In this document: piece after piece, positions 1 through 64,000 of the stretch
Position numbering within the stretch: the first letter of the stretch is position 1
How the letters are laid out: each line of letters begins with the position of its first letter
Source: Halobacteriales archaeon QH_7_66_36
GTDB lineage: Archaea; Halobacteriota; Halobacteria; Halobacteriales; Haloarculaceae
NCBI GenBank assembly: GCA_003021175.1
Contig: PXQV01000003.1
Span: forward strand, 89,816 to 153,815
DNA length: 64,000 nt
Reading direction: 5' to 3'
The notes under the pieces: model-generated
Databases searched by the model: none
The model's input: the letters and a program-made list of their open reading frames with translations, nothing else
Told to the model about the DNA's origin: nothing
Translations under genes and position numbers: made by a program

Positions 1-174
1 ATTTCGTCTGACTGCACTACCGACTTGACTGTTCTGCGACACGCGCTGTTCCCGGTTCCGGCGCGTGTGACGCCCGGCCGATTTTCGCTTGACCACTCAG
101 TGCCACTGTCGAGCGACGAGGGATCTCACGTTCGAGAAATTCAGCGAGGAATCGTTTGAGCGCGGTCGACGGCT

Positions 175-582
175 TCAGTCCTCGCAGCAGCCGCCGGCCT
201 TGCCCCCGAAGTCGACGGAGAGTGGTGCGGAGATGGTCTCGTTGAGTTCCTGGAGCTCCGCTTCGAGCCGCTGTTGTGCCTGCAGATACTCGTCCATCAC
301 GGGAATGTCGTGAAGTTCCTCCTGTGCCTGCTGGAGTTCGCGCAGGTCTTCGTTCGACGCGTCGCCCGCCTGCCGGGCCATCATGAACTCCTCGCGGAGC
401 TGTTCGAACTCGCGAATCTGCGCCTGCGCTTCTTCGTCGTTCTCGACGGCCTCTTTCGCCGCCGCGTACGCTCGGTAGGAGTCGAGTTCCTTGATCGCCG
501 ACCCCAGTTCGCTCGCCAACTCCGTCGCGCGTGCGGCTGCCTGTGCACCCGTCGGCTCCGTCTCGGTCGATTCGATGCTCAT
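175..582 (-). CDS. YlbF/YmcA-family protein with C-terminal GGCCED motif
   Basis: 135-aa ORF, coiled-coil helical composition, C-terminal 'GGKAGGCCED'. Confidence 0.8.
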   Translation of the reverse strand: MSIESTETEPTGAQAAARATELASELGSAIKELDSYRAYAAAKEAVENDEEAQAQIREFEQLREEFMMARQAGDASNEDLRELQQAQEELHDIPVMDEYLQAQQRLEAELQELNETISAPLSVDFGGKAGGCCED

Positions 583-670
583 ACCTCGCGTTAGGAGTCA
601 GACGGTTTAGGTCTGCCGAAGCGGGTGGTGAAGCACGCTCGTTTTACGGCTCGGAACGGTACTCAGTTCA

Positions 671-1720
671 ATGAGTCAGGAGTCGCGAACTACCGAGGGT
701 GACCTCCGGAACACGGGGATGTCCCTCAAACACGAGCGGACGTGGGATTACGAACTGGACCGAATCGTCGAGGAGGCGACGGAACGAGGCGCAGAGAAGG
801 TCGGCCTACAATTTCCGGAAGGGCTGAAGCGACGCGCCCCCCACGTCGCCGACGACCTGCGTGACCGCCTGCCCGACGGGACGCGCGTGCTCATCTCCGG
901 GCAGCCGTGTTACGGTGCCTGCGATCTCGACACCTACATGATGCGCCGGACGGACGTGTTCGTCCACTTCGGCCACTCGCCGATGAAGGAGTCGGAGAAG
1001 ATCATCTACGTCCCGCTCTTCTCGAACGTCGACGTGACGCCCATCATGGAGGAGTCGCTCGCCGACCTCGCGGACCCGGCCGACGACCCGGACGTGGGGC
1101 TGGTCACGACGGCCCAGCACATGAACAAGTTCGACGAGATGCGGACGTGGCTGGAAGAGCGCGGCTACACGGTCCACACTCGCCGTGGCGACGACCGACT
1201 CACCCACGAAGGGCAGGTGCTCGGCTGTAACTACGCCAGCGCCGACATCGACGCCGAGCAGGTGTTGTACGTCGGTGGCGGGAAGTTCCACCCGCTCGGG
1301 CTGGCGATGGAACACCCGGAGAAGCGCGTCGTCATCGCCGACCCGGTGAACAACGTCGTCACCATCGCCGACACGGAGCAGTTCCTCAAACAGCGGTACG
1401 CCTCGGTTCACAAGGCGATGGACGCAGAGACGTGGGGCGTCGTCTTCTGCACGAAGATCGGACAAGGGCGCTGGGAGGTCGCCAACGACATCGTCGAGAA
1501 CAACGAGAACGCGTATCTGCTGACGATGGACGAGGTGACACCGGATCGGCTCACCCAGTTCGGCTTCGACGCCTACGTCAACACCGGCTGTCCCCGAATC
1601 ACGACCGACGACGGCCCGCAGTTCGACCAGCCGATGCTGACGCCCGGCGAGCACGAGATCGCTATCGGCGAGAGACCGCTCGACGAACTCTCCTTCGACA
1701 CGTTCCACGGGACGTGGTGA
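671..1720 (+). CDS. dph2: Diphthamide biosynthesis enzyme Dph2
   Basis: 349 aa; 'GLQFPEGLKRRAPHVADDLRDRL', 'QPCYGACDLD', 'NTGCPRI' Cys motifs typical of archaeal Dph2. Confidence 0.92.
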   Translation: MSQESRTTEGDLRNTGMSLKHERTWDYELDRIVEEATERGAEKVGLQFPEGLKRRAPHVADDLRDRLPDGTRVLISGQPCYGACDLDTYMMRRTDVFVHFGHSPMKESEKIIYVPLFSNVDVTPIMEESLADLADPADDPDVGLVTTAQHMNKFDEMRTWLEERGYTVHTRRGDDRLTHEGQVLGCNYASADIDAEQVLYVGGGKFHPLGLAMEHPEKRVVIADPVNNVVTIADTEQFLKQRYASVHKAMDAETWGVVFCTKIGQGRWEVANDIVENNENAYLLTMDEVTPDRLTQFGFDAYVNTGCPRITTDDGPQFDQPMLTPGEHEIAIGERPLDELSFDTFHGTW

Positions 1721-1787
1721 CCGCGGCTTCAGGCATCGACTGGGGCGGTGTTGAGATACGCGGGTCGTCGCCCGCTTAGAAACCGTG

Positions 1788-1825
1788 GATGGGACTGAAA
1801 GGGGCCGGGCGGTCGATCCGGCCCC
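1788..1825 (+). other. Candidate structured intergenic element: GATGGGACTGAAA followed by GGGGCCGG-N9-CCGGCCCC hairpin
   Basis: Perfect 8-bp stem at 1801-1808/1818-1825 in a 365-bp gap with no convincing ORF. Confidence 0.3.
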
Positions 1826-2085
1826 GGCGACGCGAGCCGCGGACGGTCGAGCGCTCGGGGGCTTTCTACACTGTGTTGCCCACCTCGTCTCCGGAGTCAC
1901 CCTTAGCTGAACACTACCTCGACTGGCCGGCGAAGGTTCAAGTACCGAAACGCGGCCACCCGTCCTGTGACGTGACGCCGGCCGCGACGGGTCGAGACGG
2001 GAGTACGGCCCACCCGTCGCGGATGCCGCGGGCCGTCTGTTCGCCAACCACAGCCGCTTAGTCACGCGCCCGTCAAACCGGGACA

Positions 2086-3024
2086 ATGAGCGAGAACGCG
2101 AACGTCTCGAAGCGGGAGGCGTGGGTGATGGCCGCGCGCCCGCAGACGCTCCCGGCCGGCGCGGCTCCGGTCGTGGTCGGGACGGGAGTCGCCGTCGGCC
2201 GGGGCGAGTTCGCCCCGCTGCCCGCGCTCGCCGCGCTCGTCGGCGCGCTCCTGCTGCAGGTCGGCACCAACTTCGCGAACGACTACTACGACGCCGTTCG
2301 CGGTGCCGACACCGGGGACAGGGAGGGGTTCACCCGCGTCACCGCCGGCGGGCTGATCGAGCCGGCGCAGGTGAAACGCGCGATGTACGCCACCTTCGCG
2401 CTCGCGATACTGCTCGGAACGTATCTCGTCTGGGTCGGCGGCCCCGTTATCCTCGTGGTCGGGCTCACGTCGGTCGCCGCTGGTATCGCCTACACCGGCG
2501 GGCCGGCCCCGTACGGCTACCGGGGGCTCGGTGACCTGTTCGTCTTCGTCTACTTCGGTCTCGTCGCGGTCACCGGCACGTACTACGTGCAGGCGGCCGC
2601 CGCCGTCGCAGGCGTTCCGGCGCTGTCCGCGCCCACCGAACTCGTCCCGCTCGCGGCCGTCGTCGCGGCGCTGCCAGCCGCCGGCCTCTCGACCTGCATT
2701 CTCGTGGTGAACAACATCCGCGACCGGGAGACGGACGCGGCGGCCGGTAAGCAGACGCTCGCCGTCATCCTCGGCTACGCCGGATCGCGGGCCGAGTTCA
2801 TGCTCCTGCTCGGGATGGCCTACGTCGTCCCCGTCGTCTTCGCCGCGACGGGGTACGGGCTTGCTGTCCTGCTCCCGCTCGCGACGCTGCCGCTCGCGGT
2901 GTCGCTTTCGCGGACGGTGTTGACCGAGACGACCGGCGCGGCGCTCAACCCCGCGCTCGAAACGACTGGCAAACTACTGTTCGCTCACAGCCTCCTGTTC
3001 GCCACGGGGTTCGCCGTCACATGA
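2086..3024 (+). CDS. menA: 1,4-dihydroxy-2-naphthoate polyprenyltransferase
   Basis: UbiA-like membrane protein with '[20 protein letters not shown]' and '[19 protein letters not shown]'. Confidence 0.92.
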
Positions 3025-4022
3025 ACAGCGAGTACTTCGCGCTCCCGCTCGCGGAGCCACTCACGACCGCGGCGGGCGAAATCACCGAGCGAGAGGGGTT
3101 CCTCGTCTCGGTGGACGAGCCGACTGCCGGACTCGGTGAAGCCTGTCCGCTTCCGGGGTGGACGGAGTCGGTCGACGAGTGCCGGCGCGCGCTCCGCGAG
3201 ACCGACTCGGACGAAATCGCAGGCCTTCCACCGGCCGCGCGCCACGGTGCAGTTCTCGCCCTCCTCGATGCGGAAGCACGCGACGAGGACGTTCCGCTGT
3301 ACCGGTATCTCGGTCGCGAGACGCGCGTCGACTCCGTCGCGGTCAACGCGACTGTCGGCGACGCCGACGCGTCGACGACTGCTGACCGCGTCAGTGCGGC
3401 CGTTTCGGAGGGATTCGAGAGCGTGAAACTGAAACTCGGTGCCCGCTCGCTCGACGCCGACCTCGAACGGGTGCACGCTGCACGTGAGGGGGCCCCCGAC
3501 GCGGAACTTCGCCTCGACGCGAACGGCGCGTGGGACCGCGAGACTGCGACGCGGGCCATCAGCGCGGCCGCCGACTACGGCGTCTCGTACATCGAACAGC
3601 CGCTTCCGGCCGACGACCTCGCCGGTCACGCGACGCTCCGCGGGTCGGGCGTCGGTATCGCCCTCGACGAAGGCCTCTACGAGCACGGGCTCGACGCCGT
3701 GCTGGAGGCCGAGGCCGCCGACACACTGATTCTGAAACCGATGGCGATGGGCGGGCCCGACATCGCGCTGGAGACAGCCGTCGTCGCCCGCGGTGCCGGT
3801 ATCGATCCGGTCGTGACGACGACCATCGACGGCGCAGTGGCGCGCGCGGCAGCGGTTCACGTCGCTGCTGCTATCCCCGACGTGTCGCCCTGTGGTCTCG
3901 CGACCGGGGAGCTGCTGGCCGCCGACTTCCAGCCCGACCCCGCGCCGGTCGAAGCCGGTCGGGCGCAGGTTCCGCAGCAAGCAGGAAACACGGCGGCGAC
4001 CTCACCAGCCGACTATGCGTGA
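3021..4022 (+). CDS. menC: o-succinylbenzoate synthase (enolase superfamily)
   Basis: 'VKLKLGA', 'LRLDANGAWDRETA', 'IEQPLP', 'ALDEGLY'; overlaps menA, followed by menE. Confidence 0.88.
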   Translation: MNSEYFALPLAEPLTTAAGEITEREGFLVSVDEPTAGLGEACPLPGWTESVDECRRALRETDSDEIAGLPPAARHGAVLALLDAEARDEDVPLYRYLGRETRVDSVAVNATVGDADASTTADRVSAAVSEGFESVKLKLGARSLDADLERVHAAREGAPDAELRLDANGAWDRETATRAISAAADYGVSYIEQPLPADDLAGHATLRGSGVGIALDEGLYEHGLDAVLEAEAADTLILKPMAMGGPDIALETAVVARGAGIDPVVTTTIDGAVARAAAVHVAAAIPDVSPCGLATGELLAADFQPDPAPVEAGRAQVPQQAGNTAATSPADYA

Positions 4023-5493
4023 CTGGCTGACCCTCCGGGCCGACGCGACGCCGACCCGGACCGCGATGATCGACGCGCGGTCCGGTGAGGCTGTCAGCTA
4101 CGCGACGCTCGACGACCGCGTCGCGACGCTCGCAGGGCGACTCTCCGCGCTCGGCCTCGACGCTGGCGATCATCTTGCCGTCCTCGCCCGAACCCGGCCA
4201 GCTTTCGTCGAACTCGTCTACGCCGCGGCCCGGGTCGGCGCGGTTCTCGTCCCGATAAACGCGCGGCTCACCGCCGACGAGGTGGCGACGATAGCCGACC
4301 GCGCGGACGTGGACCTGCTCGTCTGCGAGTCGTCGACCGAGGCGGCTACCGAGACGTTCGACGGTCCGGTCGCCTCGCTCGACACGCCGAACGCGAATGC
4401 TCGTGACCTCGCTCACGTTGACCCAGCGCCGTTTGAACCCGCCTCGTGGACGCGCGACCAGACACAGGTGGCGATCGCCACCTCCGGGACGACCGGCGGC
4501 CCGAAGCTCGTCCGACTCACGACGGGGAATCTCGCGGCCAGCGCCGCCGCCTCCTCGTGGCGGCTGGGCGTGCTCCCGTCCGACCGGTGGTACTGCACCC
4601 TCCCCATGTACCACATGGGGGGACTCGCGCCCGTCTACCGGTCGGTGCTGTACGGCACCGCAGTCGTCGTCGGGACGCCCGGGAGCTTCGATCCGGAGCG
4701 TGCGTTGACGGAGATGGACGTACACGACGCGTCCGGCGTCTCGCTGGTGCCGACGATGCTCCGGAACCTACTCGACGCGGACGACGGCGTCCTCTCGGAC
4801 CTCCGGTTTGCCCTCGTCGGCGGCGCGGCGACGCCGAACGCGCTCGTCGACCGCGCGCACGAAGCCGGCGTCGCCGTCTACCCGAGCTACGGGATGACCG
4901 AGACGGCCTCGCAGATAGCTACCGCGCGCCCAACGGACACCGAGCGCGCGCTCGGCAGCGTCGGCACCCCGCTCGTGTTCAGCGAGGTGTCGATCCTGAC
5001 CGACGACAGCGACGAGGCGCTCGTCGGCGAGCCCGGCGAAATCGTGGTCAGCGGCCCGACGGTGACGCCGGGCTACTACGACGACCCCGAGGCCACCGAG
5101 GCGGCGTTCGGCCCACACGGCTTCCACACCGGCGACGCCGGCTACCGCGACGAGGAGGGACGCCTGTGGGTGCTCAACCGACTGGACGACCGCATCGTCA
5201 CCGGCGGCGAGAACGTCGACCCCGGCGAGGTGACGGGCGTTTTGCGTGACCATCCGGACGTGACCGACGCGTTCGTGCTCGGACTCCCGGACGACCGGTA
5301 CGGCGAGCGGGTGGCCGCGGTCGTGACTGGAACCCTCGACGTGGACGACGTTGACAGCGTCGAGTCGTTCGCTCGCGAGCGACTCGCCGGCTTCAAGATT
5401 CCACGGGCGTGGCGCGTGGTCGACGACCTGCCCCGAACCGCCTCCGGCACCGTCGACCGGGGGGCGATTCGGGACCTGTTCGACGACGCGTAG
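4015..5493 (+). CDS. menE: o-succinylbenzoate-CoA ligase (AMP-binding)
   Basis: 'ATSGTTGGPKLV' and 'YGMTETASQ' motifs; ATG at 4015 (MRDWLTLRADATPTRTAM) preferred to the longer ORF start at 3892. Confidence 0.9.
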   Translation: MRDWLTLRADATPTRTAMIDARSGEAVSYATLDDRVATLAGRLSALGLDAGDHLAVLARTRPAFVELVYAAARVGAVLVPINARLTADEVATIADRADVDLLVCESSTEAATETFDGPVASLDTPNANARDLAHVDPAPFEPASWTRDQTQVAIATSGTTGGPKLVRLTTGNLAASAAASSWRLGVLPSDRWYCTLPMYHMGGLAPVYRSVLYGTAVVVGTPGSFDPERALTEMDVHDASGVSLVPTMLRNLLDADDGVLSDLRFALVGGAATPNALVDRAHEAGVAVYPSYGMTETASQIATARPTDTERALGSVGTPLVFSEVSILTDDSDEALVGEPGEIVVSGPTVTPGYYDDPEATEAAFGPHGFHTGDAGYRDEEGRLWVLNRLDDRIVTGGENVDPGEVTGVLRDHPDVTDAFVLGLPDDRYGERVAAVVTGTLDVDDVDSVESFARERLAGFKIPRAWRVVDDLPRTASGTVDRGAIRDLFDDA

Positions 5494-5528
5494 CCACCGT
5501 TTTATCGGCCGACCCGCTACGGTGACGC

Positions 5529-6305
5529 GTGTGTACCCTCACCTTCGCGTGGCAGCGGTTCGACGAGCATCTCGCCGTCGCGGCGAACCGCGACGAGTCG
5601 CACGCTCGCCCCGCGTCCGGCCCGGCCGTGCGCGGCGACGACCCGCAGGTGTTCACGCCCCGCGACGAGGAGGCGGGCGGCACGTGGATCGGCTACAACG
5701 AGGCGGGGGTGTTCGCCGCAATCACGAACCGGTGGTCGCGCGACGTTACGGACGGCGACCGGTCGCGCGGCCTCCTCGTGCGCGAGGCGCTGACCTGCCG
5801 CGACGCCACGGCCGCGGCCGAGTTCGTCCGCAAAGAACTCGCGGCCCGGACGTACGAGCCGTTCCAACTCGTCGTCGCCGACCGACGCCGCGCGCTCGTG
5901 TTCGAACACGACGGGACGCTCTCCGTGACCGACCTCGCGCCCGGCGTGTACGTCGTCGGAAACACCGGCTGGTGCGGGGAGCGAGCCGGCCCGGGCGACG
6001 CGAGCGAGCGCCAGCGGACGGAGTCGTTCTTCGTCCCCGGCCACCGACCCGAGCGGGGCCGCCGGCACGCGGCGAACGAGCGCCGCCTGCTCGACACGCT
6101 GCTCGGCGTCTCGGCGGACACCGCCGCGACGTGGCTCGACACCGCCGGCGAACTGCTCGGCGACCACGACTACGGCGTCTGCGTCCACGGCGACGGGTTC
6201 GGCACGAAGTCCGCCTCGCTCGTCCGCCTCGGCGACGAGCGGGCGTGGGCGTTCGCCGACGGGCCGCCTTGTGAGACGGCGTTCGAGTGGCTGGACGCGC
6301 TGTGA
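5529..6305 (+). CDS. NRDE (TANGO2-like) family protein
   Basis: 'MCTLTFAWQRFDEHLAVAANRDE' N-terminus. Confidence 0.88.
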   Translation: MCTLTFAWQRFDEHLAVAANRDESHARPASGPAVRGDDPQVFTPRDEEAGGTWIGYNEAGVFAAITNRWSRDVTDGDRSRGLLVREALTCRDATAAAEFVRKELAARTYEPFQLVVADRRRALVFEHDGTLSVTDLAPGVYVVGNTGWCGERAGPGDASERQRTESFFVPGHRPERGRRHAANERRLLDTLLGVSADTAATWLDTAGELLGDHDYGVCVHGDGFGTKSASLVRLGDERAWAFADGPPCETAFEWLDAL

Positions 6306-6320
6306 CAGGTAGCGAGCGGA

Positions 6321-7924
6321 AGCCCACCCGTTACGAGTGGGTGCGAGCGACAACACGGCCCGGCAGTCTACGCGCTACGACCTGTCTGGATGTTCCACCG
6401 TCTCAAGACCCGCCTTAATAATCTCTCGATAGGCTTCTTCGAGGCTCACGTCTTGCTGTTCGGCGTAATCTTTCATGCGCCCGTTCAGCGTATGCGAAAT
6501 GTCGATGTTCGGTCGCATCGTTTGTGTCCAAAAGACATTTAGACACAGATACACAAATGTCTATCGTCGTGAGACGAACCAACACGTTCGCGGTCAGACC
6601 GCTCTCCACCGAGGATGAGCAACTGCTCCGCGAATTGTTGGACGCCTCTGCCAGCCTGTGGAACGAACTCAACTACGAGCGCCGCCAGCAGTTCTTTGAC
6701 GGCGACAGCGTCTGGGACACCGCCGACTACCGCAAGCAGTACGTCGGCATCCTCGGCTCCGCCACCGCCCAACAGGTCATCCGCAAGAACAGCGAGGCGT
6801 GGCGGTCGTTCTTCGCCGCCCGCGAGGACGGCGAGGACACCGCTCCACCCGGTTATTGGGGCAACGAGGACGATGGTAGAGCGTTGCAGACGTACATCCG
6901 CAACGACCAGTACACCCTCGTTACCGGCGAGCGCAGTCGCCTTGAAATTCCGGTAGGCCAAGACCTGAAAGCCGAGTACGGGTTTGGCTACTACGATCGC
7001 CTGCGGCTGGAAGTCGCTGGCGACCCGAAGTGAGACGGCGAACAGGGCCGATTGGAGCTGTACTACGACGAGGTGGACGACACGTTCAGGGCCTTTCAGC
7101 CTGTCACCGTGCCCGATTCTCGACAGGATTCACCACTGGCTTCGCACGAAGCCGCGCTGGACATGGGCGCGAACAACCTCGTCGCCTGTACGACCACGAC
7201 CGGCCAGCAGTACCTCTACGAAGGACGTGATCTGTTCGCCCGCTTCCGCGAAACGACCGAGAAAATCGCTCACCTGCAATCCAAACTCCGCGAGGGACGA
7301 TACAGCAGTCAACGGATACGGCGACTGTATCGGAAACGAACGCGACGGCGCGACCACGCGCAGGACGCGCTCGTGCGCGACCTCATCGAACGACTGTACG
7401 ACGAGGGTGTGGCCACCGTCTACGTGGGCGACCTTACCGACGTACTCTCGGAACACTGGTCGGCGCGGGTGAACGCGAAAACGCACCAGTTCTGGGCGTA
7501 TCGTGCGTTTATCCACCGGCTCGCCACGACCGCCGAGGAGTACGGCATCACGGTCGAAGTGCGGTCGGAAGCGTACACGACGGTGGAGTGTCCGATGTGT
7601 GGTGAGCGCGAGAACACGAACCGCGACGGCAACGTGTTTCGGTGTCCGTGTGGCTACGAGGGACATGCCGATCTCGACGCCTCGTGGACGTTCCTCGAAC
7701 AGCAGGCTGGCGAGACAATCGAAGTCGGGTCGATGGCACGGCCCGTGCGCCTCACGTGGGACGACCACGTTTGGTCGGAGTTATCACGCTCTCCCGAGAG
7801 GGCAAGTCCCAACGAGGAGCGCACAAACCGGAGTACCCGAGGGGGGGAACGTTGCCTCCATGGATACGGCATAGCCAACATCCTTATCGGAGGAATCCCA
7901 CGGCTTCAGTCGTGGGAGGATGTC
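6321..7924 (+). mobile_element. IS1341-type (tnpB-only IS200/IS605) element, approximate ends
   Basis: Contains tnpB; left hairpin CCCAC..GTGGG near 6322-6342; right end hairpin TCCCACG-GCTTCAGT-CGTGGGA (7896-7917) followed by GGATGTCA. Confidence 0.7.
6375..6518 (-). CDS. Small ribbon-helix-helix-like protein divergent from tnpB
   Basis: Translation [47 protein letters not shown] (47 aa); overlooked in the ORF track because it is short. Confidence 0.65.
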
Positions 7925-7942
7925 AAGGACGGCAGGATTTAA
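6557..7942 (+). pseudogene. tnpB: RNA-guided endonuclease TnpB-family transposase with in-frame TGA
   Basis: ORFs 6524-7033 and 7052-7942 are in the same frame and separated by a single TGA at 7031-7033 (..[18 protein letters not shown]..); Zn finger CPMCG..CPCG. Confidence 0.85.
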
Positions 7943-7961
7943 CCGCGCCACCCGTTCAGGG

Positions 7962-8306
7962 ATGGGTATGGCCGAAGACCTCACCGACGACGAGGAGCGC
8001 GGGCTCGAACTCATCACCCGTGAGGGGGGCATCCACCAGAGCGACTTCTGGAAGGAACTGGACGTGAGTTCCCGGAAGGGGAGCCGCATCGTCGAGTCGC
8101 TGGAGGAGAAGGGGTACGTCGAGCGCGAAGACACCGTCTACGAGGGCCACAACACCTACCTGATCGAACCCGTTCTCGACCCTGCTGATCTCGACTTCTC
8201 GATGCTGATGGCTGGCGACATGCTCTCGCCGTTCGTCGGCGACGAGGAGATCGACGCCAACTCCGATAAGTTCAGTCAGTGGATAATGAGTCTCGCCTAC
8301 CAGTAG
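7962..8306 (+). CDS. Winged-helix/MarR-like DNA-binding protein
   Basis: 'LTDDEERGLELITREGGIHQSDFWKELDVSSRKGSRIVESLEEKGYVERE'. Confidence 0.75.
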   Translation: MGMAEDLTDDEERGLELITREGGIHQSDFWKELDVSSRKGSRIVESLEEKGYVEREDTVYEGHNTYLIEPVLDPADLDFSMLMAGDMLSPFVGDEEIDANSDKFSQWIMSLAYQ

Positions 8307-8756
8307 TCACTCCAGCAGCGAGATCGTCTCACAGGCAATGGCGACGGTGCCGTCCTGTTTTACGACCTCCAACCCGTAGCGAACGGTGCCCGTCCCCGCG
8401 CTGTCGGGTTTCCGCTCCGTCTCCACCACCTCCGTCTCGACGTGGATGCGGTCGCTGATGAACACCGGCGCGCGGAACCGGAGTTCGTCGATGCCGTAGA
8501 AGGCGACGACCGCCGCTCGCTCCTCGGGCGACCGGTTCTGCCACAGCAGCCCGGTCGCGACCGAGAGCACCAACATCCCGTGTGCGATGCGCTCGCCGAA
8601 CGCCGAGTCGGCCATCCGCACGTCGTCCGTGTGGAGGTGGTTGAAGTCGCCGGAGACGCCGGCGAAGTTGACCACGTCCGCCTCGGTGATGGTGCGACCG
8701 CCGGTCTCGTCGGTCGCCCCCTCCTCGACCGTCTCGAAGTACGAGTCGTCGCTCAC
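8307..8756 (-). CDS. MaoC-family dehydratase
   Basis: 'FAGVSGDFNHLHTD', 'GERIAHGML' hot-dog hydratase motifs. Confidence 0.88.
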   Translation of the reverse strand: MSDDSYFETVEEGATDETGGRTITEADVVNFAGVSGDFNHLHTDDVRMADSAFGERIAHGMLVLSVATGLLWQNRSPEERAAVVAFYGIDELRFRAPVFISDRIHVETEVVETERKPDSAGTGTVRYGLEVVKQDGTVAIACETISLLE

Positions 8757-9229
8757 CTGGACCCCTCCGTGGTCTCCTCGGCCGGGTGTCGGTCGTTCTC
8801 GGCGTCCCGAAACAGCCGGTAGGTCGCGCCGCCGGTGGCGACCACCTTCGGCTCGCCGTCGTGGACGGTTGTCGCCTCACACTCGGTGACGCCCATCGTC
8901 GTTCCGGCGCGGACGACCTCTGCCTCGACCCGCACGTCGCCCGTCGCGGGCCGGACGAACCGCGTGTTGAGGTCCGTCGTCGTCAACGTCGCCTCCGTCG
9001 GCGAGTCGAACGTGGTTCGGAGCGCGAATCCGGCCGCCGTGTCGATGATCGTGGCGGTGATCCCGCCGTGAACCGTGCCGGACGCGATGTTGGCGAACTT
9101 CTCGTCGAACGGTAGTTCGAGGACGACGCGGCCCTGCTCCATCTCGACGGCAGACACGTCGAGCCACGAGAGCAGGTCGTGTCGCTCCAGTTCCGCCGCC
9201 AGTCGCTCGCGATGGGCGTCCGCGCTCAT
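8753..9229 (-). CDS. PaaI-family thioesterase (hot-dog)
   Basis: 'NIASGTVHGGITATIIDTAAGFAL'; start at MSADAHRERL (9229). Confidence 0.85.
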   Translation of the reverse strand: MSADAHRERLAAELERHDLLSWLDVSAVEMEQGRVVLELPFDEKFANIASGTVHGGITATIIDTAAGFALRTTFDSPTEATLTTTDLNTRFVRPATGDVRVEAEVVRAGTTMGVTECEATTVHDGEPKVVATGGATYRLFRDAENDRHPAEETTEGSR

Positions 9230-11090
9230 CGCCCCTCGAACTCGGGCTCGCGGTCCTCCATGAACGCCGCGGCGCCCTCCTCCATGTCCTCGGTGCCAAG
9301 TAGATGCCCGAACGCCTGCGCCTCCATTTCGAGACCGGCGTCCAGATCCTGATCGCGTCCGCGGTTCATCACGCGCTTGGCCTTCCGGAGCGCGACCGGC
9401 GGCCCACTGATGAGGTCGTCGAGGAACGCCTCGACCGTCGCCTCGAACTCTGCTTCGGGGACGGCGCGGTTGATCAGCCCCCACGACTCGGCGCGCTCGG
9501 CGTCGATCCGGTTGCCGCGGAAGACGAGTTCCTTCGCCCGGGCCTCCGACAGCATCCGGATCGCGCGCTGCGTGCCGCCGCCACCCGGCAACAGTCCCAG
9601 ATCGATCTCCGGGAAACCGAACTCGGAACTCTCCGTCGCGATGCGGAGGTCACAGGCGAGCGCGAGTTCGTGCCCGCCGCCGAGACAGAAGCCGTCGATC
9701 TTCGCCAGCGTCGGTCGCGGGTACTCGTCGACGGCCCTGAAGAACTCCGTCGGCTCGTTCTCGTGGGGTTCGATGCCGGAGAATCCGGTAATGTCAGCCC
9801 CTGCGGAGAAGGCGCGGTCGCCTGCTCCCTCGAAGGTGACTGCGCGCACCTCGTCGGTGTCGACCGCGTCGAGCAGGTGGACGACCTCGTCCATGAGGTC
9901 CTCGTTCAGCGCGTTCAGCCGCTCCGGGCGGTCGAGCGTGACCGCGAGCAGGCCGTCCTCGGACAGGTCGTACTCGATGGCCGAGTAGTGGCGCTCGCCG
10001 TCGCTCCCGTAGTCGTAGAAGCCCTGTCCGGCGTCCTCGCCGGTGTGGCCTGCCGCCACCAGTTCACGGAGGTGCTCGGACGGTTCGTACCGCTCGTGGT
10101 CGTACTCCTCGTACAGCGTTTCGAGTTTTTCTAAGATCGTGTCGAGACCGGTCTTGTCGGCACGGCGGCACGGTCCCTCGGGAAAGCCCGCGCCGAGCTT
10201 CATGCCCGTGTCGATGGCGTCAGCGGTCGCAACCTCGTCGCCGATGAGCTTCGCCGCCTCGTTGACGATGCGCGACTCGATGCGGAGGGTGTCGACGCCC
10301 TCGCCCTGTCCCGCCTCGTAGGTGGTGCCCTCCCCGTCCTCGTACTCGTAGTAGCCCTTCCCGGTCTTCCGACCCAACTCCTCGGCTTCGACCTGCGCCT
10401 CGACGACCGGCGGCACGTCCTTGCCGGCCTCCTTGCGCACGTGGTAGCCGATGTCGATGCCGGTGAGATCCCCGAGTTCGAAGGGGCCCATCGGGTAGCC
10501 GCGCCGGTGGACCATCGCGGCGTCGACCGCCTCGATGGTGGCGGCGTCCTCCGACACCATCCAGCCCGCCTCGTCGCCGAACGGGCCGAGCACGCTGTTG
10601 ACGACGAAGCCGTTCACGTCCTTTCGGACGTAGATGGGCGTCTTGTCGATGGCCTCGACGAACTCGTAGGCGGCCGTCGCCGTCTCGTCGCTCGTCTCGT
10701 CGCCGTAGATGACCTCGACGAGGTCCATCTTCACCGGGGGATTGAAGAAGTGCATCCCGACGACCTGATCCGGGCGGTCGGTCACGGCCGCGATGTCGGT
10801 GATCGACAGCGAGGAGGTGTTCGACGCGAGAATCGCCTCGTCCGGCGTGTAGGCGTCGAGGTCGGTGAAGATGTCCTTCTTGATCTCCATCTTCTCCGGG
10901 GCGGCCTCAATGACGAGGTCGGTGTCCGCGACGGCGGCTTCGAGGTCGACCTCGGTGTCGATGCGGTCGAGTATCGCCTCGGGCGACTCGTCGAGTCGGT
11001 TCTTCTCCGCGAGCTTCTCGACGGACCACTCGATGGACCCATGTTCCCCGCGCCGAGCACCGCGATCCGAGAGATATCATCGACGTTCAT
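9226..11090 (-). pseudogene. 3-hydroxyacyl-CoA dehydrogenase / enoyl-CoA hydratase fusion with internally deleted, frameshifted N-terminal NAD-binding region
   Basis: N-terminus MNVDDISRIAVLGAGNMG (11090-11037) joins directly, out of frame, to SIEWSVEKLAEKNRLDESPEAILDR..; remainder (ORF 9226-10890) is intact HAD+ECH. Confidence 0.8.
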
Positions 11091-11285
11091 ACGGGCGCAC
11101 TTGACGCTCCCCGCGTCTTAATTCCACTGCCCTCCGTTTAGCGATGTTAGTTTTCGGACCGAATTCACCTATCGGCGTAAACGCGTCGCCGCGTTCGTCC
11201 GGTGGTTGTATCTCTCGTCGATGTCGCCGGTTCGCGGTGCGCTCCCGTTCGTAAGCTACTTGCGCGCCCCTCACCGTGTCAGAAT

Positions 11286-11570
11286 ATGGACTTACGCGTC
11301 ATCACGAACGAGCGAACGGAACTCGAAATCGAGATCGCCGGCGAGGATCACACGTTCATGAACGTACTCAAGAGCGCGCTGCTGGAGACGGACGGCGTCG
11401 TCGCCGCGACGTACGACATGAACCCCGAGCAGTCCGGCGGCCAGACGGAGCCGATCCTCTCCATCAAGACGGAGGAGGGAACCGCCCCGCTCGACGCGCT
11501 CGAAGTCGCCGCCGACGAGGTTCAGGAGCAGTCCGACGCCTTCCACAGCGCGTTCGAAGCGGCCGCCTGA
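11286..11570 (+). CDS. rpoL: DNA-directed RNA polymerase subunit L
   Basis: 94 aa, '[20 protein letters not shown]'; start at [14 protein letters not shown]. Confidence 0.9.
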
Positions 11571-11675
11571 CCGACGACGCTCTCTTTCTCCCTGTTCTCG
11601 CGTCACGCAGTTGTCAACGTCGAAGTCGCAACTGGACAGAGCGACGCGGCGACAGTCGAAACCGCATCGGGCCGG

Positions 11676-11810
11676 TCACCGGCGCGGGGCGGACGCAGTC
11701 GGATCCCGGGCGTGCTCGGGTTCCAGCCGTGACCGCCTCTCGTGGTCGGTCGAGACGGCCATCGCGGCGTAGACGCCCTGCCAGCCGGCACTCGGGGCGT
11801 CGTCAGCCAC
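11676..11810 (-). CDS. Possible small protein (44 aa), GTG start
   Basis: MADDAPSAGWQGVYAAMAVSTDHERRSRLEPEHARDPTASAPRR preceded by GGAGGTG; weak. Confidence 0.25.
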   Translation of the reverse strand: MADDAPSAGWQGVYAAMAVSTDHERRSRLEPEHARDPTASAPRR

Positions 11811-11968
11811 GGCGACACCTCCCGAAGTCAGTCACCGTCGGTGACGCCGGGGCGATATGAGGGATGCGAGTAACGCGGAACTCACACCGCGAGTCGTGTG
11901 GGAGAGCGGGTCGTTTCATAGGTGCTCTCGTCACGCGCCGTGTGGCGCTGTGAACATCCACAGTAGAT

Positions 11969-11992
11969 GGCTCGCTAACAAAAAGGCGAGCC
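11969..11992 (+). repeat. Inverted repeat GGCTCGC-TAACAAAAAG-GCGAGCC
   Basis: Perfect 7-bp stem in intergenic DNA. Confidence 0.5.
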
Positions 11993-12110
11993 GAGTCCGG
12001 AGTGAAAGTGAAACTAACGGCAGACGAATCGGTCCGATACTGCTGTGCTCGGCAGCGAAAACCCAGCCTCGTTCAGTTTCACCCGAGCGTGGTGAACGTG
12101 GTTTACAGCC

Positions 12111-12293
12111 GCACGGGGACGCCGCGCTCGTCCAAGTACCGCTGCACCTTTTTCCGGTTCGGGGTCGCTGCGCGACCCGCTCCCCGCAAAAATCTGCAAC
12201 AAAAACGGCCGGCCGCTCGCTTCACTCGCGCCCGGAACTGCCTGCGCTTCAGCTACAACCGCACGGGAACGCCGCGCTCGTCCAAGTACCGCT
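12111..12293. repeat. 33-bp direct repeat of the hisF 3' end, copies at 12111-12143 and 12261-12293
   Basis: gcacgggGacgccgcgctcgtccaagtaccgct vs gcacgggAacgccgcgctcgtccaagtaccgct; one mismatch, exactly 150 bp apart. Confidence 0.85.
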
Positions 12294-13068
12294 TGGTCTC
12301 GTCAATGCCGAACTCGTCGAAGTGGAAGATAGAGGCCGCGAGGCCGGCATCGGCATCCGCCTCGGTGAACACCTCGTGCATGTCCTCGGGATCGCCACAA
12401 CCGGATGAGGCGATGACGGGCGTAGAGACGCTCTCGCAGACGGCCGACGTGAGCGGAACGTCGTAGCCGTCCTTCGTCCCGTCGGCGTCGATGCTGTTGA
12501 CGAACAGTTCGCCCGCGCCGCGCTCCTCTGCCTCGCGTGCCCACTCGACCACGTCCAGATCGGTGCCCTCGCGACCACCCTTAATCGTGCACTCGAACCA
12601 GCAGGACTCGCCGTCCACCTCCGCGTAGTGTTCGCCCTGTTCGTCGTAGCGGCGTCGGGCGTCGACCGAGATGACGATACACTGCGAGCCGAACGCTCGC
12701 GCGCCCTCGTTCACCAGCTCCGGGTTCGCGATGGCCCCGGAGTTGATCGACACCTTGTCCGCGCCGGCTCGGAGCGTCTCTTTGATGTCGTCGCGAGTGC
12801 GGATGCCGCCGCCGACGGTCAGCGGGATGAACACCTCGTCCGCGACGGAGCGCACGGTGTCGAGCATCGTTTCGCGGCCCTCGGCCGAGGCGGTGATGTC
12901 GAGAAAGACGAACTCGTCGGCCCCCGCCTCGTTGTACTTGCGCGCCATCTCCACCGGGTCGCCGGTGTACTCCAGATCCTCGAAGTTAACCCCGGTGAAG
13001 ACGGCCGCGTCCCCGTCCTCGTCGATGTCCACGTCGATACAGGGGATGATCCGCTTCGTTAACGGCAT
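12253..13068 (-). CDS. hisF: Imidazole glycerol phosphate synthase subunit HisF
   Basis: '[14 protein letters not shown]', 'LTVGGGIRT', 'DKVSINSGA'. Confidence 0.95.
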
Positions 13069-13125
13069 GTGATACGAGCGGGTAGCGTCCGCGTCCTCAA
13101 AAGGGGTCCGAACGCGGGAGACGCC

Positions 13126-13887
13126 TCACGCGAGCAGTCCGGGGACGACGCCCGCGAGCAGGTCGACCGCGAAAATAAGCACCAGTCCGGACGCGACCAC
13201 CTGCGCGATTGCGTGTACGCGTTCACCCTTGGCCTTCGATACTCGGAACAGTGACCCGGCTCCGCCGCCGACGACAGCCATCGTCGCGACGATGGCCGCC
13301 GTGTACGCGGCGACGATACCGACCACGAGCGGGTCGCTGCGCTCGCTCACCGTCACGGAGACGAACGCGAGCATGGACACCGGCGGCGAGAGGGTGAACA
13401 GCGCCCCGACCGTTCCGATCTTGAGATACTCGACGACGCGGTGGCCGTGTTCGTGCTCGTCGCGGTTGTGGACGCTCGACCGAATCGAGACCGGCAGGTG
13501 GACGTGGTAGTGTGCGTGCGAGCCGTCGCCGTGGTCGTGTTCGTGCTTGTGCGTCAGCTTCCGCGTGCCAGTGACACCGAGATAGAGGCTCAACAGCGAC
13601 AGGACGACGCCGGCGAACAGCACGCCGAACTGCTCGAACGCCGGCGGAAACGAGGTCGTGCCGAGCAGGACGTACGCGAGCGCGATCCAGCACACCACGA
13701 GAATCGCGTGGCCCGCGGCGAAACAGCCGCCGACGAGCGCCGAGAGCTTCGGATCGGCGGCCTCGTGGGTGAGCGCCGCGATACCGGCCACGTGGTCCGG
13801 TTCGATCCCGTGTGTGATCCCCAGCACCCCGGCTGTGAGGAGTGCCCCGGCCCCGACGGTCAGCTCCATGGGTAGTCGGAACGCCAC
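13126..13887 (-). CDS. NicO/RcnA-like nickel-cobalt transporter family membrane protein
   Basis: 'GITHGIEPDHVAGIAAL', His-rich loop 'HKHEHDHGDGSHAHYHVH'. Confidence 0.75.
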   Translation of the reverse strand: MAFRLPMELTVGAGALLTAGVLGITHGIEPDHVAGIAALTHEAADPKLSALVGGCFAAGHAILVVCWIALAYVLLGTTSFPPAFEQFGVLFAGVVLSLLSLYLGVTGTRKLTHKHEHDHGDGSHAHYHVHLPVSIRSSVHNRDEHEHGHRVVEYLKIGTVGALFTLSPPVSMLAFVSVTVSERSDPLVVGIVAAYTAAIVATMAVVGGGAGSLFRVSKAKGERVHAIAQVVASGLVLIFAVDLLAGVVPGLLA

Positions 13888-13972
13888 CCGGTCTAAAGTA
13901 CTGTGTCTTCAGCGCCGCGAACCCTCCCCCGGGATCACGGTTTACAAGTAGCAGGCCACGCGAGGGCCGGGT

Positions 13973-14131
13973 ATGACCGACGACGATCACGCACACGAGG
14001 AGAGCGACCACGACATCGAGCGGACGACTGCTCCCCAAGCCCCCTACGCCGGTCGGCATGTAGCCATCGGCACGGCAGTCGCGCTCGTCGGCCTGCTCGT
14101 CGTCTTCGGCGTGCCGCTGTTGCTCGCGTAG
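13973..14131 (+). CDS. Small single-TM protein
   Basis: MTDDDHAHEESDHDIERTTAPQAPYAGRHVAIGTAVALVGLLVVFGVPLLLA (52 aa). Confidence 0.65.
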   Translation: MTDDDHAHEESDHDIERTTAPQAPYAGRHVAIGTAVALVGLLVVFGVPLLLA

Positions 14132-14161
14132 ATTCAACATCTCCCGCCGCGTGGCTTCGGC

Positions 14162-15121
14162 ATGCGCGTCTGTTCAGACAGCGACGTCGCCGCCCTGCTC
14201 GAACTTGAGGAACTCCTGCCGGTCGTCGCCGACGCCTTCCGGCGACAGGGCCGCGGCGAGGTCGAACGACCGGAGCGGCCACACTTCCCCGTCGGCACCG
14301 GCTTAGACGGCGACGAGTCGCTCGGGACCGGACTCACGATGCCCGCGTATCTCCACGGCGACGAGACGTACGCGACGAAGCTCGCGAGCGTCCACCCGGA
14401 GAACCCGCCCGAGCGGCCGACAATCCACGCGCAGGTGTTGCTCACGGACGCTCAAACCGGCGAACCCGCGGCGCTCTTCGCCGGCGAGCGGATCACGAAC
14501 GCCCGCACCGGCTGTATCGGCGGGGTCGCCGTCGAGCGTCTCGCCGACGAACCGGTCACGCTTGGCGTCATCGGCGCTGGCGCACAGGCGCGCTGGCAGA
14601 CCCGCGCCATCGACGCGGCCGTCGACGTGGCGGGCGTTCGGATCTATTCCCCCAGCGACTCGCGGCGGGTCTGTGCCCGCGACTTACAGGAGCGGGGTAT
14701 CGACGCGCGGGCCGTGAACGCACCCGGCGTCGCGGTCGACGGCGCGGACGTCGTCGTCACGGCGACCACGGCGACGGCGCCGACGTTCTCGCCCGAGGCG
14801 CTCGACGACGGCACGCTCGTCGTCGCAGTCGGGGCGTACACCGCCGAGACGCAGGAACTCCACCCAACTATCGTGGAACGCGCCGACCGTCTCTACGCCG
14901 ACGTGCCGGCGGAGGCCGTCGAGACGGGTGACTTCCTCGCCGCGGACCACGACGACCCGACGCCGCTCTCGGCGGCCCTGAGCGGCGACGACCCGCGCGT
15001 TCGCCCGGACGAGGTGGTGCTGGTGAAGAGCGTCGGCACCGCCGTCCTCGACGCCGCGACCGGCCGGTATCTCCTCGACGCCGCGCGGGAGGCGGACCGG
15101 GGCGACCGCGTCACCCTGTAA
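14162..15121 (+). CDS. Ornithine cyclodeaminase / mu-crystallin family dehydrogenase
   Basis: 'AYLHGDETYATKLASVHPENP', 'ITNARTGCIGGVA', 'LGVIGAGAQARWQTRAI'. Confidence 0.88.
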   Translation: MRVCSDSDVAALLELEELLPVVADAFRRQGRGEVERPERPHFPVGTGLDGDESLGTGLTMPAYLHGDETYATKLASVHPENPPERPTIHAQVLLTDAQTGEPAALFAGERITNARTGCIGGVAVERLADEPVTLGVIGAGAQARWQTRAIDAAVDVAGVRIYSPSDSRRVCARDLQERGIDARAVNAPGVAVDGADVVVTATTATAPTFSPEALDDGTLVVAVGAYTAETQELHPTIVERADRLYADVPAEAVETGDFLAADHDDPTPLSAALSGDDPRVRPDEVVLVKSVGTAVLDAATGRYLLDAAREADRGDRVTL

Positions 15122-17242
15122 TCAGGCCAACTCGCGTTCGATGACCGACCGGAGCGCGGCGATGTCGTCAGCGTCCCGTGTAACGGTAGTCTCGCCCGCC
15201 GTCAGCGACAGTCGTCCGCTCGCGTCCGACTCCCCGAGCACCGTCACCGGCGCGGCGTCACCGACCGCCTCGCGGGCCGCCGCGGGGTCGGTCGTCTCGA
15301 CGACGGCCCGGCCCGGCCGCTCGGAGAAGAGCAGTTCGTCAGAGCGAGCGTCGCCGTCGAGCGACACGTCTACGCCGGCGTCGCCGGTGACCATCTCAGC
15401 GAGCGCGGCCGCGAGACCGCCGTGGCTCACGTCGTGGACGGCCGTCGTCGCCTCGTGATTGGCGACGGCGGCAATCGCCTCGACGACCGCGAGCGGGTCG
15501 TCCGGGAGCGTCGGGAACGCGTCGCGCCCGCCGTGTGAGGCGAGATACTGACTCCCGCCGAGCGCGCCGGCAGACTCGCCGACGAGCAGGAGCGTCCCGT
15601 CGCCCGCAAGCGCGGTGCCGGGGGCGTCGTATCCGTCTTTCGACCCGACGACGGCGAGCGTGGGCGTCGGCGCAACCGGGCCGGTCGCGGAGTCGTTGTA
15701 CAGCGAGACGTTGCCGCCGACGACGGGCGTGTCGAGCGCGCGGCACATGTCAGCGAGGCCGTCGACCACGCCGCTGAAGCCGCCGTACACCGCTGGCTTC
15801 TCCGGGTTTCCGCCGTTGAGACAGTCGACGGCCGCGAGGGGACGCGCGCCGACGGCCGCGAGATTCGTCGCGTTCTCTAACGCGACTGCCCGAGCGCCCT
15901 CGTAGGGGGCCGCGTCGGTCCAGTTGGGGTCCGCGCCGGCGGAGAAAGCCACGCCGCGGCCGGCCTCGTGGATTGCGAGCAGTGCCGCGTCGTCACCGGG
16001 CCGCTTCGCCGTCCGGTTGCCGACCTCGTGGTCGTACTGCCGGTACACCCATCGCTTCGACGCCGTGTTCGGGTGACCGACGACCGTCTCGAAGGCGGCG
16101 TCGAGGTCTGGTTCGGGGAGGTTCCGTTCCTGTGGCGTCGGCTCGACCTGCGCGAGGTCGTTCACCGGTGCGCCGTCGGCGAGATACTCGGCCGGCGCGT
16201 CGACCACTGTCTCCCCCTCGAACGTGCAGACGTAGTTGCCCTCGGTCACCTCGCCGATGACCGAACAGCCCAGGTCGAAGCGGTCCGCTATCTCCCGAAC
16301 CGCGTCCACATCCTCGGGGCGGACCTCGTAACACATTCGCTCCTGTGACTCGGCGAGGAGGATCTCCAGCGCGTTCATCTTCGGTTCGCGCTGGTGGACG
16401 TTCGTCAACTCGATGTGTGCGCCGTAGCCGCCTTTGGCAACGAGTTCCGCCGAGGCCCCGCCGAGTCCTGCCGCGCCCAAGTCGCGGGCGGCCCGGATCA
16501 GATCCTCGTCGATTAGTCGCTCGTTCGCCTCGATGAGCAGTTTCTCGGCGTACGGGTCGCCCACCTGCACGGCGGGTCGGTCCTCCGTCTCTGCATCCTC
16601 GCCCAAGTCCTCGCTGGCGAAGGACGCGCCGCCGAGCCCGTCCCGGCCCGTCGCGTTCCCGACGAGCACGAGCTTGTTGCCGACGGACTTGGCCGCCGCG
16701 GTGACGAGTCGGTCCTCGTTCGTCACGCCGAGACACGCGACGTTGACGAGCGGATTGCCCTCGTAGCCGTCGTGGAAGGCGACGCTACCCGTCACCGTCG
16801 GGACACCGATACAGTTGCCGTAGTGGCTGATCCCCTCCACGACGCCCCCGAACAGGTATCGAGCGTGTTCGCGGTCGAAGTCACCGAAGTACAGCGAGTC
16901 GGCCAGCGCGATGGGGTAGGCACCCATCGACAGCGTGTCGCGGACGATGCCGCCGACGCCCGTCGCCGCGCCGTCGAACGGGTCGACGTAGGACGGGTGG
17001 TTGTGGCTCTCGACGCCGAGCGTCAGATACGTCTCCTCGTCGAGCGCGACGACCGCGGCGTCGTCGCCCGGTCCGACGACCACGCGCTCGCCCTCGCTCG
17101 AAAACCGCGAGAGGAGCGGCCGGGACGAGCGGTACGCACAGTGCTCGCTCCAGAGATTCTCGAAGAGATGTCTCTCCGTGTCCGTCAGCTCCCGGTCCAA
17201 CTCCGCCCGGATGCGGGACTCGTCCGCGTCGCTGAGCGCCAT
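15122..17242 (-). CDS. purL: Phosphoribosylformylglycinamidine synthase subunit PurL
   Basis: 706 aa; '[15 protein letters not shown]', '[25 protein letters not shown]'. Confidence 0.95.
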
Positions 17243-17397
17243 TCACGTGGATGCCCACTTCCGAGCGTATTGTTCCTTTCCATGTACACGGCCGTGGTCA
17301 CGGGTCGGGGCCCGCCAGCGTGTCGGAACGTCGTTACGTGACCCTCGTCGCCCGCGCGTACCACGGCCCTTTTTTGGGCGGCACCCGACGCTCCGGT

Positions 17398-18081
17398 GTG
17401 TTACGGGCCGAGCTCCACTGTCACTCGTCGCTCTCGTACGACGGTCGTGACCCGGTGGATATGCTGCTCGGGCAGGCGGCGGCCGTGGGGTTGGACGCGC
17501 TCGCAGTCACCGACCACGACGAGATCGAGGCCAGTCTCGCCGCCGCCGAGCAGGCGGCCGACTACGACCTCGTCGGGATTCCCGGCATGGAGGTGACGAG
17601 CGAGGCCGGCCACGTGCTCGCGCTCGGGGTCGAGGAACTCGTCCCGCCGGGGCTCTCCTTCGTCGAGACGCTCGACCGCATCCACGCACAGGGTGGCATC
17701 GCGGTCGTCCCTCACCCGTTCCAGCGGTCGCGCCACGGCGTCGCTCCCCACATCTCCGAGGCGACCCTCGCCAGCGCGGACGCCATCGAGGTGTACAACT
17801 CGCGGCTGTTCACCGGTCGGTCGAACCGGACGGCCGAGCGGTTCGCCGCCGCACGCAACCTACCGATGACGGCGGGATCGGACGCCCACATCGCGGAGAT
17901 GGTCGGACAGGCAGTCACCGAAGTTGACGCCGCCGAACGAACCGTAGACGCGGTGCTCGATGCGATCCGCGACGGTCGCACCTCGGTCGTCGGCAAGCGG
18001 ACGCCGTGGCGCATCTCGCTGCGCCAGTTCGGCGGCGGCGTCCGCCGGCGCATCGCCCGCGCGCTCCGTACGCCATTCTAA
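17398..18081 (+). CDS. PHP-domain metal-dependent phosphoesterase
   Basis: 'AELHCHSSLSYDGRDP', 'VTDHDEIEA'; GTG start at 17398 preferred. Confidence 0.85.
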   Translation: MLRAELHCHSSLSYDGRDPVDMLLGQAAAVGLDALAVTDHDEIEASLAAAEQAADYDLVGIPGMEVTSEAGHVLALGVEELVPPGLSFVETLDRIHAQGGIAVVPHPFQRSRHGVAPHISEATLASADAIEVYNSRLFTGRSNRTAERFAAARNLPMTAGSDAHIAEMVGQAVTEVDAAERTVDAVLDAIRDGRTSVVGKRTPWRISLRQFGGGVRRRIARALRTPF

Positions 18082-18551
18082 ACTGTCTCGATGGCGTCCA
18101 AGCCCACCTCGACCACGTCGTCGGGGAGTTCCTCGGCACGCGCACGGAGGTCGGCCGCGTCGAACCACTCCCACACCGACGGGTCGGCCTCGTCGCGGCC
18201 GGCCGGCGCGACCTCTCGACTATCGACTCGACCGTAGAAGACGAAGTCGACGTGTTGGTGGCCGACCTCTCCGCCGTGGACGTTGATGTCCTCCAGCAGG
18301 AACTGCTGTGGCTGCGGGATGGAGCGGGCGGCCTCGCTCTCTACGTCACCCTCCGGCGCGACGAGTGAGGCGTCCAGACCAGTCTCCTCGTAGCACTCGC
18401 GAACCGCGGCCTCGTGGGGGAGTTCGTCGCGGTCGATGTGGCCGCCCGGCGGGAGCCACATCCCGAGGCGGTCGTGTTCGTGCAGCAGCGTCGCACCCTC
18501 GTGCACGACGTACACCGTCGCCACGAAGTGGCGGGTCGTCTCCATACACAC
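18078..18551 (-). CDS. NUDIX hydrolase
   Basis: 'GGHIDRDELPHEAAVRECYEETGL'. Confidence 0.9.
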   Translation of the reverse strand: MCMETTRHFVATVYVVHEGATLLHEHDRLGMWLPPGGHIDRDELPHEAAVRECYEETGLDASLVAPEGDVESEAARSIPQPQQFLLEDINVHGGEVGHQHVDFVFYGRVDSREVAPAGRDEADPSVWEWFDAADLRARAEELPDDVVEVGLDAIETV

Positions 18552-18612
18552 GGCTCTCGGCCGGGCTACAAACGCTCTTCGTCACTCGGCTCGACACGAG
18601 CGCGGCGTCTGA

Positions 18613-18864
18613 TTACTGGAGGTCGGGCAACGAGACGACGCCTTCCTTCAGGGCGACGTACACCTTCTCCTCGTTGTCGAGGTCGTCCCAGTCGTCGGGC
18701 CGGTCGGCCTCCGGCACGGATTCGACCTTCTCTAAGAGGTCGGTGCGAACGTAGTGGTCGAAGCCACAGTCGTTCTCGCAGGCGCGGACGACCGACGGGA
18801 CGCGGTACTCCCGCTCGACGACGTTGCCACACTCCGGACAGACGTACTCGTAGCTCCGGGCCAC
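18613..18864 (-). CDS. Small zinc-ribbon protein
   Basis: 'YEYVCPECGNVVEREYRVPSVVRACENDCGFDHY'. Confidence 0.7.
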   Translation of the reverse strand: MARSYEYVCPECGNVVEREYRVPSVVRACENDCGFDHYVRTDLLEKVESVPEADRPDDWDDLDNEEKVYVALKEGVVSLPDLQ

Positions 18865-18904
18865 GGCGAGCCTACGACTCGCGAACTGAAAAGTGATAGC
18901 CGCG

Positions 18905-19876
18905 TCAGGTGGTGATGCCGTCCTCCGCCTCCAGCAGTTCGTGGTAGCGGTTGCGGATGGTGACCTCGGAGATGTTGGCGACCTCGCTCACGTCCGACTG
19001 GGTGACCTTCTCGTTCGTCAGGAGCGAGGCGGCGTACACCGCGGCGGCCGCGAGGCCGACCGGCGACTTGCCGGAGTGGATGCCCTGCTCCTTCGCGCTC
19101 TTGAGCAGTTGCCGCGCGCGGCGTTCGGCCTCGTCGGAGAGGTCCAGATCGGAGGCGAACCGCGGGACGTAGCTCTCGGGGTCGGCGGGCGCGACTTCGA
19201 GCCCGAGTTCGCGGACGACGTAGCGGTAGGTGCGCGCGATCTCGTCCTTTTCGACGCGGGACACCTGCGTAATCTCGTCGAGCGAGCGCGGGGTGCCGGC
19301 CTGCCGGGCGGCGGCGTACAGACTCGCGGTCGCAACGCCCTCGATGGAGCGGCCGGGCAGGAGGTTCTCGTCGAGTGCCCGCCGGTAGATGACGCTCGAC
19401 GTCTCACGGACGTTGTCGGGGAGCCCGAGAGCACTCGCCATGCGGTCGATTTCGCCGAGCGCCTGTTTGAGGTTGCGCTCCTTGGAGTCGCGGGTGCGGA
19501 ACCGCTCGTTCCAGGTGCGGAGCCGCTGCATCTTCTGGCGCTGGCGGTTGGACAGCTGGTTGCCGTAGGCGTCCTTGTCCTGCCAGCCGATGTTGGTCGA
19601 CAGGCCCTTGTCGTGCATCATGTTCGTGGTCGGCGCGCCGACGCGGGACTTCTCGTCTTTCTCCGCGGCGTCGAACGCGCGCCACTCCGGCCCGCGGTCG
19701 ATCTCGCCCTCTTCGATGACGAGCCCGCAGTCTTCACACACCGTCTCGCCGTGCTCGGTGTCGGTCGCGACCGAGCCGCCACATTCGGGACAGACGAGCG
19801 TCTCGCTCTGCTCGTCTTCCTCCTGTTCTTCTTCGTCTCGGGCACGCTGGAAGCGTCTCACGTTCGTATCTGACAT
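18905..19876 (-). CDS. tfb: Transcription initiation factor IIB (TFB)
   Basis: Zn ribbon 'CPECGGSVATDTEHGETVCEDCG' plus two cyclin-like repeats. Confidence 0.95.
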   Translation of the reverse strand: MSDTNVRRFQRARDEEEQEEDEQSETLVCPECGGSVATDTEHGETVCEDCGLVIEEGEIDRGPEWRAFDAAEKDEKSRVGAPTTNMMHDKGLSTNIGWQDKDAYGNQLSNRQRQKMQRLRTWNERFRTRDSKERNLKQALGEIDRMASALGLPDNVRETSSVIYRRALDENLLPGRSIEGVATASLYAAARQAGTPRSLDEITQVSRVEKDEIARTYRYVVRELGLEVAPADPESYVPRFASDLDLSDEAERRARQLLKSAKEQGIHSGKSPVGLAAAAVYAASLLTNEKVTQSDVSEVANISEVTIRNRYHELLEAEDGITT

Positions 19877-20029
19877 GTTAGGGTTCCGGGGACGGCGGCG
19901 GTAGTAGAACCGGGTCTATTCAACTATTCGTAGGGGACCGAGTAACTTAAATTACAGGGCACCATACGCGCGCGACTTGCGGCTCTCACGGTTCGAAACG
20001 CTTAGTCCACTCGCGACTGACCGAACCGT

Positions 20030-20296
20030 ATGGTCGACCACGAGGAGGTCGAACACGTCGCCTCGCTGGCGCGTGTCGACCTCGACGAGGCGGAGACGGA
20101 ACGCTTCGCCGCGCAGTTCGACGACATCCTCTCGTACTTCGAGGCGCTCGACGAGGTGCCCGAAGCCGACGCGGCGACGGAACTCGACAACGTGTTCCGG
20201 CCCGACGAGGTCCGCGAGGGGCTCACACAGGAGGAGGCGCTGGCGAACGCTCCCGAGACGGAGGACGGCTACTTCAAGGGGCCGAACGTGTCATGA
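20030..20296 (+). CDS. gatC: Asp-tRNA(Asn)/Glu-tRNA(Gln) amidotransferase subunit C
   Basis: 88 aa 'VEHVASLARVDLDEAETERFAAQFDDILSYFEAL'; overlaps gatA. Confidence 0.92.
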   Translation: MVDHEEVEHVASLARVDLDEAETERFAAQFDDILSYFEALDEVPEADAATELDNVFRPDEVREGLTQEEALANAPETEDGYFKGPNVS

Positions 20297-21579
20297 GCTC
20301 CGACACGGACGCGTTCATCACCCGCGAGGAGATCGACCCGACCGACGAGGGGCCGCTCTCCGGGCGGACGGTCGCGGTGAAGGACAACATCTCGACGGCC
20401 GGCGTCCCCACCACCTGCGGGTCGGCGATGCTCGCCGACTACGTCCCGCCGTACGACGCCACCGTCGTCGAGCGGCTGAAAGACGCCGGCGCGCGGATCG
20501 TCGGCAAGACGAACATGGACGAGTTCGGCATGGGGACGACGACCGAGACCTCGGCGTTCGGTCCCACCGACAACCCCGCCGCGCCGGGCCGCGTCCCCGG
20601 CGGCTCGTCGGGCGGGTCGGCCGCCGCCGTCGCCGCGGGCGAAGCCGACCTCGCGCTCGGGTCGGACACCGGTGGCTCCGTCCGCTGTCCGGCCGCGTTC
20701 TGCGGGGTCGTCGGCATCAAACCCACATACGGGTTGGTCTCCCGCTACGGACTGGTCGCGTACGCCAACTCGCTCGAACAGATCGGTCCCATCGCGCCGA
20801 CGGTTCAGGGAGCGGCCGAACTGCTGGAGGTCATCGCCGGTCCCGACGAGCGCGACGCGACGACCCGCGAGCACGGTGCAGAGACGGCGTACGCGAGCGC
20901 CGCCGACGGTGACGTGGACGGGCTGACGATTGGCGTACCTACGGAACTCGTCGAGGGAGCCGACGAGGCCGTCGTCGAGCAGTTCGAGGCCGCGCTGGAG
21001 GACTTCCGCGTGCAAGGCGCAGAGACGGTCGAGGTGTCGCTCCCCTCCGTCGAGACGGCCGTGCAGGCGTACTACGTCATCGCGATGGGGGAAGCCTCGT
21101 CCAATCTCGCGCGGTTCGACGGCGTCCGGTACGGGCCGACCGCGGCCGCGACGGACGACGCGGAGGCTGGCAACTGGAATGACGCGTTCGCCGCTGTCCG
21201 CGAGGGGTTCGGCGAGGAGGTGAAGCGGCGCATCCTGCTCGGCACCTACGCGCTGTCGGCCGGCTACCACGACAAGTACTACGACAAGGCACAGGACGCT
21301 CGCGCGTGGGTTCGCCGGGACTTTGCCGAGGCATTCGAGACCGCCGACGTGATCGCCTCGCCGACGATGCCCGTGCCGCCGTTCGAACTCGGCGAGAGCC
21401 TCGACGACCCGCTCCAGATGTATCTCGCCGACGCGAACACCGTCCCCGTGAACCTCGCCAATCTCCCCGCCATCTCCGTGCCGGCCGGCGAGACGGCCGA
21501 GGGACCGGTCGGTCTCCAGTTGGTCGGCGAGGCGTTCGACGAGCGGACGATCATCCGCGCGGCGAGCGCCGTCGAGTAG
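20293..21579 (+). CDS. gatA: Asp-tRNA(Asn)/Glu-tRNA(Gln) amidotransferase subunit A
   Basis: Amidase signature 'GGSSGGSAAAVAAGEADLALGSDTGGSVRCPA'. Confidence 0.95.
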   Translation: MSSDTDAFITREEIDPTDEGPLSGRTVAVKDNISTAGVPTTCGSAMLADYVPPYDATVVERLKDAGARIVGKTNMDEFGMGTTTETSAFGPTDNPAAPGRVPGGSSGGSAAAVAAGEADLALGSDTGGSVRCPAAFCGVVGIKPTYGLVSRYGLVAYANSLEQIGPIAPTVQGAAELLEVIAGPDERDATTREHGAETAYASAADGDVDGLTIGVPTELVEGADEAVVEQFEAALEDFRVQGAETVEVSLPSVETAVQAYYVIAMGEASSNLARFDGVRYGPTAAATDDAEAGNWNDAFAAVREGFGEEVKRRILLGTYALSAGYHDKYYDKAQDARAWVRRDFAEAFETADVIASPTMPVPPFELGESLDDPLQMYLADANTVPVNLANLPAISVPAGETAEGPVGLQLVGEAFDERTIIRAASAVE

Positions 21580-21615
21580 AGCCCTCTCGCGGCCCTCGGC
21601 CGCCTCGCTACCCCG

Positions 21616-22767
21616 CTACGGCAGGCCCAGCACGTCGCGCGCGGCTGCCTCGACCGCCGTCCGTTCGTCCGTCGGCGCGTACACGCCGAGTCGCCACTGC
21701 GCCCGCCGGGTCGCCCGGAGCGCACCCACGAGTTCGGACGCCTGTTCCAGCCGTTGGACGACGCCGTCGACGACGACGCGGGTGCGCGACTCCTTCAGCC
21801 GAGGGCGGTCCGGCACGTCGACGATGACGTGGTCACGGTCCACGCCCGCGGCGGCCGCGATCTCGCGTGCGGCCTGTCGCTCTTCCTCCCGAGAGAGTTC
21901 GGTGACTGCGTCGGGAACGCCGTCGAGACCGACCCACAGCGCCCGCTTGTAGAGGTCGCGCCGCTCGATGCGCCCGCCCAAGTCGGGGACGTGCTCACCG
22001 AGCGCGACGAGCAGGTCGTGGTCGGCCATGCGGCGGAACCGGTCGAGAGCGACGCCGGCGTCCAGCAGGCGCTCGCAGGCCCGCTCCAGCATCGCGCCGG
22101 CGATGCGGGAGACGTGGTGGCGGTAGACGATGCCGTCCATCAGCGCTCGGGCGAGCAGCAGCGACTCGGCCGTCTGGACGTTCCCCTCTGCGAGGACGAG
22201 CCGACCGTCCCGGAGCTGGAGGTCGTGTACCAAGCGTCCGTGGTCGATTGTCCCGTACGGGACGCCCGTGTGGTGAGCGTCACGTACCAGATAATCCATC
22301 CGGTCCACGTCGAGTTCCCCGGCGACGACCTGCCCGAGTTCTCCCTCGCCGCGGACGAGTGCGGCGACGTGGTCGGGGTCGATGTCGTGGGCCTCAAGTA
22401 CGCCAGCTAGTTCGGTCTCGTACAGCAGGTCGCCGAGTTCGTCGTGGTCCGTGCCGACCTCGCGGCGGATCACCTCCTCGGTCTGGTGGCCGTAGGGTCC
22501 GTGGCCCACGTCGTGGAGGAGCGCGGCCGCCCGGACCGTGCGGGCACGCTCCTCACCGATGTCCAGTGAGTCGAGCGCCTGTCGCGCGAGGTGGTAGACG
22601 CCGAGCGAGTGCTCGAAGCGCGTGTGGGAGGCGGAGGGGTAGACGAGCCGCACCGTCGAGAGCTGTTTGATGTGGCGGAGCCGCTGGACCGCCGCCGTGT
22701 CCAGCAGGTCCGCCGCGACCGGGTCGAGCGGGATCCAGTCGTGCACGGAGTCCTTGATCGCATTCAT
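21616..22767 (-). CDS. HD-domain phosphohydrolase
   Basis: '[17 protein letters not shown]', '[14 protein letters not shown]'; start at [15 protein letters not shown]. Confidence 0.88.
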
Positions 22768-22856
22768 ACCCCCGCGTTCGGCGACCGGGCGCTTGGCCGT
22801 TCGGGTTTGGATCTCTGCGACGAAAGCCACAAGCCGCGGCCCGCGTACCCGATAGT

Positions 22857-23849
22857 ATGGTTACGTTCCTCGCTGGGGGGACGGGAACGCCCAAGCTGCT
22901 TCAGGGGGCGAGCGACGCCTTCCCGCCGGCCGACACGCCCGTCGTGGCGAACACGGGCGACGACGTGGAGATAGCCGGCCACCTCGTCTGTCCGGACCTC
23001 GACACGCAGCTGTTCGCCGACGCCGGCGAACTCGACACGGGGACGTGGTGGGGTATCGCCGGCGACACGACGGCGACACACGACGAGTTGCACGCGTTCG
23101 CCGATGCCGCCGGTCTCGACGACGGCCCGCGGTATCTCCCGGCCGAGGCACAGACGGAGGGTCGGGGCATCGCCCGCTGGCGGCGCTTCTCCGGCGTCGC
23201 GGAGTTCATGCTCATCGGCGACCGGGACCGAGCGGTCCACCTCACGCGGACCGGCCTGCTCGACGAGGGAAAGACGCTCACCGAGGCGACGGCGGCGCTC
23301 CGCGACGCGCTGGGCGTCGAGCGACCGATCTATCCGATGAGCGACGACCCGGTGGCGAGCATCATCCACACGCCCGACGGACCACAGCACTTCCAGGAGT
23401 GGTGGGTCGCACGCGGCGGCGACCCGGCCGTCGAGCGCGTGGAGTTTCGCGGCGCGGAGACGGCGGAGCCGACGCCGGAGGTACTGGACGCGCTCGCCGA
23501 CCCCGTCGTCGTCGGGCCGTCGAACCCGGTCACGTCGCTCGGCCCGATGCTCGCGCTGGACGGCGTCCGCGAGGCGCTCGCCGACACGCCGGTCGTCGCA
23601 GTGTCGCCGTTCGTCGAGGACCGCGTGTTCTCCGGGCCGGCGGGGAAACTGATGGCCGCGACGGGCCGCGAGCCGTCGACCGCCGGCGTTGCGGCGGCGT
23701 ACGAGTTCGCGGACGCGTTCGTGCTTGACCGAGATGACCCGACGGCGCTCGACCGGCCGACGGTCCGCACGGACACGACGCTGGACACGGAAGCTGACAG
23801 CGAACGGGTCGCACGCGCCGTCGACCGCGCGCTCGCGGAGGTAGCCTGA
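22857..23849 (+). CDS. cofD: 2-phospho-L-lactate transferase
   Basis: '[17 protein letters not shown]', 'VANTGDD', 'YPMSDDPV'. Confidence 0.92.
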
Positions 23850-24586
23850 TGTTCAGCCCGCGACTCGCGCTGGCCTCGCTGTCGGGCGAGGCGGACGCCG
23901 CGTGGGCACGCGCCGGCGCAGAGCGGGCAGGGTGTGCCTTCCTCGGCGGCGTCTCGCTCGACGGCCCGACGCGCCGTGCGGCCCGGAAACTCGTCGCCCG
24001 CGACCGGAACGAGTTTCTCCCTGACGACCCCGTCGCGTTCGTCGACGACCAACTCGCCGCGCTCGCCGATACGCCGCTTCGCCCGGCGGTCAACGTCCGG
24101 ACGACAAGCGTCGACCCGCTCCGGGAGGTCGCCCGCGTCGCGGCCCGCCACGACGCGATACTGGAGGTCAACGCCCACTGCCGACAGGAAGAGATGTGCG
24201 CGGTCGGGGGCGGAGAGACGCTGCTGCGCGACACCGACCGGCTCTGCGAGTACGTCGCCGCGGCGGTCGACGCGGGTGCCGACGTGAGTGTGAAGACCCG
24301 GACGGAGGTGTCGGGTGTCGACCTCGCAGCGCTCGCGCCGGAGCTTGAGCGCGCCGGCGCGGACTGTCTCCACGTCGACGCGATGGATTCTGAACCTATT
24401 GTCGGCGAGGTGCGCGCGGCCTCGGACCTGTTCCTCGTCGCGAACAACGGGGTTCGCGACCGCGCGACCGTCCGCGAGTACCTCGATCACGGCGCGGACG
24501 CGGTGAGCGTCGGTCGCCCCTCAGACGACCCGCGCGTGCTCCGGCGGGTGGCGCGCGCCCTCCGCGAGCTGGAGGTGTCGGCGTGA
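23849..24586 (+). CDS. tRNA-dihydrouridine synthase family protein
   Basis: TIM-barrel flavoprotein 'EVNAHCRQEEM', 'SVKTRTEV', 'ANNGVRD'. Confidence 0.75.
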   Translation: MFSPRLALASLSGEADAAWARAGAERAGCAFLGGVSLDGPTRRAARKLVARDRNEFLPDDPVAFVDDQLAALADTPLRPAVNVRTTSVDPLREVARVAARHDAILEVNAHCRQEEMCAVGGGETLLRDTDRLCEYVAAAVDAGADVSVKTRTEVSGVDLAALAPELERAGADCLHVDAMDSEPIVGEVRAASDLFLVANNGVRDRATVREYLDHGADAVSVGRPSDDPRVLRRVARALRELEVSA

Positions 24587-25416
24587 CGCGGAGCCACGCC
24601 GAGAACGCGGAGTTGGCGCTCCTGTTGGAGGTCGCTGGCACGCCGAAGCCGGGAAACGTGGACCGACACCGCGACCACGACGACCTCCGCTTCGAGCATT
24701 TCCTCGCGGGTGCGGTCGGCGCACGCGACGGGCTAGCGACCGCGGCCGACGGCGCGCCGGTCGGCGGGGCGTTCGAGCGGGCGGTCGCGGGCATGAGCGA
24801 ACAGGAGGGCGGCAACACGCAGTTCGGCTGTCTGCTCCTGCTCGTGCCGCTCGTCCGCGCGGCGGCGACGGGGTCGCTGACGCGTGATAGGGTCCGCGAG
24901 GTGTGTGAAGCGACGACGGTCGCGGACGCGGTGGGGTTCTACCGCGCGTTCGAGCACGTCGACGTGGCCGTCGACGATCCGCCCGAGGGGATGGCCGAAC
25001 TGGACGCGCGCCGCGGTGCGGACGCCGTGCCCGCGCTGGAGGCGCGCGGCCTGACGCTGTACGACGTGATGGCCCGCTCGGAGGGCGACGGCAACGCCGT
25101 CGAGTGGACCAGCGGCTTCCCGCGGACGTTCCGCGAGGCCGCCCGGATACGCGACGACGAGGGGCCAGTCCCGGACCGGGCCGCGCGGGCGTTCCTCCGA
25201 CTGCTCGCCGAGGAGCCGGACGGGTTCGTCCGGACGACCGCCGGGGCGGACGCGGCCCGCGAGGCGACGGCCCGCGCGCAGACGTGTCTCGACGGCGAGG
25301 CGGACCCCGAGGCGCTCGCCGACGAATTCGTGGAGCGAGGTATCAACCCCGGAACGACCGCCGACATCACCTGTGCGGCGCTGTACGTCGCGCTCGAACG
25401 CGGGGTGTCGGTGTGA
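24583..25416 (+). CDS. Triphosphoribosyl-dephospho-CoA synthase (CitG/MdcB) family protein
   Basis: 'EVAGTPKPGNVDRHRDHDDLRFEHFL', 'GGNTQFGCLLLLVPL'. Confidence 0.82.
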   Translation: MTRSHAENAELALLLEVAGTPKPGNVDRHRDHDDLRFEHFLAGAVGARDGLATAADGAPVGGAFERAVAGMSEQEGGNTQFGCLLLLVPLVRAAATGSLTRDRVREVCEATTVADAVGFYRAFEHVDVAVDDPPEGMAELDARRGADAVPALEARGLTLYDVMARSEGDGNAVEWTSGFPRTFREAARIRDDEGPVPDRAARAFLRLLAEEPDGFVRTTAGADAAREATARAQTCLDGEADPEALADEFVERGINPGTTADITCAALYVALERGVSV

Positions 25417-26021
25417 GCGACGCGTGGCCGGCCGGCTGGGGTGGCGTCGCCGAGTCGGTGGTGACGACCCGCGGCCCGAACGACCGCTGGAACGTCGCGG
25501 CGCTCGGTCTCCACGCGCCCGACGGCGGCGTGACGGTGGGCGAACGGCCGGACGACCCTGTCACGGCCCGGACGTGGGGGCGCACGCGGACGTGGCGCAA
25601 CTTCACCGAGCGCGGGCGCGGCTACGTCCAGTTCACGCGCGACCCGGTCGACTTCGTGGAGGCAGCCTGCACGGTTCGCGAGGAATCCGACCCCGTGCTC
25701 GACTCGGCGGACGCGTGGGCCGAGGTGTCCGTCGAGGAACGCGACTCGGGAACCGAGGGCGACACGACGTGGACCGACTGGACGCTCCGGGTCGTGGAGT
25801 CGGTCGTCGTGCGAGAGACCGTGCCCACGGTTTCGCGGGGGCACGGCGCGGTCGTCGAGGCGACCGTCGCGGCGTCGCGGCTCGGCGTTGCCGGCTTCGA
25901 CGACGACGCGCTCCGCGACCGGATTCGATTCTTCGAGAGCGTCGTCGAGTCGGCCGCCGGCGCTCGCGAACGCGCGGCGTGGACGCGGTTCGACGAACTC
26001 GTGGACTGGCGCGAGAAGTGA
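25413..26021 (+). CDS. DUF447-family protein
   Basis: GTG start overlapping previous gene; 'FTERGRGYVQFTRDPVDFVEAA'. Confidence 0.78.
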   Translation: MSDAWPAGWGGVAESVVTTRGPNDRWNVAALGLHAPDGGVTVGERPDDPVTARTWGRTRTWRNFTERGRGYVQFTRDPVDFVEAACTVREESDPVLDSADAWAEVSVEERDSGTEGDTTWTDWTLRVVESVVVRETVPTVSRGHGAVVEATVAASRLGVAGFDDDALRDRIRFFESVVESAAGARERAAWTRFDELVDWREK

Positions 26022-26046
26022 CGGAAGCCGCGTCGGTCGCCGCTCG

Positions 26047-27327
26047 TCAGTCGGCCGCCGCGACCTCCTCCGAGTCGGCGGGCGCGACGACGGGGGTGCC
26101 GAAGGCGTACACCCGCTCGCCGCTCGTCACGTCCACCTCGATGAACTCCCCCGGCTCGATGCCGTAGTCGCTCGCGTTCCGGACGACGATCTGCCGGTAG
26201 GCGCTGTCGCGACACTTCACCGAGTCGCCGTGTCCCTCCTCGACGACCAGCACCTCGCGGCGCGTGCCGACCAACGCCTCGTACGCCTCGCTCACCACGT
26301 CCATCTTCAGTTCGCTCATCGCCTTCGAGCGGTCCTTCTTCGTCTGGCCGCCGAGGCCCTTCATCTCGGCGGCGTCCGTGTTCGGCCGCTTCGAGAACCG
26401 CGTCACGTTGACCTTCTCCGGGCGCACGTCGGCGAGCAGGTCCATCGACTGCTCGTGGTCGGCCGGCGTCTCCGTCGGGAAGCCGACGATGAAATCGGTC
26501 GACAGCGTCCAGTGGTCGAGTCGGTCGTCGAACGCCGCGACGCACTCGCGGAACTTCTCGACGCGGTGCTGGCGGCGCATGTCCGCCAGCACGTCGTCGG
26601 AGCCGGACTGGACGGGCAGGTGGATGAAGTCGTAGAGCTTCTCGTTTCGCGCGAAGGTGTCGACGAGTTCCTCGCGGATGCCGTGGACGCCGCCCGGATT
26701 CGCCATCCCGAGTCGGACCCGGAACTCGCCGTCGATGTCGCAGATGCGGTCGAGCAGCTCCGGGAGCTTTCGCTCGCCCTCGTCCCAGCCGTAGACGCCG
26801 GTGTCCTGTCCGGTCACGCGCAGTTCCGTGGCTCCGGCGTGGACCAAGGCTTCGGCTTTGCGGACGTTCTCCGCCACCGACGGCGAGTCGATGCGGCCGG
26901 TGGCGTGCTTCGTGATGCAGTACGAGCAGTTACTCATACAGCCCCGGGCGATGGGGAGGATGCCGACGACGCCGTCGAGGATGGGTTCGGCGTCGGGCGT
27001 CGTCGTCGGGCACTCCCCGTTCGTGACGGCCGCGGGCACGTCCTCCCAGTGGAGCACCTGCGCGTCGAGGTCGGCGAACTCCTCGCCCTGTGCGAGCGCC
27101 ATGCAGCCGGTGACGACGAGGTCCGCCACCTCCGCTTCGAGTTCTTTGGCTCGGCGGAGCATGTTTCGCTCCGTCTTCTCGACCACCGTGCAGGTGTTGA
27201 GGATCGCGACGTCGGCCGCGTCGAGCGGGACGCGGTGGTGGCCGGCGTCGCGCAGCCGCCGCTCGATCTCGCGGCTCTCGCCGCGGTTCGAGGTGCAGCC
27301 GTACGTCTCGATGTGGTACCGAGCCAT
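26047..27327 (-). CDS. tRNA (t6A37) methylthiotransferase, radical SAM
   Basis: 'YHIETYGCTSNRGES', 'GCMSNCSYCITKHATG' radical-SAM CxxxCxxC, TRAM-like C-terminus. Confidence 0.92.
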   Translation of the reverse strand: MARYHIETYGCTSNRGESREIERRLRDAGHHRVPLDAADVAILNTCTVVEKTERNMLRRAKELEAEVADLVVTGCMALAQGEEFADLDAQVLHWEDVPAAVTNGECPTTTPDAEPILDGVVGILPIARGCMSNCSYCITKHATGRIDSPSVAENVRKAEALVHAGATELRVTGQDTGVYGWDEGERKLPELLDRICDIDGEFRVRLGMANPGGVHGIREELVDTFARNEKLYDFIHLPVQSGSDDVLADMRRQHRVEKFRECVAAFDDRLDHWTLSTDFIVGFPTETPADHEQSMDLLADVRPEKVNVTRFSKRPNTDAAEMKGLGGQTKKDRSKAMSELKMDVVSEAYEALVGTRREVLVVEEGHGDSVKCRDSAYRQIVVRNASDYGIEPGEFIEVDVTSGERVYAFGTPVVAPADSEEVAAAD

Positions 27328-27413
27328 CGTACCACAACAAGCAGACGCGTCGGTAAAAGCACGGTGGAACGGACCGAAACGCCACCGTGCGGCCGCCGGA
27401 ATCGTCGACCAGA

Positions 27414-28049
27414 CTAGCCGTCGAAGCCTTCCACGATGGCGACACCGGAACTCGCGCCGATGCGCTCCGCCCCGGCGTCGAGCATCGCCGTCGCCTCCTC
27501 GTAGCTGCCGACGCCGCCGGACGCCTTCACCGGGAGATACTCGCTCATCAGTTCCACGTCCGCGGCAGTCGCCCCGCCGTCGGCGTAGCCGGTCGAGGTT
27601 TTCACCATCCGCGCGCCGGCCGCCTCGGCCGCCTCGCAGGCGCGGTGTTTCTCTCCGTCGGTCAGGAGCGGCGCTTCGATGATGACCTTCACCGGGAGTG
27701 GCGTCGCCTCAACGACGGCGACCAACTCCTCGCGGACGGCATCGTCGTCGCCGGCCTTCAGCCGGCCGACGTTGATGACGACGTCGAGTTCGGTGGCACC
27801 GTCCGTCCGCGCCTGCTCGGCTTCTGCAACCTTCGTCTCGGGGGTGTGTTGGCCGTGCGGGAATCCGACGACAGTCGCGATGGTTACCTCGGAGGCGTAC
27901 GCGGTCGCATCGGCGACGTAACACGGGGGGATACAGGCGTTCATGCCGTGTTCGCGCGCCTCGTCGAGGACGCGCTCCACGTCCGCGAGCGTGGCCGTCG
28001 GGCCGAGCACCGTGTGGTCGATGCGTGCGGCGAAGGTGTCTCTGTCCAT
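27414..28049 (-). CDS. deoC: Deoxyribose-phosphate aldolase
   Basis: '[16 protein letters not shown]', '[12 protein letters not shown]', '[14 protein letters not shown]'. Confidence 0.92.
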
Positions 28050-28122
28050 GCCGGCAGTCCGGCCGGCGCGGGTGAAAAGGTGGGGGAAACGGATTAGCTC
28101 GGGCGCGACGCAACGCGGAGCC

Positions 28123-28305
28123 ATGGACGATGCCCTCCGCCGTCGTCTCGACACCGTCGCCGCGCTGCTCGCCGGCTGTTTCCTCGTCCTACTGGCGCTC
28201 GGCCTCCAGTTCGCCACGCTGTACACCGTCGGCTTGCTCCTCGTCGGAGTGTTCGTCTGGACGGTGGGTGGCGAGTACGTCGGCGCGCTCTACTACGCCA
28301 GATAG
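28123..28305 (+). CDS. Small two-TM protein
   Basis: [60 protein letters not shown]. Confidence 0.65.
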
Positions 28306-28470
28306 CGCCCCCGAGCTCCTCCGCTGTTTGAGACTATTCACACATCCTTTCGGGAGGTAGCACCCGTCGCTCGGGAGCCACCGCGGTGAGGGCGGAGAGT
28401 ACGGTCGCCGGCGCGCCCCGGGCCGTTTCGTTCCACAACGCTTTCACGGCGGCCGGTCGCCCGGTCGGAC

Positions 28471-29289
28471 GTGCCCGCGCAACTGCTCCCGACCGGGGCG
28501 TCGCTGCCGCCGCTCCCGTACCTCGCGGCGGTCCTCCTCGCGCTCGCCGCGGTCGGCGGCGCGCTCTCCCGCCACCGCCCGCCGGTCACGCCGCGCGTCG
28601 TCGCCGGATTCGCACCGTGGATGGCCGCTGGCGCGAGCGGCTACGCGCTGTTTCAGGTCGACGTCGTTCCGGACGCCGTTACGCCGCTGTTCGGCAATCC
28701 AATCGTCTACGCGAGTACGTTCGCCGTCGCCGGGGCGGTGTGGCTCGCCGTCGCCGACCGACCGGCCGACCGGTGGGCGCTCTCGGCCGTCCCCGGTGTC
28801 CTCGCCGTCACTGGGGGTGCCGTCGCCACGCTCCTCGTCGCGGCCGGCGTTGCGACCGCGCTCGCTCGGGGATCGCTGACGCTCGCGTGGCCGCTCGGCG
28901 GCCTCGGCTTGTCCGTGGCGCTTGCGGGGGGCATCTGGCTCGGCGTGCGTGACCGCGTCGGCGTCACGGGGTGGCCGGGGCTCCTCGTCCTGTTCGGTCA
29001 CACGCTCGACGGCGTCTCGACGGCCGTGGGCATCCGACTCGGCTTCGGCGAGCAGACGCCGCTCTCGGCGCGACTCATCGAGGCTGGCGCGGGGTTGCCG
29101 CCGGCGAGTCTGCTCGGCGAGGCGTGGCTGTTCGTCCTCGTGAAGCTGGTCGTCGCGACGGGCGTGCTGTTCGTCTTCCGCGAGTACGTGCGCGAGGACC
29201 CCAGCGAGGCCGCGCTGTATCTCGGCGTTATCGCCGCGGTCGGTCTCGGTCCCGGCACGCACAATCTCGTCCTGTTCGCGCTCGCCTGA
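28471..29289 (+). CDS. DUF63-family membrane protein
   Basis: Polytopic ORF; 'LFGHTLDGVSTAVGI', C-terminal 'VGLGPGTHNLVLFALA'. Confidence 0.78.
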   Translation: MPAQLLPTGASLPPLPYLAAVLLALAAVGGALSRHRPPVTPRVVAGFAPWMAAGASGYALFQVDVVPDAVTPLFGNPIVYASTFAVAGAVWLAVADRPADRWALSAVPGVLAVTGGAVATLLVAAGVATALARGSLTLAWPLGGLGLSVALAGGIWLGVRDRVGVTGWPGLLVLFGHTLDGVSTAVGIRLGFGEQTPLSARLIEAGAGLPPASLLGEAWLFVLVKLVVATGVLFVFREYVREDPSEAALYLGVIAAVGLGPGTHNLVLFALA

Positions 29290-29326
29290 CCGCGGCTTTT
29301 TGCCGTCGCCGCGCCCAGCCGCGCGT

Positions 29327-30187
29327 ATGCCCCGCGTGCTGTGTGTCGGTCACGTCAACTGGGATGTGACGCTCCGGGTCGACGACCTGCCGGAGCCGGA
29401 CGGCGAGTCGGTCGTCCGCGACACGGCCGGAACGGGCGGCGGGTCGGCGGGCAACGTCGCCGTCGGGCTGGCCGGACTGGACTGTACGGCGACGCTCGCG
29501 GGCAGCGTCGGGAACGACGAGTACGGCCTGCTCGCGCGTCGCTCGCTCGACCGCACGGGCGTCGACCTCGCCGGCCTGCGGACGGTCGACGGCGAGACGA
29601 CGACGAAGTACCTGCTCGTCGACGACGACGGCGAGGTGTCGGTGCTGGCCGCGCCGGGCGTGAACGAAGCCCTCGGTCCCGACGACATCGACCCGGCACT
29701 CGTCGAGGCGGCCGACCACGTCCACGTCACCGCGCACCGACCGGCGACGGCCGCGCGGGTGGCCGACCTCGCCGTCGCGGCCGACGTGCCCGTCTCCTTC
29801 GATCCGGGACGGCGGCTCGCAGACCGCGACTTCTCGGCCGTTCTCGCCCGGGCCGACCTGCTGTTCGTCAACGAGGTGGAAGCGCGGGCGCTCGACGGGC
29901 CGGACGTGCCGACCGTCGTGACGAAGCGCGGCACCGAGGGCGCAGTCGCTGAGACGCCCGACGGAACCGTCACGCACGCCGGCTTCGACCTCCCGGCCGT
30001 CGACACCACGGGCGCGGGCGACGCCTTCGCCGCCGGCTTTATCGCCGCACGCCTGCGGGGTGACGGCCCACGTGCTGCCGTCGCCGTCGCGAACGCCTGT
30101 GGCGCACTCGCGGCCGAGACGGAAGGCCCGAAAGCCGACCTCTCGTGGGATGCCGTCGAGGCCGTGCGCGGCGGGGAGCGAGACTGA
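29327..30187 (+). CDS. PfkB-family carbohydrate kinase
   Basis: 'GGGSAGNVAVGLAGL' and 'DTTGAGDAFAAGF'. Confidence 0.88.
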   Translation: MPRVLCVGHVNWDVTLRVDDLPEPDGESVVRDTAGTGGGSAGNVAVGLAGLDCTATLAGSVGNDEYGLLARRSLDRTGVDLAGLRTVDGETTTKYLLVDDDGEVSVLAAPGVNEALGPDDIDPALVEAADHVHVTAHRPATAARVADLAVAADVPVSFDPGRRLADRDFSAVLARADLLFVNEVEARALDGPDVPTVVTKRGTEGAVAETPDGTVTHAGFDLPAVDTTGAGDAFAAGFIAARLRGDGPRAAVAVANACGALAAETEGPKADLSWDAVEAVRGGERD

Positions 30188-30203
30188 TCTGGCTCGCGGA
30201 CGG

Positions 30204-30494
30204 CTATTCGATCTTGAACGCCGGCTCGGTGAGATCCTCGCTCTTGCACTCGGGACACCGCGACGGCCGGTTGGCCGGGTCGTCGAAGTCGGAGAAGCCG
30301 CAGGCGCGACACTGCGGCGGCGCGGCCAGCAGTTCCTCGTCCGTGCCGTCCAGCGAGCGGGCGATGTGTTCGACGTGCGCGAGTGCGTCGGCCGTCGTCA
30401 CGCCGAACTCGTTCGCGAGCGTGCCGGCTTCGGCGGTTTCCGCGCGGAGATGGTCGGCGATGCGCTCCCGGGTCGTCCGGTCGGCACCCTGCAT
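30204..30494 (-). CDS. HTH/zinc-ribbon predicted transcriptional regulator
   Basis: 'MQGADRTTRERIADHLRAETAEAGTLANEF', 'CRACGFSDFDDPANRPSRCPECKSEDL'. Confidence 0.78.
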   Translation of the reverse strand: MQGADRTTRERIADHLRAETAEAGTLANEFGVTTADALAHVEHIARSLDGTDEELLAAPPQCRACGFSDFDDPANRPSRCPECKSEDLTEPAFKIE

Positions 30495-30584
30495 GCGCAG
30501 ATGTACTCCGCCGGCCGGAATACGTTTTCCGGCACACGCGGTCCCGGCCTGCGAGCCGGGATGTTCAAGACGGGCGAGAGCGTG

Positions 30585-30746
30585 ATGTCGGATATGCCGA
30601 AAACCATGGAAGTCGTCTGCACGGACGATAGCTGCGAGTTCGACATGGCCGGACTCCACTTCACCTACGACATGCCGGACGACACCGGCGTAGACGCGTT
30701 CTCCTGTCCCTACTGCGGGGGAGACGTCGCGGAAATCGAGGTGTAG
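30585..30746 (+). CDS. Small zinc-finger-like protein
   Basis: MSDMPKTMEVVCTDDSCEFDMAGLHFTYDMPDDTGVDAFSCPYCGGDVAEIEV. Confidence 0.7.
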   Translation: MSDMPKTMEVVCTDDSCEFDMAGLHFTYDMPDDTGVDAFSCPYCGGDVAEIEV

Positions 30747-30968
30747 CTCCGCGCTGCTTGACTCGCGCGCCTTCGCAGTGCACAACCGGTGAACTACCCC
30801 ACCTTACCGCTCGCTTGACCGCTCGCGCTTGAGGGTGGGGCTTCCTGCTTCCACGACGCGCTTTGCAGACACCGAGTCGGTGTCCGTAGGGAGCGCAGTC
30901 TCCACAGGCGGTGATTCGGAGTGTCCCACTCCTACATCTCCGAGGCCGCGAGAAAGAATGTTCCACGC

Positions 30969-31016
30969 CGTCGCAAACGCTTCGCGTTTGCTGCCCGTCA
31001 GACTGCGTCTGACGAC
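30969..31016 (-). repeat. Insert A: 48-bp in-frame paired-hairpin insertion in tnpB
   Basis: Two perfect hairpins GCAAACGC-TTC-GCGTTTGC (30973-30991) and CGTCAGAC-TGC-GTCTGACG (30996-31014); encodes VVRRSLTGSKREAFAT between DRDANA and AWNIL. Confidence 0.8.
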
Positions 31017-31642
31017 CGCGTTCGCGTCCCTGTCCGCCTCAAACCCGCAGGCAGGACAGGAGTGTTCGCGGACCCACAACGGCTTGTCCGTCGAGACGCC
31101 GCAGACCGCGCACTCTTTGCTCGTCCCTCTCGGTTGACCGCCACGAAATGCGTTCCTTCGCGCTCACACTTGTATTCGAGCAACGAGAGGAACATCCGCC
31201 ACGCGGCAGACGCGGTGTTGCGGCTGTTCGACGGCGACTCTATCATCCCCTTGACGTTCAGGTCTTCGACCGCCACGAGGTCGTACTCCCGAGCGTAGTA
31301 GTTCGAGAGCTTATCCAGGAAGTCGCGGCGCTTGCGTCGGAGGTCGGCGTGACACTCCGCGACTCGCCGCCGTTGCGTCTCGTAGTTGCTCGATCCGTGC
31401 TGTTTGCGCGAGAGTTTCCGTTGCTCGCGCTCCAAGCGTTCCCGTTCGTCGGACAGGTCGAGCGACCTGACTGCCGTGCCGTCGGTGTCGTGGGCGTACG
31501 TGAGAATCCCCACGTCGATACCGACGCACTTCTCAGGGTTTTCGGGTGGCTCAGGAGGTCCGCGGTCCATCTCGACGCCGAAGGTGGCGAACCACTCGCC
31601 CGTCGGTTCCTTCTTGACCGTGACCTGTTTGAGCGTGGCGTC

Positions 31643-31699
31643 GTCCTCAGAAATCGGAGATTTCTGATGGGCTGCATAAGAGCTGTCGCTCTTATGAAC
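31643..31699 (-). repeat. Insert B: 57-bp in-frame paired-hairpin insertion in tnpB
   Basis: Two perfect hairpins TCAGAAATC-GGA-GATTTCTGA (31647-31667) and CATAAGAGC-TGTC-GCTCTTATG (31675-31696); encodes VHKSDSSYAAHQKSPISED between IPD and DATLKQV. Confidence 0.8.
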
Positions 31700-31792
31700 G
31701 TCGGGGATGGGTCGGTGGAGCCGTATCGGGATATCCGCGAGTTTCGAGAGGGACAGGACAGTCTGCCCGCCCTTCTTGTCGAGCTTGAAGCC

Positions 31793-31850
31793 ATCGCCAG
31801 AAATCGCAGATTTCTGGCTGCCAACCAGAAGCCGTCGGCTTCTGGTGACC
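31793..31850 (-). repeat. Insert C: about 58-bp paired-hairpin insertion in tnpB
   Basis: Two perfect hairpins GCCAGAAATC-GCA-GATTTCTGGC (31796-31818) and ACCAGAAGCC-GTC-GGCTTCTGGT (31824-31846), between ..TYSQS and GFKLDKKGGQTV. Confidence 0.75.
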
Positions 31851-32103
31851 GGACTGACTGTAGGTCACGGTCTGGAGAACCTTTGAGTACACGTCAGAGA
31901 GGTCGTCCCACCACTTCTTGAGGTCGGGGAGTTCCGACCGTAGCGTGGTCATGGACGGCAGTTCACCGTGTTCGTCTTGATACTCGTTGAGGCGGTAGCG
32001 TGTGTGGTTGTACAGTTGCCGACAAATATCGCGGTGGCGGTCCAATGCCTCGCGGTGGGCGTCGGATGGCTCAAGGCGATACTTGTAGGCGTAATACATG
32101 GCG

Positions 32104-32223
32104 CTACTCGCGTTCTTCGATGAGTTCGTCCAACTGCTCGCGGATAAACGACGAAAGATTTAGATGGTGCTGTTCAATCCACTCGTGTTGGTCCTCCCGA
32201 ATAGTGATTGTCTTTCGTTTCAC
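32104..32223 (-). CDS. Small ribbon-helix-helix-like protein upstream of tnpB
   Basis: GTG start; MKRKTITIREDQHEWIEQHHLNLSSFIREQLDELIEERE (39 aa). Confidence 0.7.
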   Translation of the reverse strand: MKRKTITIREDQHEWIEQHHLNLSSFIREQLDELIEERE

Positions 32224-32410
32224 TACGATGCACGCTATACGCGATACACGCATTACTTCTTCGATGAACCGTGGGCCTGTGGCCCGAACAAGGAATATAT
32301 AGAAACTGTGCGGCGCTGTATCTCCTCCATGCTCGCTTCCTTCGGCGCTACTTAATGCGGGGGAATTAGCGCCTCGATACAGCTAAAAGCGTGCCACGCG
32401 AAGCGAGCGT

Positions 32411-32860
32411 ATGAGCGACATCCGTGAGTTCGGCGAATCAGTCGGGAAGCGACTCCTCCAAGGTGCAGGCAAGGTCTCCTCGCGCGTACAGGAGGAGCGA
32501 CCGCTCGCGGCGGACGTGCTCGAAGGCGACGACGCCTATCTCGCCGTCTTCGACGCGCCGGGCGTCGAGATGGACGACGTGCAGGTTCGCTTCGAGGAAG
32601 GCGCGGTGCGCGTCCGCCTCGACCGCTTCCGTGCCCTCCACGACGGGTTCGAGATGGTGTTCCCCGGCCGCGGCCTCACCCTCGAAGGGAGCGCCGACCT
32701 CCCCGAGGGTGCCGCCGTCGATCCGGAGGGAGCCGAGGCGACGCTGACCGACAACGGCACGCTCCGAGTCGAGGTGCCGAAGGTCGTCGCCGACCCCGAG
32801 GAGAGCGAGGAACACGAGACAGACGAAGGACACGAAGGCGACTCGGACGACCAAGCGTAG
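32411..32860 (+). CDS. Hsp20/alpha-crystallin-like protein
   Basis: 'LAVFDAPGVEMDDVQVRFEEGAVRVRLDR..NGTLRVEVPK'. Confidence 0.8.
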   Translation: MSDIREFGESVGKRLLQGAGKVSSRVQEERPLAADVLEGDDAYLAVFDAPGVEMDDVQVRFEEGAVRVRLDRFRALHDGFEMVFPGRGLTLEGSADLPEGAAVDPEGAEATLTDNGTLRVEVPKVVADPEESEEHETDEGHEGDSDDQA

Positions 32861-33988
32861 CTACCGCCGCTCGACGGTCATTCCTTCGACGATCTCGAAC
32901 GACTCGTCGCCGTCGAACCGGCAGGGGTCGAACCCGGCGACGGGGTCGCCGTCGCCGCGTACCTGCGCCGCGAGTCGCTCGGCGATGGCCGGCGCACGCA
33001 TGAACCCGTGGCCCTGCCAGCCGGTCGCGACGTAGACGCCGTCGGCGAGTTCCCCGACCAACGGGTCGCCGTCGGGCGTCGCGGTGCAGAGCCCGGCCCA
33101 CGACCGCTTCTCCGGCCACGACCAGCCGAGCGCGCGCTCCTGATACTCGATGCACGCCTCGCAGAACGACTCGTCGGCAGTGGCGTCCCAGTCGTCCGGG
33201 TCCTGTTCGACCGGTTCCGTGCCGTCGCCCACGAGCACGCCCTCCCCGTACGGGCGGAGATAGAAGCCGCCGGTCGCGTCGAACAGCGTGGGCGGCGTCA
33301 CGTCGACCGATTCGGTGACGAGCGCCTGCACGCGGTACGGCTTGACCGGGAGCGGTGCGACCGGTTCCACGACAGACCGGGTGTGTGCGCCGGCGGCGAC
33401 GACCACCGCGTCGTGCCCGTGGACGCCCGCGTCCGTCTCTACGCGCCCGTCGGCGGTCAGCGTCGCGGGCGTCCCCTCCTCGATGGCGGCCCCCTTCGCC
33501 CGGGCAAGCAGGCCCATCGTGTCCGTGTACGCGCTCGGGTCGGCGTAGCCGGCGTCCTCCGCGACGGCCGCGACTGCGACGTCGCTGGTCGCGATCTGCG
33601 GGAACCGCTCGCCGAGTTCTGCGGCGGCGAGCGTCGTCACGTCGAGTCCGTGGTCGCGCATCCGTACCGCCTGCTCGCGGATCTCGCTGGCGAGTCGGTC
33701 GGCGTCGTCCCCCGATTCGGCCGTCCGCTCGCGCGCCAGCCAGACGTACGGCGACGACTCGAAGGTGAAGCCGCCGCTTCCCGAGAGGTCGCGGAACCGC
33801 GCTAACGCGCGTTGGGCGAGGGCAGCGTCTCGCCGGTCGGAGAAGGCGTCGTAACAGAGGCCAGCGGCGCGGCCGCTCGCGCCTGCGCCGAGTTCCTCCG
33901 CTTCATAGAGCGTCACGTCGGCCGTCTCGACGAGGTCGTGTGCGACCGTGACGCCGACCGCGCCGCCGCCCACGACTGCGACATCCAT
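32861..33988 (-). CDS. FAD-dependent oxidoreductase (DAO family)
   Basis: 'MDVAVVGGGAVGVTVAHDLVETADVTLYEAEELGAGASGRAAG'. Confidence 0.88.
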   Translation of the reverse strand: MDVAVVGGGAVGVTVAHDLVETADVTLYEAEELGAGASGRAAGLCYDAFSDRRDAALAQRALARFRDLSGSGGFTFESSPYVWLARERTAESGDDADRLASEIREQAVRMRDHGLDVTTLAAAELGERFPQIATSDVAVAAVAEDAGYADPSAYTDTMGLLARAKGAAIEEGTPATLTADGRVETDAGVHGHDAVVVAAGAHTRSVVEPVAPLPVKPYRVQALVTESVDVTPPTLFDATGGFYLRPYGEGVLVGDGTEPVEQDPDDWDATADESFCEACIEYQERALGWSWPEKRSWAGLCTATPDGDPLVGELADGVYVATGWQGHGFMRAPAIAERLAAQVRGDGDPVAGFDPCRFDGDESFEIVEGMTVERR

Positions 33989-34042
33989 ATGCGTGGCTAC
34001 GGTTCGACCCACTTCGCCCTGCCGGTGTCGGCCGTCGGTCGG

Positions 34043-34819
34043 TCAGCGAAACTCGTCGAGCCCGCGAGCGGGGTAGCCGACGATAGTGTCGACGCCAGCC
34101 TGCTTCAGACCGGCGGTGCGGTCGGCCACCTCGGCGACCGACCCGACGAGTGCGAAGTCGCGAACTGCCTGTGACAGCACCTCGCGTGCACGGCCCGTCG
34201 CCTCGGCGTCCGTCGCCGCGTCGTCGGGCAGCGCGCGCCGGACCGGGCCGCGACGGGACGCGTAGCCGCCCACGGCATCGAGAATCGCGTCCTCGTCGTC
34301 GGAGAGGACGACCGGCGCGTACAGCGCGACGCCTCCCTCGAAGCCGGCCGACCGCAACGCCCGCACCTCGCGGCCGGTGTTCCGCCCGAGCAGTTCGTAC
34401 TGTGTGCCGCCGGCGGCCATCGCGACTCGCTCGACGCCCTCGGTGCCGACCCACGCGTCCGGTGCGGCCTCGCGGGCGGCCCCGAGCCGGGGCGCGACGG
34501 CCCGTTCGCGCTCCTCGCCGGTGAGATACGCCGGGTTACCCGCGACGAGGACGCGCTCCACGCCGTCGGGCAGCGGGAGCAGCGAGTCGTCGCCGAGCGG
34601 GTCGAAGCCGTCGGCGCGCACCGGCGTCGTGACGGTCAGCCGATGGTCGGCGGCCAGCTCGGCGAGGGTCGCCGTGTCCGGGAAGGGGTCGCGGCCCTCG
34701 TAATCGACGTTGAGCAGGTCCGCCTCGACGTCGGTCGCCAGCGAGAGGTCGTGTTCGAGCGGTTTCAGCGCGACCCCGTCGAGGCCGACGCGGGCGACCG
34801 GCGACTGGTCGGTCAACAC
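34043..34819 (-). CDS. Luciferase-like/TIM-barrel hypothetical protein
   Basis: 'YEGRDPFPDTATLAELAADHRLTVTTPVRADG', 'VGYPARGLDEF'. Confidence 0.6.
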   Translation of the reverse strand: MLTDQSPVARVGLDGVALKPLEHDLSLATDVEADLLNVDYEGRDPFPDTATLAELAADHRLTVTTPVRADGFDPLGDDSLLPLPDGVERVLVAGNPAYLTGEERERAVAPRLGAAREAAPDAWVGTEGVERVAMAAGGTQYELLGRNTGREVRALRSAGFEGGVALYAPVVLSDDEDAILDAVGGYASRRGPVRRALPDDAATDAEATGRAREVLSQAVRDFALVGSVAEVADRTAGLKQAGVDTIVGYPARGLDEFR

Positions 34820-34969
34820 GTCGTCTCACCGCCGCAGGCGTGTGCGGGGCGGACACTGGTCCGCCGCGGTCGCATCATGAACGAGGCTACGCGCTCCGGA
34901 TATAACAGTCGTCGCTTCGCGCGAGGCTTGCCGGGAGTGCCTGTGGGTTGCGCTCGTCGGAAGCACCGA

Positions 34970-35575
34970 CTACACCGGATAGTCGGCATCCGGGTCGACG
35001 ACCCGATCGACCTCCTCCGGCGGCGACCAGTCCGTCGTGAGTGCGAGGAACTGGACGAGGATCCTGCCGGTCGCACCCCAGACGGTGTAGCCGTCGACGC
35101 GGAAGAAGTGGAGTCGCACGTCCCCGTAGTGGGGGTGGTCGCGGCGCTCGCTCTCGTAGTTGTCCAGGTCGATCAGCGCCTCGACCGGCAGGAGGACGAC
35201 CTCGGCCACCTCGCGTTCGTCGCGCACCCATTCCTGTTGGGCGACGCGGGCGACGAACGGCCGGACGGCGTACCGCGTCACCGTCGAGATGTCGTCCAAG
35301 CGGCCGAGCATTTCAACTCGGTCGGGATCCATGTCGACCTCCTCGTTGGCCTCGCGGAGCGCCGTCTCGCGCAGGTCCGCATCGGAGGGCTCTCGCCCGC
35401 CGCCGGGAAACGACATCTGGCCCGCGTGCTCGCCGAGGTGGTCCGCGCGCTTGATGAAGAGCAGATGCTCCGCACCCTCGTGTTCGACGACGGAGACGAT
35501 CACTGCTGCCTCGCGCTCCTCGCCAGTCACCGCGACGGGGTCGTGCGCGGCGACTGGTTCGAGCGCGAGATCCAT
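34970..35575 (-). CDS. CoA pyrophosphatase-type NUDIX hydrolase
   Basis: 'LFIKRADHLGEHAGQMSFPGGGREPSDADLRETALREANEEVDMDP'. Confidence 0.88.
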   Translation of the reverse strand: MDLALEPVAAHDPVAVTGEEREAAVIVSVVEHEGAEHLLFIKRADHLGEHAGQMSFPGGGREPSDADLRETALREANEEVDMDPDRVEMLGRLDDISTVTRYAVRPFVARVAQQEWVRDEREVAEVVLLPVEALIDLDNYESERRDHPHYGDVRLHFFRVDGYTVWGATGRILVQFLALTTDWSPPEEVDRVVDPDADYPV

Positions 35576-35626
35576 ACTGTCCCGGACGCGCGGGCGGGTG
35601 ATAAGTCGACCGCTGACGGCCGACGA

Positions 35627-36085
35627 TCACGCCGTCGTGAGCGCGTCGTCGAGACGCTCCCGGAGGTCCTCCAGCGCGACGTCGCCCCACGCTTCGAGGT
35701 CGTAACTCACGTCCAGCAGTCGCTCGATCCGGGTCGCGTCCTCGGCGTCGACGGCCTGTGCCACGTCGGCGCGAAACCGCCGCTCGGCGGCCGTCGCCAG
35801 CGCCGCACGATCCGGTGCCCGGACCTCGGCGTCGAGGATGTGCGGGAGGTCCTCCGATCCGTCCGGTAGGGTCGGGAACGCGGCCGGGCCGACCGCGAGT
35901 CGCTCACCGTCGCCGGCTTCGTATTCGACGAGCGCGTACGTCTCCAGCGCCGCTTCCACGTCCGCGTCGGGGATGTCCCCGTCGCGACGGTACGCCAACT
36001 CCTCCAGCGCGCGGTCGAGTTCGTCGCGGGTGACGGCCCCGAACAGGTCGACGACGCCGGCCACCTCGTCCGGCGAGAGCGTCAT
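35627..36085 (-). CDS. Conserved haloarchaeal hypothetical protein
   Basis: MTLSPDEVAGVVDLFGAVTRDELDRALEELAYRRDG..; overlaps next gene. Confidence 0.7.
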   Translation of the reverse strand: MTLSPDEVAGVVDLFGAVTRDELDRALEELAYRRDGDIPDADVEAALETYALVEYEAGDGERLAVGPAAFPTLPDGSEDLPHILDAEVRAPDRAALATAAERRFRADVAQAVDAEDATRIERLLDVSYDLEAWGDVALEDLRERLDDALTTA

Positions 36086-37176
36086 CGGATCGCCTCCAGA
36101 TCCGCCGTCGCGGCCTCGCGAACCTCGGCCGGCGCGATGGGCGCGTCGCTCCACGCCGGCAGGCGCTCGTCCTCGCCCGGCGGCGTGACCGAGTCGACGT
36201 ACTCCTCGACCTGCGTCAACTCGTCGTCGCGGTCGTACGACAGCCCGTTGAACGCCGCGTCGGCCGCGTACGAGTCGACGAGCGACCGGGCGGCCGTCTC
36301 GTAACGACCCGGGAGCGTCTCGTACTCCGGGGTCGGGCCGTTCTCCGCGACGGCGCGCAACAGCGCCCCCGCCACCTCCTCGCTCATCGTCGAGAGACCG
36401 GCGGGGCCGGAGACGGCCCGGTGGTCGTGTTCGTGTCGGCCCAGATCCACCTGTGCGGAGCCGTCGAAGCCGGCCGCCGCGTAGGCGTCGCCGAGCGTGC
36501 CGACCTCCAACCCCCAGCCTCGCTGGACGCGCAGCGACCGCGCGAGGTCGCTCGTCGCCGCGAACTCGCCGGCCAGCGCGTAGCGGAACGCGCCCAGATA
36601 CGAGAGCACGGACGCCTCCGGATGCGCCTCGGCCAGCGCACGCACCAGCGGTCGGTAGAGCAGTCGGAACAGCCGCCCGTACAGTCGGCCGTTCTCCACG
36701 CGGGCGTAGTACCCCTTCGAGAACTGATAGCCGTGATCCAGCGGGAACAGCAGCCGCGGGACGTGTGCCGGACTGTACGTCGTCGCGTCGGCGTCGTGAA
36801 TCGCGACGTACGCCGACTCGGCGGCCAGTCCTAACGCGAGCCACACGTCTCGGCCCTTCCCTCGCGTGCCGTTCAGTCCGGCCTCGCCGAGCAGGTCCGC
36901 CAGTCGGGGACCGTCACACCACACCACCTCGGTGTTCAGATCGAAGCCGTCGAGCCACGCGGCGACCGCCGGGGCGGCGGCCTCGTCGGCGCGAAGCGGC
37001 ACGACGACGCGGGCCGGCGACACCGCCTCCAGCGTCGAGAGCACGCGCTCGGCGGCCAGCGAGGCGTGGTCGCGGTCGGTCATCGGCACGACGACCGCCG
37101 CCCGGTCCGTCGGCGCGTCGGGCCGTGCGCCGTCGAAGTCGTGGAGCGTGGCGACTCGCTCCTGAACGTACTCCAT
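36082..37176 (-). CDS. Glycosyltransferase, glucosyl-3-phosphoglycerate synthase-like
   Basis: 'TRGKGRDVWLALGLA..YVAIHDADATTYSPAHVPRLLFPLDHGYQFSKGYYAR'. Confidence 0.82.
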   Translation of the reverse strand: MEYVQERVATLHDFDGARPDAPTDRAAVVVPMTDRDHASLAAERVLSTLEAVSPARVVVPLRADEAAAPAVAAWLDGFDLNTEVVWCDGPRLADLLGEAGLNGTRGKGRDVWLALGLAAESAYVAIHDADATTYSPAHVPRLLFPLDHGYQFSKGYYARVENGRLYGRLFRLLYRPLVRALAEAHPEASVLSYLGAFRYALAGEFAATSDLARSLRVQRGWGLEVGTLGDAYAAAGFDGSAQVDLGRHEHDHRAVSGPAGLSTMSEEVAGALLRAVAENGPTPEYETLPGRYETAARSLVDSYAADAAFNGLSYDRDDELTQVEEYVDSVTPPGEDERLPAWSDAPIAPAEVREAATADLEAIR

Positions 37177-37216
37177 CAGCGGGTTCGAGGGATGGCGCGC
37201 CTATATGGGTTGTCCG

Positions 37217-38059
37217 TTACACCGGGTCTCCGCGCGGCCCCTCGGCCGGGAACACCGCGACGTACGCCGCCCCCGATTCGTCGTCGGGACAGCGCTCCCT
37301 GACGCGGACGGCGAACTCCGCGCCGCTGACGTTCCGGGCGCCGATGTGGAGGCGAACCGGATACCGTCGCTCGCCGAAGCCCGCCACGTGGTCGTCGTAT
37401 CCACCCTCGACGTCGAGGTGGAGTCGGACCTCCTCGGGCGGTTCGCCGCCCTCACCGCCCTCCCTGTACTCGCTCCAGTCCCCGGCCGCACAGGCGCGGT
37501 AGCGGGGCGGCTCGACCCGCTCCGGGAGCGGCGTCGGGTTGGTGGCGACGAGTACGCCGACCTCCACCTCCGCCTCACGGGTCTCGGGGACCTGAATCTC
37601 CCCGGCGGTCCGAAGCTCGTACTGGAGGCCGCCCGTCGCCACGTCACCGACGACGACGAGCAGGGCCAGCGCCGCGACCGCGCCGAACAGCAGCGTCGCC
37701 CGACGGTCGTCCACGAGTCCACCGGTCTCGTCGAGCCGAGTTCGCAGACCGAACAGCGCCGCCGCGAGCGCCAGTAGTCCGACGGTGACGACTGCCGACC
37801 CGGCGTCGAAGGTGTTGGCGAACTTGACGAACAGACCGACGCCGGAGACGACGGCGACGGCGTAGCCGACCGTCCGCAGTTCGGCGTCGTCCGTGCGCTG
37901 GGTCAGCGCGACGATTCCGAGGACGAACGCGGCGACGAGTAGCCCGACCGAGACGGGCGAGAGTCCGCTCTCGACGTTGAACAGGAAGAAGAGGACACCG
38001 GCGGTCGCGAGAGTCCCGGTCGCCCAGTTGAACACCGTCTCGGCGTCGATGTCAGCCAT
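37217..38059 (-). CDS. Hypothetical multi-TM protein with extracytoplasmic domain
   Basis: MADIDAETVFNWATGTLATAGVLFFLFNVESGLSPVSVGLLVAAFVLGIV.. Confidence 0.7.
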   Translation of the reverse strand: MADIDAETVFNWATGTLATAGVLFFLFNVESGLSPVSVGLLVAAFVLGIVALTQRTDDAELRTVGYAVAVVSGVGLFVKFANTFDAGSAVVTVGLLALAAALFGLRTRLDETGGLVDDRRATLLFGAVAALALLVVVGDVATGGLQYELRTAGEIQVPETREAEVEVGVLVATNPTPLPERVEPPRYRACAAGDWSEYREGGEGGEPPEEVRLHLDVEGGYDDHVAGFGERRYPVRLHIGARNVSGAEFAVRVRERCPDDESGAAYVAVFPAEGPRGDPV

Positions 38060-38101
38060 GTGCGTCGCATCACCGGAGACGGAGGTATAGCTTCGGGAGG
38101 C

Positions 38102-39295
38102 TCAAACGGACGGTTGAGCGTCCCCGACGTTCCCGACGGGGAGCCGGCCAGCGACGTACAGTGCGAGCAGCGCGAACAACACGAACGTCAGCGCGACCGC
38201 GAACCCGGTGTACAGCGTGTCGAAGGGGACGCCCGCGTCGGTGAGCGAGCCGACGACGACGCCGCCCATCGACTGCGGGAGCATCATCGTCGCCGAGTAG
38301 GCGGTGTACGCCGAGGCTCGGTGGTGGTCCGGGAGCGACCCGAGCAGATACGTGTCCATCACCGGGAACAGCGAGTGGACGACGTACCCCAACGCGACGC
38401 TCGCGACGGCCAGCGGCCACAGCCCCGTCGCGTACGGGAACGCGAACAGACAGACGACGAAGCCGCCGACCACGCCGAGGATGAGCGGCACGTTCGACAG
38501 CCGGTCGGCGAGCTGGCCGCCGAACAGAAACGCCGGGATGCCAGCGGCAAAGACGATGGACAGCATGAGCCGCGCGGTCGACTGGTCAAGTCCCTTCGTG
38601 CCCATGTACGTCGGGAAGTAGTTGAACAGGCCGTTCCAGACGAAGCCGACGCTCCCGGTGACGAGGACGCCCGTGAGGATGATGGGCAACTGCGCGCGGG
38701 CCGCGGCCAACAGGTCGCGGTCCCTGCTGCCGGCGTCCGGGAGGTCCGTCCGCCGTGCGACGAGAAACAGCCCGACCGTGACGAGCGCGGCGGCGACCGC
38801 CATGACGAGAAACGTCGCGCGCCAGCCGCCGAACACCGCGACGACGGCGATGACGATGAGCGACGCGCCGGCGGCCGAGACCTGTGACGCCATCCCGTGG
38901 ATGCCGAGCGCGCGCCCGACCGAGTCGGGAAACAGCTCCGACACCAGCGGGTTCGCCGCGATGAAGTAGACGCCCGAGGCCAGCCCCATCAGGAAGCCCC
39001 CGGCAGCGAGCAGGGGAACGCTCGGCGCTGCGGCGGCGAGTGCCGCCGCGGCCGTGAGGACACACCCGGCACCGACGATGACCCGGTGGCGAGGGACGCG
39101 GGTCAACAGCCAGCCGGTGGGGACCCGAGGGAGTGCGCTTCCGAGCCACGCGGCGCTCACGACGACGCCGAGCGAGCCGACCGTGACCCCGAAGTCAGCG
39201 GCGATAGGCTCCAACAACGGGGCGAAGACCACCCGGGCGAGATTGACGAGAAACACCAGCGAGCAGAGGGAGGCGAAGAGGCGACGACGAGACAC
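38102..39295 (-). CDS. MFS transporter
   Basis: 12-TM-like ORF; GTG start (VSRRRLFASLCSLVFLVNLARVVFAPLLEPIAADFGVT). Confidence 0.85.
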   Translation of the reverse strand: MSRRRLFASLCSLVFLVNLARVVFAPLLEPIAADFGVTVGSLGVVVSAAWLGSALPRVPTGWLLTRVPRHRVIVGAGCVLTAAAALAAAAPSVPLLAAGGFLMGLASGVYFIAANPLVSELFPDSVGRALGIHGMASQVSAAGASLIVIAVVAVFGGWRATFLVMAVAAALVTVGLFLVARRTDLPDAGSRDRDLLAAARAQLPIILTGVLVTGSVGFVWNGLFNYFPTYMGTKGLDQSTARLMLSIVFAAGIPAFLFGGQLADRLSNVPLILGVVGGFVVCLFAFPYATGLWPLAVASVALGYVVHSLFPVMDTYLLGSLPDHHRASAYTAYSATMMLPQSMGGVVVGSLTDAGVPFDTLYTGFAVALTFVLFALLALYVAGRLPVGNVGDAQPSV

Positions 39296-39419
39296 GACCG
39301 CGTTTCGACGCGGCACGGTTATAGACTGTCGAAACGGAACCGCGACACCGACGCGCCGGGCACACGGCAGTTCGTCCGCTGACACAACTCCTAAGCCCGG
39401 CGACCCGCTCTCTCCGTCC

Positions 39420-39698
39420 GTGAAGTGGAAGCTGTTCGCCAATCTCGCCGAGACGGCGGGAACGAAGCAGGTCGAGGTGGCCGTCGACGGGGAAGCGACG
39501 TTCCGTGACGCGGTCGACGCGCTCATGGAGACGCATCCGGAACTGCGCGAGGAGGTGCTGGACGAGAAGGGCGACATCCGCGAGCACATCCGCGTGCTCC
39601 GCAACGAGTCGAACCCCTTCGTCGCCGACGACGGCTTCGACACCGTGTTGGAGGAGGGCGACACGCTCGCGCTGTTCCCGCCCGTCTCCGGCGGCTGA
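39420..39698 (+). CDS. Ubiquitin-like small modifier protein / MoaD family
   Basis: GTG start; 92 aa ending in 'FPPVSGG' diglycine. Confidence 0.88.
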   Translation: MKWKLFANLAETAGTKQVEVAVDGEATFRDAVDALMETHPELREEVLDEKGDIREHIRVLRNESNPFVADDGFDTVLEEGDTLALFPPVSGG

Positions 39699-39734
39699 GC
39701 GCACGTCGGCGCGATAGCCGCAACCGTTCTCGTC

Positions 39735-40619
39735 TCAGCGACTCGTCAGGTCCGCTTCGAGGACGAAGTCGGGTTCATCGGAGATGCCCGCTCGGACGTG
39801 TGCGGCGTCGCTGACGTGCCGGGCGGTTTCGGGGACGAACACGCGCGTCCCGTCGACGCCGAGGGTAGCGGCGTCGCGGGCAATCGCCGCGACGAGCGAG
39901 CGAAGCGCCTCGGTGTCGGCCCACGACGCGACGCCGTACTCGGCGTACGTCTCGTCGTCGCCGTACTCGGTCGTCCGCACGCGGAAGGTCATCGCGCGCG
40001 TCCCGCCGTCGTCACCGACCGCGAGCACGCGCTCCTCGGCGGCGGCGCGGTGGAGTCGCTCGCGCGTGAGTTCGGCGACGGCGTACGTCTCGTCGAGGTC
40101 CAATGCGAGCCCCTGCAGCGCGTCGTTGGCGTCGCTCCGGTGGAAACACGACCACGCGGCGTCCGGCGCGTTACGGACCGACAGCGCGGGTTCGGCGGTC
40201 GCGTTCGGCGCGGGCGTCATCCAGCGGAACTCCGTGGCCGGGCCGAATCCGACGGCGCGTGAACTCCCGAGTCCCGCCTGATTCCACGAGAACACCATGT
40301 TGCGACAGACGGTCGCGCCGCGCTCGCGACACCAGTCGAAGGCCCGCTCCGAGAGCCTCGTAGAGACGCCATCGCCCCGGTAGTCGGGATGCACGCGCAT
40401 CCCCTGTGCCCATCCCTCGTGAGGCGAGAGCATCACGGCCTGACAGATGCCGGCGGCGGCGTCGCCGTCGTCGGCTACGAACGTCTCGCTTCCCTCGGTG
40501 TCGATCCAGTCGTGGTACACCCGGGGGATGTAGTCCTCGCCGTCTCGGTCTGCCCACGTGTCCTCGGTGAACGCCGCGACCGCCTCGTAGTCGTCGTGCG
40601 TCGCCGGCCTGACGTTCAT
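39735..40619 (-). CDS. GNAT-family N-acetyltransferase
   Basis: 'MNVRPATHDDYEAVAAFTEDTW', 'MRVHPDYRGDGVSTRLSERAFDWCRERG'. Confidence 0.85.
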   Translation of the reverse strand: MNVRPATHDDYEAVAAFTEDTWADRDGEDYIPRVYHDWIDTEGSETFVADDGDAAAGICQAVMLSPHEGWAQGMRVHPDYRGDGVSTRLSERAFDWCRERGATVCRNMVFSWNQAGLGSSRAVGFGPATEFRWMTPAPNATAEPALSVRNAPDAAWSCFHRSDANDALQGLALDLDETYAVAELTRERLHRAAAEERVLAVGDDGGTRAMTFRVRTTEYGDDETYAEYGVASWADTEALRSLVAAIARDAATLGVDGTRVFVPETARHVSDAAHVRAGISDEPDFVLEADLTSR

Positions 40620-41881
40620 GCTTGCCACGGCGTCGAGCGGTCGGTCGCCTCGCCGGCGAGCGATTCACCCATCGTCGCCGCCGGGTCGTCGCGGTTGGCG
40701 AGCGCCCACATCAGTTTCACGTATGCCGTCTCGGGAAGCGTGTCCTCCGCCTCGACGACGCCTGCGTCCAGCAAATCACGCCCGGTATCGTACACGCGGT
40801 CGCAGACCCGGCCCTCAATACAGGCGGAGGTCATCGCGACGACGGTGCCGTCATCAACCATCTCGTCGAGCGTCGACACGAGGTCCGTGTGGACGTGGCC
40901 GAGCCCGGTTCCCTCGATCACCAGTCCGTCGACGCCGGCGAGTCGCTCCAGCCGCTGGGCGTCCATGCCGGGCGTGAACTTCAGCAGTTCAACGTCGTCG
41001 TTCAGCTCGGCGGCGAGTCGGAGGTCGTTCTCGCCCCGCGCGGTGTGGTCGGCGTGGAACGTGACCGCCCCGGACTCCTCGGCGCTCGCGGCGTCGTAAT
41101 CGACGTGGCCGAGCGGCTCCGCGCCGACAGTCTCGAAGGCGTCGCGGCGCGAGGTGTGATTCTTCCGGACCCGCGTGCCGCGGTGGAGCGCACACCGGTC
41201 GTCCGAACTCCCGGCGTGCATACACACCATGACCTCCGCGCAGTCCGCCGTCGCGGCCTCCACCGCGCAGACGGCGTTCATCACGTTGTCCGACGAGGGG
41301 CGGTCTGCCGAGCGCTGGCTCCCGGTGAACACGACCGGCACGGGCGTGTCGAGCATGAAGGCGAGCGCGCTCGCGGTGTACTGCATCGTGTCCGTCCCGT
41401 GCATGACGACGACGCCGTCCGCGCCGGCCTCGACCTCCTCGCGGACGGCCTCTGCGAGCTCCTGCCAGACGTCCGACGTCATGTTCTCCGAGAGGATGTT
41501 GGCGACGACCCGGCCCCGGTAGTTGGCGCGGCCCGCGAGATCCGGAACGGCCCGGAGCACGTCCTCGGCGTCGAACTGGGCCGTGACCGCGCCGGTGCGG
41601 TAGTCGACGGTCGAGGCGATGGTGCCGCCCGTCGAGATGAGCGCCACCGTCGGCAGGTCGTCGTCGAACGCGACTTCCGACCCCGACTCAGTATCGCCCG
41701 CCGTCCCGACCGCGTACACGTCGGTGTCGAGCACGTCTACCGTGGCCGCCTCGCGGTCGACGCCGACGTTGTAGCCGCCTTCGAGTTTCACGACCAGTTC
41801 CGACTCCGTCGTCGAGGGCATCAGGACGCCCTCGTGGGTCACGTCGCCGCGCTCGACGCGGACCCGGTCGCCTGCGTTCAT
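40616..41881 (-). CDS. gatD: Glu-tRNA(Gln) amidotransferase subunit D
   Basis: 'ALISTGGTIASTVDYRTGAV', 'VVMHGTDTMQYTASAL', 'FTGSQRSADRPSSD'; start at MNAGDRVRVERG. Confidence 0.92.
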   Translation of the reverse strand: MNAGDRVRVERGDVTHEGVLMPSTTESELVVKLEGGYNVGVDREAATVDVLDTDVYAVGTAGDTESGSEVAFDDDLPTVALISTGGTIASTVDYRTGAVTAQFDAEDVLRAVPDLAGRANYRGRVVANILSENMTSDVWQELAEAVREEVEAGADGVVVMHGTDTMQYTASALAFMLDTPVPVVFTGSQRSADRPSSDNVMNAVCAVEAATADCAEVMVCMHAGSSDDRCALHRGTRVRKNHTSRRDAFETVGAEPLGHVDYDAASAEESGAVTFHADHTARGENDLRLAAELNDDVELLKFTPGMDAQRLERLAGVDGLVIEGTGLGHVHTDLVSTLDEMVDDGTVVAMTSACIEGRVCDRVYDTGRDLLDAGVVEAEDTLPETAYVKLMWALANRDDPAATMGESLAGEATDRSTPWQA

Positions 41882-42052
41882 GCCCGTCGCTATCCGGTCG
41901 GCAGACTTGAATCCATCCGTGTGGCCGAGCGGAACGTCGAGGCGGCGCTCGGCCTGTGGACGCGCGGGACGCCGGCAGTCGCCGCGACTCGCCGGTTCAT
42001 CGCGGCGACGACTGAGCGAAAGGCCGTTATCCGCGGCCGCCGAACGTGGCGT

Positions 42053-42505
42053 ATGACGCGTAGCGACGAGGTGCTCGCCGAACGCGACCGGGAGCCGACG
42101 ACGGAGGAACCGACCAGCGGGGGCCGACTCTCCGGGCTGCGCGGCCGCATCGGAGTACCGTTCTCGTTTCGGACGTTTCTGCTCGCAGTCGCGTTCGCCG
42201 TCGGTGGCTCCGCGCTCGCCGGCCTGATCCCGTTCGTTCCGGGCACCGTCGCGACGCTGGCGGGCGTCTTCGTCGGCGGTTTCGCGCTCGGTCTCGTCCG
42301 CGCCACGCGGTCGTATCTCGAGGCAGCCGCCGCCGGGACGGGGACGGCCGTCGTCGCCGCCGTCTCGCAGTATCTGCTGCTCTCCTTCGTCGGCGAGGTC
42401 GGGGTTCCGGTGGCGCTGATCGGTGCCGGATCGGGGCTGCTCACTGCTGTCGTCGGCCACTACTTCGGGCGCGACCTCCGTGCCGGCCTGACGCGCGACC
42501 TCTAA
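42053..42505 (+). CDS. Hypothetical membrane protein (DUF456-like)
   Basis: MTRSDEVLAERDREPTTEEPTSGGRLSGLRGRIGVPFSFRTFLLAVAFAVGGSALAGLIPFVPGTV.. Confidence 0.65.
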   Translation: MTRSDEVLAERDREPTTEEPTSGGRLSGLRGRIGVPFSFRTFLLAVAFAVGGSALAGLIPFVPGTVATLAGVFVGGFALGLVRATRSYLEAAAAGTGTAVVAAVSQYLLLSFVGEVGVPVALIGAGSGLLTAVVGHYFGRDLRAGLTRDL

Positions 42506-43203
42506 ACGAGCCGCCAGCGGCCGTCTTCGTGGCCGACGACGCCGAGGTCTTCGAGCCGGTGGAGGGCGTCCTCCGTCATCTCCCGGCTGGCGTCGACGCG
42601 GCGTGCGGCCGCCTCCGTCGTCTCCGCGCCGTCGACTAACGCCGACAGCAGTTCGGCATAAAAGCGGCCGTCGCGCTCGCCGAGCTGTTCGGAGATGCGG
42701 TCCATCACGTCCGTGAGCTGTCCCTGCACCCACCGTTGGGCCATCGAGAGTTCGTTTTCCAGTGTCTCCAGCCGTTCGAGTTCCGAGGCCAACTCCTGCA
42801 GTTCCCCGTCACGTTGCCGAGAGTCGCCACACGACTCGCCTGCGTCGCCGTCCGGCGGCTCGTCGCTTTCGCCTTCGACGTGGATGCTCAGATAGCGACA
42901 CCGGGCCATGTCGAGCGATCTGGACGCCGAATACGCGGATTTCGTCCCGAACTCGTACGGCGAGACGTTCACCTCCAGCCGGAGATTGCGCGCAATCGAG
43001 AAGTACTTCCGCCGCCGTTCGTCGACGCGAGAATCGACGAGTCCCGCCTCCTCTAACTTCTGGAGGTGGTCGATAACTGCCTTCGGACTCACGCCGAGAT
43101 ACTCAGATATCTCCGTGACGTAACAGGGCTTGCGGGCGAGCAACCGCAGGATGCGCCGTCGGTTCTCGTTCCCCAGCAGGTCGAGCAGCGCGGCGGAGTC
43201 CAT
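42502..43203 (-). CDS. ArsR-family HTH transcriptional regulator
   Basis: 'LLDLLGNENRRRILRLLARKPCYVTEISEYLGVSPKAVIDHLQKLEEAGLVDSR'. Confidence 0.88.
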   Translation of the reverse strand: MDSAALLDLLGNENRRRILRLLARKPCYVTEISEYLGVSPKAVIDHLQKLEEAGLVDSRVDERRRKYFSIARNLRLEVNVSPYEFGTKSAYSASRSLDMARCRYLSIHVEGESDEPPDGDAGESCGDSRQRDGELQELASELERLETLENELSMAQRWVQGQLTDVMDRISEQLGERDGRFYAELLSALVDGAETTEAAARRVDASREMTEDALHRLEDLGVVGHEDGRWRLV

Positions 43204-43271
43204 TCACCTGATGTAATCCCTCGGAAGGTATAACCACACCGCTGTCTCCGCCGCGTCACTCACCGTCGGTA

Positions 43272-44081
43272 CTACGCTTCCGTCTCGGTGGCCGTCGGTG
43301 TCGGTGTCGCCGTTCCAGTGTCGTCGGGTCTGCCCTTGTTCCCGGACGGCCCCTCACCGTCCGGGTTACTTCCGTTTCCCTCGTCCGGTGCGTCAGTTGC
43401 GTTGTCTGTTCCTGCTCGCTCGTCGCTCCGCGACTGGTTCGTCCCCTCACCGGATGCATTGCCCGGCGACCCGTCGTCCGTCTCGGTTCGGTTCTCCGGG
43501 CCGCGGTCCGCCGGTGGGCCGCGCTCGTCCCTTCTCGGCGAGTCGGCGATGTCGCCGGCGATGTCGGACACCTCCGACCCGTTCAGATCCGAGGCGTTCC
43601 GGCGGAGTTGGTCGAGCGACGACTCGTTGATGCCGGCCGCAGACGCCGCCTGATCGGTCGTGTTGATCCCCCGCCGAAGCGAGTTGATCTCTGCGGTCAG
43701 CCGAGCGGCTTTCGCACGGTCGGCGACGGTCTGGTTCCCTTCCTGTGTCAGTATCGCCTGTCGCTGCTCGCGGAGGCGCTCCAACTGCGCTTGGAGCGTC
43801 TCGGTCCGCTCGGCGACGAGGGCTCGTTGCGACTCGTTCGACGCGTTGTTCATCTGTGCGCGGAACACCTCGTTGTCCACCTCACCCTCGGCGTCGGCGG
43901 CGCTGGCCTGCATGAAGCCGGAGATAGACGCGCCCATCGACGCGTTCTCCGTTCCGCTGTCCGGCGGTGCCGCGGGACTGTCGGCCGTCGGACCGGAGGT
44001 TACTGCTCCGACTGCGCCGGGCCCCACCGTCGCCAGCGCGACGGCCAGCGCGACGACGACCACCAGCGATCGGTTCATCAT
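43272..44081 (-). CDS. Secreted, Asn/Gly/Asp-rich hypothetical protein
   Basis: Signal-like N-terminus MMNRSLVVVVALAVALATVGPGAVGA; coiled-coil middle, acidic low-complexity tail. Confidence 0.7.
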   Translation of the reverse strand: MMNRSLVVVVALAVALATVGPGAVGAVTSGPTADSPAAPPDSGTENASMGASISGFMQASAADAEGEVDNEVFRAQMNNASNESQRALVAERTETLQAQLERLREQRQAILTQEGNQTVADRAKAARLTAEINSLRRGINTTDQAASAAGINESSLDQLRRNASDLNGSEVSDIAGDIADSPRRDERGPPADRGPENRTETDDGSPGNASGEGTNQSRSDERAGTDNATDAPDEGNGSNPDGEGPSGNKGRPDDTGTATPTPTATETEA

Positions 44082-44184
44082 CTTACCACTCGTAGCTCCT
44101 ATCCATCTATAAAAACCGACAGCCGTTCCCTCGTTTCATTCCGTTCAAATCCGTTTAATCCGCGCAATACCGCTCGAATGCGAG

Positions 44185-44841
44185 TCATATCGTCAGTGAT
44201 GTCCACGAGAGGCCAGCGTCGAGTCCGGACACTCTGAACTCCGGTCCCTCTCGCGTCGGGCGCAGTTCCACAAGCGCGTCGAACGCGTCGGCGAGCATCG
44301 CGACCGTCTGCTCGTGGCAGGTCGCGGTGTCGATCGTCGAGACGCCGAGATAGCCGCCGCGGTCGACCCTATCTATTATCGTCCGGAGAAACTTGTACAC
44401 CGCGCCGTGATCCATCCGTTCGAGCATCGCGGTCGCGGAGAGATGGCCGACGCGCAGGCCGTCCGTGCCCATCGTCACGTACCGTTCGATCTGGCGGCCG
44501 AACGCCGACCCGATGCCGGCGAGGTCTGTCGGCGCATCGACCGCGACCACCCGATCGTCGTCGTCGTCGGTGCCGAAGCCGGTCGCGTCGATGATGCGGA
44601 GTCGTTGGTCGTCCGTGTCGCCGGCGCTCTCGTCGGCCGCCACGAGCGGTCGCGCGCCGAGGTCCACGCTCACGACGATGACTCCGTCCGCCCGGCGCTG
44701 GCCGGCCGCGAGAAACTCGAGTGCGACCTCGCGTTTGTCCACGTCGGGCGGCCCGGCGATCAGGAGACTCGTCCCGGCGGGGACGTGGCGGACGCCGTCC
44801 GTCGGAACCGACGGACTCAGATCGTACGCGGCGTCGCTCAT
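44185..44841 (-). CDS. RecA/KaiC-superfamily-like protein linked to two-component genes
   Basis: 'GTSLLIAGPPDVDKREVALEFLAAGQRRADGVIVVS'. Confidence 0.7.
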   Translation of the reverse strand: MSDAAYDLSPSVPTDGVRHVPAGTSLLIAGPPDVDKREVALEFLAAGQRRADGVIVVSVDLGARPLVAADESAGDTDDQRLRIIDATGFGTDDDDDRVVAVDAPTDLAGIGSAFGRQIERYVTMGTDGLRVGHLSATAMLERMDHGAVYKFLRTIIDRVDRGGYLGVSTIDTATCHEQTVAMLADAFDALVELRPTREGPEFRVSGLDAGLSWTSLTI

Positions 44842-45419
44842 CTCTCGTCTTCGATCCCGCGAAGCGTTGCGACGAACGCCTCGTCGTCGGCTCCCGTCTC
44901 GTCGAGTTCTTCGTCGAGCTGCTCCGGTCGACGCTCTAACTGCTGGTACTCGTCGCTTTCGGCTAACTCCTCGTCGCTCCGGTGTGCCTGTAGGGTCTGC
45001 TTCTTCTCCAACAGCGCGGTGTACTCGTCGAGGGCATCGGCGTAGTTGTTGCGCTCCTGTAGCCGGTCGATGACCTCGCGAACCGCCGTCTCGGTCACCG
45101 GCTTCGTGAGATAGGCGTCGAACCCCATCTCGATGATGTCGATATCCGGTTCGACCGCCGTCACCATCGCGTAGCGCGTGTCGAGGTCACGCTCGCGGAG
45201 CGCTTCGAGCGTCTCGCGACCCGAGAGCCCGGGCATCATCCGGTTGAGCAGCGCGATGTCCGGGTCCCCGTCCATCTCGTCAACGGCCGACGGCGCGGCT
45301 TCGCCGTCCGAGGCAGTCACTACCTCGAAATCTCCCCCGAGCCACGGCCAGTACGTCTCCCGCAGGTCGTCGTCGTCCTCGACGACGAGCACGGTCGATG
45401 TGCTGTCGGCGTCGGTCAC
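44838..45419 (-). CDS. HalX-type response regulator with Asn in place of the phospho-acceptor Asp
   Basis: 'VLVVEDDDDLRETY..PDIALLNRMMPGLSGRETL..MVTAV..AYLTKPV'; HalX-like coiled C-terminus; GTG start (VTDADSTST). Confidence 0.85.
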   Translation of the reverse strand: MTDADSTSTVLVVEDDDDLRETYWPWLGGDFEVVTASDGEAAPSAVDEMDGDPDIALLNRMMPGLSGRETLEALRERDLDTRYAMVTAVEPDIDIIEMGFDAYLTKPVTETAVREVIDRLQERNNYADALDEYTALLEKKQTLQAHRSDEELAESDEYQQLERRPEQLDEELDETGADDEAFVATLRGIEDER

Positions 45420-45474
45420 TATACTACGGTTAAATCTGTGAGCACACATAACGGACGGCTCGGAGCGACCGGAG

Positions 45475-46632
45475 TCACTGCTCCGCCAGTCTGGGCTGGC
45501 GGAACCGGAGCACGAACACGGCGCCTTCGGGGTCGTTGTCCTCGACCCACACGTCGCCGCCGAGGTCAGACAACATCGCGTCGACGAAGAAGAGCCCGAA
45601 GCCGGAGCCGGTGCCGTCCTCGTGTAATCCGGTCTCGTCGCGCCGGAAGATGGCGTCTTTCACCTCGTCGGGAACGCCGGGACCGTTGTCCGCGATCCGG
45701 AGGTCGATGTACGAGTCCGTCTCCTCGGCGGTCACCTCGATGCGCGGCTCCGACTCGTCGTTGTGTTCGACGGCGTTCGAGAGCACGTTGCCGACGACGT
45801 CGACCAGCGTCTCGTCGGCGAGCACCTCGATGTCTTCGGAGACGTCGGTGGTGATCGTCAGCGAGCCGTGGGTCGCGCGCATGGCACCAAGATTCTCGTC
45901 GATTGCGTCTCGGAGCCCGATGGCCGACAACTGCCTCTCCTCGCCGCTCAGCGCGTCCAGCAGCGCGCGGGTGCGCTCCACCTGATCTGCCACGTCGTCG
46001 CTCTGTCTGACAATGGTGTCCGCGAACTCCGCCGTCCGTCCCTCGGACTCGTCGGCGATGAAGTTCGCGCGCGACCGGATCACCATCGTCCGGTTGAGGA
46101 TGTCGTGTCTGAGGATGCTGTTCATCAGCTCGAACTGGTCGCGCGTCTCGGCGGCGATCTCGGCGGTCCGCATCGACCGCGCGTACAGCGTCCCGACGAG
46201 CAGCCCCGCGAGACCGCCGGCACCCATCGTGGAGAACAGCGCGTACTGCGGTTCGCCGACGATGCGTCCCTCCGCGAGTCGGACGATGATGGTCACGGCC
46301 GTCGTCGCGCCGAACAGGAACGCACCGCCGTAGGTGGCGAGGGCGACGCGCCACCGACCGATCCCGTCGAAACCGCTGCTCTGTAGCCAGACAGTGCCGT
46401 ACGCGAGGCCGAGCACCGGCAGATACCCCTGCGCGGCGGCGATGACCGGGAGCAGCGTGGTGGAGAACGTCGACAGTTCGTCGACGAAGTTGTAGGTGAT
46501 CAGCAGGCCGAACAGGACGGTGATGAGCGCCATTGACGCGACTGGGAGCCGCTCACTGGCGACGATACGGTCGAAGAGCGGACCGGTGGCGTCCGCGTCC
46601 GGGACCGTGGGAGCGTCCCTCTCGGTTGACAT
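45475..46632 (-). CDS. Membrane sensor histidine kinase
   Basis: H-box 'NSILRHDILNRTMVI', N-box 'NVLSNAVEHND', 'DNGPGVP', 'GSGFGLFF'. Confidence 0.92.
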   Translation of the reverse strand: MSTERDAPTVPDADATGPLFDRIVASERLPVASMALITVLFGLLITYNFVDELSTFSTTLLPVIAAAQGYLPVLGLAYGTVWLQSSGFDGIGRWRVALATYGGAFLFGATTAVTIIVRLAEGRIVGEPQYALFSTMGAGGLAGLLVGTLYARSMRTAEIAAETRDQFELMNSILRHDILNRTMVIRSRANFIADESEGRTAEFADTIVRQSDDVADQVERTRALLDALSGEERQLSAIGLRDAIDENLGAMRATHGSLTITTDVSEDIEVLADETLVDVVGNVLSNAVEHNDESEPRIEVTAEETDSYIDLRIADNGPGVPDEVKDAIFRRDETGLHEDGTGSGFGLFFVDAMLSDLGGDVWVEDNDPEGAVFVLRFRQPRLAEQ

Positions 46633-46748
46633 TACTCTCCGTCTGTCGCCTCCCCTATTGGTTCCTCCGGCCTGCGTCCGGATTGCACGACAATAAAAGG
46701 GTGCCGGCAAACGCTTATGTGTGGTACTCTTCCACAAAGAAGTGGACG

Positions 46749-47093
46749 ATGTTCGAACGGTTTTCGAGCGGCTACTACCTCGGGCGGCTCTACGTGGAGC
46801 CGACCGACGGCGAGCGAGCCGTGCTGAACCGGGGTCACCACGAGACGGTGAACGAGCAGCTGTACGCGAGCGGTGAGGGCGTCGCGCGGCTCGACCGTCC
46901 GCTCGTCATGAAAGTGGGGCGGACTCACCTGCCGGTGCACGGCGCGGAGGGCGTCCCCGAGCAGACGCTCGCCGTCCCGGAGGAGGCCCTCGAAGCTGCC
47001 GGCATTCACAACCCCCCGACGCTCTCCGAGGTGCTGCTCGCCAAGGAGCGCGTCGCCTCACAGTTGCTGTCACTCGACGCCGATCCGGTGTAG
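46749..47093 (+). CDS. Conserved haloarchaeal hypothetical protein (DUF5802-like)
   Basis: MFERFSSGYYLGRLYVEPTDGERAVLNRGHHETVNEQLYASGEG.. Confidence 0.75.
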   Translation: MFERFSSGYYLGRLYVEPTDGERAVLNRGHHETVNEQLYASGEGVARLDRPLVMKVGRTHLPVHGAEGVPEQTLAVPEEALEAAGIHNPPTLSEVLLAKERVASQLLSLDADPV

Positions 47094-47314
47094 CGGTCAT
47101 TCTCGTCGCTCGTCCGGAGTATCCGCCGCGCGGTGTTGTGCTGGAGCGTGTGTGGTCACGTCGTCGGGAGCGCCACCACTCCACCGGAATGGTTCGACTT
47201 CGGCTCGCTCTGTGGAGAGCGAGTAAATCTCAAAAAGGCATGGCACAACGGCAGAGAGACCCGTGTCACCCGAACTGTCACGCCGAGATGTCCGGTCAGC
47301 CGCCACAGTTCCGA

Positions 47315-47490
47315 TCAACGTGAGAGCCAGCCACCCGGCACGCTTTCGACGATTTCCGAGTGTGACCGATACGCTCGACCGATCCCCTTGACAGCAGCGA
47401 CGACATCACCGGGCGCTGGATCTTCGATCTGATCGTACAGAATCAGTCCGTGGTCGCCGCCAGCCACAAAGAAATCATCGTCGTTCGTGA
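47315..47490 (-). pseudogene. C-terminal remnant of an ORF cut by an IS-derived insertion
   Basis: ..NDDDFFVAGGDHGLILYDQIEDPAPGDVVAAVKGIGRAYRSHSEIVESVPGGWLSR*; upstream coding sequence replaced by IS right-end sequence. Confidence 0.5.
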
Positions 47491-47764
47491 AGTGCCTCGG
47501 GGGCAAGCCCCGAGGCTTCCTGTTTCCACGACGCGCTTTGCAGAGTCCACGAGGGAATCCACAGAGAGCACAGTCTCCTCAGGCGTGGATTCGGCCTCTC
47601 CCCGACCTACTTGGTGGCGACGGCGGAGGGTCTGACCGTCCGTGTTTTTGGACGTGAAATCAGACGCGTTAGATGCCGTCACACCGTTTTGTGTGGTGTG
47701 TTAGCAGTTAATAGTTTGTGTCAGTGCGTGTCGGCTTCATCCACGGGGGCAAGCCCCGTGGCAT
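47491..47764 (-). mobile_element. Small IS1341-derived (MITE-like) element with tnpB C-terminal remnant
   Basis: Terminal hairpins GCCTCGGGG-GCAAG-CCCCGAGGC (47494-47516) and CCACGGGG-GCAAG-CCCCGTGG (47741-47761); interior encodes '..VDSLVDSAKRVVETGSL' as in TnpB C-termini. Confidence 0.7.
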
Positions 47765-48255
47765 TCGCCTCGAACCGCTTGGTAAATGGGCCGACTGAGG
47801 CGTTCATCATCCCTCACGATGTCGCCAGTCCACTCGTCATCTGGCCGGCGGTCGAGTGGTACTTCCCTTCGATTCAGTTCACCGGCTACCTCTCTCTCTC
47901 TCTCGGAACGCTCCTGTTGATGGGGATATTGGGCGGGCTCGTCGGGCTGAATATTGCAGTCGTGGCCCAGCAGTGGACCGGCTTGGGATCGATCGCTGGC
48001 AAAGAGCTGCTCTCGGGATCGTTAGCGGTCTCTGGTGCCACAGCCTGTTGTTGCTGTGCGCCGGCATTCTACGGTGTGCTCAGTGTGTTCTTTGGGACTG
48101 CCGCAACCCCGGTGTACTGGTCGTTCATGATCCCGTCCTCCCCCGTTGGAAGCACGTTCTTCGCGGCGAGTATACTCCTGCTCCTCGGGAGCTTGCTCCG
48201 GTCGACAGGTGGAGCGACTACTAAGACGAAAACAGCAACGTCGGTTTCGAACTGA
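47764..48255 (+). pseudogene. 5'-truncated Cys-cluster membrane protein, paralogue of 52654-53847
   Basis: 'FIIPHDVASPLVIWPAVEWYFPSIQFTGYLSLSLGTLLLMGILGGLVGLNIAVVAQQW..SGATACCCCAPAFYGVL..'. Confidence 0.7.
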
Positions 48256-48324
48256 CGGGAAAACGGATAGTTCGTGACGCAGTCGGGTAGGAATTGCAAG
48301 TCGTGGAAGTGAGAGGACGCCTCG

Positions 48325-48438
48325 CGTCCGGTACTGGACGTAGCTAAACAGGAGGACGGTTACGGCAACGAATGCACTCACTTGGACGTAGCTGTCGCGA
48401 ACGGATGCGAGGAAAATGTCGACAATTTCACTAGGCAT
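48325..48438 (-). pseudogene. N-terminal fragment of a membrane permease-like protein
   Basis: MPSEIVDIFLASVRDSYVQVSAFVAVTVLLFSYVQYRT then coding potential ends. Confidence 0.5.
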
Positions 48439-48539
48439 TAGCAGCCCTTCTCGGCTCGCTCGTTCTGCGAGACCATCGAATTAGATTTATCTAAAAACAA
48501 AACCAGCCAGTAGAAACGTAGTTGTTTCGCCGGACTCCC

Positions 48540-48553
48540 GGGATTCGAGAACC
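48540..48553 (+). promoter_or_regulatory. Shared 14-bp motif GGGATTCGAGAACC, copy 1 (upstream of halocyanin)
   Basis: Exact match to 49683-49696 at the same distance from the start codon. Confidence 0.5.
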
Positions 48554-48594
48554 AGACCACGCTCCCCAACTGTATCGCCGCCGTAAACACAGGT

Positions 48595-49486
48595 ATGCAG
48601 GAGATCGATTCGGCGGTCTCCAGACGGGAGTTCCTTCGACCCGTCACCGTCGGGGCGGGAACAACACTTGGCGCATCGTCAGTTGCTACCGTCCAACAAC
48701 AACAGCCCGTTGTCGTCGAACTGAAGAGTGAGCCGTACATTTTCGATGGTGCGACGGAGTCGCCTCTGTACGTCAAATCCGGAACGACAGTGAAATTCGA
48801 CTGGGTCTCAGACGGGCACAACATCCACGTCGATAGCCAACCGGAGAAGGCAACCTCGAAGGGCGTCGAGAAAATCCACGACACGGGCTTCACCCACACG
48901 CACACCTTCGACGTCAACGGCGAGTACCACTTCTGGTGTGTCCCACGTGACATCCTCCCCGGCGTAAACGGCGGGGCTTCCCACGAAGCCGGTCTTCGCT
49001 GGGTTGGGAACCTCGGGTTCGTATCCCGTCGTGATACAGGGAGTGCCACGCCCCCGGTATCCCTATCCTCGGTGGATTCGGGAGTATCTTGGTTGTTTTC
49101 TGACGGTATCCACAGCGGGCGATACTGTCTCATTACATTGGGCGGATGGACCGTCTCGGTTGGTATCACAGACAGCCTGTACGCCTGTAAATTCACCGAT
49201 GGCGGCGCTGTATCCCCGCCGTAAACGGCGGGGTTTTAGCGCCTGTTCCGCACCGGATAAACCGTTGAGAATGATCGGCGACATCATTGTCAACGAATCC
49301 GGGCAACCCCCTGGTGGTGGAAGTGGAGATGGAGGCGGTGGCAGTGTTCCTCAGGTTCCGAAAAGCACGAAAACCCTTGCCATCGCTACGACGACCGCGA
49401 TGGGATCCACGCTGGGACTGGCGTACTTCTTCCTCAAATACGGAGGGGATTACAGAGACCCAAGCGGAACGAGTAGTGACTCCTAA
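48595..49486 (+). pseudogene. Halocyanin/plastocyanin-family blue-copper protein interrupted by an IS-derived element
   Basis: N-part ..SDGHNIHVDSQPEKATSKGVEKIHDTGFTHTHTFDVNGEYHFWCVP | element | KPLRMIGDIIVNESGQPPGGGSGDGGG.. with C-terminal TM. Confidence 0.82.
48945..49258 (-). mobile_element. About 314-bp non-coding, palindrome-ended IS200/IS605-derived (MITE/PATE-like) insertion
   Basis: Ends carry CCCCGGCGTAAACGGCGGGG (near 48957-48977) and CCCCGCCGTAAACGGCGGGG (near 49214-49233); GGAGGATGTCAC right end in minus orientation; splits halocyanin. Confidence 0.75.
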
Positions 49487-49682
49487 ACCGCAGCAAGAGT
49501 CTGCGAGTGACGGGTGCCCCTGTTGGCAGGAACCTGATCGACCTGAGTAGTCCAGCGAAGTTATATTGAGGTGGGCCACGGGGAGGATTCGTTAGAACTG
49601 GACAATCCACACACTCGGCAAGCATAGCACCGGTCAGATAGATCTATCGAGGGATATATCGATCCGGGTCGTCGTTCCCCAA

Positions 49683-49696
49683 GGGATTCGAGAACC
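49683..49696 (+). promoter_or_regulatory. Shared 14-bp motif GGGATTCGAGAACC, copy 2 (upstream of DyP-like gene)
   Basis: Exact repeat of 48540-48553; 42 nt lie between the motif and ATG 49739. Confidence 0.5.
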
Positions 49697-49738
49697 CTAC
49701 CAGAACCGCTTTTCGGCGGAGATACAAACCGATGCGCA

Positions 49739-51043
49739 ATGACCGACAGGAAAGGTATCCCACGGCGGGAATTCTTGAAAACAGCTGTCGCAATCGGCGG
49801 GACAGCGGCGTTCAGTGCGTGTCTCGGACGCGAAGAGATCGACGTACCGACTGGCCCGGACGATCTATCGTCCTACCCACAGCGCCAGCATGCCTGGAAC
49901 GAGATCCTCCCGCGGGACGACCACGGTAACGTGGTCGCTCCGCACCACCGCGTGCTTCTGTTCCTGAACCTCCAAGAGAACGGTCCCCCGACCGAACCCG
50001 ACCGAACCACAGTCGAGACTGCACTCGAGGGTGTCGAGCACGCCTACGAACGGAGTGGAGACGGACTGCTCGTGACGATGAGCTACTCGCCCGCGTATTT
50101 CGACCGGTTCGATTCGTCGCTTCCGGAAAGCGTCGACCTTCCTGATCCCGAGGCGCTCGCGCCGTTCGAGGACCCAAAATTGGATACTCCGGACGCAGTT
50201 GTCCACTTGGCGAGCAATCACGCCCAGGTCGTCCTCGGTGCTGAAGAAGCGCTCGAAGGGAACGAAGCGACCCTCAACGGCGTCGAACAACCGGACGCCG
50301 CACTGACTGACGTCTTCGAGGCGGTCGATCGACGGACTGGCTTCATCGGCGATGGATTACCCGCCGAGAACGCCGACGTCGACGGAGTCCCCACGGACAA
50401 AGTTCCCGACGATGCGCCGCTGTTCATGGGATTCAAATCCGGCTTCGAGAAGAATCAGGCCAGCGAAGACCGCGTGACGATCCAGGCCGGTCCGTTCGCC
50501 AACGGGACGACCCAGCACATCTCGAACCTCCGGCTGAATCTCGATCAGTGGTACAATCAGGACGACCGCTGGCAGCGCGAGGCCAAGATGTTCTGTCCGT
50601 ACCACGCCGAGAACGATGTCATCGAGGGCACTGGCGATAACCTGGGCGATTCCAGCAAGATCGACGAGTGTGACCCTGCGGACGAGACGGCCCGCGAGAT
50701 GGGTGTCGTCGGCCACTCACAGAAGTCCGTCAGCGCTCGAGAGGACGATCAGCCGATCATCCTCAGACGCGATTTCGATTCGACAGACGACGGGCACGCT
50801 GGCCTCCACTTCCTCGCGCTCCAGCGCGAAATCAGCGATTTCGTGAAAACCCGCGAAGCGATGAACGGAACGGATATCGCCGAGCAGTCTGCCGTCGGCC
50901 AACGCAACAACAACGGGATCCTCCAGTACATCCGGACGCAACATCGCGGGAACTACCTCGTCCCGCCGCGGTCGTTGCGTGCGCTTCCGCCTGCGACGCC
51001 CAGGACTGACTCCACCCAGGAGGTGGCCAATGCGTCGTCGTGA
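49739..51043 (+). CDS. Tat-exported protein resembling DyP-type peroxidases
   Basis: Tat signal 'RREFLKTAVAIGGTAAFSACLG'; 'LFMGFKSGFEKNQ', 'HAGLHFLALQREISDFVKTREAMNG'. Confidence 0.72.
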   Translation: MTDRKGIPRREFLKTAVAIGGTAAFSACLGREEIDVPTGPDDLSSYPQRQHAWNEILPRDDHGNVVAPHHRVLLFLNLQENGPPTEPDRTTVETALEGVEHAYERSGDGLLVTMSYSPAYFDRFDSSLPESVDLPDPEALAPFEDPKLDTPDAVVHLASNHAQVVLGAEEALEGNEATLNGVEQPDAALTDVFEAVDRRTGFIGDGLPAENADVDGVPTDKVPDDAPLFMGFKSGFEKNQASEDRVTIQAGPFANGTTQHISNLRLNLDQWYNQDDRWQREAKMFCPYHAENDVIEGTGDNLGDSSKIDECDPADETAREMGVVGHSQKSVSAREDDQPIILRRDFDSTDDGHAGLHFLALQREISDFVKTREAMNGTDIAEQSAVGQRNNNGILQYIRTQHRGNYLVPPRSLRALPPATPRTDSTQEVANASS

Positions 51044-52091
51044 ACTCCTCGGCGTTGTCGGAAGTGGTGCTGTTGGGAGTCTCGCAGGGTGTACTGGACT
51101 CTTCGAGACACGGTCTGTGAGAGCGCCACCATTGCCAGAGAATCGACCGGATGCGGTCTACATGCCGACGCACGTCGAAGGGATGGAGATGGCCGAGATG
51201 CAGTCGAGCGGGGGTTACAAGTGCGCGCTCACGTACACGTATCCCCACCGGTTCTGGCTCGTGACGGGCAGCCGTCGGGAGAAAGTCGACATCAAATCAA
51301 ACGACTCGACTCACCTAATGCCGGTTGTCTGGGAAACTGAGACGGGCATCGTCCCGCCGGACATCAACCCGCAGGTCCAGATCACACAGGACGGCGAGAG
51401 CGTCGCCCAGCTCTCACCGTGGCCGATGCTCTCCCAGCCGATGGGGTTTCACTTCGGTGATAACGTCCAACTCGCCGGTGACGGGACCTATCAGGTCGAG
51501 GTGAGTATTGGCGCTCCGTCGACACGGCGGACGGGGGCGCTCGCGGACAATCAGGGACAGACCACCTTCTCGTTCGAATTCGACTTCCAGCAGTCGGCAC
51601 TCGAGGAAATCATGTATCGAGATATTCCATCGGACACGGAGGGAACGGATGGGGCCGTCGACCCGATGGGAATGGAGATGATGCCAAGCACGCACGTCCC
51701 CGCCGAAGCCGACCTTCCTGGAACAGTCCACGGGTCCGTCACGAGTGGCGATGCGAAATTCGTCGTCACGACCCTATCGGATGCCACTCCGTTTGGCGGG
51801 CGTGAAGACGAAACCTACCTGGCGGTGTCACCCCGAACACCCTACAACCAGTACATGCTGCCGCTGATGTCACTCTCGGGGACACTGAGCCGAGGGAATG
51901 ACGCCATCTATGACGACATCCTCCAGTCGACGATCGATCCGGAGCTGGGGTATCACTACGGCGCGGTGGTTTCCGGTGTCGAGTCCGGAGATGAACTGGC
52001 CATTACCGTCGACTCACCGCCACAGACCGCTCGTCACGAAGGCTACGAAACCGCATTCTTCGAGATGGGCGAGATGTCGGTGTCACTCTAA
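51030..52091 (+). CDS. Tat/lipobox protein resembling P19/Tp34-type metal-binding proteins
   Basis: 'MRRRELLGVVGSGAVGSLAGCTG' lipobox; 'YMPTHVEGMEMAEMQSSGGYKCALTYTYPHRFW', 'MGFHFGDNVQLAGDGTYQVEVSIG'. Confidence 0.65.
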   Translation: MRRRELLGVVGSGAVGSLAGCTGLFETRSVRAPPLPENRPDAVYMPTHVEGMEMAEMQSSGGYKCALTYTYPHRFWLVTGSRREKVDIKSNDSTHLMPVVWETETGIVPPDINPQVQITQDGESVAQLSPWPMLSQPMGFHFGDNVQLAGDGTYQVEVSIGAPSTRRTGALADNQGQTTFSFEFDFQQSALEEIMYRDIPSDTEGTDGAVDPMGMEMMPSTHVPAEADLPGTVHGSVTSGDAKFVVTTLSDATPFGGREDETYLAVSPRTPYNQYMLPLMSLSGTLSRGNDAIYDDILQSTIDPELGYHYGAVVSGVESGDELAITVDSPPQTARHEGYETAFFEMGEMSVSL

Positions 52092-52093
52092 GC

Positions 52094-52654
52094 ATGACGG
52101 ATTCGATCTCAATGCAGTCTGTAAGAACACGTCCAAGAACAGACCGATTCAACTACTACCATCTCTCGGGGTGCGTACTGGTCGGCACCTACGTCCTGAT
52201 GCTACTGGGCGCGTACACGAGTGCGATCGGTGCAGGGCTGTCGTGTCCGGACTGGCCGGCGTGTTACGGGACAGTCGTCCCATTCCTCCACCCCGAGATC
52301 ATCAACAGCTCTCCGTATACGGCGCTGCAGATCTTTGCAGAGTGGGCACATCGGGGCGTTGCGATGCTCGTCGGGTTCGGCATCCTCGCGACGACGGGGG
52401 CTGCGTATCGGCTCCAGAAGCAACCGCTCGTGCGACGGACCGCTGCGGTTGCTCTCTTACTGCTGCCGCTTCAGGTCGTGCTGGGGGGGCTCACAGTTAC
52501 CGCGAATCTGGAGCCGCTGATCGTGACGAGTCACCTCGGCACCGCGATTGTGATCCTCCTGATGCTCTGTACGACGACGGTGATCGATTACTCGGCCGAC
52601 CAATCGGGGATCGATGCGTCATCTAAAAAGCGCTCACTCACAAAGGGGAACTGA
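52094..52654 (+). CDS. Half-size (about 4-TM) CtaA/Cox15-like heme A synthase family protein
   Basis: 'MLLGAYTSAIGAGLSCPDWPACYGTVVP', 'AEWAHRGVAMLVG', 'QVVLGGLTVTANLEPLIVTSHLGTA'. Confidence 0.82.
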   Translation: MTDSISMQSVRTRPRTDRFNYYHLSGCVLVGTYVLMLLGAYTSAIGAGLSCPDWPACYGTVVPFLHPEIINSSPYTALQIFAEWAHRGVAMLVGFGILATTGAAYRLQKQPLVRRTAAVALLLLPLQVVLGGLTVTANLEPLIVTSHLGTAIVILLMLCTTTVIDYSADQSGIDASSKKRSLTKGN

Positions 52655-53847
52655 TGGCACCGGAACAGCAGGCACAGCGCGAGAATACGGATGTGCATTC
52701 ACGACCCCGCGGCGTCTCTCGTCTGCTATCCGTTCTCTTAGTTGGGCTCCTCGGGCTTACTCAGATCCCCACTGCGTCAGCGCATAATGTGACGGCAACC
52801 GGGGGGCTCTCCCGGGGGCATGGACTCCTCATCGTTCTCGTTGGCGTCGTCTTGGTGGGTGGAGCAATCGCGTTGAAGCGGACAGATCGCATCTCGCCAA
52901 CCGTTGCTCTCTATGGGGTGTTTCTCGGGATTGTCTTAGCCGGTTTTGGCGCAGTTCTCTTTGATGGGCTGTCGCCGGACCCTACCTATACAGCGAGTTC
53001 GTTTCCATTCCCGCGCTCGTGGTATCCGCCACTGGCGTTGTCGATCGGATTTTTAATCACCATCCTAAGTTTCGCCATTGGTTGGCTTCGATGGCCGACC
53101 CGACCCCGCTACACGTTTCTCGGCATCCTGATGGGCCTGTGGATCTCGTATCCATACCTCCTTCCAGGTCCCGCAAGCGACTCTCATCCGTTGGGTTATG
53201 CCATCGTCCTGAGTACGCCCGTTCTGGTCGGATATATCATCTGGACAGATGCGGGTGATATCCTGCGTGCCGTTATGCGTGATCCCGTTGCCCGACGATT
53301 CGGGGTCGGCGTCGGACTCGTTCTGGCGCTGTTCTTTCTCACGATCACGGGCTACCTCTCGTTCTTCCCGGAAGAAGGCGCCCCCCATCAGGTAACGATC
53401 GTCGTTCTGCCCGCGATCTATCAGATCGTAACGTGGCCCACGCTCGAGATTGTACTCCCTCATATCCCGTTCTTCCTGGCGGTTTCTCCCGGACAACTCA
53501 TCATCGTCGGGTCGTTGAGCGCGCTCGTCGGCCTGAACGCAGCCATCATTGCGCGCCACTGGCGGGTCGAAGAACGAGCAGGGCTGACACAGGGAACCGC
53601 TGGAAGTGCTGCAATCGTGGGAACCTGTACGTGTGGCTGCTGTGGACCACTCGTTGCCAAAATCGCAGTGCTCGCGGTGGGCCCGTCTCTCGCCGCCCCC
53701 ATCTACTGGCTATTCGTCGATTCCGCGTCACCGCTGAGTGCGTTCTTCATCGTTGGGAGCATCCTCCTGTTCACCGGAAGTCTGCTCTATTCAATCAGCT
53801 CGGCACGACAGCCTGATGAATCCCCATCGCTTGTCACAGCCGACTGA
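52654..53847 (+). CDS. Polytopic membrane protein with CTCGCC cysteine cluster
   Basis: About 10 predicted TM; 'SAAIVGTCTCGCCGPLVAKIAVLAVGPSLAAPIYW'. Confidence 0.72.
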   Translation: MAPEQQAQRENTDVHSRPRGVSRLLSVLLVGLLGLTQIPTASAHNVTATGGLSRGHGLLIVLVGVVLVGGAIALKRTDRISPTVALYGVFLGIVLAGFGAVLFDGLSPDPTYTASSFPFPRSWYPPLALSIGFLITILSFAIGWLRWPTRPRYTFLGILMGLWISYPYLLPGPASDSHPLGYAIVLSTPVLVGYIIWTDAGDILRAVMRDPVARRFGVGVGLVLALFFLTITGYLSFFPEEGAPHQVTIVVLPAIYQIVTWPTLEIVLPHIPFFLAVSPGQLIIVGSLSALVGLNAAIIARHWRVEERAGLTQGTAGSAAIVGTCTCGCCGPLVAKIAVLAVGPSLAAPIYWLFVDSASPLSAFFIVGSILLFTGSLLYSISSARQPDESPSLVTAD

Positions 53848-53897
53848 GATGCGCCTATTTGAGTCAGAAGACCGCCACTTAATGATGTTGTAGTTAG

Positions 53898-53922
53898 CCG
53901 TCCCGCAAGGGGTGCGGGACGG
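53898..53922 (+). repeat. Perfect hairpin CCGTCCCGCA-AGGGG-TGCGGGACGG
   Basis: 10-bp perfect stem, 5-nt loop, 22 nt before ATG 53944. Confidence 0.7.
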
Positions 53923-53943
53923 CACGACCGTCCCAGGTCACCG

Positions 53944-54333
53944 ATGAGTGCTACAAGCGATACCGAAATCGCTCCTGACCACTGGTGGTTGCATCGGCAA
54001 TCAGATGATGAGCATTTCGTATTCGGCTGTGAGTTCTCAAAATCCGTGCTCTGCCACGTCCAGCAAACCTCGGACTGGCTGGTCCGGATCGACCGGGCCG
54101 ATGGGGCGATCCTCTTCAGTCAACACGACCTCCGGTCGCGAGCAGCGGCCGTCGCGCTTGCTGAGAGCGTCATGGAACTCTGTACGATGCTCCATCGGGA
54201 GGTCGTTACGGAGCGAGGCCAAGCTCGCAAACCGATGTATGTCGGGTCCCCCAGATACTGCCCGTCGGCCATCGGATTCCCGCCCCCGGCAGCCGCCCAT
54301 GCGGCTACGAGACCTCGGCCACCGCCGGGGTGA
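53944..54333 (+). CDS. Accessory-region hypothetical protein
   Basis: MSATSDTEIAPDHWWLHRQSDDEHFVFGCEFSKSVLCHVQQTSDWLVRIDRADG.. Confidence 0.55.
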   Translation: MSATSDTEIAPDHWWLHRQSDDEHFVFGCEFSKSVLCHVQQTSDWLVRIDRADGAILFSQHDLRSRAAAVALAESVMELCTMLHREVVTERGQARKPMYVGSPRYCPSAIGFPPPAAAHAATRPRPPPG

Positions 54334-54339
54334 GTACCG

Positions 54340-54903
54340 ATGATTGCCGGCCGCGCATATCAGGGCGAGCGCTGTCTGGGCGGACAACTGGTCTATACGC
54401 CCGATGGCGACGTGCTGGACAAGCACCTCCACGTCCTTCGCCGTGCACCCGGTGGGTTCGACTGGGGACCCGATGCTGAGGAGGCCCGCATCGATCAGCT
54501 CGCCATCGCGCTGCTGGCCGATTCAACGACGAAGAACATCGCGCTCGACCACTACAAGGAGTTCGCAGAATACCTGCGTGAGGAGCTCGAGGGCGACGAG
54601 TGGCGGCTCCCGACCAGCGACATCTCGGCCGATACCTGGTCGCGCGAGATCGACGTCGCTGATGAGACGCCGTCACCGGAGGACGTCGACATCACGACGG
54701 TCGAGTTCGACGAGATGAGCTTCGCGGTCGAGCGAGCCCTCTGCGAGAAACACGACATCAGCGTTCATCAGAGCGTCAACGAGCGGCGTGCGGAACTCGA
54801 CGCCACCCGTGACAACGTTCACTCGGAGGCAGCCGACTCAGACACGACGGGGTCCGAATCAGGCAAGGTCGAGTTCCCGGCAGCTAGCCAGAAGAGGGAC
54901 TGA
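54340..54903 (+). CDS. DUF6166-like accessory protein
   Basis: 'AYQGERCLGGQLVYTPDG..LRRAPGGFDWGPDAEEARIDQLAIALLAD'; resembles 58705-59319. Confidence 0.6.
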   Translation: MIAGRAYQGERCLGGQLVYTPDGDVLDKHLHVLRRAPGGFDWGPDAEEARIDQLAIALLADSTTKNIALDHYKEFAEYLREELEGDEWRLPTSDISADTWSREIDVADETPSPEDVDITTVEFDEMSFAVERALCEKHDISVHQSVNERRAELDATRDNVHSEAADSDTTGSESGKVEFPAASQKRD

Positions 54904-55081
54904 CTGGCGTTTCCGGATCTGTTTATAGAACTCCCAAGAGGGGTGCGGGGGTTACTACTCCTGCGACATATCGATGAACGGGAACGCACGACGTCCCACG
55001 TCGAACGCAGTCCAAGCACAATCAATCCAAGATCATCACTCAGGGGGTCAATACAGTCACCTTCATCACTACTGCTCTCTT

Positions 55082-57181
55082 TCAAAATGCCCAACCCTCG
55101 AGTGAATTCGAGTCTTCGAGTGACTGGGCTTGTTTGAATATATTCACGACTTCCTTCTGTCGTTCAGTCAACTCGCTATCGTCGATATTATCGAGTCTAT
55201 ATTCCGCGTCTTGAATATCCAGGAAAGGTTCGATTTGTTCTAATTTGAGGATTTCGTATGTCTCTCTATTCGATGCATTTACATCGGTGAGGAAGTGCTC
55301 AATAAATTCTATTAGCGCCTCAGTGTCCGTTGTGTACCTTCTGACCCACTCAACAGCACCACTTGAATCTCCCCAGTCTCTCCAGCGTTCCAAGACTAGA
55401 TTTATTCTGTTAATATCGGCAAGGTCACCCCTGATCGCTTGGTTCTCGATCTGACTTACCCACGTTTCTCTGAGGTCAAGGATGTCCTCATACCGTAGTA
55501 GCCGATTCCGTTCCAATCGTTCTGTGCCGCCATACTCTCCATGTTCTTGTGATAACAAACCTAATAAATAAGCCGAGAAATAAGGGGAATCGCCGGTTGA
55601 AATGGCGTTTTCCAGAATCTGAGTGGGCTTGTCGGCGTCCTCCATCAGGGAGTAGACAGTCTGAAATAACAAGCCGATGTTCCCGTCATCTAGGGAGTTC
55701 GCTCGGGGGTCTACCTGAACAAGGTGGTCGGCTACCTCAAAGATCCCCAACGTTGCTTCTTTTCGGGTTTCAATTTCTTCGCTGTGCTCCTGAAATCGCT
55801 TAAGGAAACTGTACGCCCGAGAACGGCCAGATTTACCATCCTGTTCAGACAACCCAAGAAGGTTCTGTGCGAATTCTTTGTGGTCCTGAGCAGAATTTTT
55901 AATCGAAGTGAATTCGCTCTGTGGGATCTCTCCTTCAGGCACGGTTTGTCGGAAGTAGTAGTTGAACATATCAGGATGGCAGATCCGCTTCCGTTTCCGG
56001 TAGGTCTCTTCATCTTCCCTGATTGATTTCCGAGGGTTGATCTCGTCACGAGAGTATCGGGGGAATAAATACGATAATAGCATTTCTGCCGTACCAACCG
56101 GCTCTTTGTAATTCTCCCACAGGAAGTCGTAATCAGGATCTTGTCGCTGACTTGGATGATTGCGCACGATAAATTTCGATTTGTCTTCTCGTATCTTTTC
56201 GTAGATGTCATTAAAATATATTCTCAGCGATTCCACAGCAATTAAATCGACGTAGTTTACTTCTTTTCCCAATGCGTCATATGCGGTTTTGACAGCGTTG
56301 GTGACCCGAATGGCGGAGCGAGGGGTTTCAATGAGAGGATCAATCCCGTGCCGGTACACCGTCTGCCAATGGGTCTCGTTGAATGTGACTTCGTCCTCGC
56401 CTACGATAGCGTCCAACCGGTTAGTAAAGAAGACGTGTAATGAGTTGTCGGCAGGGACTGGCATATGTTGAGACAGTTGGACTATCTTCTCAAGGTATTC
56501 ATCCCCGTCTTGAACCCCGCGTTCGCCTTCTTCAAGGGCTTCAACTACTACATCACGGTCGAACGCCAAAACGTACGTTACGTTCGGGAAGTCGGCGACA
56601 CTTTTCACTAAACGAAACATCTGCCGGATCTCGTCATTGGTCAACCGATCAATGTCGTCAATGAACACCGCAATCTGCTGGTCTGATTCTCGGAGGTCCT
56701 CCGAAATAGACTCTTTCACCTCACTAAGTTCAGGGGCATCCGTTTCAGCAACGTCTGCAACACCCTCTGCCACAGCACTAATTGGGACGCCATAAGCTTC
56801 CAATGGAAGCTTCGAAACGCCACGGGAGAGCGTCGCTATTCCCTCCCTAATGTTAGCAAATCGATTATCTTCTAAGTCGAGACCGGCACGGAATTGAGAG
56901 AAGAACTTGTTGATAAGATCTGCCTGCCCTGAGAACCACCAAGGATTGAACCGGATAACTACAGGAGGATCGCTGCGTTCTTCGAGATGTTGTTCCACAA
57001 AATTCAGGACTGTACTCTTACCTGATCCCCATTGCCCGTAGATGCCAACGACGAATTCATCAATAGGAGTACGAGTTGAGATTGTATCTGCGATGTTCTT
57101 TGCAAAACTGCTGTAGCCCAATTGATCCTGTTCTGAGTTTTCGAGAGCTGAGTCAGAAAGTAATTCCTGTTGACCGTTCAT
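55082..57181 (-). CDS. KAP-family P-loop NTPase
   Basis: 'GIYGQWGSGKSTVLNFVEQHL', 'VIRFNPWWFSGQADLINKFF', Walker B 'IAVFIDDIDRL', 'NVTYVLAFDRDVV'; visibly low GC. Confidence 0.85.
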   Translation of the reverse strand: MNGQQELLSDSALENSEQDQLGYSSFAKNIADTISTRTPIDEFVVGIYGQWGSGKSTVLNFVEQHLEERSDPPVVIRFNPWWFSGQADLINKFFSQFRAGLDLEDNRFANIREGIATLSRGVSKLPLEAYGVPISAVAEGVADVAETDAPELSEVKESISEDLRESDQQIAVFIDDIDRLTNDEIRQMFRLVKSVADFPNVTYVLAFDRDVVVEALEEGERGVQDGDEYLEKIVQLSQHMPVPADNSLHVFFTNRLDAIVGEDEVTFNETHWQTVYRHGIDPLIETPRSAIRVTNAVKTAYDALGKEVNYVDLIAVESLRIYFNDIYEKIREDKSKFIVRNHPSQRQDPDYDFLWENYKEPVGTAEMLLSYLFPRYSRDEINPRKSIREDEETYRKRKRICHPDMFNYYFRQTVPEGEIPQSEFTSIKNSAQDHKEFAQNLLGLSEQDGKSGRSRAYSFLKRFQEHSEEIETRKEATLGIFEVADHLVQVDPRANSLDDGNIGLLFQTVYSLMEDADKPTQILENAISTGDSPYFSAYLLGLLSQEHGEYGGTERLERNRLLRYEDILDLRETWVSQIENQAIRGDLADINRINLVLERWRDWGDSSGAVEWVRRYTTDTEALIEFIEHFLTDVNASNRETYEILKLEQIEPFLDIQDAEYRLDNIDDSELTERQKEVVNIFKQAQSLEDSNSLEGWAF

Positions 57182-57371
57182 AATCGGGATATACTGAAAC
57201 CGACGACAAAGGTGCTTTGTTCACTTCACACATAGTCCGGCCTATTGGTTAGCTATTCCCGCCTCTTCCTAAGGTAATTTATCAGACTGAAATTCAAGCA
57301 CGATTCCGGATCGGTAGAGTTTATTTCCTCCGAGAGAGGTGCAGGGTGAACCAACTCCGCGTCACCAAGCT

Positions 57372-57719
57372 ATGACCGATGCAGATTACCCGTGGCGAGA
57401 TGAATCGCTACTCCGCAATCTCTACTGGAAGCAGGAGCTGAGTACGACCGAGATTGCTGACAAACTGGGCTGTACGCAACCGACGGTCTCAAAGTGGATG
57501 CAGCGACTCGGCATTCCACGCCGAAACCCGCGCGAAGCGGCTCCAAACCGACGACGGCATCCCGCCGTGTTCACCGACCGTGGTTACATCATCTGCGCGT
57601 CGAATTACCGCGGAACGACGGATTCTATTGGGATTCACCGACTCGTAATGGTAGCAGAACGCGGATTTGAGGCTGTCGCGGACAAGCACTCAACCACCGC
57701 CAATCAAATGGCGGCGTAG
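57372..57719 (+). CDS. HTH protein, possibly truncated homing-endonuclease-like
   Basis: 'YPWRDESLLRNLYWKQELSTTEIADKLGCTQPTVSKWMQRLGIPRRNPREA'; C-terminal 'IGIHRLVMVAERGF'. Confidence 0.6.
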   Translation: MTDADYPWRDESLLRNLYWKQELSTTEIADKLGCTQPTVSKWMQRLGIPRRNPREAAPNRRRHPAVFTDRGYIICASNYRGTTDSIGIHRLVMVAERGFEAVADKHSTTANQMAA

Positions 57720-57747
57720 ATCCATTACAACACAAATTCGAAATAAA

Positions 57748-58599
57748 ATGAGTGACGGCATCCACCGCGGATCGTCCGTATATCAGCGGACACGAGACAA
57801 AGCACTCCAGCGAGACGACTGGGAGTGTCCGTCGTGCGGGAGAGCTGTCGGCCATGTCGGCGATCAAGACGTTCCGGTAGCACACGTCCACCACGATACA
57901 GAGCTATCGGACGGCGGCGTTCACCATGTCGATAACCTCACTACACTCTGTCCGGAATGTCACAGCGACATCCGCGGAAGTGAGATAGGGGAACGGGGCT
58001 TCGACGAGCAACCGTACCGAGATGAGGAGTGGTTACGAGAGATGTATCGCGGCGAAGAACTCACACAAGCCGAGATAGCGAATCGGGCTGGGTGCCACCG
58101 TCGAACGATAGCGACGTGGTTCCGTCGACACGACATCGAGGGACGTCCCGCCGACCAACGGAAGAAAGTGAGCAACAGTGGTCCGTGGGACGACGAGGAA
58201 ATCCTGAGAGAATTATACATCGAGAAGCGGCAGACACTCTCGGAAATAGCGGATCTGCTCGGCACTTCAGAAGGAACTATTCAACGACGAATGGAGGAGT
58301 TCGGAATTGAACGTCGAGATCAAGTGGAGTATCTGCGGCAGGGGCCGACCTTTGTTAGGTTCGACACAAATGGTTATCTTCGTGCCGAGTCAGCAGTCGA
58401 CGGCGAGAAAGACATGGTGTACGTTCACCAACTCGTAGCAATCGCCGATGGTGCTGATCCAAGGCTGTTTTCGGTGGCAAGCAGGTTCACCATCAGAACC
58501 ACCACAGGGCCGATAATAGGCCCGAGAATCTGGTTATTCTGTCTCACGAAGACCATCTCGCAGAACACAACTTCCACAGATAGCGAAGCTAATTCTTAG
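57748..58599 (+). pseudogene. HNH endonuclease with two HTH repeats; second C-terminal HNH in another frame (58467-58583)
   Basis: N-HNH 'WECPSCG..HVHHDTELSDGGVHHVDNLTTLCPECH'; HTHs; alternative-frame tail VFGGKQVHHQNHHRADNRPENLVILSHEDHLAEHNFHR*. Confidence 0.72.
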
Positions 58600-58704
58600 T
58601 CGTTCCGAACATGCCGACCGGCACGACTTCGGTATCGAAATCCGACCATCGGACGATGAATGGGACAGATCGGGGCGAGAGCGTGACGAACGGGGGCGGT
58701 TCAA

Positions 58705-59319
58705 ATGACAACCACGTACGTCGGCCGACGGCGACAAGGGGAACTCGTTGTCACTCGCCGCGCCGAGGGTACAGAGCTCACACCCGATCGTAGTCTTGAG
58801 CTCGTCAATCACAGTCCTAATAGGTTCGAAGTTGGGTATCGAGGGAGCGGACCGGCACAGTTCGCCTGCGGGCTCCTGCTCGATTACACCGACGACGAGA
58901 CCGTTGCTCAGCAACACTACACCCAGTTCCGCAACGCAGTGATCAGTCAATTGGTGTGTGATGGCCCGGCTAACTGCTGGCACCTCACCGGAGACGACAT
59001 CGAGGCCGCCCTCGCTGAGTGTGAGGACCACCACGGCCTCACGCCGGATGGTGGGAAGCCGTCGCCGTCGCTGTCGGTAAACTGGAGTGCCGTGAGTCGA
59101 GTAGATCGGACGGTCTTCCAGCGCCGAGACATCGATCACCACATCGTCCTCGGCGACGGGAGCGGGGAGTGGCTACTCCTCCTCTGTGCGCAGGGCGACC
59201 GAGCCTATCCCGCCCCGCTCGATCATCGGACCCTCCCCGTCGAGAACGACCCTGCTCCCGCCGTCCAAGAACTCGTCGCTGAGAGCAACGACCTCGTCGA
59301 GCCAGAGGGGGACGTCTGA
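58705..59319 (+). CDS. DUF6166-like accessory protein
   Basis: 'TTYVGRRRQGELVVTRRAEG..FEVGYRGSGPAQFACGLLLDY..W-HLTGDDI'. Confidence 0.6.
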   Translation: MTTTYVGRRRQGELVVTRRAEGTELTPDRSLELVNHSPNRFEVGYRGSGPAQFACGLLLDYTDDETVAQQHYTQFRNAVISQLVCDGPANCWHLTGDDIEAALAECEDHHGLTPDGGKPSPSLSVNWSAVSRVDRTVFQRRDIDHHIVLGDGSGEWLLLLCAQGDRAYPAPLDHRTLPVENDPAPAVQELVAESNDLVEPEGDV

Positions 59320-59474
59320 TGGAGACGCTTCGACTGTCGCGAACCACGTACCAGCTCATCAAACGCGCTGTCGAGGCGCTGGAGCGGATTGGCCGGAAAC
59401 TCCAGCGATACAACGACCGACACGAGCGAACAGCGGAGGAAGGTGCAGACGGGTTGAGTCCCCACGAATCATGA
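59319..59474 (+). CDS. Small protein, overlapping stop/start
   Basis: METLRLSRTTYQLIKRAVEALERIGRKLQRYNDRHERTAEEGADGLSPHES; ATG overlaps the preceding TGA. Confidence 0.55.
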   Translation: METLRLSRTTYQLIKRAVEALERIGRKLQRYNDRHERTAEEGADGLSPHES

Positions 59475-59722
59475 CCGGCAAAGCAACACTCGGCGACTTC
59501 GAGGTCAAGAAACCATCTGATGAGTCCCGCTCGCTCACACTGGAAGAGCGACTCCTCACCCCGATCTCTCCGTCCATCGGTCTGCGAGTGATTCCCGGTC
59601 GCGGCGATCCGCTCTATCTCCAAAATCGGGGAAGAGAGCGGTATCTCTTCCGCAACGAGCACGGTCGGTGGTTCATCCTCCAACCCTCGGCGAAAGACTC
59701 GGAAGAAGCGTTCGTCCGTTGA
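59471..59722 (+). CDS. Small hypothetical protein
   Basis: MTGKATLGDFEVKKPSDESRSLTLEERLLTPISPSIGLRVIPGRGDPLYLQNRGRERYLFRNEHGRWFILQ..; ATGA overlap. Confidence 0.55.
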   Translation: MTGKATLGDFEVKKPSDESRSLTLEERLLTPISPSIGLRVIPGRGDPLYLQNRGRERYLFRNEHGRWFILQPSAKDSEEAFVR

Positions 59723-60094
59723 GTGTATCTCCCAGCAGACCGGCCCGAACGGTTGGCGCGGTCTGCGCTTCGTCGACGGACGGTAATCGGATACGACTAC
59801 GTCCGGCGGTCGGCCGCCCCAGATCCGGTCAGATCGACGGTGACAGCGATATTCGTCGCGGAACGCTGGCCCGAGACGACCTACGAGTGTGGGTCGTGCG
59901 AGGCGCTGTTCGACACGGCACGAGACCATGCTCTCCACTGCTGGGACGCCCATCCTTGGGTCCCGAATCCAGAGCAGGTGCGCCGGCGACGTCAGGCCGA
60001 CGAGCGAAAATCGGAGATAAATCCGGGTATCGAGGCCGTTCAGACATTAACCAACAGCGCTGGATTCTTGGGTGAGGTGTTGGTTAAGAGGTGA
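59723..60094 (+). CDS. Small zinc-finger-like protein
   Basis: 'TTYECGSCEALFDTARDHALHCWDAHPWVPNPEQV' C2H2-like motif. Confidence 0.55.
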   Translation: MYLPADRPERLARSALRRRTVIGYDYVRRSAAPDPVRSTVTAIFVAERWPETTYECGSCEALFDTARDHALHCWDAHPWVPNPEQVRRRRQADERKSEINPGIEAVQTLTNSAGFLGEVLVKR

Positions 60095-60099
60095 CGCTC

Positions 60100-60375
60100 T
60101 TATGTAGAACTGTGGAAAGCCCCGATAACGAGACAGTCAATGGTTAAATCGACGGATTCACCAACCAGAGTGAGTGACCGAACGATGCCGACGGTGTGAG
60201 TGGCCTGCTCCGAGCCCTGCTTGGACAGGCGGCGGAACTTCCGCAGCCACGGTTGAACGAGGGAAAACAGGCACTCAGCCTGATTGATGTGGACGCCGTC
60301 GGGCGAGACATTCGTCTCCCGCGCTGATAGCGAGCGTTGCAGAGGGGCTTCCGTCTGCCAATCTCCCGGTCAAAG
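60100..60375 (-). pseudogene. C-terminal remnant of an IS1595/ISXO2-like transposase
   Basis: Minus-strand translation ..WQTEAPLQRSLSARETNVSPDGVHINQAECLFSLVQPWLRKFRRLSKQGSEQATHTVGIVRSLTLVGESVDLTIDCLVIGAFHSST*. Confidence 0.6.
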
Positions 60376-60748
60376 CGAAGCTGGCCTGGCGAGTTAAAGT
60401 CGCTCCCGTGGTGGGAATGGCGGGCCTTGCGAGCGCTGGGTTCTTCGATCCACTTGGTATCGGTGCTTGGTGTGCTGGCTGTGTGTTCCTCACAATCTTC
60501 CTATGAGATGTGCTCGCTTCGGAAGGTGCATCTGTACCTCTGGGCCTACATCGGCCTAGCACTGCCGGCGCTGGTCGTGTGTATCGTCGCTGCGGAAGCA
60601 CTCATCCAGTTCGGGTCCCAGTACTTCGGCCATAGCGACGTCCAGAAGCAACTGTGTGGCGGGGACATCGTCTCCGAGATTGACCCCTGCTGAGCCGAGC
60701 GCCACCGACTGAGAATGGCTTTTCTTATTCCGGCAGCAACTCACGGAC

Positions 60749-62020
60749 ATGGCTTCTAAGATTTTCCGTCGTGCTACCGCGCGGTCTATCGATCTCGTCG
60801 CGCTCGGGACGATCCTGCTCCATCCGTTTTCGTTGTACGTCGTGCTACTTCTCTACTGGGGGGACCTCCTCGGTGGGACGACTCGGCAGTTCTGCCAGAC
60901 GGTGGTCGCGGCGCCACGCGAAGAGTACTCGCCGACCGAACCACCGGCGATGCGCCGGAACGGCGACTCGAATCCGTTCAGGTTCTTCACACCGAAGCTT
61001 GGGACCGTCCGGCCGGCTGAGTGGTTGCCGCCGATCGCGGTACACAACCTCAAACCGGCCGTGGTTGGACTATTCACCGCGGCACCGATGACTGCCGTCG
61101 CTATCGGCCTGACGGCGACGAACCTTGAACCACCGTTCGCCGTTCGGTCGTGGCCGACGGTCAGCATTCTGACTGCCGGTGTTCTCGCGGTTCTCGTGAA
61201 GCACGGCTGGGCCTTCCGGCGGTTCGTCCGCTCGGAGCGCCCGCCAGCAAAGCAGATTCTCCCCAGCCTGCGATGGTTTGGACCGATTCTAATGGCGTTT
61301 CCGGTCATCGCCGTCGACACCGTCCACGCGGGGGCCGAGTTCAACCCCTCGGCTGGGTTCACCGCGGTGGCAGTCCTGATCGTGGTCGGGCACGTCGTTT
61401 ACGAGACGCGCCGGGACGAGCTACCGACCGGTGCGGACCCGTTCGAGCTTTCGATACCGCCGAGACGACCGGTCGAGCGGTTCCGGGCCGACCGGCGCGC
61501 GGTTCGGATCGCGGGGATGCTCGACGGTGTTGCTCCCCGAATCGAGTGGGAGCTACTCAATGTCATCTCCCGACTCACGGCCCTCCTCTTGTTGGCTGTC
61601 GTAGGGTTCGTGGCGGCCTCCGCTCTCGGATCGATAGCGGCAGTCGTCGGGGCCTGTATCGCGGTCGTGGTGGGCTTCGTGTCGATGGGTATCGCTCACT
61701 TCGAATTGGCGTTCGGAGCAATGGAGTACCGACTGTACGACGACGAGTTGGTCGCGTACGACGCGCGACTCGACGCCGTCCAGTGGCGCGTCCCGCTAGA
61801 GGCGGTCCGAACCGTTTCGATCGAACGGGGTCTCTGGACGGAACCGCCCGGCACGGACGCAGCGACAGTCACGCTTGACCGGACCGATCTGGCGGTCGAG
61901 CAGTCGCCGTACGGCTTCTACCGGCAGTCACTTCCATACGTCGAAGAACCTGAACGCGTCGTCGAACGACTTCACCAAGCAACGACGGCTGCCGAGAAAC
62001 GACACGGTAATAGGGCGTAA
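60749..62020 (+). CDS. DUF6498-like membrane protein
   Basis: 423 aa, multiple TM, 'LVALGTILLHPFSLYVVLLLYWGDLLGG..NPFRFFTPKLGTVRP'. Confidence 0.65.
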   Translation: MASKIFRRATARSIDLVALGTILLHPFSLYVVLLLYWGDLLGGTTRQFCQTVVAAPREEYSPTEPPAMRRNGDSNPFRFFTPKLGTVRPAEWLPPIAVHNLKPAVVGLFTAAPMTAVAIGLTATNLEPPFAVRSWPTVSILTAGVLAVLVKHGWAFRRFVRSERPPAKQILPSLRWFGPILMAFPVIAVDTVHAGAEFNPSAGFTAVAVLIVVGHVVYETRRDELPTGADPFELSIPPRRPVERFRADRRAVRIAGMLDGVAPRIEWELLNVISRLTALLLLAVVGFVAASALGSIAAVVGACIAVVVGFVSMGIAHFELAFGAMEYRLYDDELVAYDARLDAVQWRVPLEAVRTVSIERGLWTEPPGTDAATVTLDRTDLAVEQSPYGFYRQSLPYVEEPERVVERLHQATTAAEKRHGNRA

Positions 62021-62112
62021 AATCGATTCATAGCATTATCTTACGCGGTTCCGACTTCTGTCGGCTTAAATTTCTATCACATATCGATATATAAATCTAG
62101 AATGTACATATT

Positions 62113-62394
62113 TTGACGTACTTCTTCCAGGGAAAGGAGGGCACGTCCCTCGACCAGTACGTCCGCGTTGCGAACGACATTCTGTTCAATCCCGAGGGCA
62201 CCATCGACCGAGCCGAACAGGCCTACGAGCAGCAGTTGGACGCTGAGGACGGTGATGGGTCCCAGTCCTCGCTCGCCGGCGAGCGAGCGCTGGCGAGTAT
62301 CGAACGTGTGAGTGACGACCCGCAGGCGAAGGTCGACCAGTTCGAGGAGCGCGAGGATGCGCTTCGTGAACGGTTCCAGAAGGCGATGGCCTGA
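62113..62394 (+). CDS. Hypothetical protein, start uncertain (TTG), possibly 5' truncated
   Basis: TYFFQGKEGTSLDQYVRVANDILFNPEGTIDRAEQAYEQQLDAEDG.. right after an AT-rich tract. Confidence 0.45.
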   Translation: MTYFFQGKEGTSLDQYVRVANDILFNPEGTIDRAEQAYEQQLDAEDGDGSQSSLAGERALASIERVSDDPQAKVDQFEEREDALRERFQKAMA

Positions 62395-62459
62395 GGCCGC
62401 GACGATGAAGTAGTCGTCTCTTCTGTTTTTTCGCCCTTGAGGGGTGGAGGGCGATAGAG

Positions 62460-62684
62460 ATGGAGAAGTCAGCGGACAGCGATGGGAGTGACAACCAATT
62501 CCCACCGGAGAGGCGGCTCGAAGCACCAAATTATCGACTTGTCAAGGCCGGAATCGCAACCATCCTCGATATAGAAACACTCCGCGAGTGTGTTGCCTAC
62601 GAAAACACCCACCAGAATCGACCACAGATTCTGCGACGGCTCAAGTGGAAGGCAGACGAACTCCGGGAAGAGGCCGATGAATGA
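62460..62684 (+). CDS. Small hypothetical protein
   Basis: MEKSADSDGSDNQFPPERRLEAPNYRLVKAGIATILDIETLRECVAYENTHQNRPQILRRLKWKADELREEADE; preceded by GAGGGGTGGAGGG leader. Confidence 0.55.
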   Translation: MEKSADSDGSDNQFPPERRLEAPNYRLVKAGIATILDIETLRECVAYENTHQNRPQILRRLKWKADELREEADE

Positions 62685-62722
62685 ACAGCGCCGTTCCTGC
62701 GGAGTATCGAGTTCAGTACGGA

Positions 62723-63169
62723 CTACTCTGTGCTACTGAACTCGTCGAAGAGGGCCTTCACACGGCCCTTGATTTCGTCACGAATCTCGCGTACCCGGTC
62801 CAGATCCTGTCCATCAGGATCGTCGAGCGCCCAGTCACGGATATCGACCTCGTCGCCAACCTCCCCAACATCAAGCGTCGAGCAGCTCATCGTCGCGACG
62901 TAGTCACACGAGCGGAGCTCGTCCAGTATGATTTCTCGTGGCGTCCTGTCTGAGAGGTCGATTCCAATCTCTTCCATCACGTCGATCACTTCGTCATGGA
63001 CGTGCTCAGCCGGGCGCGTCCCGCCAGTCAGAGTCTCGACGCGGTCTTCGAGACCGCGACGCTCCCGTTCGCGGTCGGCGAAGGCGATCGACATCTGCGA
63101 CCGGCCGGCGTTCTGGACGCACATGAAGGCGATACGGATCGGATCAGCCGAGTGAGTGTCAGTGAACAT
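62723..63169 (-). CDS. arsC: Low-molecular-weight phosphatase/arsenate reductase family
   Basis: 'IRIAFMCVQNAGRSQMSIAFA' P-loop, 'MSCSTLDVGEVGDEVDIRDWALDDPDGQDLDRVREIRDEI'; start at MFTDTHSADP. Confidence 0.85.
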   Translation of the reverse strand: MFTDTHSADPIRIAFMCVQNAGRSQMSIAFADRERERRGLEDRVETLTGGTRPAEHVHDEVIDVMEEIGIDLSDRTPREIILDELRSCDYVATMSCSTLDVGEVGDEVDIRDWALDDPDGQDLDRVREIRDEIKGRVKALFDEFSSTE

Positions 63170-63182
63170 AGTCTGGTGGTAG

Positions 63183-64000
63183 TCAGTCGTCAGTTGTTGG
63201 GTCGCGTGTCGATGCGTCGAGGCTGCCGGTGTCGAAGCCACCCCAGTCGAACCGCCGCTGGAAGTACAGGGCGACGTTGACCAACGCGAGGAGCACCGGC
63301 ACCTCGATGAGCGGGCCGACGACGGTCGCGAACGCGACGCCGGAGCCGACGCCGAAGACGGCGACTGCGACGGCGATTGCGAGTTCGAAGTTATTCGAGG
63401 CAGCGGTGAAGCCAATGGCTGTCGTCGTCGAGTAGTCTGCGCCGATACCGCGGCCCATCCCGAAGCTCACGAGGAACATCACGACGAAGTAGATGGTCAG
63501 CGGAACGGCGATCAGCAGGACGTCGGCCGGCGAGGCGACGATGTTGCCGCCCTGGGTGGCGAACATCACGATGACGGTGAACAGGAGTGCAACAAGCGTC
63601 AGCGGATCGATTTTCGGAATAAACTCGTCGTCGTACCAGGCTTCACTTTTCACCCGGGTCCCGACGTAGCGGGTCAGGAAGCCGCCGACGAACGGAATCC
63701 CGAGGAAAATGACAATCGCCTCGACGACCTGCATCGGCGTGATGCCGAAGGTCGTGATGCCGGCGACCAGCGAGTCCATCCCGAGCAGCGGTGGGAGGAA
63801 CAGCGCAAAGAACCAGACGTACACCCCGTAGGTGATGATCTGGAAGAGGCTGTTGAACGCAACGAGGCCCGTCACATACTCGGTTGACCCTTCCGCGAGT
63901 TCGTTCCAGACCAGCACCATTGCGATACACCGAGCCATCCCGATGAACACCAGTCCGAGGAAGTATTCCGGACGCGCCGGGAGGCCGGGAACGAGCCCGC
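63183..64000 (-). CDS. acr3: Arsenical-resistance efflux permease, Acr3 family (5' end outside window)
   Basis: '[45 protein letters not shown]', '[17 protein letters not shown]'; open through the window edge. Confidence 0.9.

Follow-up and report, generated by a model that had tools for sequence, protein, structure and literature searches.

How does a single transposon gene come to be interrupted at three places by segments of the same architecture? The window analysed here is a 64,000-nucleotide stretch of the genome of Halobacteriales archaeon QH_7_66_36, and a first-pass annotation, made from its letters alone, had described three paired-hairpin inserts in a minus-strand tnpB, at points where TnpB homologues would read straight through. 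This tnpB, a pseudogene of an IS200/IS605-type element, occupies 30804..32099 on the minus strand (start at 32099), and upstream of it on the same strand lies a small ORF of 49 amino acids (32104..32253) whose sequence and position suggest a ribbon-helix-helix-like function. Alignment to uninterrupted tnpB homologues from related genomes set the borders of the inserts, which were clean against the empty sites, and all three segments were found where they had been reported. Insert A (30968..31015, minus strand) is 48 nt long, follows DRDANA of the RuvC-III motif and adds 16 codons with the frame kept; it reads CGTCAGAC-gca-GTCTGACG, a GGCA linker, then GCAAACGC-gaa-GCGTTTGC. Insert B (31644..31700, 57 nt) adds 19 codons in frame and lies on the plus strand, opposite to tnpB, in the element orientation TCC ... 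AACG, and insert C (31791..31848, minus strand, 58 nt) breaks the frame, so that the exact borders bear out the earlier assignment of A and B as frame-keeping and C as frame-shifting. Two further sites are empty in the window: a left-end site (TACAGCG/CCGCAC, minus strand, 32308..32320; the slash marks the insertion point), where the element is present in other IS copies, and site D (TCCGAATCACCG/CCTGTGGA, minus strand, 30901..30920). An Rfam scan of the window returned zero families at gathering score.

The possibility that all three segments are ancestral in close homologues did not hold: insert B was present in 0 of the 18 aligned homologues, A was missing from every one in which its site was covered, and C or a counterpart was found in only two, the second copy of the same genome and a copy at locus L065. 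That second tnpB (contig C1, 24126-24832) has C and an empty B site; the C site of L065 holds a 52-nt element with different stems, and loci L170 and L237 carry a 58-nt copy there. Besides insert C, the window tnpB has a 105-bp deletion near 31870 (VLQTV/TYSQS) and a 1-nt deletion near 31133. It is a pseudogene, and because it is dead, frame retention by its own inserts proves nothing.

Further copies were abundant in the same genome, where the architecture might instead have been confined to this gene. In a 461-kb sample, a scan for pairs (perfect stem of at least 8, loop of 3-5 nt and gap of at most 14 nt) found 33, whereas three Markov-shuffled versions gave 0, 0 and 1, and RGAAATCNNNGATTTCY had 16 genomic occurrences against none for its reversed control; chance does not explain these numbers. 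The paired hairpins differed from single ones in their loops, which were 3 nt long in 55 of 63 cases (shuffled DNA, 121 of 285), and the triloops were closed by C-G in 48 of 55 (48 of 121) and of the GNA/TNC type in 33 of 55 (14 of 121). Members of the family are 48-60 nt long and consist of two perfect 8-10 bp hairpins with 3-nt C-G-closed loops, a linker of 4-8 nt and CGTCC...AACG ends, with stems that mostly begin TC or CC and loop centres 22-30 nt apart within a pair; some copies form arrays of at least four hairpins. The oriented consensus is NCG/TCC, a first hairpin of YCAGAAATC or CAGAACGC, a linker of TGGGCTG or TGTGCGA, the second hairpin and (C)AACG. CGTC, whose CG is partly target, stood within 7 nt of hairpin 1 in 80 of 94 copies, and CGTT or CGTC on the other strand stood at hairpin 2 in the same number. 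Covariation within insert B was modest, with two pairs showing double changes. At one locus (L119:1500-1730), eight short-loop hairpins with differing stems follow one another, separated by linkers of 5-7 nt. The d(C-GNA-G) hairpin is exceptionally stable as DNA, not as RNA, and the frequency of such loops is therefore suggestive of a single-stranded DNA stage.

Loop sequence also bears on whether the hairpins arose where they now lie, through template switching of the polymerase at replication forks. Loop triplets were seen inverted between otherwise matching hairpins (TGC/GCA at site A, between locus L074 and the window's insert A; GAA/TTC between loci L082 and L035), as expected under template switching or cruciform inversion, and the near-perfect stems fit such an origin as well. 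However, the linker, end tags and stem sequence are conserved across genera, which makes origin in place impossible, although template switching may still maintain the palindromes; as an account of the inserts we consider templated insertion highly improbable.

The immediate flanks were equally regular. Of 55 distinct flanks, 51 had CG directly before the element on its left side, and the remaining four had TG or CA, as expected from decayed CpG. The left-flank dinucleotide matched that at the right end, as CG/CG in 73 of 77 copies and as GG/GG at sites A and C, and is either duplicated or a recognition core. Such matching ends are what a site-specific recombinase of the IS607 serine type, acting on a 2-bp GG or CG core in place of a Y1 enzyme, would leave, but hairpin pairs are a hallmark of single-stranded DNA substrates, and we regard this enzyme as decidedly unlikely.

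A haloarchaeal search had been suggested for the architecture. A structure model based on seven copies aligned without gaps found the family order-wide: of the 121 genomes in the window's family, 112 carried the element, representing 21 of 22 genera, and across the order it was recovered from 43 of the 45 genomes sampled. Per-genome counts are lower bounds, as scoring was limited to the top candidates. Beyond the order, the model matched in 5 of ∼204 other genomes of the phylum; these five matches (G143, G161, G171, G178 of family f24 and G286 of family f39) had weaker scores. Two consensus elements matched 46 and 51 plasmid records, and the genera tallied or listed among these were all haloarchaeal; phage records gave one partial match, probably due to chance. 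The family is thus dispersed and order-wide, with precise borders, and copies are also found between genes and within unrelated host genes. One apparently conserved intergenic placement, near AAAAACG...GAAAAAGG, was rejected as an orthologous site because the neighbours differ, which instead indicates a larger composite repeat. This repeat is intergenic, has the hairpin pair in its middle and A/T-run flanks, and follows different genes in several genera (L103, L104, L106, L107, L112-L114, L117, L151, L165, L166, L172 and L181); perhaps these copies are bidirectional terminators.

Are copies elsewhere carried by genes that remain open? The B site was filled in 12 other genomes, with the same length, and 10 of these 12 have a full-length TnpB ORF (431-454 aa) with the 19-codon peptide in frame (V-H-K/E-S-D-S-S-C/R-A-A-H-Q-K-...). 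Named carriers include Natrarchaeobius chitinivorans AArcht7 and Haloferax sp. Q22, and additional full-length TnpBs with B were found in a Halovenus MAG and on a plasmid of Salinigranum marinum (WP_318571040.1), the latter adjoining an annotated tnpA. The A site was filled in 15 other genomes. Lengths at this site were 48 nt (5 genomes), 51 nt (6) and 52 nt (5); the frame was kept in 11 of 16, the 52-nt forms being disruptive and the 51-nt form being the 52-nt form less one loop base. Both A and B lie in one intact 449-aa ORF at locus L214. Site C, with 58 or 52 nt, had the frame broken in every case, and all C-bearing tnpBs are broken. At site D, in the C-terminal tail of TnpB, 14 of 14 occupied tnpB copies, counted among loci selected on other grounds, had 57 or 60 nt, all multiples of three and in frame. 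Descent or recombination of the IS can account for many same-site inserts in tnpB, so that neither the copies nor their frames count as independent observations. More distant TnpB families also seem to bear the element in or beside the C-terminal tail (L174, L175, L171, L121, L195, L094 and L164). As read from the ORFs, some element copies sit in frame within otherwise intact genes and would be translated with them. The many copies, the clean borders and the in-frame A, B and D inserts in full-length TnpB ORFs all support the earlier suggestion of a small palindromic element that can be translated. That three inserts share one tnpB also stands, but the sites are not private to it, as the same ones are filled in other tnpBs, where the inserts may have been inherited, recombined or acquired recurrently.

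Copies in other genes, which the first-pass annotation had proposed looking for, were found in frame in two host genes. One encodes a conserved acidic HHH-domain protein of genus g43, in which two genomes (G268 and G504) have VHESQSDSLANQNA(S/K)RSGDADG in frame, each at a different place, and three orthologues are empty at both. A full-length YjjX-type NTPase_I-T (inosine/xanthosine triphosphatase; Pfam E=1.2e-44) of genome G273 carries a 20-codon in-frame insert that is missing from the solved YjjX homologue 1u5w. An orc1/cdc6 gene on a Halorientalis plasmid (H117) was rejected as a further case, because the element, next to an IS605 that borders the gene, extends only into the annotated start.

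Length was considered in two subfamilies. Among 48 loci sampled for subfamily 1, 37 had an element of 56 nt, occasionally within a broken tnpB; in frame-keeping genes the length was instead 57 nt (site B, by means of a 4-nt loop, and the HHH protein) or 60 nt (the NTPase, by means of a longer stem). The contrast is clear, although p-values for it are indicative only because subfamily-1 copies share descent. Subfamily-2 elements are 57 nt long nearly everywhere, so that their retention of the frame is uninformative about selection. Gene-borne copies would persist mainly where changes of 1-4 nt in loop or stem give them a length that keeps the frame, and where the added peptide lies in a loop or tail that tolerates it; copies that break the frame would survive in pseudogenes and between genes.

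One explanation for the recurrence of the same sites is that the element is immobile today, with a few old insertions into IS605 carried about by the IS and by hairpin recombination and the intergenic copies left as debris of IS movement. Sites A, B, C and D and the left end do recur in tnpBs of many genera. At loci L218 and L220, fusion of a left-end copy with copy B has removed the 5′ part of tnpB, which indicates that the repeats of the element act as recombination sites. On the TnpB tree, label B requires 7 changes, only 2 of them forced, and labels A and D require 3 and 5; together with the fusions, these changes indicate that same-site copies are partly inherited and partly recombined or re-inserted. 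Immobility does not, however, account readily for the copies in unrelated host genes and intergenic places, for the different stem sequences that one site can hold, or for a pair of orthologous tnpBs that differ by a clean insert. The latter two genes, from genomes of one genus (G330 and G396), share their host flanks on either side and are 96.7% identical over 3 kb, counting the gap, and over ∼1 kb of tnpB spanning the site the sole difference is a 51-bp in-frame insert A in G396, flanked by a CGG repeat. The insert may have been gained in one genome or precisely lost from the other, or the difference may stem from gene conversion. We regard present-day immobility as unlikely, and infer mobility of the element from its dispersal, its precise borders and this orthologous pair, all read from genome sequences.

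We conclude that the inserts probably represent a non-autonomous haloarchaeal mobile element, made of two outward-tagged hairpins with C-G-closed triloops and a short linker, that lies beside CG or GG. The mechanism we favour, with less confidence and at somewhat short of an even chance, is transposition of single-stranded DNA in trans. In this scheme the hairpins would fold in the single-stranded element and be recognised by an enzyme encoded elsewhere, most likely the Y1 transposase of IS200/IS605, whose elements often house hairpin pairs. The hairpins also recombine among themselves, by which inserts spread and are deleted between tnpB copies. Element count and Y1 tnpA count per genome were weakly correlated (Spearman 0.35, p=7e-5, 121 genomes), and a Y1 tnpA was recognised in 77 of the 121 genomes. 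Counting against mobilisation by Y1, 14 genomes with at least 10 elements had no recognisable Y1 tnpA. In Archaea, TnpA of the IS200 type only is reported, and the TnpA-REP type is not (PMC6006769). In the window's genome, a hairpin pair apparently lies near the start of the only Y1 tnpA found (L085:1793-1880; G000:C10), and an array of four hairpins lies ∼1.2 kb from it. The fuller proposal, of an order-wide element that is still moving, persists in genes by evolving lengths compatible with the frame (changes of 1-4 nt in loop and stem), travels as single-stranded DNA through d(C-GNA-G) triloops by an enzyme other than the known REP transposases and has TnpB as its main shelter and vehicle, is tentative, and we would put it a little below evens.

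In-frame palindromic elements have hitherto been largely bacterial (Rickettsia and relatives), and this archaeal counterpart is abundant; in the literature searched, whose coverage leaves out most subscription journals, we found no description of such elements in Archaea. Intact peptide-bearing TnpBs and culturable carriers (Haloferax, Natrarchaeobius and Salinigranum) make the movement of tiny repeats testable, together with functional gain of a peptide and selection on DNA pairing versus protein frame. TnpB is an RNA-guided nuclease and the ancestor of Cas12, and the inserts form a natural series of in-frame TnpB insertions. For annotation, insertions of 16-20 aa in haloarchaeal proteins may be repeats.

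Among known haloarchaeal elements, the PATEs of Haloquadratum (PMC3119063) are likewise short, non-coding, palindromic and IS605-related, and include terminal-only forms of 52 bp. The hairpins studied here could accordingly be the two ends of an IS605 element joined together, which would fit their number of two and the absence of a long target duplication. PATE palindromes derive from IS605 ends, whereas the host IS has another hairpin, an imperfect one, at its ends (GCCCC...GGGG, with a TTCAC end), from which the element pair differs at loci L084 and L085, and pairs occur inside or beside these ends as separate insertions. A derivation from IS ends is therefore very unlikely. By description, SMR-A of Haloquadratum walsbyi resembles our non-autonomous element in its host group, in its preference for IS605-type elements and PATEs and in having no reported target duplication, but it is ∼110 bp long with prominent inverted terminal repeats, and no in-frame use was seen in the portion of the source available (PMC3119063). 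SMR-A inserts into near-terminal palindromes of IS605 and PATEs; of the copies studied here, some adjoin the left-end hairpin and others apparently lie within a GCCCG/CCGTGAACGGCGGG palindrome, putatively an IS end.

Bacterial systems offer closer parallels. REP and REPIN sequences moved by TnpA-REP are also foot-tagged hairpins or pairs in many copies, but are bacterial and have a GTAG-type guide, unlike the haloarchaeal element (PMC6006769). The larger Rickettsia palindromic elements (∼150 bp; PMC10969869) are likewise translated within unrelated genes as an added peptide and are set apart, by description, by about threefold greater length and by belonging to another domain of life; the haloarchaeal element shares their trait of lying in frame in intact, unrelated ORFs (TnpB, NTPase_I-T and the HHH protein). 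The likeness to Rickettsia that the first-pass annotation had drawn as analogy only proved closer than that, since CGTC-tagged REP dimers include RPE-4 and RPE-6 of Rickettsia, occur in frame in ORFs and encode 20-30 aa (PMC3733652), and both families are CGTC-tagged hairpin dimers. Both have 8-9 bp stems, a CGTC foot tag and outward-tagged pairs, and both are dispersed, found in frame and without a known transposase. In contrast, CGTC-REP loops are 4-5 nt long, against 3 nt in most of the haloarchaeal hairpins; CGTC-REP has a CCA tail and complementary A/T at stem positions 1-2, both of which the haloarchaeal element lacks; and the latter has a conserved linker, other stem-foot bases and archaeal hosts, whereas CGTC-REP is listed in five bacterial phyla (PMC3733652). 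Because its loop length, tail and stem foot fall outside the CGTC-REP definition, the haloarchaeal element is best regarded as one that works like CGTC-REP, not as a member of that family.
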